A stretch of DNA of 24,250 nucleotides. It comes from a virus. The DNA lies in the IMG/VR virus record IMGVR_UViG_3300043466_001378, positions 1-24,250 of that record, one strand, 5' to 3'. Each line of letters opens with the position of its first letter. Within the stretch, counting starts at the first letter, position 1. Below the pieces are notes generated by a model. That model ran no database searches. It had not been told where the DNA came from and worked only from the letters and a program-made list of their open reading frames with translations. Positions 1 to 24,250 of the stretch are shown here, piece after piece. Position numbers and translations under genes: made by a program.

Positions 1-26
1 TCTAGGGGAAAAATATGTACGTCGTA

Positions 27-78
27 ACTTGACAAGTCTCAAAAATCGGGCAGGCCCGAAAATCGCACGTTGTCAAGT
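27..78. repeat. Imperfect inverted repeat at the left edge
   Basis: ACTTGACAA at 27-35 is matched by its reverse complement TTGTCAAGT at 70-78. With one indel the match extends outward through GTCG/CGAC. It encloses the small hairpin at 41-59. It lies downstream of the leftward genes, so it may be a larger terminator structure or a protein-binding site. No function is assigned. Confidence 0.35.
41..59 (-). terminator. Candidate intrinsic terminator of the leftward genes
   Basis: Read on the minus strand, a short GC stem (UCGGG / CCCGA, loop CCUG) is followed directly by a run of five U. It sits about 40 bp past the stop codon of the last leftward gene (101-265). The stem is only five base pairs, so termination may be partial. 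Confidence 0.45.
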
Positions 79-100
79 GCGACACGCGGATTGCTAGAAA

Positions 101-265
101 TTATTTTGACAGCCTAGCCTGTCGCATGAGCGCACGGTAGTAGTCCACGCGATCACGGTCCATTGCATCGACAGCATCACGGCCTAGTGTCTGCACAAGG
201 TATCGACGCGCACGCAACGCAGGAGTAGTGCGTGGCGCAATGCCACGGTATGGTGATGCGTTCAT
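101..265 (-). CDS. Small basic protein, 54 aa, unknown function
   Basis: The reading frame starts at ATG 263-265, overlapping the TAA stop of the preceding gene by one base (TAATG), and ends with TAA at 101-103. The product is Arg-rich (ARRYLVQTLGRDAVDAMDRD is typical) with a predicted helical middle and no Cys. The TAATG overlap, which suggests translational coupling, and the absence of in-frame stops over 54 codons in GC-rich DNA support it as real. It is the last gene before the candidate terminator at 41-59. I do not recognise a family; the charge would allow nucleic-acid binding, but that is only a guess. Confidence 0.6.
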   Translation of the reverse strand: MNASPYRGIAPRTTPALRARRYLVQTLGRDAVDAMDRDRVDYYRALMRQARLSK

Positions 266-531
266 TAGATCAACCACATCCGATCATCGTCAGACTGAGC
301 GAAGGGGAACGGAGCGGTGCTACGTCCCTGACGCATTCCAGACTTGCCAATGATCTCCCAACGAACCTGAGAGTCAGTAACCTTGCCACCGCGAAGGGAC
401 AAGCGAGCGGGAACCTGATAGGCCCCAATGGTGTAGATCCCATGCGATGCGAAGGGATCACGGATGCACTCACCACAACGGCAAGTGGGGGCAGGAACCG
501 AAGGGGTCCTGATGGGCTTAGTGCTAATCAT
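265..531 (-). CDS. Hypothetical protein with CxCxxC motif, 88 aa
   Basis: ATG at 529-531 is preceded on the minus strand by the purine-rich AAAGAAAGGTAAGACA, an acceptable ribosome-binding site. Residues 17-22 are CRCGEC, followed by a segment with alternating hydrophobic residues (about 30-60) that looks like a small beta-rich domain; the tail is polar. Three Cys plus a nearby His (H30) could bind a metal, but the four-ligand set is not convincing. It lies between the zinc-ribbon gene (576-719) and the 54-aa gene, sharing one base with the latter, so the three form one leftward transcription unit. The DNA is clearly GC-richer than the rest of the window. No family recognised. Confidence 0.55.
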   Translation of the reverse strand: MISTKPIRTPSVPAPTCRCGECIRDPFASHGIYTIGAYQVPARLSLRGGKVTDSQVRWEIIGKSGMRQGRSTAPFPFAQSDDDRMWLI

Positions 532-571
532 TGTCTTACCTTTCTTTCTTTCAGTCTAGCGTAGGGGTCTG

Positions 572-595
572 ACACTCACGCGAAGATGTGAGTGT
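572..595 (-). other. Perfect 8-bp hairpin over a stop codon
   Basis: ACACTCAC and GTGAGTGT flank an 8-base loop, spanning the last codons and stop of the 47-aa gene. No U-tract follows on either strand, so it is not a standard terminator. It may stabilise the mRNA end or slow ribosomes between the two genes. Confidence 0.4.
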
Positions 596-719
596 AGTTG
601 CATGAAGCGCATACGATATCGTTACCCTCCAGCATCATTGCATTCTCATAGTTCTCACCACAATCCTTGCAACGTGCAGCCTGTACGATCTCGCGCACCA
701 TAGCCTTAGTGAACTTCAT
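576..719 (-). CDS. Small zinc-ribbon protein, 47 aa
   Basis: The product has two CxxC knuckles (C17/C20 and C37/C40) separated by 16 residues, the pattern of a minimal zinc ribbon, after a short basic helix. The frame is open further upstream to 782, but I chose ATG 717-719 because an ideal Shine-Dalgarno sequence (GAGAGGAGGTGACAGGA) lies immediately before it. Small free-standing zinc ribbons are common in phages and usually bind nucleic acid or protein; the partner here is unknown. First gene of the GC-rich leftward trio; a candidate promoter lies 34 bp upstream. Confidence 0.7.
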   Translation of the reverse strand: MKFTKAMVREIVQAARCKDCGENYENAMMLEGNDIVCASCNYTHIFA

Positions 720-752
720 TCCTGTCACCTCCTCTCTCTTTCTCATACCCCT

Positions 753-782
753 ATCTAAGCATATGGGACTGACATTGACCAA
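753..782 (-). promoter_or_regulatory. Candidate promoter for the leftward GC-rich trio
   Basis: On the minus strand TTGGTC (777-782) and TTAGAT (753-758) are 18 bp apart, with TGC just before the -10 (extended -10). Transcription would begin near 746, leaving a leader of about 27 nt with the strong ribosome-binding site. Both hexamers are imperfect. Confidence 0.35.
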
Positions 783-928
783 TTAGAAATGCGTACAAAT
801 CGGACAAGTTTTATAACGGGTTCATAACGGAGGGGTGGCAGGGGTCATCGTATAGGGGGAGGGGTATGGGCGCACTAGTTGAAAATCGCACTATTTATGA
901 AAATGTGTATCATCCAAAATACCAAGCC

Positions 929-1006
929 ATTAACATTTTCATCAAATCAAATTTAATAGTGATCCAAATCACAAAATATAGGCGGGGATTAACATTTTCA
1001 TCAAAT
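929..1006. repeat. 19-bp direct repeat, two copies 59 bp apart
   Basis: ATTAACATTTTCATCAAAT is exact at 929-947 and 988-1006. Its core ACATTTTCAT also occurs inverted (ATGAAAATGT) at 897-906. The bases upstream of the copies are also loosely alike (ATCCAAAATA and ATCCAAATCA). This could be a protein-binding iteron set. Confidence 0.55.
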
Positions 1007-1042
1007 TAAAATATAACATTTTTATAACGGCAAATAGTACAG

Positions 1043-1062
1043 TAAAAAGTCGGCAAATGGCC
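1043..1062 (-). terminator. Weak candidate terminator after the HNH gene
   Basis: On the minus strand GGC-CATTT-GCC is followed by GACTTTTT. The stem has only three GC pairs, so this is marginal; it is noted because it lies 20 bp past the HNH gene stop. Confidence 0.2.
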
Positions 1063-1081
1063 TACTTATCAAAAATTGAAG

Positions 1082-1435
1082 TTAATTTTCATAAATGAGA
1101 ACTGGAATATTAATAGTTTCGGGAACATTACGATGTTCATTATAGGAAGCGCGGGTATCACGGGAATGTCTAGCATGACATATCTTACATATCACACGAC
1201 ATTTATTGATCTCTTTGGCAATAGTAGCCCAAGCATAGTCAGATCGGATTAAATCTGATACATTGGCTTTCTTTTGATTAGGATCTATGTGATCAAAGTC
1301 TAAATCGACAGATTCAAATGAAAAATCGGGGGGAAGGGGACAAGATCCACTTTCACATCCTCTAGATCTCTTAATAAGACCAGATACAGACCATTTTATC
1401 TTGCGTTCTCTATTTCGTTTTTCATTTCTTGTCAT
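1082..1435 (-). CDS. HNH endonuclease-like protein, 117 aa
   Basis: The core LDFDHIDPNQKKANVSDLI (about 45-63) followed by W69, I72 and NKCRVICKICHARHSRD (77-93) is the HNH fold: D48-H49 as the catalytic strand, N77, the C83xxC86 half of the structural zinc site and H87 at the end. The first zinc knuckle is unusual: C27 and C32 are spaced CxxxxC rather than CxxC. The basic N-terminus (1-25) could contact DNA. The open frame also contains an upstream TTG at 1445-1447, but ATG 1433-1435 is preferred because it overlaps the TAA of the microprotein gene (TAATG). Family members cut or nick DNA; in phages they act as homing endonucleases or packaging helpers. Position as the last gene of the thyX operon says nothing decisive about its role. 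Confidence 0.8.
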   Translation of the reverse strand: MTRNEKRNRERKIKWSVSGLIKRSRGCESGSCPLPPDFSFESVDLDFDHIDPNQKKANVSDLIRSDYAWATIAKEINKCRVICKICHARHSRDTRASYNEHRNVPETINIPVLIYEN

Positions 1436-1518
1436 TATTTTTTCCAAGTAAGAGCAAGTGTAAGGCAGATAGCAGATGCTAAAAATAAGATCAAAAATTG
1501 AATATCGTTACTACTCAT
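1435..1518 (-). CDS. 27-aa single-pass membrane microprotein
   Basis: ATG (1516-1518) overlaps the end of the preceding gene as ATGAGTAG, and its TAA (1435-1437) overlaps the ATG of the HNH gene as TAATG. The product has a short polar start (MSSNDIQ), an uninterrupted hydrophobic stretch (about residues 8-25, FLILFLASAICLTLALTW) and a KK end, as in a small transmembrane peptide with its C-terminus inside. The overlaps on both sides argue for a translated gene rather than chance. No family recognised; possible roles include membrane targeting or modulation of a host membrane protein, all speculative. Confidence 0.65.
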   Translation of the reverse strand: MSSNDIQFLILFLASAICLTLALTWKK

Positions 1519-1720
1519 CTTCATCCATAACTAAAGCGGGGGCGGGAGCAAAGACCTTTCCTTCTTTGTGCCTATTGTACATTTCAAGCATCTTCTCTTG
1601 ATTACTTGTACTTATACACAACATATCGTAATTACGAGCCAATTGGATATATATTGCTGATAGCAACTCTTGAACAATTTCGAACTGTTCACTTGTGAAC
1701 GCGCTAGCATCATCCGTCAT
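1511..1720 (-). CDS. Hypothetical protein, 69 aa
   Basis: Starts with ATGACGGATGATGC, overlapping the last 11 bases of the preceding gene. The product is largely alpha-helical in appearance (about 8-53), ends in an Ala/Pro stretch (APAPALVMDEDE) and an acidic tail. Residues 10-40 show a heptad-like pattern of hydrophobics (F13, V16, L19, I23, L27), so a helical hairpin or coiled coil is plausible. No recognised family. It belongs to the tightly packed thyX operon. Confidence 0.6.
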   Translation of the reverse strand: MTDDASAFTSEQFEIVQELLSAIYIQLARNYDMLCISTSNQEKMLEMYNRHKEGKVFAPAPALVMDEDE

Positions 1721-1898
1721 CTTCTTGCATCCATTCTGTATCTACTGCATCTGCAATAAGATCTATTGTATCAAACTCTATTCTCCATGGTAATGGACGC
1801 ATTTGAAAGCCTATGGCTTCTACCATTTCCCCGCCCTCATATACATCAATTTCGACATATGGGGTTATGTCGTCATCGTTTTCGATCCAGGCTCTCAT
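1710..1898 (-). CDS. Acidic hypothetical protein, 62 aa
   Basis: Very acidic (about 18 Asp/Glu of 62). A pattern of alternating hydrophobic and charged residues in 12-45 (YVEIDVYEGGEMVEAIGF) suggests a small beta sheet, followed by a helix (45-57). There is no Shine-Dalgarno sequence before ATG 1896-1898; instead a perfect TATAAT lies exactly 6 nt upstream, so it may be translated from a leaderless transcript as well as by read-through from thyX. Function unknown. Such small acidic phage proteins can act as DNA mimics or inhibitors, but nothing here specifies that. Confidence 0.6.
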   Translation of the reverse strand: MRAWIENDDDITPYVEIDVYEGGEMVEAIGFQMRPLPWRIEFDTIDLIADAVDTEWMQEDDG

Positions 1899-1904
1899 AA
1901 TTTT

Positions 1905-1910
1905 ATTATA
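1905..1910 (-). promoter_or_regulatory. -10 element TATAAT, leaderless start for the 62-aa gene
   Basis: TATAAT on the minus strand is followed by 6 nt (AAAATT) and then the ATG, so transcription should begin at or next to the start codon. It overlaps the thyX stop codon. The -35 (TTCGAT, 17 bp upstream) is weak. Confidence 0.5.
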
Positions 1911-2613
1911 CCTGTTTAACCAAACTCATCGAATAGGGGAATGCTTCTTCTGCTAACGCGCTCATTGCTTTAGCATATTCTGTTATTTCTACCTGTGCGT
2001 CGTGGGCTAATCTCTGCTGAGTAAAGTGCATTATTCCATGAAGTGATGTTGTCCATCTGTATCGCACATACATTCCGTATGCAGGAAGGAATAGTCTAGC
2101 CTGTTCTGCACTCACTCCTACCTCTAGAGCATGGTTGTATTCTGCTTCTGCGGCCTCTACTAAATTAAAAAGGCGCATGGTGAGTTCTATCCCTAGGCCG
2201 TAATTTATAGGCTCTCCAGATCCCTGCTTCGCGTTTTCTGGCGCGGATCGCCATGCATCTGCGGTAGGGATATAAAACTCAGGTTCCTCTGTGATGTATC
2301 TGCGTGACGACTCATTCCATCCGTTCTGATCATCTACGAATGTGGAGGCTACAGTATACTTCCAATGTTGGCGTGCTACCATAAGTGGTGCATAAATTTC
2401 AAAAGAAAGGGCACAATGCCTGAACGGAGAGGTATGTTCTTCTTTCCAAAGGAAATCAATCAGTTTCTTATCTTTAGTTTTCAAAAGACCAGTCATATCT
2501 AATTCACTTCTTTTATCAAAAGAAACTCTAGCAGCATTAGCAACTTCTAGATCATTACCCATAGTTGAAACTAGACCTACATAGCCTAAATTCAAAACAT
2601 CAATCTTCTTCAT
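1906..2613 (-). CDS. thyX: Flavin-dependent thymidylate synthase (ThyX), 235 aa
   Basis: ThyX makes dTMP from dUMP using FAD, NAD(P)H and methylenetetrahydrofolate. Family marks in order: early AARVSF (27-32); HTSPFRHCALSFEI (60-73); VARQ (79-82); NESSRRY (100-106); and the C-terminal LPAYGMYVRYRWTTSLHGIM and QQRLAHDAQVEI region (176-210) with the substrate-binding Arg and the AQxEI helix. Length is normal. Oddity: the signature RHRx7S is not intact; after RQ comes HWKYTVAS and an insertion of about 9 residues before NESSRRY, so the usual RHR arginines are replaced. I believe this is a divergent ThyX subfamily. ATG 2611-2613 overlaps the preceding gene by 14 bases. It supplies thymidylate together with the nearby ribonucleotide reductase. 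Confidence 0.9.
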   Translation of the reverse strand: MKKIDVLNLGYVGLVSTMGNDLEVANAARVSFDKRSELDMTGLLKTKDKKLIDFLWKEEHTSPFRHCALSFEIYAPLMVARQHWKYTVASTFVDDQNGWNESSRRYITEEPEFYIPTADAWRSAPENAKQGSGEPINYGLGIELTMRLFNLVEAAEAEYNHALEVGVSAEQARLFLPAYGMYVRYRWTTSLHGIMHFTQQRLAHDAQVEITEYAKAMSALAEEAFPYSMSLVKQV

Positions 2614-2842
2614 TATCTTCCAACTTTTCTAAAATAGATTTAACATCATTATATAAACTCAATCCAGGATATAGTTTAGAATCACAGTCAAGGCAGTAAA
2701 AATAAATTGTTTCATTACCGTCATCATCAATTCTGAGATTAGGTACTAATATAGGATGCTCTGAATCCATTACGCATCGAATCGGTAGTACTTTATCTTT
2801 TAAACTATATTGATAATATTTACTAAATACTCTTATGTCCAT
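2600..2842 (-). CDS. Small CxxC protein, 80 aa, first gene of the thyX operon
   Basis: The product has C23, H29 and a C50xxC53 pair (FYCLDCDSKLY), compatible with one zinc site, plus a beta-rich middle (30-50) and a Glu/Lys helix at the end. The start at 2840-2842 has a purine-rich but weak ribosome-binding region (AAAGAAAGAACA). Its 3' end overlaps thyX by 14 bases, so the two should be co-expressed. The pattern resembles a zinc-ribbon adaptor, but no family is recognised. Confidence 0.65.
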   Translation of the reverse strand: MDIRVFSKYYQYSLKDKVLPIRCVMDSEHPILVPNLRIDDDGNETIYFYCLDCDSKLYPGLSLYNDVKSILEKLEDNEED

Positions 2843-2905
2843 ATTGTTCTTTCTTTATATATTGCAATTGTACATATGATCTTATAATGGTACTAAATTA
2901 TCTAC

Positions 2906-2921
2906 TGTGACCTCAATCACA
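2906..2921. promoter_or_regulatory. CRP/GlxR-like palindrome in the divergent intergenic region
   Basis: TGTGACCTCAATCACA has the form TGTGA-N6-TCACA, the consensus of CRP-family regulators including actinobacterial Crp/GlxR. It is the best palindrome in the 114-bp region between the leftward thyX operon and the rightward glycosyltransferase. Whether a host or phage regulator binds is unknown. Confidence 0.4.
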
Positions 2922-2941
2922 TAGACTGATAATGATTCAGA

Positions 2942-2950
2942 TGATATACT
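2942..2950 (+). promoter_or_regulatory. Extended -10 promoter, leaderless start for the glycosyltransferase
   Basis: TGA-TATACT ends 6 nt before ATG 2957, and there is no Shine-Dalgarno sequence, so a leaderless mRNA is predicted. The identical nonamer TGATATACT lies before the holin gene at 5974-5982. Confidence 0.5.
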
Positions 2951-2956
2951 CCATAG

Positions 2957-3973
2957 ATGAAAGTTTCTTTCACCTCTGCCCCAGAACATATGATAACACT
3001 TAAAGATGAAGTAAAAGATCTGGTTGGATATAGCCATGCTTCATACCAAATAATGAATGCATTCGAAAGATTTGGATTTACTACTTCTATTAAAGATAAA
3101 AGTGCGCCATTAGCGATATCCATGGGCTTTCCTACTGACTACACCTTTGCCCCGAATCAATATAAAATAGGATATACAGCCTGGGAATCTACCCAGTTAA
3201 GGGACGGCTGGCTAAGGAAAATGAAGTCTTGCGACGAAATATGGGCAACCTCAACATGGACTGCAAACGTATTTAAAGAAACATTGAATAGGGAAAATAT
3301 ACATGTTTATCCACACGGTATTGATATCGATTGGAAGCCTATAAGACGCAAAAATAAAAAACCATTCAGATTTCTTCATGTCGGAGAGCCACAGATAAGA
3401 AAAAATGGACAATTAGTGGTAGACACGTTCATTGAACTTTTCGGAAATAATCCAGACTATGAACTTGTTCTTAAATGTAGCGGAATGAATAGTACACGTT
3501 TATATGAGAATAGTGGATCTATTATAGGAAGCCCCGACTCTAAATATAAAAATATTAATATTCTTACGATTCCATTAACTCATTCACAGATGATTGAACT
3601 TTATTATAAGACACATGCACTTATCTATCCTACCGCTGGCGAGGGCTTTGGATTTATCCCATTGCAAGCATTGGCAACTGGTATGCCAACTATTTCTACT
3701 TATCAATGGGCTGAGTATCAAAAATATATTACTATCCCCCTTGAAGCGGAACTTGGTCCAAGCATCCATGAAGAACTCCATCCTGGACTTACTTATAATG
3801 TAGATAAAGATTTTCTTAAAAAGTCAATGATAGATATGGTAGAGAACTATGAAAAATATCAGAAAGAAGCATATAAAAATTCATTCCATGTCCATATGGA
3901 ATATGATTGGGACCGTGTGACCGAACCAACAGCAAAACATCTAAAAAATATTTTCAAAAGTCGCGGTTTTTGA
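2957..3973 (+). CDS. GT4-like glycosyltransferase, 338 aa
   Basis: The two-Rossmann GT-B pattern of CAZy family GT4 is visible: a first domain ending at YPHGIDIDW (118-126), then FRFLHVGEPQIRKNGQLVVD (138-156, sugar-nucleotide domain start) and AGEGFGFIPLQALATGMP (227-244), the equivalent of the EX7E donor-binding motif. The second Glu is Gln (E229, Q237), an unusual but known kind of variation. There is no membrane segment or signal peptide. Substrate unknown; phage GT4 enzymes glycosylate modified DNA bases, virion proteins or host surface sugars. It stands alone between the divergent promoter region and nrdJ. Starts without a ribosome-binding site, consistent with leaderless expression. 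Confidence 0.85.
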   Translation: MKVSFTSAPEHMITLKDEVKDLVGYSHASYQIMNAFERFGFTTSIKDKSAPLAISMGFPTDYTFAPNQYKIGYTAWESTQLRDGWLRKMKSCDEIWATSTWTANVFKETLNRENIHVYPHGIDIDWKPIRRKNKKPFRFLHVGEPQIRKNGQLVVDTFIELFGNNPDYELVLKCSGMNSTRLYENSGSIIGSPDSKYKNINILTIPLTHSQMIELYYKTHALIYPTAGEGFGFIPLQALATGMPTISTYQWAEYQKYITIPLEAELGPSIHEELHPGLTYNVDKDFLKKSMIDMVENYEKYQKEAYKNSFHVHMEYDWDRVTEPTAKHLKNIFKSRGF

Positions 3974-3982
3974 TCCATAGAA

Positions 3983-3991
3983 TGATACTAT
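3983..3991 (+). promoter_or_regulatory. Candidate extended -10 promoter for nrdJ
   Basis: TGA-TACTAT fits a TGn-TANNNT extended -10 in the 71-bp gap before nrdJ. Transcription would start near 3998 and the leader would contain the palindrome at 4017-4030. The evidence is modest. Confidence 0.3.
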
Positions 3992-4016
3992 ATTTATTAC
4001 AAATAAAATTATTTAA

Positions 4017-4030
4017 ATCCATATATGGAT
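4017..4030. promoter_or_regulatory. 14-bp perfect palindrome upstream of nrdJ
   Basis: ATCCATATATGGAT is a perfect palindrome 14 bases before the nrdJ start and just before its ribosome-binding site (AGGAG). It could be an operator or an RNA hairpin. The stem is AU-rich, so an operator seems more likely. Confidence 0.4.
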
Positions 4031-4044
4031 ATTAGGAGTCTTTT

Positions 4045-5976
4045 ATGTCACAAGCAATTGATAGTCACTATGAAAACTTTATCGCCTTAAGCAGATATGC
4101 TAGGTGGATTTCTGAAGAAAATCGCAGAGAAACCTGGGGTGAAACAGTAGATAGATATTTTTCATACATTAAGAAGCATCTTAAAGAAGAATGTAACTAC
4201 GAGCCATCTGAAAACTTAGTTTCAGAGTTGAGAGAGGCAGTATTTACAAGAAACGTGATGCCATCAATGCGAGCGATCATGACTTCCGGGCCAGCACTAG
4301 AAAGAGATAATGTTGCAGGGTATAACTGCTCCTTCCTCCCCGTTGACTCTTTGAGATCCTTTGATGAAGCAATGTATATCCTTATGTGTGGAACGGGTGT
4401 TGGATTCTCCGTAGAGAGCGTTTATGTAGATAAACTTCCTACAGTAAACGAGCATTTTGAGATTACTAATACAACTATTGTTGTTGAAGATTCTAAGGCT
4501 GGTTGGGCTAAGGCTCTCCGCGAACTACTTGCTCTTCTATGGCAGGGACAGGTTCCATCATGGGATGTTTCTAAGGTTCGCCCAGCAGGGGCAAGACTAA
4601 AGACTTTCGGAGGACGAGCATCTGGACCAGAACCTCTAGTACAGTTGTTTGACTTCTGTGTCAATATTATTAAAAATGCAGCAGGAAGAAAGTTAAGGCC
4701 ATTAGAAGCACATGACATTATGTGCAAGATTGGAGAGGTTGTAGTTGTAGGTGGCGTTCGTAGATCTGCTATGATTTCACTATCCGATCTTAATGATCAT
4801 GATATGGCCCGTGCAAAACACGGTGCATGGTGGGAATATAACTCACAACGCGCACTATCAAACAATTCTGTTGCATATACTCAGCGTCCAAGCATGTCTG
4901 ACTTCATTACAGAGTGGAAGAACCTTTATGAAAGCAAGTCTGGCGAGCGTGGAATCTATAATGTTGCCGCCGCCCAAGGTCAGGCTGCAAAGTACGGACG
5001 TAGAGATCCAGAAATAAGATATGGAACAAATCCATGTAGCGAAATCATTCTCCGTCCGTATCAATTCTGTAATCTATCAGAAGTTGTAGTTCGTGAAGAT
5101 GATACTGAAAAGACTCTTATGCGTAAGGTGGAGTTAGCCACCATACTTGGAACCTGGCAATCAACATTGACTAATTTTAAGTATTTAAGGAAGATTTGGA
5201 AAGACAATACTGAAGAAGAGAGACTTCTTGGAGTTTCAATAACTGGTCAGTTTGGAAATAAATTAATGTCTGGTCAAGAAGGATTAGTCAAACTAAGTAA
5301 TGTTCTAAACAATTTGAGATTACATGCTGTAAAGGTTAATGAAGAAGAAGCCAAGATTCTAGGAATTAATCCATCAGCATCTATTACTTGTGTTAAGCCT
5401 TCTGGTACTGTATCTCAATTAACCGGAGTTTCCTCAGGTATGCATCCATGGCATAATGAATACTATATTCGTACAGTTCGTGGAGACAAGAAAGATCCTC
5501 TAACTAAGTTCCTTGTTGATTCTGGTGTTCCTGCGGAAGATGACGTTATGAAGCCAAACGACACAACAGTATTTTCATTTCCAATCAAAGCACCAAAGGA
5601 TGCTGTTTTACGCAATGACCTTACAGCAGTAGAGCATCTAGATATTTGGCTAACTTATCAGCGTGCATGGTGTGAACATAAGCCATCAATTACTGTCTCA
5701 GTTAAAGAAGATGAATGGATGGACGTTGGTGCATGGGTGTGGAAGAATTTTGATGAAGTTTCTGGAATTTCATTCCTTCCATATTCAGATCATACATATA
5801 AGCAGGCACCATATCAAGATGCTACAAAGGATGAGTATGAGGGACTGCTTGCCAAGATGCCAAAGGATATTCGTTGGGAAGATATGGTTTTCTATGAGAC
5901 AGAAGATGGCACAAAGGGATCTCAAGAACTTGCATGTAGCGCAGATACAGGCTGTGAAGTTGTAGACATTACATGA
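4045..5976 (+). CDS. nrdJ: Class II (adenosylcobalamin-dependent) ribonucleotide reductase, monomeric RTPR type, 643 aa
   Basis: It reduces ribonucleoside triphosphates to deoxynucleotides using a cobalamin-generated thiyl radical, so it needs no oxygen and no small subunit. The cysteines match Lactobacillus leichmannii RTPR: C95 (GYNCSF), C331 in NPCSEI with E333, C342 (FCNL) exactly 11 residues later, as C408/C419 in RTPR, and a C-terminal reducing pair C631/C637 (ACSADTGCE). Other marks are KVRPAGARLKTFGG (177-190) and KPSGTVSQLTGVSSGMHP (451-468). It is about 100 residues shorter than RTPR. ATG has a good ribosome-binding site (TTAGGAGTCTTTT). With thyX it gives the phage its own dNTP supply. 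Host or environmental B12 would be required. Confidence 0.93.
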   Translation: MSQAIDSHYENFIALSRYARWISEENRRETWGETVDRYFSYIKKHLKEECNYEPSENLVSELREAVFTRNVMPSMRAIMTSGPALERDNVAGYNCSFLPVDSLRSFDEAMYILMCGTGVGFSVESVYVDKLPTVNEHFEITNTTIVVEDSKAGWAKALRELLALLWQGQVPSWDVSKVRPAGARLKTFGGRASGPEPLVQLFDFCVNIIKNAAGRKLRPLEAHDIMCKIGEVVVVGGVRRSAMISLSDLNDHDMARAKHGAWWEYNSQRALSNNSVAYTQRPSMSDFITEWKNLYESKSGERGIYNVAAAQGQAAKYGRRDPEIRYGTNPCSEIILRPYQFCNLSEVVVREDDTEKTLMRKVELATILGTWQSTLTNFKYLRKIWKDNTEEERLLGVSITGQFGNKLMSGQEGLVKLSNVLNNLRLHAVKVNEEEAKILGINPSASITCVKPSGTVSQLTGVSSGMHPWHNEYYIRTVRGDKKDPLTKFLVDSGVPAEDDVMKPNDTTVFSFPIKAPKDAVLRNDLTAVEHLDIWLTYQRAWCEHKPSITVSVKEDEWMDVGAWVWKNFDEVSGISFLPYSDHTYKQAPYQDATKDEYEGLLAKMPKDIRWEDMVFYETEDGTKGSQELACSADTGCEVVDIT

Positions 5977-5982
5977 TATACT
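5974..5982 (+). promoter_or_regulatory. Extended -10 promoter for the lysis cassette
   Basis: TGA-TATACT, where TGA is also the stop codon of nrdJ. Transcription would begin near 5988, directly at the holin ribosome-binding site. Same nonamer as at 2942-2950. Confidence 0.4.
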
Positions 5983-5998
5983 TAAATTGGAGGTAATT

Positions 5999-6229
5999 AT
6001 GTGGAATTGGATTAATAACACAGATCTTGGCAGAGCATTACGCTCCTACGTTGTCTCTTTTGTCACCGTAGTCCTTGGTCTATTCATTGCAGATGGCGCT
6101 GATGTTTTTGCAGTATCTGCAACAGATTTAAAATCATGGTTGGCAGCGGGGCTTGCTGCTGTTCTTCCAGTAGTGGTGACTGCTCTTAATAAGAGTGATC
6201 CAAGGTACGGATTCAAGAATAATGACTGA
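5999..6229 (+). CDS. Putative holin, 76 aa, two membrane segments
   Basis: Two hydrophobic segments (about residues 15-38, SYVVSFVTVVLGLFIADG, and 47-64, WLAAGLAAVLPVVVTALN) follow a short polar N-terminus, and the C-terminus carries a DPRYG motif of the kind seen in r1t-like holins of phages of Gram-positive hosts. Holins permeabilise the membrane at a set time so that the endolysin can reach the wall. The frame is open from a TTG at 5987, but ATG 5999-6001 follows GGAGG by five bases and is the clear start. It overlaps the next small gene by eight bases and lies just upstream of the amidase, the normal lysis-cassette position. Confidence 0.75.
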   Translation: MWNWINNTDLGRALRSYVVSFVTVVLGLFIADGADVFAVSATDLKSWLAAGLAAVLPVVVTALNKSDPRYGFKNND

Positions 6230-6350
6230 CGTAGTTGGATCTTTTGATTTGGCAGACTTCGATATTGATCAATCCCCCAAAAACTTTATTCCAAAAGAAG
6301 TAGAGCCAAACACACCAGTTCTTGATAAGGATGATGATGCAAATGGCTAA
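6222..6350 (+). CDS. Acidic 42-aa protein between holin and endolysin
   Basis: ATG 6222-6224 overlaps the holin stop (ATGACTGA) and its TAA (6348-6350) overlaps the endolysin start (ATGGCTAA), so translation is probably coupled on both sides. The product is acidic (DLADFDIDQ and LDKDDDANG) with a central Pro/Lys stretch and no membrane segment. It is too short for a fold to be recognised. It may mainly act as a coupling ORF or be a lysis modulator; both are guesses. Confidence 0.55.
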   Translation: MTDVVGSFDLADFDIDQSPKNFIPKEVEPNTPVLDKDDDANG

Positions 6351-7281
6351 TCCTAGTCCTTCCGAAATTAGACAAGCACTATTAGATTTCGGAGTAGACG
6401 TTAAATTTTATCAAGGATGGGATACTGTTGGACGCCCATGGCAGGGTCCAGATGGCTCACCAGGATTAACTGGTGGAGTAATTCATCATACTGCAAATCC
6501 AAACGCCAAGGTTGGCGGTAGCATAAATGGAGTTCTTGGCTGGGCGGTAACTGCATATGATAAGCCAGTTTGCAATATGTTAATCGGAAAAGATGCAAAT
6601 CAGGGAACATGGCTACTAGCCGCAGGAAGCGTGTATCATTGTGGAGATGGAGGCCCAGTTCCAGCATTAGGAATTCCTTCAAGGGGATATCTAGGCCAAA
6701 CAAGATTATTTGGAATTGAAATTGATGATCCAGGAGTAAGTCCTGGAACTATTACAGAATATCAAATTGAAAATACATCAAAAACAATGGCAGCATTGGC
6801 GCAACTTGCTGTATGGAACATTGATAAATCAATTCTAACTCACAAGTGCTATACAGATGGATGTCATGGAGCAAATCCAAATGGCCCCTCCCCTTGCGTC
6901 GGAAGAAAGAATGATACTTTAGATGGACCATGGGCAACATGGCCTGGAGATCAAACTCCTAAGGAATATAATGCTTTATGGTGGAGAGATAAGATTAAAT
7001 CATACTCTACACCAAGGACATGGGATGGAACTATTCCTTCTCGTACTGCCTGCCTTAAATCATATACCGACAAAATTAATAATAAGGCTGCATGGAGATT
7101 AGCATGTAGGCTATATGATGTTGGTGTAAAAAGAAGGCCAGCCGCAGCACTAGGCACTCAAGAATATCCATTGATTGCTATGAAAAAATATCAAGAGCAA
7201 ATAGGCATTAGATTAGAAAGGCAAGACGGTCTTCCAAATAAGACTACATGGATAAAGTTATTTGGTAAAGATAAGCCATAA
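6343..7281 (+). CDS. Endolysin: N-acetylmuramoyl-L-alanine amidase with C-terminal wall-binding region, 312 aa
   Basis: The N-terminal half is an Amidase_2/PGRP-type domain: GVIHHTANP (45-53) with zinc ligand H48, VYHCGDGG (97-104), FGIEIDDPG (123-131), THKC (166-169) with H167, and GRKND (187-191), which corresponds to the usual GRKxD zinc-ligand loop. It cuts the bond between MurNAc and the stem peptide. A linker leads to a C-terminal region (about 228-312) ending in KKYQEQIGI and DGLPNKTTWIKLFG, like peptidoglycan-binding domains. No signal peptide, so release depends on the holin. Alternative in-frame starts exist at 6331-6337 (ATG repeats; AAGGA gives 6337 good spacing); 6343 is chosen for its eight-base overlap with the upstream stop. 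Confidence 0.88.
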   Translation: MANPSPSEIRQALLDFGVDVKFYQGWDTVGRPWQGPDGSPGLTGGVIHHTANPNAKVGGSINGVLGWAVTAYDKPVCNMLIGKDANQGTWLLAAGSVYHCGDGGPVPALGIPSRGYLGQTRLFGIEIDDPGVSPGTITEYQIENTSKTMAALAQLAVWNIDKSILTHKCYTDGCHGANPNGPSPCVGRKNDTLDGPWATWPGDQTPKEYNALWWRDKIKSYSTPRTWDGTIPSRTACLKSYTDKINNKAAWRLACRLYDVGVKRRPAAALGTQEYPLIAMKKYQEQIGIRLERQDGLPNKTTWIKLFGKDKP

Positions 7282-7297
7282 TTAATGCATTATAGTT

Positions 7298-7328
7298 AGC
7301 CCGTCATCTCTGACGGGCTTTCTGTATT
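7298..7328 (+). terminator. Strong intrinsic terminator after the endolysin
   Basis: AGCCCGTCA and TGACGGGCT form a perfect 9-bp stem with loop TCTC, followed by TTCTGTATT. It ends the nrdJ-lysis unit before the tail-fibre promoter at 7341. Confidence 0.9.
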
Positions 7329-7340
7329 AGATATGATAGA

Positions 7341-7349
7341 TGATATAAT
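7341..7349 (+). promoter_or_regulatory. Extended -10 promoter for the tail-fibre operon
   Basis: TGA-TATAAT, directly after a terminator and upstream of a ribosome-binding site (AAAGAGGTG at 7358-7366). No clear -35 was seen, which an extended -10 tolerates. Confidence 0.6.
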
Positions 7350-7375
7350 TTAACTTGAAAGAGGTGTCTGTATTG

Positions 7376-7717
7376 ATGGAAGATGTAAACTTTAAAGTTG
7401 TTCAGGGTGATACTTTCAGCATTCAAGTCACTTACACAAATCCTAGTGGAACACCAATAAATTTAACTAATTATTCTGCTAGGATGGATGTAAGGAATGA
7501 ACCCGCTGGAAAAGTTTTGTGTGCATCAATCACAAATGGAAACGGTATAACTATTAATGGATCAACTGGAGTTTTATCAATAACATTTAGCCCAGCACAA
7601 ACAAGAAGATTTACTACTCCTTCTGCTGCCTACCAACTACAAATTGCTAGTATTGGTGGGCAATACACAACAATACTTAAAGGATTCCTATCTGTTTATC
7701 CTGCGGTGGTACGATGA
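7376..7717 (+). CDS. Small beta-sandwich tail/baseplate protein, 113 aa
   Basis: The pattern FKVVQGDTFSIQVTYTNPSG, PINLTNYSARMDVR and the closing ILKGFLSVYP is that of small all-beta domains common at the start of phage tail-fibre and baseplate operons (BppU N-terminal-like). Probable role: connector or structural protein of the tail appendage. The ribosome-binding site AAAGAGGTG serves either ATG 7376 or the preceding TTG 7373 (better spacing); the longer TTG start at 7355 is unlikely because it precedes the ribosome-binding site. Its stop overlaps the next gene (ATGA). Confidence 0.7.
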   Translation: MEDVNFKVVQGDTFSIQVTYTNPSGTPINLTNYSARMDVRNEPAGKVLCASITNGNGITINGSTGVLSITFSPAQTRRFTTPSAAYQLQIASIGGQYTTILKGFLSVYPAVVR

Positions 7718-8031
7718 CCAATAATGTAAATGTACAATTAACAGAAAATAATGTAATTGTAGATGCTGTTGGCGTTCAAGGACCACAGGGTACTCAGGGT
7801 CCACAAGGCCCACAGGGTCCACAAGGAGATCCAGGTATAGGATCTTATGTTCATACACAGGGAACTGCATCAAGTACATGGACAATTAATCATAATTTAG
7901 GATTTTTCCCTAACGTTGAAATCGTTGACTCTGCAGGAACTTCTGTAATTGGAAATTATCAGTTTACTAATGTAAATACAGTTGTTGCTACATTTACAGG
8001 CGCTTTCGCTGGAAAGGCATATTTATCATGA
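7714..8031 (+). CDS. Collagen-like tail protein, 105 aa
   Basis: After a beta-rich start (1-19) come eight Gly-X-Y triplets (G20 to G41, mostly GPQ), which should form a short collagen-type trimeric stalk. A small C-terminal domain follows (WTINHNLGFFPNVEIVDSAG, 61-80, to AGKAYLS), which is a recurrent phage-fibre tip domain. Only P40 is in the Y position that collagen prolyl hydroxylases prefer. The start overlaps the previous stop (ATGA). It probably trimerises as a short fibre or a fibre connector. Confidence 0.75.
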   Translation: MTNNVNVQLTENNVIVDAVGVQGPQGTQGPQGPQGPQGDPGIGSYVHTQGTASSTWTINHNLGFFPNVEIVDSAGTSVIGNYQFTNVNTVVATFTGAFAGKAYLS

Positions 8032-8046
8032 GAGGTGGAATAATAA

Positions 8047-9102
8047 ATGGCTAAGAGATTCTTAGTTAGTTTAGACCTCGGCACCAATGAATTGCAGAAT
8101 GCCGTAATTCAAAATCTGCCAGCGGCTTCTGAGCCTACTGGCGTAAAGGGTCGGGTCTACTTTGATTCAACAAATAATAAGTTAAAGGTTTATGATGGCA
8201 CTACATGGCAGCCATTAGCAATTGGAGGAAGTGCTGCATCAACAGTTACACTAGAAGGTGACGTAACTGGTACAGCAAATGTTTCTTCTGGAACAATTAC
8301 TATTAGCACAACAATTGCTTCTAACTCCGTAGCACTTGGAACAGATACTACAGGAAACTATGTAAATGACATTACAGGTGGAACTGGAGTAACAGTTACT
8401 GGAACTGCAGGAGAAGGATGGACTCCAACAGTTGCAATTGGTCAGGCAGTTGGAACATCAGATTCAGTTTCTTTCGCTGGAGGTACATTCTCTGGAGATG
8501 TTGCTGTTAATGGTGGAGATCTTACCACTACAGTAACAGGAACTGCAACACTTTTTAATGCTAATGCAACAACATTAAATATTGGTGGAGCAGCAACCAC
8601 AATATCAATTGGTGCTAATAGTGGTAATACAACCGTAAATAATAGTTTAATTGTTACTGGAGATCTTACAGTAAATGGAACAACAACTACTCTTAATACA
8701 ACAAATCTTGCAGTAGAAGATAATACAGTTGTTCTAAATTCTGGTGTTACTGGATCACCATCACTAGATGCTGGAATTGAAGTTGAACGCGGCACATCTG
8801 ACAATGTTTCTATTTTATGGAACGAAACTTCCGATAAGTGGACATTTACAAATAACGGTTCAACCTACTTTGATATGGTTCGTAAGTTTACTGGTGATGT
8901 AACTGGAGATAGCACAAATTCTTCTTTTGCTATTACACATAATTTAGGAACTAGAGAAGTACAGGTGCAAGTTTATGATGCTGCATCACCATACGATACA
9001 GTAGAGGTTGATGTAGAAAGAACAAGCACAAGTGTTGTTACTATTAAGTTTGCAAGCAATGTCGCTACAGGAACAAACTACAAGGTAGTTATAGTAGGAT
9101 AA
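8047..9102 (+). CDS. Tail fibre protein, 351 aa
   Basis: The N-terminus MAKRFLVSLDL and GRVYFDSTNNKLKVYDGTTW (about 36-55) form a fibre-anchor module that recurs in the next gene. Then come Thr/Gly/Asn-rich beta-repeats, and the widely shared fibre motif VEDNTVVLNSG and DAGIEVERG (about 225-250) followed by WNETSDKWTF, and a C-terminal beta domain (AITHNLGTREVQVQVYDA). Such proteins form trimeric host-recognition fibres. Ribosome-binding site GAGAGGTGGAATAATAA is strong. No catalytic residues seen. Confidence 0.82.
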   Translation: MAKRFLVSLDLGTNELQNAVIQNLPAASEPTGVKGRVYFDSTNNKLKVYDGTTWQPLAIGGSAASTVTLEGDVTGTANVSSGTITISTTIASNSVALGTDTTGNYVNDITGGTGVTVTGTAGEGWTPTVAIGQAVGTSDSVSFAGGTFSGDVAVNGGDLTTTVTGTATLFNANATTLNIGGAATTISIGANSGNTTVNNSLIVTGDLTVNGTTTTLNTTNLAVEDNTVVLNSGVTGSPSLDAGIEVERGTSDNVSILWNETSDKWTFTNNGSTYFDMVRKFTGDVTGDSTNSSFAITHNLGTREVQVQVYDAASPYDTVEVDVERTSTSVVTIKFASNVATGTNYKVVIVG

Positions 9103-9107
9103 TTTTG

Positions 9108-9137
9108 TAAGTGTGGGGGTTCCGGCCCCCACACTTA
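9108..9137. other. 12-bp perfect hairpin between the two fibre genes
   Basis: TAAGTGTGGGGG pairs with CCCCCACACTTA around loop TTCCGG. No U-tract follows in either direction. It ends about 5 nt before the AGGAG of the next gene. It could be an attenuator, an RNA-processing or stabilising hairpin, or a factor-dependent pause site. Confidence 0.75.
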
Positions 9138-9152
9138 ACAATAGGAGTTAAT

Positions 9153-11813
9153 ATGGCTAAAAGATTTTTAACAGCATTAAATTTATCACCTTCTGCCTCT
9201 GATCCAGCAACTGGTTCAGAGGGTGATGCATATTTTAACTCCTCATCTAATAAAATTAGAGTTTATTATGATGGCGCGTGGAATGATTTATCAGGAGGCG
9301 GCGGTGGCGGATCAAGCAACTCCTTTGAAACAATATCCACCCCATCTGGAACATCTCCAGTAGCAAGTTCTTCAACAGATACATTAATTATTACTGCTGG
9401 TACAGGAATGGTTATAACAGGATCATCATCTACCGACACAGTAGATTTTGCAACGAATGCTACTTCATCGAATACCGCTTCTACAATCGTTTCTAGAGAT
9501 GCAGATCAGGCATTTGATATTACCGCCATCGACTTTGATACTACAGATAGCATTGCTGCTGCTGTAGGTAGATTAACATGGGACAGCGGAGAAGGCACCC
9601 TTAGCCTTGGTTTAAAAAACGGCAATATAAATCTTCAAGTAGGTCAAGAAAATGTAACATTATGTTATAACGGGACTGGATCAACAATAACAAAAGGTTC
9701 AGTAGTTTATATTTCTGGGGCACAAGGACAAAGACCATCCATAACACTTTCTAATGCTTATACGGAGGCAGCATCCAGCAAGACGTTTGGTGTAGTTGCA
9801 GAAAATATTTTAAATGAAGAAGAAGGCTTTGTTTGTACATTTGGAATAATAACTGGAATAGATACATCATCATTCACCGCTGGACAAGCATTATGGCTAT
9901 CTTCCACGGCTGGACAATTTACAAATGTAAGACCTACACAGCCATTTCATGCAGTATTTATAGGATATTGTTTAAATGTTAACTCATCCTCTGGTCGCAT
10001 TTTTGTTAATCCTCAAAATGGATATGAACTTCAAGAACTTCATAATGTTTTAATAAATGGTATTGCCGATAACCATATTATTTCTTATGACAATGCAACA
10101 TCACTATGGAAAAATCAGGCACTTGTAGATGCAATTAAAGAAGTTGATGGAGCGTCATCAGGAATAGATGCAGATCTTTTAGATGGTGAACAAGGTTCAT
10201 ATTATTTAGATTGGACAAATGCTACCAATAAACCAGACCCCGTAATTACTTTGGGTGGAGATCTTACTGGATCAGTAACTCTCACAGATCTAACTAGTCA
10301 AACTTTAACAGCGTCAGTAGTAGATGATTCTCATAATCATACAACCTCTACAATTACAAACTTTACAGAAGATGTTCAAGATGTTGTGGGTGGGATGGTT
10401 TCATCTAATACTGAATCAGGAATTTCAGTAACTTATGATGATGAAAATGGAAAAATAAACTTCGACGTTAATGATCCAACGGTTACTTTAGACGGAGACA
10501 TTACTGGCTCTGCTACAATGACCAATTTAGGAAATATTTCAATCACTACTACAAATACTGATAAAGGATCTTCACAAAATATATTTAAAAATGTAGTTGT
10601 TGGGGCAACAACCATAGTTGCTGATTCAAATGATGATACCTTAACAATATCTGCAGGAACTGGAATTGGAGTTCAGGGAAATGCAACAACAGATACCGTA
10701 ACAATATCTAATGAAGGTGTTACAGGTATTTCTGGAACTACAAATCAAATTACCGCCTCTGCATCTACTGGAAGCGTAACCCTATCATTGCCAAATGCTG
10801 TTACTTTCCCAGGAACAGTTACTCTTAATGCAGATCCAACACAAGACCTACAAGCAGCAACAAAACAATATGTTGATTCAGTTGCACAAGGCTTACATAT
10901 TCACGCATCCTGTGCTGCTGCAACAACAACAAACATAACTGATCTTTCCACTCCACCAGCCGCTATTGATAATATAACTTTAACAACTAATATGAGAGTT
11001 CTTGTTAAAAATCAATCAACAACCTCTCAAAATGGAATTTATGTATTTAATGGAACATCGTTAGTTAGAGCATCCGACTTTGATTCTGCCGTAGAAATTG
11101 ATGGCGGGGACTTTGTATTCGTAACAGGCGGAACAACAAATAATGATACTGGATGGGTACAAACAGAAATTGTAGGAACAGTAGGATCAGACCCAATTAT
11201 CTTTACCCAATTCTCTGGTGCTGGTACATATACTGCAGGAACTGGTATAACATTAAGTGGAAATCAATTTTCCAATGCTGGAGTTTTAAGCGTCAATGGG
11301 TCTACAGGAGCAATAACAAATATTGCAACTACTAGTGGAAAACTTTCTCAGTTTGCTGCAACAACATCTTCTGAATTAGCAGGGGTCATTTCAGATGAAA
11401 CTGGATCTGGTTCTCTCGTTTTTGCTAATTCTCCAACATTTAGTGGTACTGTAACTTCATCTGGACCGATAGATCTTGAATCTACAGCCCTTTTTGATAT
11501 TACTAATACATCAGTATCCTCAAATAGCATTGTAACAGTTGATAGTTCATCAGCATCAACATATAGAAGTGCTGAGTATATTGTCCAGGTTACACAAGGA
11601 TCAAAATATACTGTATCTAAGTTGATAATGATTCATGATGGAACTACTGCTCATATTACAGAATATGCATTAATTGAATTAGGTGCCTCTAGAATACCAC
11701 TTACATTAGCATGTAATCTATCTGGAGGTAATATACTTCTTCAAGCAACAATTACTGATGCTGCTAGTACTAATGCTACTGTAAGAGTAATTAAGACATT
11801 GATTGTGGTATAA
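9153..11813 (+). CDS. Long tail fibre protein, 886 aa
   Basis: N-terminal anchor MAKRFLTALNL and GDAYFNSSSNKIRVYYDGAW (about 29-48) parallels the 351-aa fibre protein; a Gly stretch (GGGGGG) links to the shaft. Recognisable fibre modules follow: NLQVGQENVTLCYNGTGSTI with the VYISGAQGQRP domain (about 165-290), several VTLDGDITGSATMTN-type beta repeats, ATKQYVDSVAQGLHIHASC (about 568-586), and a C-terminal domain with IMIHDGTTAHITEYA that recurs in phage fibres. The frame is open from 9111 through the hairpin, but the ATAGGAGTTAAT site fixes ATG 9153. Likely a trimeric receptor-binding or side fibre. Confidence 0.83.
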   Translation: MAKRFLTALNLSPSASDPATGSEGDAYFNSSSNKIRVYYDGAWNDLSGGGGGGSSNSFETISTPSGTSPVASSSTDTLIITAGTGMVITGSSSTDTVDFATNATSSNTASTIVSRDADQAFDITAIDFDTTDSIAAAVGRLTWDSGEGTLSLGLKNGNINLQVGQENVTLCYNGTGSTITKGSVVYISGAQGQRPSITLSNAYTEAASSKTFGVVAENILNEEEGFVCTFGIITGIDTSSFTAGQALWLSSTAGQFTNVRPTQPFHAVFIGYCLNVNSSSGRIFVNPQNGYELQELHNVLINGIADNHIISYDNATSLWKNQALVDAIKEVDGASSGIDADLLDGEQGSYYLDWTNATNKPDPVITLGGDLTGSVTLTDLTSQTLTASVVDDSHNHTTSTITNFTEDVQDVVGGMVSSNTESGISVTYDDENGKINFDVNDPTVTLDGDITGSATMTNLGNISITTTNTDKGSSQNIFKNVVVGATTIVADSNDDTLTISAGTGIGVQGNATTDTVTISNEGVTGISGTTNQITASASTGSVTLSLPNAVTFPGTVTLNADPTQDLQAATKQYVDSVAQGLHIHASCAAATTTNITDLSTPPAAIDNITLTTNMRVLVKNQSTTSQNGIYVFNGTSLVRASDFDSAVEIDGGDFVFVTGGTTNNDTGWVQTEIVGTVGSDPIIFTQFSGAGTYTAGTGITLSGNQFSNAGVLSVNGSTGAITNIATTSGKLSQFAATTSSELAGVISDETGSGSLVFANSPTFSGTVTSSGPIDLESTALFDITNTSVSSNSIVTVDSSSASTYRSAEYIVQVTQGSKYTVSKLIMIHDGTTAHITEYALIELGASRIPLTLACNLSGGNILLQATITDAASTNATVRVIKTLIVV

Positions 11814-11814
11814 T
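11806..11814 (+). promoter_or_regulatory. Extended -10 promoter TGG-TATAAT
   Basis: The 12-mer TGGTATAATTAA overlaps the stop codon of the 886-aa fibre gene and recurs exactly at 13385 and 17263. Transcription would start near 11821, 27 nt before the GTG start of the next gene. Confidence 0.45.
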
Positions 11815-11847
11815 TAAATCAAATAAATCCTGGGGAGAGTGAACTAG

Positions 11848-12384
11848 GTGGCAGATAAGAATTTTAGGGTAAAAAATGCCCTAGAACTTGGAACTGGAAC
11901 AATTACAGTAGGTGCGAATACTGTAACACTACCTTCATCTACAGATACATTAGTTGGAAGAACTACGTCAGATACTCTAACTAATAAAACATTTCAAAGT
12001 CCAGAAGAAATTGTTACTGTTTCAGCAACAGCCGCTACCGGAACAATTAACTTTGATGTAATTACACAATCAGTTTTATATTACACAAGTAATGCTACTG
12101 CTAACTGGACATTAAATATTAGAGGAAACTCTTCAACTACCTTAAACTCTATATTGCCTGTTGGGTCTGCAATTACTTTAACATTTTTAGTTACACAAGG
12201 TGCTACAGCATATTATCAAACAGCATTGCAAATAGATGGCAGTTCTATAACTCCAGAATGGCAAGGCGGATCAGCACCAACTGTAGGTAATCCATCAGGA
12301 ATAGATGCATATTCATTTACTATTATAAAAACAGCGTCTACACCAACATATGTTGTACTAGGCTCATTAACAGGGTTTGCATAA
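11848..12384 (+). CDS. Tail fibre-associated protein, 178 aa
   Basis: Starts at GTG 11848 after GGGGAGAGTGAACTAG. The N-terminus (ADKNFRVKNALELGTGTITV) and DTLVGRTTSDTLTNKTFQSP (about 33-52) are typical of phage fibre proteins; the rest is an all-beta domain (about 55-178) with the shape of a short tip. A similar opening occurs in fibre genes of marine and freshwater phages. Probably a shorter fibre or tip component; receptor unknown. Its stop and the next start share one base (TAATG). Confidence 0.7.
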   Translation: MADKNFRVKNALELGTGTITVGANTVTLPSSTDTLVGRTTSDTLTNKTFQSPEEIVTVSATAATGTINFDVITQSVLYYTSNATANWTLNIRGNSSTTLNSILPVGSAITLTFLVTQGATAYYQTALQIDGSSITPEWQGGSAPTVGNPSGIDAYSFTIIKTASTPTYVVLGSLTGFA

Positions 12385-13451
12385 TGCCGTTAATATCATC
12401 TTTATCTGCTGGCGCAAAAGCATTTGGTATCTATGCATTGTTAGCATTATCATCTGTTGTAGATCTATTTACTAGAAGTGATAATGCTACAAGTTTAGGC
12501 TCAGTTAAAGGACAAAATTGGAAGGTTTGGCGAGGTGTCTGGGGGATTGCTGCAAATAAGGCGTCTTCTTCTAGTTCTGCAGCGACTAACGCACTTGCTA
12601 CTCTTAGGTTTACCAAGACAGATGTGACAGTAAGTATCTCTGGCGCAGATCCAGGAACTGGAGCATCATTCTGGGTAACAGATGCAGATAACTGGTATGC
12701 ATCTGTTTATACTCAGAATCAGGTATGTCAAACATGTTCTAACTGTAATGCCTGGAATACACCTAATTGTGTTGGATGGGCAGTAGGAAATTGTGCTAAC
12801 GGAACGGTATGTTGTGGAGGATTTAATACCTCCACCTGTACTGGCAATTCTTATACCCTAGGACCGTGCATTACTTGGTCATTAGGGTCATGTATCACTT
12901 GGACTCTTGGAAACTGTACTGTATGGAATAGTGCAAATTCTGGCAACAGAGCGCCACCTTATGGATTCTGCTTCTCTCCATCTAGAAATCCATCTACATG
13001 TAACCAAAGAAATCCATCTACATGTAACCAAAGAAATCCATCTACATGTAACCAATGGAATGCCTCTAATTGTAATGCATTCTGCTGCAATGGAGCGTTT
13101 GAAAACTGGTCGCCATATTGCACATCGTTTTCATTTTCATGTAGTTCATTCTTTACTTTCTCATGCAATTGTACTACAGAGCATAGAATTTCATTAATTA
13201 GTTCTATACTAGGGTCTGTCAGTACTTTAAGTAATAATTTATTTAGCAGCGCGATTCAATCATTTAAAACAATTTTATCTGGAAATCAAGCAACTATTTC
13301 TGCATATTCAACAACAACATATAATAGTCAGATTGGGAACTCTGTTGTTACAAATATTACTTCTCCTACTAAATATACTCAGCATGGTATAATTAAGTCA
13401 ACTTCTAATTATTCACAGGGTTCTGCTATAGACGAATTTGGAGTAAGTTGA
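12384..13451 (+). CDS. Cysteine-rich tail protein with octad Cys repeats, 355 aa
   Basis: Residues 28-110 (LFTRSDNATSLG through NWKVWRGVWGIAANKA to ADNWYASVY) resemble a concanavalin/LamG-like fold common in phage and secreted proteins. At 115-263 there is an insertion with 22 Cys, many exactly eight residues apart (121, 129, 137; 144, 152; 162, 170, 178; 206, 214, 222, 230; 253, 261), often as CxxW. Three near-identical NPSTCNQR units occur at 202-225. The C-terminal part (264-355) is Ser/Thr-rich and resumes the beta pattern. There is no signal peptide. The Cys array could bind metals or form a disulphide ladder after release from the cell; function otherwise unknown. It sits among fibre genes, so an external virion location is likely. 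Confidence 0.7.
   Translation: MPLISSLSAGAKAFGIYALLALSSVVDLFTRSDNATSLGSVKGQNWKVWRGVWGIAANKASSSSSAATNALATLRFTKTDVTVSISGADPGTGASFWVTDADNWYASVYTQNQVCQTCSNCNAWNTPNCVGWAVGNCANGTVCCGGFNTSTCTGNSYTLGPCITWSLGSCITWTLGNCTVWNSANSGNRAPPYGFCFSPSRNPSTCNQRNPSTCNQRNPSTCNQWNASNCNAFCCNGAFENWSPYCTSFSFSCSSFFTFSCNCTTEHRISLISSILGSVSTLSNNLFSSAIQSFKTILSGNQATISAYSTTTYNSQIGNSVVTNITSPTKYTQHGIIKSTSNYSQGSAIDEFGVS
12986..13054 (+). repeat. 24-bp in-frame tandem repeat, about 2.9 copies
   Basis: Exact copies begin at 12986, 13010 and 13034 (the last is 21 bases). Each encodes one NPSTCNQR-type octad. The unit is a multiple of three, so copy-number change would keep the frame. Confidence 0.85.
13385..13393 (+). promoter_or_regulatory. 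Extended -10 motif inside the Cys-rich gene
   Basis: TGGTATAATTAA, identical to the motif at 11806 and 17263, lies about 60 bp before the 97-aa gene. It could drive the downstream cassette independently. It also encodes amino acids, so chance is possible. Confidence 0.35.
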
Positions 13452-13744
13452 TGAAAAAAAGAGATACATATAGATCATATTTAATTAAAAGATTACTAGG
13501 ACTAGATAATACCTACTATAAGCCAAATCCAAAATTTAGTAGAGCAGGAGAAGCCCCAACGCACCTTGCTCTCGTTATTGATGGAATTGTTGAGGATATA
13601 ATACATTGTGATGAAAGATTCGGAGACATTCTTTTAAGCAATCCTAAAATAATTGATCTAGGGAAAAACTTTAGTAATGTAAATATATTAGATACATATG
13701 ATGAAAATTCTAATACATTCTATTCAGAGAGTAAAAATGTCTGA
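13451..13744 (+). CDS. Small protein with LALVIDG domain, 97 aa
   Basis: ATG 13451 shares one base with the upstream stop (TGATG). After a basic N-terminus (1-25) the segment HLALVIDGIVEDIIHCDERFGDILLSNPKIIDLG (about 38-71) and the closing YDENSNTFY form a small beta-alpha domain that is paralogous to the product of 13964-14173. Unknown family, but proteins with this pattern are common beside phage structural genes. A structural accessory role is possible. Confidence 0.65.
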   Translation: MKKRDTYRSYLIKRLLGLDNTYYKPNPKFSRAGEAPTHLALVIDGIVEDIIHCDERFGDILLSNPKIIDLGKNFSNVNILDTYDENSNTFYSESKNV

Positions 13745-13967
13745 AAATAAAAATGTTAGACCATGGGACTTATTTAATAAAAAAATGGGTCGTGTCAATT
13801 CAGAAATATATAAAAATAGAATAAGTATATGTTCAAGTTGTCCAGAATTAATAAAAACTACATTCCAATGTAAGAAGTGTGGATGTTTTATGAAACAAAA
13901 AGTCAAACTAGCAGATGCTAGTTGTCCACTAAATAAGTGGGAAAATATAGATAAAGGAGGTGTATGA
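13737..13967 (+). CDS. Zinc-ribbon protein, 76 aa (DUF6171-like)
   Basis: Cys pattern C32xxC35, C45xxC48xC50 and C63 in the order SICSSCPEL, FQCKKCGCFMKQKVKLADASCPLNKW matches a small phage/bacterial zinc-binding family (I recall DUF6171) with the conserved CxxCGCFM and CPLxKW. Start at ATG 13737 overlaps the previous stop by eight bases (ATGTCTGA); the longer open frame upstream is not used. It sits between two paralogous small proteins. Role unknown; its position among appendage genes suggests a virion assembly or modification partner. Confidence 0.75.
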   Translation: MSENKNVRPWDLFNKKMGRVNSEIYKNRISICSSCPELIKTTFQCKKCGCFMKQKVKLADASCPLNKWENIDKGGV

Positions 13968-14173
13968 AGGTGATAGAAAAAGTATTGGCCTTTGTATTAG
14001 ATGGTAGTGTACAAAGAGTTATGAGGTTAGATGAAGAAACTGCTGCAATAATGCTTTCTCATCCAACAGTTGTTGATATTACTAACGTCCAGGTCACAGA
14101 ATCATGGAATTATGATGCTAATAAAGGATTCTATATAGAAATAGATGGCTCAGAGTTAGTAGTTCCAACATGA
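13964..14173 (+). CDS. Small protein paralogous to the 97-aa product, 69 aa
   Basis: VLAFVLDGSVQRVMRLDEETAAIMLSHPTVVDI (7-39) matches LALVIDG...CDERFGDILLSNPKIIDL of the 97-aa protein, and WNYDANKGFY (48-57) matches its YDENSNTFY end. ATGA overlap with the zinc-ribbon stop and an AGGAGGTG site just upstream define the start. Probably duplicated from the same ancestor; function unknown. Confidence 0.65.
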   Translation: MKVIEKVLAFVLDGSVQRVMRLDEETAAIMLSHPTVVDITNVQVTESWNYDANKGFYIEIDGSELVVPT

Positions 14174-14922
14174 TCAGGAGAATAAGATGGGTTCCAAATG
14201 ATGAATATGCATATAAGCATATAGATCCTCCCATTCCTGCAAAACAAGCAATGCCGCAATGGTATCGGCTTGGGGAAATGGTTATTTCTAAAAATACTGG
14301 TAAAGTAGCCAATGTTTCAGATAATGACATATCGGGGGGTCTTAAATCATGCCTGCCCTTCCTTGACGCTATGATTTCTGGCTATTTTATAACTTCATGG
14401 GAAGATTTCTATATTAAAACTACTGATAAAGTAGAAGAATTTTATTCAGTAATAAAAAATGAATATACAGATAAATATGAGAAGTATACCCCCCCTAATC
14501 ATCCAATGATAGATGAAAGGGTGGGTGATATAGGACATACAATACCAAGGCCAGAAGGACATTGTAAAAATCATATGATTTTTAGTGGACAATGGGGGGC
14601 ACGCCTACCAAAAGGCTGGAGTCTTCTTCTAACTCATCCACTTAATAGATTTGATCTCCCATTTGCAACAACATCTGGGATTATAGATTCAGATGAGTGG
14701 TGGGCAGGAGGCAACATACCATTTTTCTTTAAAGAGAACTTTGAAGGAATAATCCCCAAGGGAACCCCGTTTGCACAACTGATACCAATAAAAAGAAGTT
14801 CTTGGACTTCTTATACTAGTGTATTAAGTGTTAGTAGAAATACATATCTTGCTGATAAGGCAAGATCTGTTCCAATAGGATGGTATAAGAAGAATATTTG
14901 GACAAAAAAGAAATATGATTAG
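14170..14922 (+). CDS. DUF6065-like protein with dUTPase-fold pattern, 250 aa
   Basis: The C-terminal half reads LPKGWSLLLTHPLNR (146-160), GIIDSD (170-175) and IPKGTPFAQLIPIKR (195-209), which parallels dUTPase/dCTP deaminase motifs PKG...R, GVIDxD and KGxRIAQLI in order and spacing. The N-terminal half (DPPIPAKQAMPQWYR, CLPFLDAMISGYFI) is shared with the 245-aa paralogue at 15900. The catalytic residues of dUTPase are not evident, so I infer a beta-clip fold rather than activity. Overlaps both neighbours (ATGA upstream, ATGATTAG downstream). Role unknown; located beside glycosylation enzymes. Confidence 0.65.
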   Translation: MIRRIRWVPNDEYAYKHIDPPIPAKQAMPQWYRLGEMVISKNTGKVANVSDNDISGGLKSCLPFLDAMISGYFITSWEDFYIKTTDKVEEFYSVIKNEYTDKYEKYTPPNHPMIDERVGDIGHTIPRPEGHCKNHMIFSGQWGARLPKGWSLLLTHPLNRFDLPFATTSGIIDSDEWWAGGNIPFFFKENFEGIIPKGTPFAQLIPIKRSSWTSYTSVLSVSRNTYLADKARSVPIGWYKKNIWTKKKYD

Positions 14923-15907
14923 TTTAGATAAAAAAATATTTGTATCTTGTCCCACATTAGATGATACAGAATATCCAATAAGTATAAGCAATGCCTTTAA
15001 TTCTGCTAAAAATCCTAGTAGAATATTTTTTGGTACAGCGTATTCTACAGATTTTAAAAATAAAAAAAAATATGAAATATTAAAAAAAAGTATTAATGGG
15101 TATAAAGAAAATATTAGAATAAATTTACTAAATTATAGTAAAGATATTGGTGTCGGATACGGTAGACTTTCATCAATGAATTTATATAATAATGAAGATT
15201 ATGTTCTTCAGGTTGATGCTCATTGTTTATGGAAGCAAGACTGGGATGAAATACTTATATCTTTATATGAAGATGCTAAAAAAGAAATAAATTATGAAAA
15301 AATATTATTAACTGGATATATGCCATATTATAAATATTATGATATTAATGATAGAAAAATAGTAAATACATGGCACTTAAGATATCCATTTATGACTGGC
15401 GACACACTATTGCATTTTGGTTATCCATGGAATGTTCTTCCAGGGTGGAGAGATACAGAAATGTATAATGTATATCCTGAGATTAAAGATAAATTTTTAC
15501 CAACACCTAAAATAAGTGCAGGATTTAATTTTGGCGGACCGGAATTTGCAAAAGAGTATAATAAAATTATTCCATTCCCCTTTAGATTTTTTGAAGAAGA
15601 ACTTATAATGACAATAGAACTTCTGAGTCTAGGCTTTTGTCCAACTTATATTAATGGAGATATACCAATAGCACACTTATATTCTTCAGATATAAATAAA
15701 TTTGGAGGAGATAGATTAAAAACAAAAGAAATGTCTGATAAAGAAGCAGAAAAAGTATTAAATAGAATTATTGAATATATAAATAATAATAAGAATAAAG
15801 TAAAAATATTTGAAGAATATTCAATGATAAGAGATTTTTTTAATCCAGATCCAGATTCAAAATTTAAAGTACCTAAAAATTTTTATAAAAAGGAAACTCA
15901 TGAGTAA
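14915..15907 (+). CDS. GT60-like (Skp1 GlcNAc-transferase family, PF11397) glycosyltransferase, 330 aa
   Basis: The order of motifs matches the GlcNAc-transferase family that includes eukaryotic Skp1 Gnt1: KIFVSCPTLDDTEYPISI (7-24), GVGYGRLSSMNLYNNEDYVL (79-98), then QVDAH (99-103), the DxH donor/metal site normally seen as QIDSH, WDEILISL, AGFNFGGPEFAKE (202-214), RFFEEE (224-229), and IAHLY (252-256). This GT-A enzyme would use a UDP-sugar and, in known members, modifies hydroxyproline. The gene is noticeably more AT-rich than its neighbours, suggesting separate acquisition. It overlaps both neighbours by eight bases and is two genes upstream of a prolyl-hydroxylase-like oxygenase. Sugar and acceptor here are unknown. 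Confidence 0.8.
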   Translation: MISLDKKIFVSCPTLDDTEYPISISNAFNSAKNPSRIFFGTAYSTDFKNKKKYEILKKSINGYKENIRINLLNYSKDIGVGYGRLSSMNLYNNEDYVLQVDAHCLWKQDWDEILISLYEDAKKEINYEKILLTGYMPYYKYYDINDRKIVNTWHLRYPFMTGDTLLHFGYPWNVLPGWRDTEMYNVYPEIKDKFLPTPKISAGFNFGGPEFAKEYNKIIPFPFRFFEEELIMTIELLSLGFCPTYINGDIPIAHLYSSDINKFGGDRLKTKEMSDKEAEKVLNRIIEYINNNKNKVKIFEEYSMIRDFFNPDPDSKFKVPKNFYKKETHE

Positions 15908-16637
15908 AAATATAGAATTTATGGCAGTAGAAAATTCTGGTCAAGGGTGTGTCAAGCCTATACCTGCTACAAAAGAAATCCCAGAGTGGTATAGAAAACT
16001 TCCCGCACTACGTTTTTTAAGAAGAAATAGTACAAAACAAGACTTTACAGTTAAAAAGTGTATTCCTATATTAGATGCTTTTACTACTGGCTACTATCTA
16101 GTTACTACATATGATTCTGATTGGTATATAGATTCTGAAGGAAATTATGAGTGTAAGTGTGATGCAAAACTAGTTGAAGGTGGAAGTAAGCCAATCACAA
16201 TGCATCCATGGGAGCAAATCAGAGATATAGAACTAGGTGGAATATATGATGAATATGCATATAAGTTTAGCAATCCATATTTAATAAAAACTCCTCCTGG
16301 ATATAGTTGTATTTTTACGCATCCATTCAATCAAATTTCTCCTTTTCTAACACTTACTGGAGTAGTAGATACCGATATGCATCCATTAGCAGTACAGTTC
16401 CCATTCCTAATGTTAAAAAACTGGGAAGGTAGAATTAAGGCCGGAACTCCAATTGTGCAAATTATTCCATTCAAACGCGATGAGTGGAACCTTGACAATA
16501 AAGAGCCAACTACTAAAGATAGACAAATAAGTTCTCAGAGGCACCAGGAATTTGAATCATATAGATATGATGATTCTGGGAATCCAATAGGTGGACAGTA
16601 TAAAAAGAAATATAGAGAAAAGAAAAGATACTTATAG
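15900..16637 (+). CDS. DUF6065-like protein, paralogue of the 250-aa product, 245 aa
   Basis: PIPATKEIPEWYR (20-32), KKCIPILDAFTTGYYL (52-67), PPGYSCIFTHPFNQ (132-145), GVVDTD (154-159) and KAGTPIVQIIPFKRDEW (180-196) align with the 250-aa protein throughout. The same dUTPase-like motif order is visible. The ATGAGTAA start overlaps the GT60 stop. The C-terminal 45 residues are basic and rich in Lys, Tyr and Gly (GGQYKKKYREKKRYL). It may bind the same partner as its paralogue; function unknown. Confidence 0.65.
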   Translation: MSKNIEFMAVENSGQGCVKPIPATKEIPEWYRKLPALRFLRRNSTKQDFTVKKCIPILDAFTTGYYLVTTYDSDWYIDSEGNYECKCDAKLVEGGSKPITMHPWEQIRDIELGGIYDEYAYKFSNPYLIKTPPGYSCIFTHPFNQISPFLTLTGVVDTDMHPLAVQFPFLMLKNWEGRIKAGTPIVQIIPFKRDEWNLDNKEPTTKDRQISSQRHQEFESYRYDDSGNPIGGQYKKKYREKKRYL

Positions 16638-16645
16638 GAGTTATA

Positions 16646-17227
16646 ATGGCAATTGAAATATTCCCAGGCGCAGTACAGTTTGATTTCCCAGAATCAGTTG
16701 CGAGTCAAGCAATAAAGGATGCAGAAAAGTCTAAGTTCCCATGGATGGATTCCGCCATAGGATTTGGAGATGTTGCAAAGCATATAAGATCTAGTAAGTC
16801 ATTTGGCCTAGATAGCCTAGACATATCCAAAGAAAAAATACGACCAATAATTTATGATTGTATTAAAAAATATTGTAATTACTATGATGTAGATGTACTA
16901 GCAGATGAGGGCTTGAGCCTATTAAAGTATGAATCATATGACAAATATGAGTTTCATGTTGATGAGGGTCCAGGGAAAAATAGGATTGTTTCATGTCTAA
17001 TCTATTTAAATCCAGGTGAATATGAAGGCGGAGGCACCACATTTAAACACTTTAACTATACAATAAATCCATTAGCACCATCACTAGTACTATTCCCATC
17101 TAATTATCCATATTTACATGCTGCTGATCCAGTTTCCAAAGGCAAAAAGTATATTGTAGTTACATGGATGACTGGAGATAATGGATTATCAATGGATCAT
17201 GGCCCTGATTGCACATGTGGAAGATAG
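16646..17227 (+). CDS. 2OG-Fe(II) oxygenase, prolyl-4-hydroxylase-like, 193 aa
   Basis: The double-stranded beta-helix core carries the iron triad H104-x-D106 (EFHVDEG) and H158 (YLHAADPV), and K168 ten residues later to bind 2-oxoglutarate (GKKYIVVTW). CLIYLNPGEYEGGGTTF (117-133) is the typical prolyl-4-hydroxylase segment. Such enzymes hydroxylate proline or other side chains using O2 and 2-oxoglutarate. Good ribosome-binding site (TAGGAGTTATA). It ends the overlapping modification cassette. The target is unknown; nearby fibres include the collagen-like GPQ protein and the NPSTC repeats. It ends with a short Cys pair (CTCGR). Confidence 0.85.
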   Translation: MAIEIFPGAVQFDFPESVASQAIKDAEKSKFPWMDSAIGFGDVAKHIRSSKSFGLDSLDISKEKIRPIIYDCIKKYCNYYDVDVLADEGLSLLKYESYDKYEFHVDEGPGKNRIVSCLIYLNPGEYEGGGTTFKHFNYTINPLAPSLVLFPSNYPYLHAADPVSKGKKYIVVTWMTGDNGLSMDHGPDCTCGR

Positions 17228-17242
17228 TGGCTACTAGTTGCG

Positions 17243-17271
17243 TTGTATCGATATGACCTTGCTGGTATAAT
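17243..17271 (+). promoter_or_regulatory. Strong promoter, leaderless start for the 1119-aa protein
   Basis: TTGTAT (17243-17248), 17-bp spacer ending TGG, TATAAT (17266-17271), then 6 nt and ATG 17278. No ribosome-binding site precedes the start, so a leaderless mRNA is predicted. This is the best promoter in the window. Confidence 0.75.
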
Positions 17272-17277
17272 TAAACT

Positions 17278-20200
17278 ATGTCCTATTCTCAAATTGTGCT
17301 ATCAGACCGTCCAGCGGGTTACTGGGACTCCCCAAAATTTGGGGTAGAAAACTCCCTTACCAGTAATCAATCATCGTTTGAGACTAATACCTCTGGATGG
17401 TCAGCAGTTGATAGCGATACAACAATTGCTAGAATAACTAGTGATTCATATATTGGCACCGCCTGCTTACAGGCAACTGCAAATGCAACTGCATCAGATT
17501 CTATTGCAATAAGAGTATCTTCTGGAAGTAGAATTAGAGTATATCCAGGAAGAAGATATACAATGATTGCGCGAGTAAAAAGAGGGTCTGGATCAAGGAA
17601 TGCAGCCATTAGAATTGAATACTACACTACTCAGAGTGGATCAACATTATCAGAACCAGTAAGAGTAGGAGAAGAATTTACTCTTTCTAGTGATGAGTGG
17701 ACAACAATTTATCATACAGATCTTATTTATACCCCAAACGATAATGACTATTATGTTTCATGGGGCATCGTAAGTACGAACTCTGGATCAATTGGAGATA
17801 CCCTACTAATTGATTATGTTCAATTTTATGAAGGAACGACATTTCAATTAGAAGATGAAGTTTCTAATAACAACATCAATATATATGAAGATGTTCATGA
17901 AAATGCAAAGCCGATAGTATTTGGAACTAACGGTGCATTAAAAGTATATCAAAACTCCTTTGCAGTTATTGAAAATGAATATAAATTATTTATTTCTGGA
18001 TCAGAGTTAAAGCCAGCCACGCTAGATTTTTGGTTCACCATTGATAAACCTCCATCATATAGACATTCTCTTGTAAAAATTGGAACATTCCTAGATTGCT
18101 ATATTGAAAGGGATAGGATATATATAGAATCTGGTGGCAAAAAAGAGAGCATACAGGTAGTTGACTGGACCTCTCAGCACTACCTTGCCATTTCATATTT
18201 CAATAGAAGCATAGACCTCTATTTAGATAATAGAAGCCCAGTATCAATTTCTTTAGATGAAAACTTTAGATTTAATGATATTGCTGATGCAAACTCAATT
18301 CCTAGCATAGTTATTGGTCCATCATCTGAGCCAAGGAATTTAATAGTCAATCCATCCATAGAAAATAATACTGATGGATGGACAGCGATAGGCTCTGGTA
18401 CTTCAATATCATTAATTAATACAGATAGTTTTTCTGGGTCTGCCTGCCTACAAGTAACAAAGGCTGCAGTATCTAATTCTGGAATGTCAGCAACAAATAG
18501 AATTAGGGTAGAGTCCTATAAGAAATATCAAGTATCTGCATATATTAAAATACCTTCTGGTGATGATTCATCTACCATTACTATAAAGTGTAATGAATAT
18601 GATTCAATTTCTTCATCTACTCCAATAAGTCAGCATACAGAATCTATTCTTATAGATGATTCAGATGGATGGACAAGGATTAGCAATAGTTTTACTCCGC
18701 ACGCAAGAACAAAGTATATTGACTTCTCAATATATCAAGCATCCTCTGGCTCTGCAGGAGAAAAGTTCCTTATTGATGCAATTCTTTTAGAAAAGTCAGA
18801 ACATTTATTACCATGGGATGAAAAAACTGCTAACTATGAGCCATTACTAGTATCTGGAATTGGTATTTATCCATATCAAATAGATAGGAATAAAATACAA
18901 AAAAGACTGAATTATGCTACCAATGATCTATCAGACAATCTTGCAATCAGGTACGGCGGTGATAGATTTAATACGGACTATTCTGATTCATATCAAGTAA
19001 ATGGCATAGATGTAACAACATTAGCAAAAAATAATAAACTTGATATTCAAAATTTAGTTTATACAAATAACGGATTATACATGCCTAAAGTTAGTCCTAT
19101 TCTAGTAGAGTCAGGGCTTGCTGGCGGATCTTTTAATTTAGAAGACGTTGGCATATCTTTTACAGATGATTGCCATGCTGTAGTAGAAAATATTAATACT
19201 TATTTTAACCCATCACTTTCTACAGTTAGACTTCAAGTTGAATTAGACGCTCTGAATGGAGATGGAGTAGTTCTTTCCTTGATGCCAATAACTGGATACT
19301 ATGCGTTTATAGTAAAAAAGGAGTCTGATAAAATTGTTGGACAACTTCTAAAAGAGTTTAATGATCAAACCCCTGAAGAATTATTTAGTAGTATGACGCT
19401 GGGCGATGGAGAATACAATGTAGCATTAAACTTCTCAGATAGAACATTATCCGTTCTTATTGGCGGGGAAGAGTTTAATGATCTAGAGTTCCCATCAATA
19501 GAAAATATATCATCTATGTATATTGGTAATTTACCAGGACTAAGTGCTGGATTCTCAGACTATATAAGAAACTTTTGCATAGACAATTATACAGATTTTA
19601 ATGATATAGATTGGTATGATCCTGGCATTTATATGGCAAGATTCAATGGAAACCTTAATGTGTCTCAAAAGGCTGTATTTAATTATGATGCTACAGAATT
19701 GACTTCATCAAATAATTCAATAATCACCTTTAATAGTGGCGCTAAATTAAACATTATAGTCAATGATGAGTTTATTGAAGAATCTTTAAATATACCTGGA
19801 TTTAACTACACGGCACCAGAAAATGTTAATATTTCTGTATCTGCTGTAACAGAAGATTCTTTAAATGATAGTGTTAAAATTAATAATTTATATCTATCTA
19901 CAATAGATTCATCATCTATATCATCATCACTATCTAATTTTGAGATATTGCAAAACTTAGATGGATCATCAAACAAGATTAATGATCCATATGTTATAAA
20001 AACTAATAACACTAATATATTAGCGCATGACGATAATCTAGGGCTGAAGTTTATTCCTAGCGTATCTAGTGGATGTAAGATTTCTGCAAAATCTTTAGAC
20101 TACGGCTGCTTTGAATTAGTATTTAAAATAAATAAATATCCAAATGAATCAGAAGAATATACAATATTTGATCTATCTGGAGTAACAAGTACTAATCTAG

Positions 20201-20637
20201 TGTTTTCATCTGGCTCCCTAGTTAAAAATGGAGATTATGATTTATACATAGATGGATCAATAGTCTCTAATCTTAGTAATATAGATATTTTAGTTGGAGA
20301 AATCTATCATGTATTTGTAGTTTTTGATGCAGCAATAGATAATGATATCCATATTGGAAACAATAAATCTGTTCTTAATACTCTAAATGGATCAATCGGC
20401 AAGATTTGTATTTATGAGAATACCCCAGCCAATATTGCTTCATATATATCAGATAAATATCAAGACTTAATTGGTAAAATAACAAAAGTTGTTTCTGGTG
20501 GAACAATAAATGTTAAAGATACTCCTACATCACAGTCATACTATAGAGATGATAATGGAGAGTATTTTGAAATGTTGGACTTACCAAAGGTAAAATTTGT
20601 CACATCTTCGTGGGAAGAAATAGACTTCACTAACTAA
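17278..20637 (+). CDS. Large tail protein with carbohydrate-binding-like modules, 1119 aa
   Basis: Starts YSQIVLSDRPAGYWD, a typical opening of LamG-bearing phage tail proteins. Residues 30-188 and 352-510 are two copies of a CBM4/9-like module (each with N/S-S-F/I-E-x-N-T-x-GW, a central RxRVxxxxxYxxxAxxK/I strand and a closing LIDxxxxxE). Between them (about 215-348) is a LamG-like jelly roll; further beta-rich LamG-like regions follow (about 640-780 and 960-1080). No catalytic residues are seen. Likely a minor tail or adhesion protein binding host surface glycans. Starts directly after a strong promoter, apparently leaderless. Longest gene in the window. Confidence 0.78.
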   Translation: MSYSQIVLSDRPAGYWDSPKFGVENSLTSNQSSFETNTSGWSAVDSDTTIARITSDSYIGTACLQATANATASDSIAIRVSSGSRIRVYPGRRYTMIARVKRGSGSRNAAIRIEYYTTQSGSTLSEPVRVGEEFTLSSDEWTTIYHTDLIYTPNDNDYYVSWGIVSTNSGSIGDTLLIDYVQFYEGTTFQLEDEVSNNNINIYEDVHENAKPIVFGTNGALKVYQNSFAVIENEYKLFISGSELKPATLDFWFTIDKPPSYRHSLVKIGTFLDCYIERDRIYIESGGKKESIQVVDWTSQHYLAISYFNRSIDLYLDNRSPVSISLDENFRFNDIADANSIPSIVIGPSSEPRNLIVNPSIENNTDGWTAIGSGTSISLINTDSFSGSACLQVTKAAVSNSGMSATNRIRVESYKKYQVSAYIKIPSGDDSSTITIKCNEYDSISSSTPISQHTESILIDDSDGWTRISNSFTPHARTKYIDFSIYQASSGSAGEKFLIDAILLEKSEHLLPWDEKTANYEPLLVSGIGIYPYQIDRNKIQKRLNYATNDLSDNLAIRYGGDRFNTDYSDSYQVNGIDVTTLAKNNKLDIQNLVYTNNGLYMPKVSPILVESGLAGGSFNLEDVGISFTDDCHAVVENINTYFNPSLSTVRLQVELDALNGDGVVLSLMPITGYYAFIVKKESDKIVGQLLKEFNDQTPEELFSSMTLGDGEYNVALNFSDRTLSVLIGGEEFNDLEFPSIENISSMYIGNLPGLSAGFSDYIRNFCIDNYTDFNDIDWYDPGIYMARFNGNLNVSQKAVFNYDATELTSSNNSIITFNSGAKLNIIVNDEFIEESLNIPGFNYTAPENVNISVSAVTEDSLNDSVKINNLYLSTIDSSSISSSLSNFEILQNLDGSSNKINDPYVIKTNNTNILAHDDNLGLKFIPSVSSGCKISAKSLDYGCFELVFKINKYPNESEEYTIFDLSGVTSTNLVFSSGSLVKNGDYDLYIDGSIVSNLSNIDILVGEIYHVFVVFDAAIDNDIHIGNNKSVLNTLNGSIGKICIYENTPANIASYISDKYQDLIGKITKVVSGGTINVKDTPTSQSYYRDDNGEYFEMLDLPKVKFVTSSWEEIDFTN

Positions 20638-20681
20638 TATGTCCTATAGTTGTTCTATATTTATGTTTTAACACAAGAAAA

Positions 20682-20690
20682 TGGTAACAT
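20682..20690 (+). promoter_or_regulatory. Extended -10 promoter, leaderless start for the head module
   Basis: TGG-TAACAT is followed by exactly 6 nt (TGTAAT) and ATG 20697. No ribosome-binding site. TGGTAACATT recurs before the protease gene at 22638. Confidence 0.45.
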
Positions 20691-20696
20691 TGTAAT

Positions 20697-21035
20697 ATGG
20701 GAAGAACAAAAATCACTCACATTGAAGAAACAGACTATGGCCTTTACTTATGGGAAATGCCAGATGGAAGGCTCGTTGCTGACGAGGATAAAAACTTTTT
20801 AAACATACCAGCAAAGAAGGGCGATCAAGTAAAGATTAAAGCCTTAGCAGATGCTGCTAGATCCTATGGTATAACAGAAGGCAAAGCCGTGTTTTGGTCA
20901 GGAAATAGAAGAGTGACAGATGAAGAATATGAATATCAAAAGCAAAGAATGGATTGGGGACTTATCCCAGACGAACTAGATTATGGTGCAGCCAGAGATG
21001 AACTTCTTGCACGCCAGAAAGGATTTAAGAGATGA
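20697..21035 (+). CDS. Conserved-looking head-module protein upstream of portal, 112 aa
   Basis: Starts MGRTKITHIEETDYGLYLWEMPDGRLVADED, a beta-hairpin-like segment, followed by NFLNIPAKKGDQVKIKALADAARSYGI (about 34-60) and a helical C-terminus with DEEYEYQKQRMDWGLIPDELDYGAARDELL. It overlaps the portal gene by four bases (ATGA). I recall similar short proteins just before the portal in phages of Actinobacteria, but the role is not known; an assembly or portal-adaptor role is inferred from position. Promoter and leaderless start immediately upstream. Confidence 0.6.
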   Translation: MGRTKITHIEETDYGLYLWEMPDGRLVADEDKNFLNIPAKKGDQVKIKALADAARSYGITEGKAVFWSGNRRVTDEEYEYQKQRMDWGLIPDELDYGAARDELLARQKGFKR

Positions 21036-22603
21036 CTGAATATGTAGAGGACTCTGTATCATCAGAAGTTCAAATTACATCATCTAATGACTTTTTTAAA
21101 TTTTCTGAGGCAGCATACTCAGATCCGTTCTTTGAGAGCGCAGAGAAAATAAATAAATTTGATGGATTATCTTCTTCATTTAAAAGAAAAAATACTAGAT
21201 TAATACAAAAATATCATCGTGGCACAGGCGCGGGATCTAAGAAAATTGAAGATCCTGATGTAACTGGATATGCCATGTTTGAGGTTGTAGAGCCTCCATA
21301 TAATATGGATTATCTTTCTAAGATATATGAAATTTCATCACCCCACCATGCCGCATGTGACGCTAAAGTTTCTAATACAGTTGGTTTAGGGTATGACCTA
21401 TTAGAAACATCAGCAACAAAAGCCAGGATTGAAGAAATAGATGACAATGATACTGACAGATTAAGTTTTTTAAGAAGAAAAATAGCCCGTGCCAAGTCAG
21501 ATCTTTTTGAGACTGTTGACTCTATGAACGAGGACGAAAGTTTTACAGAGACTATGAAAAAAATTGCTACTGACTATGAATCAACTGGCAATGCCTATAT
21601 GGAAATTGGAAGAAAAGTCGATGGAAGTATAGGATATATTGGTCATGTTCCATCTAGCAATGTTAGAGTTCGTAGGATCAGAGATGGCTTCGTACAAATT
21701 GTTAATAATAAGGTAGTTTTCTTCAGGAATTATGGAGATCAGTCAACACCAGATCCTACTGGTCATGATACTAGGCCAAATGAACTTATTCATTTTAAGA
21801 AATATACTCCAACAAATAACTACTATGGTGTTCCAGATATTATCCCAGCACTAACAGCCCTTGCTGGTGACGAATTCGCATCTAAATTTAATCTAGACTA
21901 CTTTGAAAACAAGGCTGTCCCAAGATACATTGTTGTAGTTAAAGGTGCTAGGCTTTCTGATGAAAGCCAGCGTAAACTGCTTGAATTTTTCCAAACTGGG
22001 TTAAAGGGTAAAAATCATAGATCCCTATATATTCCTCTTCCTGCCGATGATGGACAATCTAAAGTAGAGTTCAAGATGGAACCAGTAGAGGCTGGGATAC
22101 AAGATTCTTCATTCAAGAACTATAGAATTGAAAATAGAGATGAAATTCTTATGGCCCATAGAGTTCCTGTAACAAAGGTTAGCATGGGTGCAGGAGTGTC
22201 ACTTGCTGCTGCAAGAGATGCAGATAAAAATTTCCGTGAGCAAGTTACAAAACCAACACAGGACTACTTTGAAAAGAAGATATCAAAGATTATTAAAGAA
22301 TTTACTGATATGTTCTATCTTAAATTTAATGAACTTACTCTTACTGATGAAGATACTCAAAGCAAGATTGACGAGAGATATCTCAGAATGCAAGTTTATG
22401 TTCCAAATGAAATTAGAGCATTAAAGGGTCTTCCAGCATTGGATAGCGGAGACAAGCCAATAGTTCTAAATGCTCAGGCTAGAGCAGAACAAACTACACA
22501 GGCAACTGGAAATCGCCAAAGGGATCAACAAAGGGAAAATAACTCCCCTGATATATCTGGAGAGGCAAGAAATCCACAAGGTGATGGAAGATCTGTGCAG
22601 TAA
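21032..22603 (+). CDS. Phage portal protein (PBSX-like), 523 aa
   Basis: The portal forms the dodecameric ring through which DNA enters the capsid. Family marks: SPHHAACDAKVSNTVGLGY (the wing start), STGNAYMEIGRKVDGSIGYI with VPSSNVRV, ELIHFKKYTPTNNYYGVPDI (stem region), and LAGDEFASKFNLDYFENKAVPRY followed by LLEFFQTGLKGKNHRSLYIP, as in PBSX/SPP1-like portal families. The C-terminal 60 residues are polar and low-complexity (Q, N, R). Preceded by a four-base overlap with the small upstream gene. Together with the next gene it opens the head module. Confidence 0.88.
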   Translation: MTEYVEDSVSSEVQITSSNDFFKFSEAAYSDPFFESAEKINKFDGLSSSFKRKNTRLIQKYHRGTGAGSKKIEDPDVTGYAMFEVVEPPYNMDYLSKIYEISSPHHAACDAKVSNTVGLGYDLLETSATKARIEEIDDNDTDRLSFLRRKIARAKSDLFETVDSMNEDESFTETMKKIATDYESTGNAYMEIGRKVDGSIGYIGHVPSSNVRVRRIRDGFVQIVNNKVVFFRNYGDQSTPDPTGHDTRPNELIHFKKYTPTNNYYGVPDIIPALTALAGDEFASKFNLDYFENKAVPRYIVVVKGARLSDESQRKLLEFFQTGLKGKNHRSLYIPLPADDGQSKVEFKMEPVEAGIQDSSFKNYRIENRDEILMAHRVPVTKVSMGAGVSLAAARDADKNFREQVTKPTQDYFEKKISKIIKEFTDMFYLKFNELTLTDEDTQSKIDERYLRMQVYVPNEIRALKGLPALDSGDKPIVLNAQARAEQTTQATGNRQRDQQRENNSPDISGEARNPQGDGRSVQ

Positions 22604-22618
22604 TTGTGGGTAAAATTT

Positions 22619-22646
22619 TTGTATTATTTTAAATACTTGGTAACAT
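22619..22646 (+). promoter_or_regulatory. Candidate promoter for the protease gene
   Basis: TTGTAT (22619-22624), 16-bp spacer ending TGG, then TAACAT (22641-22646), 9 nt before ATG 22656. No ribosome-binding site is seen, so a very short or absent leader is predicted. Confidence 0.45.
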
Positions 22647-22655
22647 TTAACTAAG

Positions 22656-24239
22656 ATGGAAATTAAAAAGTCTTATTGGCATAGTGACGGCGATAGAATA
22701 AGTCTGTCTGTTCCGTTTTTTAAGGTTGACAAAGAGCGTAGAATCGTATCTGGATTTGCTACGTTAGATAATGTTGATCGACACAATGATATAGTTGATG
22801 CAGAAGCATCAATGAAAGCATTTGAGACTTTCCGTGGCAATCTTCGTGAAATGCACCAGCCAATTGCTGTTGGTAAAGTAACTAACTTTAGAGAAGAGCA
22901 GTTTTTCGATAAGTCAACTGGTGAAACATACCGTGGGGTATTTGTAGATACATATGTCTCTAAGGGTGCCCAAGATACCTGGGAAAAGGTTCTTGACGGC
23001 ACTCTTTCTGGTTTTTCAATCGGTGGCAACATTACAAAAGTAGATACAGTTCAGAAGAATGGTGACTCAGTTAGAGTTATTAAAGAGTATGAACTTGTAG
23101 AATTATCTCTAGTTGATAGCCCAGCAAATCAACTAGCCAACATCTTTGCAGTACAAAAAAGTGATTCTGGAAATTCAATAACTGGAATAGCAGTAGATTT
23201 AAAAATGGATACCATTTTCTGGTGCGAGAATGACCAAATTGCTGTAGCGAAAGAGTCCGACTCCTCAACATGTATAGTTTGTGATACAGAAATGACAAAT
23301 ATTGGTTGGGTAGAGTCAAATGATATTTCTAAGAGTGAAGAAATAGAAAAGGCTATAAGCAGACATATTTCTAAAGCAGAGCCTGGAACATTAAAAGAGG
23401 GGGACTTTGTTTCCTGGAATTCTTCTGGCGGTACTGCTAGAGGAAGAATAGAATATATCATGACAGAAGGAACGCTAGGTGTTCCAGACTCAGATTTCTC
23501 TATTAATGCTACCCCAGAAGATCCTGCTGTTCTTATAAGAATATATAGAGAATCTGGCAATGGGTGGGAAGAAACAGAAACTTTAGTGGGTCACAAAATG
23601 AGTACACTAAGGAAAATAGATTCATTGCCTGAGGCAACAGACAAAGTAGCAAAGCAGGCAGAAGATGAAACCAATATTGAAGGAGGTGCAGCAAATATGG
23701 AAATTGAAAAAAATGATGAAACAGAAGCCACAGAAGAAGTTATCAAGTCAGACGGTTGTGGAGAAAACTGCGAATGCAACTGCAATAAGTCACTTGAAGA
23801 TTCAGAGATTGAAAAGGCTGATGTAGTAGAAGATCTTGCTACTGAAGAAGTTGAAGAAACTGAAGAGGTAGAAGAATTAGAAAAGGCTGCTGTCTCTGAT
23901 GTTGAGGTTGAAGAACCCGACTTTGTGAAAATGTTGGACGACCTCAAAACATTCTTTGGAGACAATATTACTAAGAGCGCAGAGGAAACTAAGTCTACAG
24001 TAGATGAACTTAGCAAGACTATAGATGCTCGTATTACAGAATTGGCTGATAAGCACGATTCCCTAAGCAAAGCAGTTGAGAATATCAAAAGTGCAATCGA
24101 CACAATCGAAAAGCGCGTTGATCTGGTTGAAAATGAAACTGCTGTTAAGAAGTCCCGCGATCTTGAGGGGTCAAAGGAAGAAAAAACAATAAGAAAAGGT
24201 ATCTGGTCTGGATCTTTCCTCGGCGTCCGTGACCTATAA
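22656..24239 (+). CDS. XkdF-like prohead protease fused to TUDOR-like and scaffold regions, 527 aa
   Basis: Residues 1-168 form an S78-type (XkdF-like, Peptidase_S78_2) protease: FATLDNVDRHNDIVD (34-48), catalytic His H67 in REMHQP, LSGFSIGG (117-124) with S118 or S121 as the nucleophile, and LSLVDSPAN (150-158). Residues 185-220 carry a partial zinc ribbon (C190, C206, C209). Residues 246-321 match the Hva1_TUDOR pattern: GDFVSW, ARGRIE, PEDPAVLIRIY, LVGHKMSTLRKI. From 348 on, an acidic, Glu/Val-rich, coiled-coil-like scaffold ends with the tail SGSFLGVRDL; C368, C372, C374 and C376 form an odd Cys cluster. It would cleave scaffold and capsid during maturation. The capsid gene presumably follows beyond the window. 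Confidence 0.82.
   Translation: MEIKKSYWHSDGDRISLSVPFFKVDKERRIVSGFATLDNVDRHNDIVDAEASMKAFETFRGNLREMHQPIAVGKVTNFREEQFFDKSTGETYRGVFVDTYVSKGAQDTWEKVLDGTLSGFSIGGNITKVDTVQKNGDSVRVIKEYELVELSLVDSPANQLANIFAVQKSDSGNSITGIAVDLKMDTIFWCENDQIAVAKESDSSTCIVCDTEMTNIGWVESNDISKSEEIEKAISRHISKAEPGTLKEGDFVSWNSSGGTARGRIEYIMTEGTLGVPDSDFSINATPEDPAVLIRIYRESGNGWEETETLVGHKMSTLRKIDSLPEATDKVAKQAEDETNIEGGAANMEIEKNDETEATEEVIKSDGCGENCECNCNKSLEDSEIEKADVVEDLATEEVEETEEVEELEKAAVSDVEVEEPDFVKMLDDLKTFFGDNITKSAEETKSTVDELSKTIDARITELADKHDSLSKAVENIKSAIDTIEKRVDLVENETAVKKSRDLEGSKEEKTIRKGIWSGSFLGVRDL
23697..24239 (+). CDS. Nested in-frame scaffold protein (internal start), 180 aa
   Basis: Within the protease gene and in the same frame, AAGGAGGTG (23680-23688) is followed by eight bases and ATG 23697 (M348 of the long product). 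This is as strong as any ribosome-binding site in the window. The predicted product is the acidic, coiled-coil C-terminal region only, i.e. a free scaffold, as lambda Nu3 is made from an internal start of the protease gene C. It keeps the cleavage-prone Glu/Lys-rich tail and the Cys cluster. Independent translation is inferred from sequence alone. Confidence 0.6.
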   Translation: MEIEKNDETEATEEVIKSDGCGENCECNCNKSLEDSEIEKADVVEDLATEEVEETEEVEELEKAAVSDVEVEEPDFVKMLDDLKTFFGDNITKSAEETKSTVDELSKTIDARITELADKHDSLSKAVENIKSAIDTIEKRVDLVENETAVKKSRDLEGSKEEKTIRKGIWSGSFLGVRDL

Positions 24240-24250
24240 ACAAAAAATCG

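What the first reader, a model, noticed from the sequence alone, without database searches (positions are those of the whole stretch)
12726..13172. Cysteine octad array in a tail protein
Residues 115-263 hold 22 Cys, with many exactly eight residues apart, often as CxxW with N/S/T before the next Cys. It interrupts a LamG-like region. A strict Cys every eight residues suggests a stacked repeat (solenoid-like) held by a disulphide or metal ladder. Cys-rich external phage proteins are rare, and I do not recognise this repeat.
Basis: partly seen in the sequence, partly recalled or inferred. Interest (0 to 1): 0.75.

Follow-up and report, generated by a model that had tools for sequence, protein, structure and literature searches.

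The report
Cysteine-stapled hypervariable phage tail knob
A sugar-binding-type tail protein of uncultured phages carries a fast-changing, cysteine-packed loop whose cysteines always come in even numbers, which suggests a disulphide-locked, ever-varying host-recognition knob resembling the long loops of cow antibodies.

Summary
In detail: window ORF 12384-13451 (355 aa) has 22 Cys, all within residues 115-263, nine of 21 spacings exactly eight. The octad is local, not the rule. The ORF belongs to an undescribed phage family: a CBM66-like beta-sandwich (closest solved folds: the glycan-binding tip of the mycobacteriophage Douge central fibre, and CBM66) with an insert at one fixed site, after 'FWVTDxxNWW'. 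Of 104 distinct relatives 102 have inserts of 62-487 aa; Cys make up 10.3% of inserts and about 0.03% of flanks. Insert repeats have units of 4 to 61 residues and inserts diverge faster than flanks. Two rules stand out. (1) Parity: the insert's Cys count is even in 101 of 101 Cys-bearing inserts and in 37 of 37 further members found afterwards (4 to 50 Cys). (2) Neck: in one large subset the insert starts with CxxC and ends with CxC or the reverse (38 of 39), in near-constant antiparallel register. This supports complete intrachain disulphide pairing above a stapled beta-hairpin stalk, not a solenoid. I read it as a hypervariable receptor-binding knob, working like (not related to) bovine ultralong CDR-H3. 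Receptor binding is inferred, not shown; the neck could instead bind zinc.

The parts
12384..13451 (+). whole ORF, 355 aa; its ATG overlaps the stop of the upstream gene (TAATG)
12429..12743 (+). residues 16-120: N-terminal part of the CBM66/ConA-like beta-sandwich, holding the family motif FWVTDADNWY (residues 96-105)
   Evidence: AlphaFold2 pLDDT mostly above 90; fold matches Douge gp20 tip Z 16.8 and CBM66 Z 16.7
12693..12728 (+). residues 104-115: first stalk strand leading into the insert
   Evidence: predicted strand E104-115
12726..12737 (+). residues 115-118: neck motif CxxC (CQTC)
   Evidence: register constant in 19 of 19 members of this neck class
12726..13172 (+). residues 115-263: Cys-rich insert, 22 Cys (even)
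12744..13157 (+). residues 121-258: hypervariable knob, no confident predicted structure (pLDDT below 50)
   Evidence: variability
12984..13055 (+). perfect tandem repeat 3 x 24 bp, encoding RNPSTCNQ three times (one Cys per unit)
   Evidence: 100% match
13164..13172 (+). residues 261-263: neck motif CxC (CNC)
13158..13448 (+). residues 259-355: second stalk strand (263-275) and C-terminal part of the sandwich
   Evidence: pLDDT above 90 for most
11848..12384 (+). upstream tail/fibre-region gene whose stop overlaps the start of the knob gene (PHROG 5906, unknown function)
13698..13967 (+). DUF6171 small Cys protein, a frequent downstream neighbour (pattern found in 41 of 88 loci with enough downstream DNA)

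Best explanation
The gene encodes a tail-tip receptor-binding domain with a hypervariable disulphide knob. A CBM66/ConA-like beta-sandwich extends one beta-hairpin as a stalk. Four Cys (CxxC on one strand, CxC on the other) staple the stalk, and above them a Cys-, Tyr/Trp-, Asn-, Gly-, Ser/Thr-rich knob is held by disulphides in which every Cys has a partner in the same chain. The knob sequence changes quickly by in-frame repeat expansion, substitution and replacement, under a strict rule that Cys are gained and lost in twos. It probably displays aromatic and polar side chains (C-x-x-[YW]) against a variable glycan or surface receptor of an actinobacterial host. Shown by computation: scaffold fold (as a confident prediction), fixed insertion site, Cys enrichment, parity, neck complementarity and register, fast divergence. 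Inferred: disulphide chemistry, oxidation after lysis, receptor binding, actinobacterial host.
For: Fixed site, variable insert: 182 ORFs with both flanks, 104 distinct, 102 with inserts of 62-487 aa. Cys 1562 of 15112 in inserts versus 2 of 7507 and 3 of 9329 in flanks. Parity: 101 of 101 Cys-bearing inserts even, and 37 of 37 members found later with different DNA patterns and the unchanged HMMs. Controls: other residues of the same inserts are even in 30-41 of 70, first halves of inserts in 35 of 69, unrelated ORFs with 4 or more Cys 80 even to 51 odd; the count changes at least 48 times on the flank tree. Near relatives differ by Cys in twos. Neck: CxxC|CxC 19, CxC|CxxC 19, CxxC|CxxC 1, CxC|CxC 0; inner-pair register constant in 37 of 38 while the neck slides by two or six residues. 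Divergence: pooled pN/pS 0.39 insert versus 0.20 flank over 26 independent pairs; L003 and L082 are 99% identical in the DNA just outside the insert and 48-72% in it. Fold: Douge gp20 tip Z 16.8 and 17.4, CBM66 16.7 and 17.3, TM4 gp23 receptor-binding domain 15.4 and 15.6 for two models; the Douge CFP-tip-CTD bound mycobacterial LAM/AM and alpha-glucan (PMC13033339, section 14 read). Actinophage context: portal about 59% identical to Streptomyces phages, same gene order.
Against: No experiment; the knob itself has no confident model. One insert (L182, 196 aa, Tyr-rich) has no Cys, so Cys are not indispensable. 36 of 70 non-redundant inserts lack the CxxC/CxC neck at both ends, L089 has CxxC on both sides and L092 is off register by one. 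A few members have only a 2- or 10-aa loop. Virion proteins are made in a reducing cytoplasm; 7 of 36 sampled records have a thioredoxin match and nothing else about an oxidation route was tested. Receptor binding rests on fold similarity. pN/pS in inserts is still below 1.
Confidence: 0.68

Rival explanations
1. Zinc-neck redox switch: the CxC + CxxC neck is a tetrathiolate Zn site (as in the chaperone Hsp33) that holds the stalk in the reducing cytoplasm and turns into disulphides after release, with the rest of the knob disulphide-bonded.
For: The CxC/CxxC complementarity is the ligand pattern described for Hsp33 (PMC3184428, passages seen). Four neck Cys keep parity. A small Cys protein of the DUF6171 kind is a frequent neighbour.
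Against: The antiparallel register with a one-residue bulge also suits two stacked cross-strand disulphides; 36 of 70 inserts lack this neck. No metal evidence.
Confidence: 0.22
2. Stacked solenoid with a Cys ladder.
For: Lag-8 enrichment in the window protein; regular repeats in some relatives.
Against: Repeat period differs from member to member at the same site; AlphaFold2 gives no strands in the repeat of L009 or of the window protein.
Confidence: 0.06
3. Metal-storing or metallothionein-like insert.
For: High Cys content (10.3%) and CxC/CxxC at the necks.
Against: Close Cys pairs are depleted in inserts (offset 1: 61 vs 136; 2: 84 vs 133; 4: 48 vs 132); 33 of 68 counts are not multiples of four; the Tyr-rich L182 insert has no Cys.
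Confidence: 0.04
4. Inert, fast-drifting spacer or protease-resistant filler with no binding role, kept soluble by disulphides.
For: Low-complexity make-up; in-frame tandem repeats in 28 of 70 inserts; pN/pS below 1; insert absent in some members.
Against: Perfect parity over 138 inserts and near-constant neck geometry mean strong selection on a folded state; variability is focused at one loop of a glycan-binding-type fold.
Confidence: 0.12

Closest known systems
Bovine ultralong CDR-H3 antibodies (stalk-and-knob)
   Same: Beta-sandwich scaffold, protruding beta stalk, Cys-rich knob of variable Cys number and position, bias to even Cys counts (84% of bovine heavy chains in PMC7366855; abstract and passages seen), Cys/Gly/Tyr/Ser-rich make-up
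   Different: No homology; phage knob diversity is inherited between phage lineages, not somatic; inserts reach 487 aa and counts 50 Cys; the neck is stapled; parity here is 138 of 138
Mycobacteriophage Douge central fibre gp20 tip CTD (8ZDP/8ZDQ)
   Same: Closest solved fold (Z 16.8 and 17.4, 2.6-3.2 A over 161-169 residues), actinophage tail tip, glycan binding shown in the paper
   Different: 12-14% identity; no Cys insert is described in the passages I read
CBM66 (Bacillus subtilis; 4B1M, 4AZZ)
   Same: Sandwich fold, Z 16.7 and 17.3, covers most of the scaffold
   Different: A bacterial module; 12-18% identity; target only about 160 residues long, so without such an insert
DGR-diversified phage receptor-binding proteins (for example tentaclins, PMC10743442, search listing only)
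   Same: Hypervariable phage host-recognition protein
   Different: No reverse transcriptase in 36 sampled records; variation includes length, repeat unit and Cys number
Hsp33 zinc switch
   Same: One CxC plus one CxxC
   Different: No sequence or fold link found; here the two motifs sit on two antiparallel strands of a stalk

Membership tests
CBM66/ConA-like sandwich superfamily (fold) | jelly-roll sandwich matched over most of the domain | tested here: met
   Two AlphaFold2 models; CBM66 Z 16.7 (147 aa, 2.4 A) and 17.3 (148 aa, 2.3 A)
CBM66/ConA-like sandwich superfamily (fold) | sequence recognised by Pfam or PHROGs models | tested here: not met
   0 families for P0001 in both; only weak matches in 3 or fewer of 29 relatives. 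I therefore claim the fold, not membership of the CBM66 or LamG families
Phage tail receptor-binding protein | located in the tail/fibre gene block | tested here: met
   Between fibre-like genes and the portal in the window; collagen-like fibre genes upstream in L009 and L080
Phage tail receptor-binding protein | binds the host surface | not testable with these tools
   Needs binding assays
Disulphide-rich knob (bovine ultralong CDR-H3 type, analogy only) | even Cys count | tested here: met
   138 of 138 Cys-bearing inserts
Disulphide-rich knob (bovine ultralong CDR-H3 type, analogy only) | immunoglobulin V-domain scaffold | tested here: inconclusive
   Best folds are CBM66/ConA-like; no immunoglobulin domain among the 50 listed rows, which by the tool's own note does not exclude one. 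I claim analogy only
DGR target protein | reverse transcriptase in the genome | tested here: not met
   PF00078: 0 of 36 records; records may be fragments
Cys solenoid | one conserved repeat period | tested here: not met
   Units of 4 to 61 residues among 39 inserts with tandem repeats, of 107 examined
Hsp33-type Zn(Cys)4 site | CxC plus CxxC | tested here: met
   38 of 39 necks with doublets on both ends
Hsp33-type Zn(Cys)4 site | binds zinc when reduced | not testable with these tools
   Needs metal analysis

The most novel reading that the evidence does not exclude
Uncultured phages have evolved an antibody-like diversification module: a stapled beta stalk on a lectin-type sandwich that presents disulphide knobs of almost unlimited sequence, size and Cys topology, replaced as cassettes between near-identical phages, with every Cys paired (an absolute even-Cys law). 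The CxC/CxxC neck may act as a zinc-to-disulphide switch that arms the knob when the virion leaves the reducing cell.
Probability: 0.35. Interest if true: 0.92.

Novelty: new variant of a known kind. Interest (0 to 1): 0.8.

Why it matters
Hypervariable phage adhesins are known, but the cases I know vary exposed loops without a cystine framework (recalled). Here the variable element is itself Cys-framed, with a parity rule that did not fail in 138 inserts. It gives a natural library of disulphide-rich candidate binders of 62 to about 490 residues on one scaffold, raises the question how a virion protein with up to 50 Cys folds after manufacture in a reducing cytoplasm, and lets Cys pairing be read from sequence (pairs gained or lost together). 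The evolutionary puzzle is concrete: repeat units often carry one Cys (18 of 39), so single-unit gains would break parity, yet no odd state is seen.

Tried and rejected
Pfam, PHROGs and PDB sequence searches gave no family for the window protein. tblastn against 50,697 phage records with five proteins in six searches (the window protein whole and its first 113 residues, L009, L023, L187, L209; E up to 0.01, up to 1 in the others) found nothing; BLAST's low-complexity filter may contribute. The exact-pattern scan of genome contigs found 0. A regular expression for the downstream strand was too loose and was replaced by HMMs. Reverse transcriptase as a diversity source was rejected (0 of 36). 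Thioredoxin linkage is weak (7 of 36). A 'collagen-like fibre upstream' rule held in only 17 of 88 loci by my pattern. No tRNA or Rfam match in the window. Foldseek against the PDB gave no E below 0.001 for the whole model, which the disordered insert may explain in part; VIA-align was used as a second look. That nothing of this is in print rests on seven literature searches in one open-access library, so prior description elsewhere is possible. Rows dropped before counts: truncated or frameshifted copies lacking one flank (10 N-only ORFs, 5 C-only ORFs; 4 N-only ORFs in the second set); the first parity count used only full ORFs (95), the later one all 101.

Full report
OBSERVATION. The ORF at 12384-13451 (+) encodes 355 aa. 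All 22 Cys lie in residues 115-263 = 12726-13172. Nine of 21 successive spacings are exactly eight; lag-8 pairs number 9 against 3.0 in shuffles (p = 0.0002) and C-x-x-aromatic 10 against 2.9 (p = 0.0002). Part of this comes from a perfect 3 x 24-bp tandem repeat at 12984-13055.

THE FAMILY. The window protein has no Pfam or PHROG match. A viral-contig scan with it found one relative, L001, in which the same flanks enclose a different Cys-rich stretch. A DNA pattern for FWVTDxxNW[WY] then hit 105 stretches, and nearly all encode this scaffold with a Cys-rich insert right after the motif. An alignment-based scan added more. With HMMs of the two flanks, 192 ORFs matched the N flank, 187 the C flank, 182 both; 104 are distinct. 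Of these, 102 carry an insert of 62-487 aa and two have a 10-aa loop. Cys: 1562 of 15112 insert residues, 2 of 7507 and 3 of 9329 flank residues. One insert, L182, has no Cys and is Tyr-rich. No cultured phage record matched by tblastn.

WHAT THE INSERTS SHARE. In 70 non-redundant inserts the residues T, S, Y, G, C, N and A make up most of the sequence. Around Cys, Tyr (233 vs 129 in shuffles) and Trp (58 vs 14) are enriched at +3, Asn before and after, Ala at +2; close Cys pairs are depleted at +1, +2, +4 and +6. No common period exists: Cys spacing peaks at 8 (116) but is broad, and tandem DNA repeats, present in 39 of 107 inserts of both sets, have unit lengths of 4 to 61 residues. In the first set 28 of 70 inserts and 2 of 70 flank pairs have such repeats, and all 28 best insert periods are multiples of three.

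PARITY. The insert's Cys count is even in 68 of 68 Cys-bearing full-length non-redundant inserts and in 101 of 101 Cys-bearing inserts of the first set. As a test on new data I ran two other DNA patterns and applied the same HMMs: 39 new distinct members, 37 with an insert, 37 of 37 even. Counts run from 4 to 50. Controls: eight other residues of the same inserts are even in 30-41 of 70; the first half of the inserts in 35 of 69; other ORFs of at least 150 aa in the same loci with at least four Cys are 80 even, 51 odd; on a tree of the flanks the count must change at least 48 times. Counted over whole proteins from my chosen start codons, 65 of 68 are even; as all inserts are even, the odd Cys lie outside the insert (in L092, in the C flank). 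Close relatives show Cys gained or lost in twos, for example L197/L192 (a Ser and a Pro opposite two Cys), L092/L032, and a vicinal CC in L046 against L107; that differences between two even counts are even follows from parity and is not extra evidence, but the positions suggest partners. Parity over such a range is what complete intrachain disulphide pairing predicts. Thirty-three of the 68 counts listed are not multiples of four, against tetrathiolate metal sites throughout.

NECK. At the insert ends, 12 of 70 non-redundant members have CxxC first and CxC last, 11 the reverse, none CxC|CxC or CxxC|CxxC within 22 residues, where shuffles give about one of each; 5 have mixed motifs on both ends, 6 on one end only, and 36 neither. 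Over both sets, taking the outermost doublets: CxxC|CxC 19, CxC|CxxC 19, CxxC|CxxC 1 (L089). Measured from the scaffold, the first class sits at offsets (6,9 | -6,-4) in 19 of 19; the second at (7,9 | -6,-3) in 12, (9,11 | -8,-5) in 5, and two further out. The inner pair keeps the sum 3 in 37 of 38 (L092 gives 4): as the neck slides out by two or six residues on one strand it slides equally on the other. That is the geometry of an antiparallel hairpin with a one-residue bulge on either strand. On the flank tree the two classes fall largely in separate clades, with at least one swap, so these counts are not independent events.

STRUCTURE. AlphaFold2 of the window protein with 28 relatives: residues 16-120 and 259-355 mostly above pLDDT 90, 121-258 below 50. 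L009, with the regular five-residue repeat, gives the same scaffold with stalk strands 113-123 and 207-216 and no strands in the repeat. VIA-align places both models closest to the Douge central-fibre tip (Z 16.8, 17.4) and CBM66 (16.7, 17.3), with the TM4 gp23 receptor-binding domain next among phage proteins (15.4, 15.6). BFVD gives six uncharacterised proteins of uncultured Caudovirales and an Arthrobacter phage minor tail protein at E below 0.001. In PMC13033339 (passages and section 14 read) the Douge CFP-tip-CTD bound M. smegmatis and LAM/AM and alpha-glucan fragments.

VARIABILITY. Pooled over 26 independent close pairs, pN/pS is 0.196 in flanks and 0.392 in inserts. L003 and L082 are 99% identical in DNA in the 300 bases on either side of the insert and 48-72% inside; L141/L139 and L090/L100 show the same contrast more weakly; in some pairs part of the upstream fibre region also varies. 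No reverse transcriptase match in 36 records.

CONTEXT. The window is an IMG/VR fragment. Its portal is about 59% identical to Streptomyces phages such as BillNye, and ThyX, glycosyltransferase, ribonucleotide reductase, endolysin and portal follow the same order. An actinobacterial host is therefore likely for this phage; hosts of the other family members were not tested.

READING. The best explanation is a receptor-binding domain whose specificity element is a hypervariable disulphide knob on a stapled stalk. The closest working analogue is the bovine ultralong CDR-H3 (abstracts listed; PMC7366855 abstract and passages), where the Cys total of the heavy-chain variable region is even in 84% and germline D segments are rich in Cys, Gly, Tyr and Ser. 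It is not claimed as a homologue. The neck may instead be a Zn site like that of Hsp33 (PMC3184428 passages). Steps shown: predicted scaffold, site, enrichment, parity, neck geometry, fast divergence. Steps inferred: disulphide formation, timing of oxidation, display at the tail tip, receptor contact.

Noticed in passing
L167 and L169 (also L073): N and C flanks of the family gene lie in different frames; L167 and L169 share the same pattern in two contigs. Broken or frameshifted copies; not read through.
   Followed up: partly
L182 family ORF, insert of 196 aa: Insert with no Cys at all, Tyr-rich repeats at the same site: a natural Cys-free counterpart.
   Followed up: no
L035, L099, L200 (same type: L013, L043): Scaffold with only a 10-aa loop where others have the insert, in a long ORF whose C-terminal region is itself Cys-rich (45 Cys in the whole ORF, odd), so the parity rule need not hold for that other region.
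   Followed up: no
window 13698-13967: DUF6171 small Cys protein; a matching pattern lies within 3.5 kb downstream of the knob gene in 41 of 88 loci. Background frequency not measured.
   Followed up: partly
window 14170-14922 and 15900-16637: Two genes that look paralogous by eye; the first has relatives in haloarchaeal tailed viruses and one cyanophage record (listed identities 30-35%) and look-alikes beside the knob gene in L009 and L080.
   Followed up: partly
L040, L074, L080, L187 inserts: Tandem units here carry two Cys, others one: how repeat gain keeps parity is unexplained.
   Followed up: no
window 23841-23882: Short Glu-rich tandem repeat in the gene downstream of the portal.
   Followed up: no

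Follow-up and report, generated by a model that had tools for sequence, protein, structure and literature searches.

Can a bacteriophage hydroxylate its own fibre proteins and attach sugars to them, with enzymes of the kinds that act in succession on hydroxyproline in protists? The question is raised by a 24-kb piece of a record for an uncultured virus (IMGVR_UViG_3300043466_001378, positions 1 to 24,250; the window, meaning the whole stretch of DNA analysed), in which a glycosyltransferase gene of GT60 type (GT) and a gene for a prolyl-hydroxylase-like oxygenase lie close together. The original prediction was of a sequential pathway, hydroxylation of proline followed by glycosylation of the hydroxyproline (Hyp), acting on the virion proteins of the phage itself. 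Gene order in the window is Stanwilliamsviridae-like, with Streptomyces phage Phredrick as the comparator (ThyX, glycosyltransferase, ribonucleotide reductase, endolysin, long tail gene, portal, protease), and the cassette region consists of fibre genes lying between endolysin and portal (Table 1). A GT4-like gene is found at 2957-3973, and epimerases occur near some GT60 loci elsewhere; no RNA families were found in the window.

Table 1. Features of the cassette and its surroundings, in window coordinates
Feature	Positions	Strand	Description	Evidence
Collagen-like protein	7714-8031	+	8 GXY triplets, Pro in X	Tail-fibre and collagen-like minor tail PHROG matches
CYS	12384-13451	+	Fibre-like, hypervariable Cys-rich insert including (NPSTCNQR) repeats	22 Cys; upstream of cassette in sister phages
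U98	13448-13744	+	Small protein, U69-related	HMM matches overlapping with those of U69 in sister phages
U89	13698-13967	+	DUF6171/phrog_13558; small, Cys-rich, probably zinc-binding	PF19668 1.1e-7
U69	13964-14173	+	Small protein, U98-related	HMM matches overlapping with those of U98 in sister phages
D1	14170-14922	+	D2 paralogue	phrog_7084 4e-37; 27% identical to D2
GT	14915-15907	+	GT60-family (PF11397) glycosyltransferase of polypeptide type, 330 aa	Pfam, predicted fold, DxH motif
D2	15900-16637	+	phrog_7084/DUF6065, 245 aa	phrog_7084 2.1e-39; PF19541 1.1e-7
Oxygenase	16646-17227	+	P4H-like 2OG-Fe(II) oxygenase, 193 aa	PF13640 E=5.3e-13; phrog_61
Tail protein	17278-20637	+	1119 aa, CBM_4_9 carbohydrate-binding domains	PF02018 2.9e-21; minor tail PHROG; directly 3' of oxygenase

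From CYS onward the genes run in the order CYS, U98, U89, U69, D1, GT, D2, oxygenase and 1119-aa tail protein. The two enzymes had been described as members of one overlapping cassette; they do share the cassette, but their genes have no overlap with each other and are separated by D2, the GT gene overlapping D1 and D2 by 8 nt each and the oxygenase starting 8 nt past the end of D2. Both D2 and its paralogue D1 had been overlooked in that description. U98 and U69 match no family in the Pfam and PHROG profiles searched. U89 has relatives directly 5' of GT60 or oxygenase genes in many phage loci, and in two loci (L046 and L057) the same DUF6171 domain is fused to the N-terminus of GT60.

The GT matches PF11397, 'Glycosyltransferase (GlcNAc)', with E=2.4e-20 and 73.8 bits, far above the Pfam cut-off of 21 and better than other glycosyltransferase families, GT2 (PF00535) reaching only E=0.026 and 14.9 bits; PF11397 is likewise matched by 30/30 aligned relatives from viral contigs. 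Its motif letters are intact, comprising the DxH metal motif D101-x-H103 together with E229 and H254, and across the 30 aligned relatives D101 and H103 are invariant and H254 is kept in at least 90%. D101, H103 and H254 are presumably catalytic, by likeness to ppGalNAc-T. The AlphaFold2 model (pLDDT 85.7) lies closest to the polypeptide GalNAc-transferases (Z ~20, rmsd ~3.5-4 over 260-275 residues), with LARGE1 at Z 17 and chondroitin polymerase at Z 16, and the sole match of the family profile among PDB sequences is Toxoplasma GalNAc-T3, whose DAH and later His align to D101-x-H103 and H254. Sequence and predicted fold together support a protein-modifying enzyme of the GT60/GT27 type, as the original prediction had it. 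Membership of GT60 does not tell the acceptor, because both mucin-type Ser/Thr and the hydroxyproline of Skp1 are acceptors for eukaryotic members (PMC8724618). With Gnt1, which modifies Skp1 hydroxyproline in Dictyostelium and Toxoplasma, and with the Dictyostelium Golgi and T. cruzi enzymes that act on mucin Thr/Ser (PMC8724618), the window GT has in common PF11397, a GT27-like fold and the DxH motif; unlike those polypeptide alpha-GlcNAc-transferases it belongs to a bacterial virus, lies beside fibre genes and has counterparts in many phages that are without the oxygenase.

The identification of the second enzyme as prolyl-hydroxylase-like was also borne out. Searched alone against solved structures, the oxygenase matches bacterial prolyl 4-hydroxylases (P4Hs) best (E=1.5e-7), and its family profile also places a P4H first in the PDB (1.7e-17), ahead of a PKHD-type enzyme and another P4H (3.8e-10), P3H (7e-9), LH3 (1e-7) and PHD2 (1e-7). 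The HxD...H iron triad (H104/D106/H158) is invariant in aligned relatives, and K168, ten positions past H158, supplies the basic 2OG-binding residue. On these grounds the protein is an intact P4H-like enzyme with a putative activity on peptidyl proline. It resembles the Bacillus anthracis P4H (PDB 3itq, 5hv0) in its 2OG-Fe(II) fold and active-site residues and differs from known P4Hs in belonging to a divergent phage subfamily, often encoded in multi-gene arrays, whose candidate substrates are suggested by genetic linkage to Pro-rich repeats in relatives. The P4H of chlorovirus PBCV-1 (Eriksson et al. 1999, as cited in PMC9301287) is a precedent for a viral P4H directed at viral proteins.

D1 and D2 are predicted to have the dUTPase fold. 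In the D2 model (pLDDT 87.3) the beta-clip fold is recovered by 50/50 of the PDB matches listed, all dUTPases (best Z 9.4; Foldseek probability 1.00). At the sequence level the Pfam dUTPase profile reaches E=0.11, which is below threshold, the D1/D2 family profile has no match among PDB sequences, and a motif-3-like G[VI][VI]D.D was seen by eye; dUTPase activity is putative. D genes go along with oxygenases in aquatic phages, and lone homologues occur in HF1/HF2-type haloviruses and in cyanophages. dUTPases are trimeric, and it may be speculated that D1 and D2 bind or position the substrate, a role in which a dUTPase trimer would suit a trimeric fibre.

Whether the GT and the oxygenase form a pair can be judged from their distribution. 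When clustered at 60% identity, the GT60 genes from a GT-only search form 28 lineages, and an oxygenase lies within 1 kb of GT60 in 7/28 of them against 2.0 expected for random genes on the same contigs (3/5000 permutations, gene calls being mechanical ORFs in this and the other permutation tests). This adjacency requires 6-8 changes on the GT60 tree and so arose repeatedly. Among sister phages the order CYS-U-U89-U-D1-(GT)-D2-OX is kept; D1, D2 and the oxygenase (OX) are the base set of the cassette and GT60 is an optional insert. Three sisters (L089, L090, L095) have D1-D2-oxygenase with no GT60 between D1 and D2, L095 carrying a GT60 elsewhere in its contig, and a fourth (L012) has CYS, D, D, GT and U89 with no PF13640 in a 39.7-kb contig. 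In L002 a GT60 is present and the sole oxygenase is far off, and no fusion of GT60 with an oxygenase was seen among the GT hits. Co-occurrence in other phages, implied by a sequential pathway, holds in so far as the two genes are neighbours above chance, but no PF13640 oxygenase was found in ten GT60 contigs, including contigs of 229 and 297 kb; the records are fragments, so that single absences are weak and the pattern is not. In the Xanthomonas and Stenotrophomonas GT loci inspected there was no annotated oxygenase or fibre neighbour. The tie between GT60 and oxygenase is real but loose, and one obligate pathway made up of the two is not supported.

The candidate substrates are fibre proteins. 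In sister phages the ends of CYS are conserved and its Cys-rich middle is variable; its neighbours and appearance suggest a tail or virion location, and its position makes it the most likely substrate. In some sisters, such as L010, prolines are scarce in the insert, so that the hydroxylated residue may not be proline. Fibre genes with a collagen-like GPQ stalk and Cys repeats had been invoked as neighbours of the enzymes. The NPSTCNQR repeats do adjoin the cassette, and the GPQ stretch does exist, though it spans just 8 triplets and lies some 7 kb upstream; its prolines are nearly always in the X position, with one X-Pro-Gly, which is the wrong position for a collagen-type P4H, and it was judged a weak target. 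The idea that presence of the GT is tied to changes in the CYS repeats was rejected, since CYS looks alike in sisters with and without the GT. The window-type oxygenase was seen linked to CYS in one phage lineage only, and a scan of viral contigs for tandem CNxxNPxxC repeats returned no match, so this linkage is not replicable outside the lineage.

Other repeat-rich fibre proteins extend the picture. In 9/28 lineages, against 2.9 expected (1/10000 permutations), a (TP)n, (AP)n, (TPPPP)n or (PPPGTT)n protein is encoded no more than 2 kb from GT60; with clustering relaxed to 40% identity (12 clusters) power is lost and p is ~0.06. Scans for encoded (TP)5, for (PE)5 as control and for PFFPPFFPFF, with counts among the stretches listed (up to 120 for each repeat), placed GT60 within 3 kb of 6/110 (TP)5 loci and of 0/97 (PE)5 loci (p=0.02). 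At PFFPPFFPFF loci an oxygenase lies within 3 kb in 83/117 against 1/97 controls (Fisher p=3e-30) and a D gene in 75/117 against 1/97 (p=7e-26), contrasts that may in part reflect phage type, the controls having been drawn from other phages. PFF loci are in many cases related to one another, their best-scoring oxygenases forming 16 clusters at 70% identity, and up to 11 oxygenases occur per locus among those listed. Within-locus permutation found oxygenase adjacency at 1 kb in 14/14 cluster representatives against 6.9 expected; over all loci at 100-500 nt it was no better than chance, because the arrays are so long. Oxygenase subfamilies correspond to the type of repeat nearby. A tree of 37 oxygenases places the window enzyme among the CYS-linked ones from sister phages (support 98/93); the TP-type enzymes (TP-U89-OX, whether or not GT60 is present) fall into one clade (98/100) that includes L058, where no fibre type was seen; and most PFF-linked oxygenases form a separate group (81/84), a few array members standing on long branches elsewhere. 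In sister phages there is, besides the CYS cassette, a (PFF)n gene farther along that precedes an OX-OX-D-D-OX array. Most simply, each set of oxygenases would serve the repeat protein it adjoins.

The explanation favoured here, to which we give about an even chance, is that the two enzymes of the cassette (13448-17227) are independent modules that hydroxylate and O-glycosylate the fibre protein or proteins of the phage itself, most likely CYS. The P4H-like oxygenase would hydroxylate side chains of the neighbouring fibre protein, CYS with its NPSTCNQR repeats being the best candidate, and the GT60 would use a UDP-sugar as donor and attach its sugar, probably a HexNAc such as GlcNAc, to hydroxyl side chains. 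The acceptor would by default be Thr/Ser, more likely than hydroxyproline, and sugar might also go onto the hydroxylated residue in certain phages, this one perhaps included. The data establish family membership, folds, intact catalytic residues, the gene order and its conservation, and a statistical association of GT60 and oxygenase with repeat-rich fibre genes, from which substrate, sugar, order of steps and any effect on the virion are inferred. The sequential pathway, in which GlcNAc is added by GT60 to 4-hydroxyproline made by the oxygenase on the fibre, in the manner of protist Skp1, is distinctly unlikely. It would account for the presence of both enzyme types in one cassette and for the excess and repeated origin of GT60-oxygenase neighbours, and it recalls the P4H-GlcNAcT fusions known from protists (PMC8724618); the independent assortment of the two genes in sister phages and in the ten GT60 contigs, the lack of a fusion among the GT hits and the Pro-poor CYS insert of L010 count against it. 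What survives of the original prediction is modification of virion proteins, which the enzyme families and the linkage to repeat fibres make the likeliest function, and what does not is the obligatory pairing, since GT60 and oxygenase assort independently. A Hyp-sugar link may occur and would be most plausible in phages like L013 and L067, where (TP/AP)n repeat-U89-OX-GT60 (in L013, fibre-U69-U89-OX-GT60 with a (TP)n protein) resembles the Hyp-glycosylated repeats of plants. A broader proposal, that phages direct hydroxylation and glycosylation to fibre repeats in the manner of plant extensin and arabinogalactan or of mucin, with some lineages, possibly this one, glycosylating hydroxyproline of their own making, is unlikely.

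Two other readings place the substrate outside the fibre. During infection the enzymes might alter a small molecule or the host surface (its teichoic acid, a glycan or the like), for example to exclude other phages, which is how cyanophage glycosyltransferase clusters have been interpreted (PMC7824862) and to which the sugar genes nearby could be added; the polypeptide-type fold and family of the GT, the position of the cassette among structural genes and the way in which oxygenase subfamilies follow the type of fibre repeat make this rather improbable. Less probable still is nucleotide or DNA modification, in which the oxygenase, the GT and the dUTPase-fold proteins would together make a hypermodified base, by a logic like that of base J. 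The fold of D1 and D2 would suit such a role, and some array oxygenases of sister phages match Tet_JBP weakly (E ~0.05-0.07); the window oxygenase matches P4H, with no Tet_JBP hit up to E=1, the GT is of the peptide type, and the location in a fibre region, with up to 11 oxygenases at a PFF locus, fits DNA poorly.

Independent modules that modify phage fibres would have partial parallels in known viral systems. In Mimivirus the viral collagen is modified by a lysyl hydroxylase/glucosyltransferase (Luther et al. 2011, as cited in PMC8968730), and the likeness lies in virus-encoded hydroxylation and glycosylation of a viral protein, which for the window is proposed from its genes; that system, as summarised there, belongs to a giant virus of amoebae and uses a bifunctional enzyme and hydroxylysine, whereas the window has separate genes and another GT family. 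Mycobacteriophages, of the same actinobacterial phage type, glycosylate capsid and tail proteins with phage-encoded GTs (Freeman et al. 2023, as cited in PMC12619734); their glycans are on the C-termini of capsid and tail-tube proteins, and the summary in PMC12619734 mentions no P4H-like partner. Literature searches of open-access papers returned no report of phage hydroxyproline. Aquatic phages commonly carry host-like genes for 2OG-Fe(II) oxygenases, whose role is unsettled, with DNA repair and nitrogen/2OG metabolism among earlier proposals (PMC3037559), and viral use of P4H has been termed cryptic (PMC9301287). The sorting of subfamilies by repeat and the strong tie to (PFF)n lead to a testable claim, that these oxygenases hydroxylate fibre repeats. 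With GT60 in a phage, polypeptide O-glycosylation of the protist type would enter bacteria, with possible consequences for host recognition and fibre stability; in bacterial genomes GT60 was represented by one MAG match, with the narrow pattern used, and in the phage genome collection by just three distant GT matches.

Among phage proteins, those of the (PFFPPFF)n type likely constitute a major substrate system of the phage oxygenases. They are widespread, occurring in the sister phage L089 and at least about 117 loci among contigs L090 and L218-L336, and have an FN3-like start, a long repeat and, in many, a Cys-rich end. Downstream of their genes lie arrays of P4H-like oxygenases (up to 11 per locus among the matches listed) and of phrog_7084/DUF6065 genes of putative dUTPase fold. 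The C-terminal half of the L089 example, past the PFF repeat, appears Hint/intein-like by eye; no confirming family match was found.

Genes for (Thr-Pro)n proteins adjoin those for GT60 glycosyltransferases in seven contigs (L033, L053, L117, L151, L170, L186 and L194), from all of which the PF13640 oxygenase is absent, and such loci are a candidate phage mucin-like O-glycosylation system. In contig L046, a GT60 enzyme carries a Cys-rich DUF6171 domain joined at its N-terminus.

Coordinates of the features described
Feature	Location	Position
Higher-GC start (49% GC vs about 37% in the remainder)	window	1-1000
Cys-rich fibre-like protein	window	12384-13451
phrog_7084/DUF6065 protein	window	14170-14922
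phrog_7084/DUF6065 protein	window	15900-16637
DUF6171-GT60 fusion	L046	930-2132
(PFFPPFF)n protein	L089	16338-17243

Among sister phages the fibre-like protein of the window is conserved at its ends and carries a Cys-rich insert that is hypervariable and built of 8-9-residue repeats of the C-N-x-[FW]-N-x-x-N-C type. Neither a recognisable gene nor an RNA family was found in the higher-GC start.

The two phrog_7084/DUF6065 proteins of the window, a family to which PHROGs and Pfam assign no function, are predicted to adopt the dUTPase (beta-clip) fold. In halophilic archaeal viruses (HSTV-2 and HF2; L005 and L006), lone members lie close to genes for thymidylate synthase or for ribonucleotide reductase.
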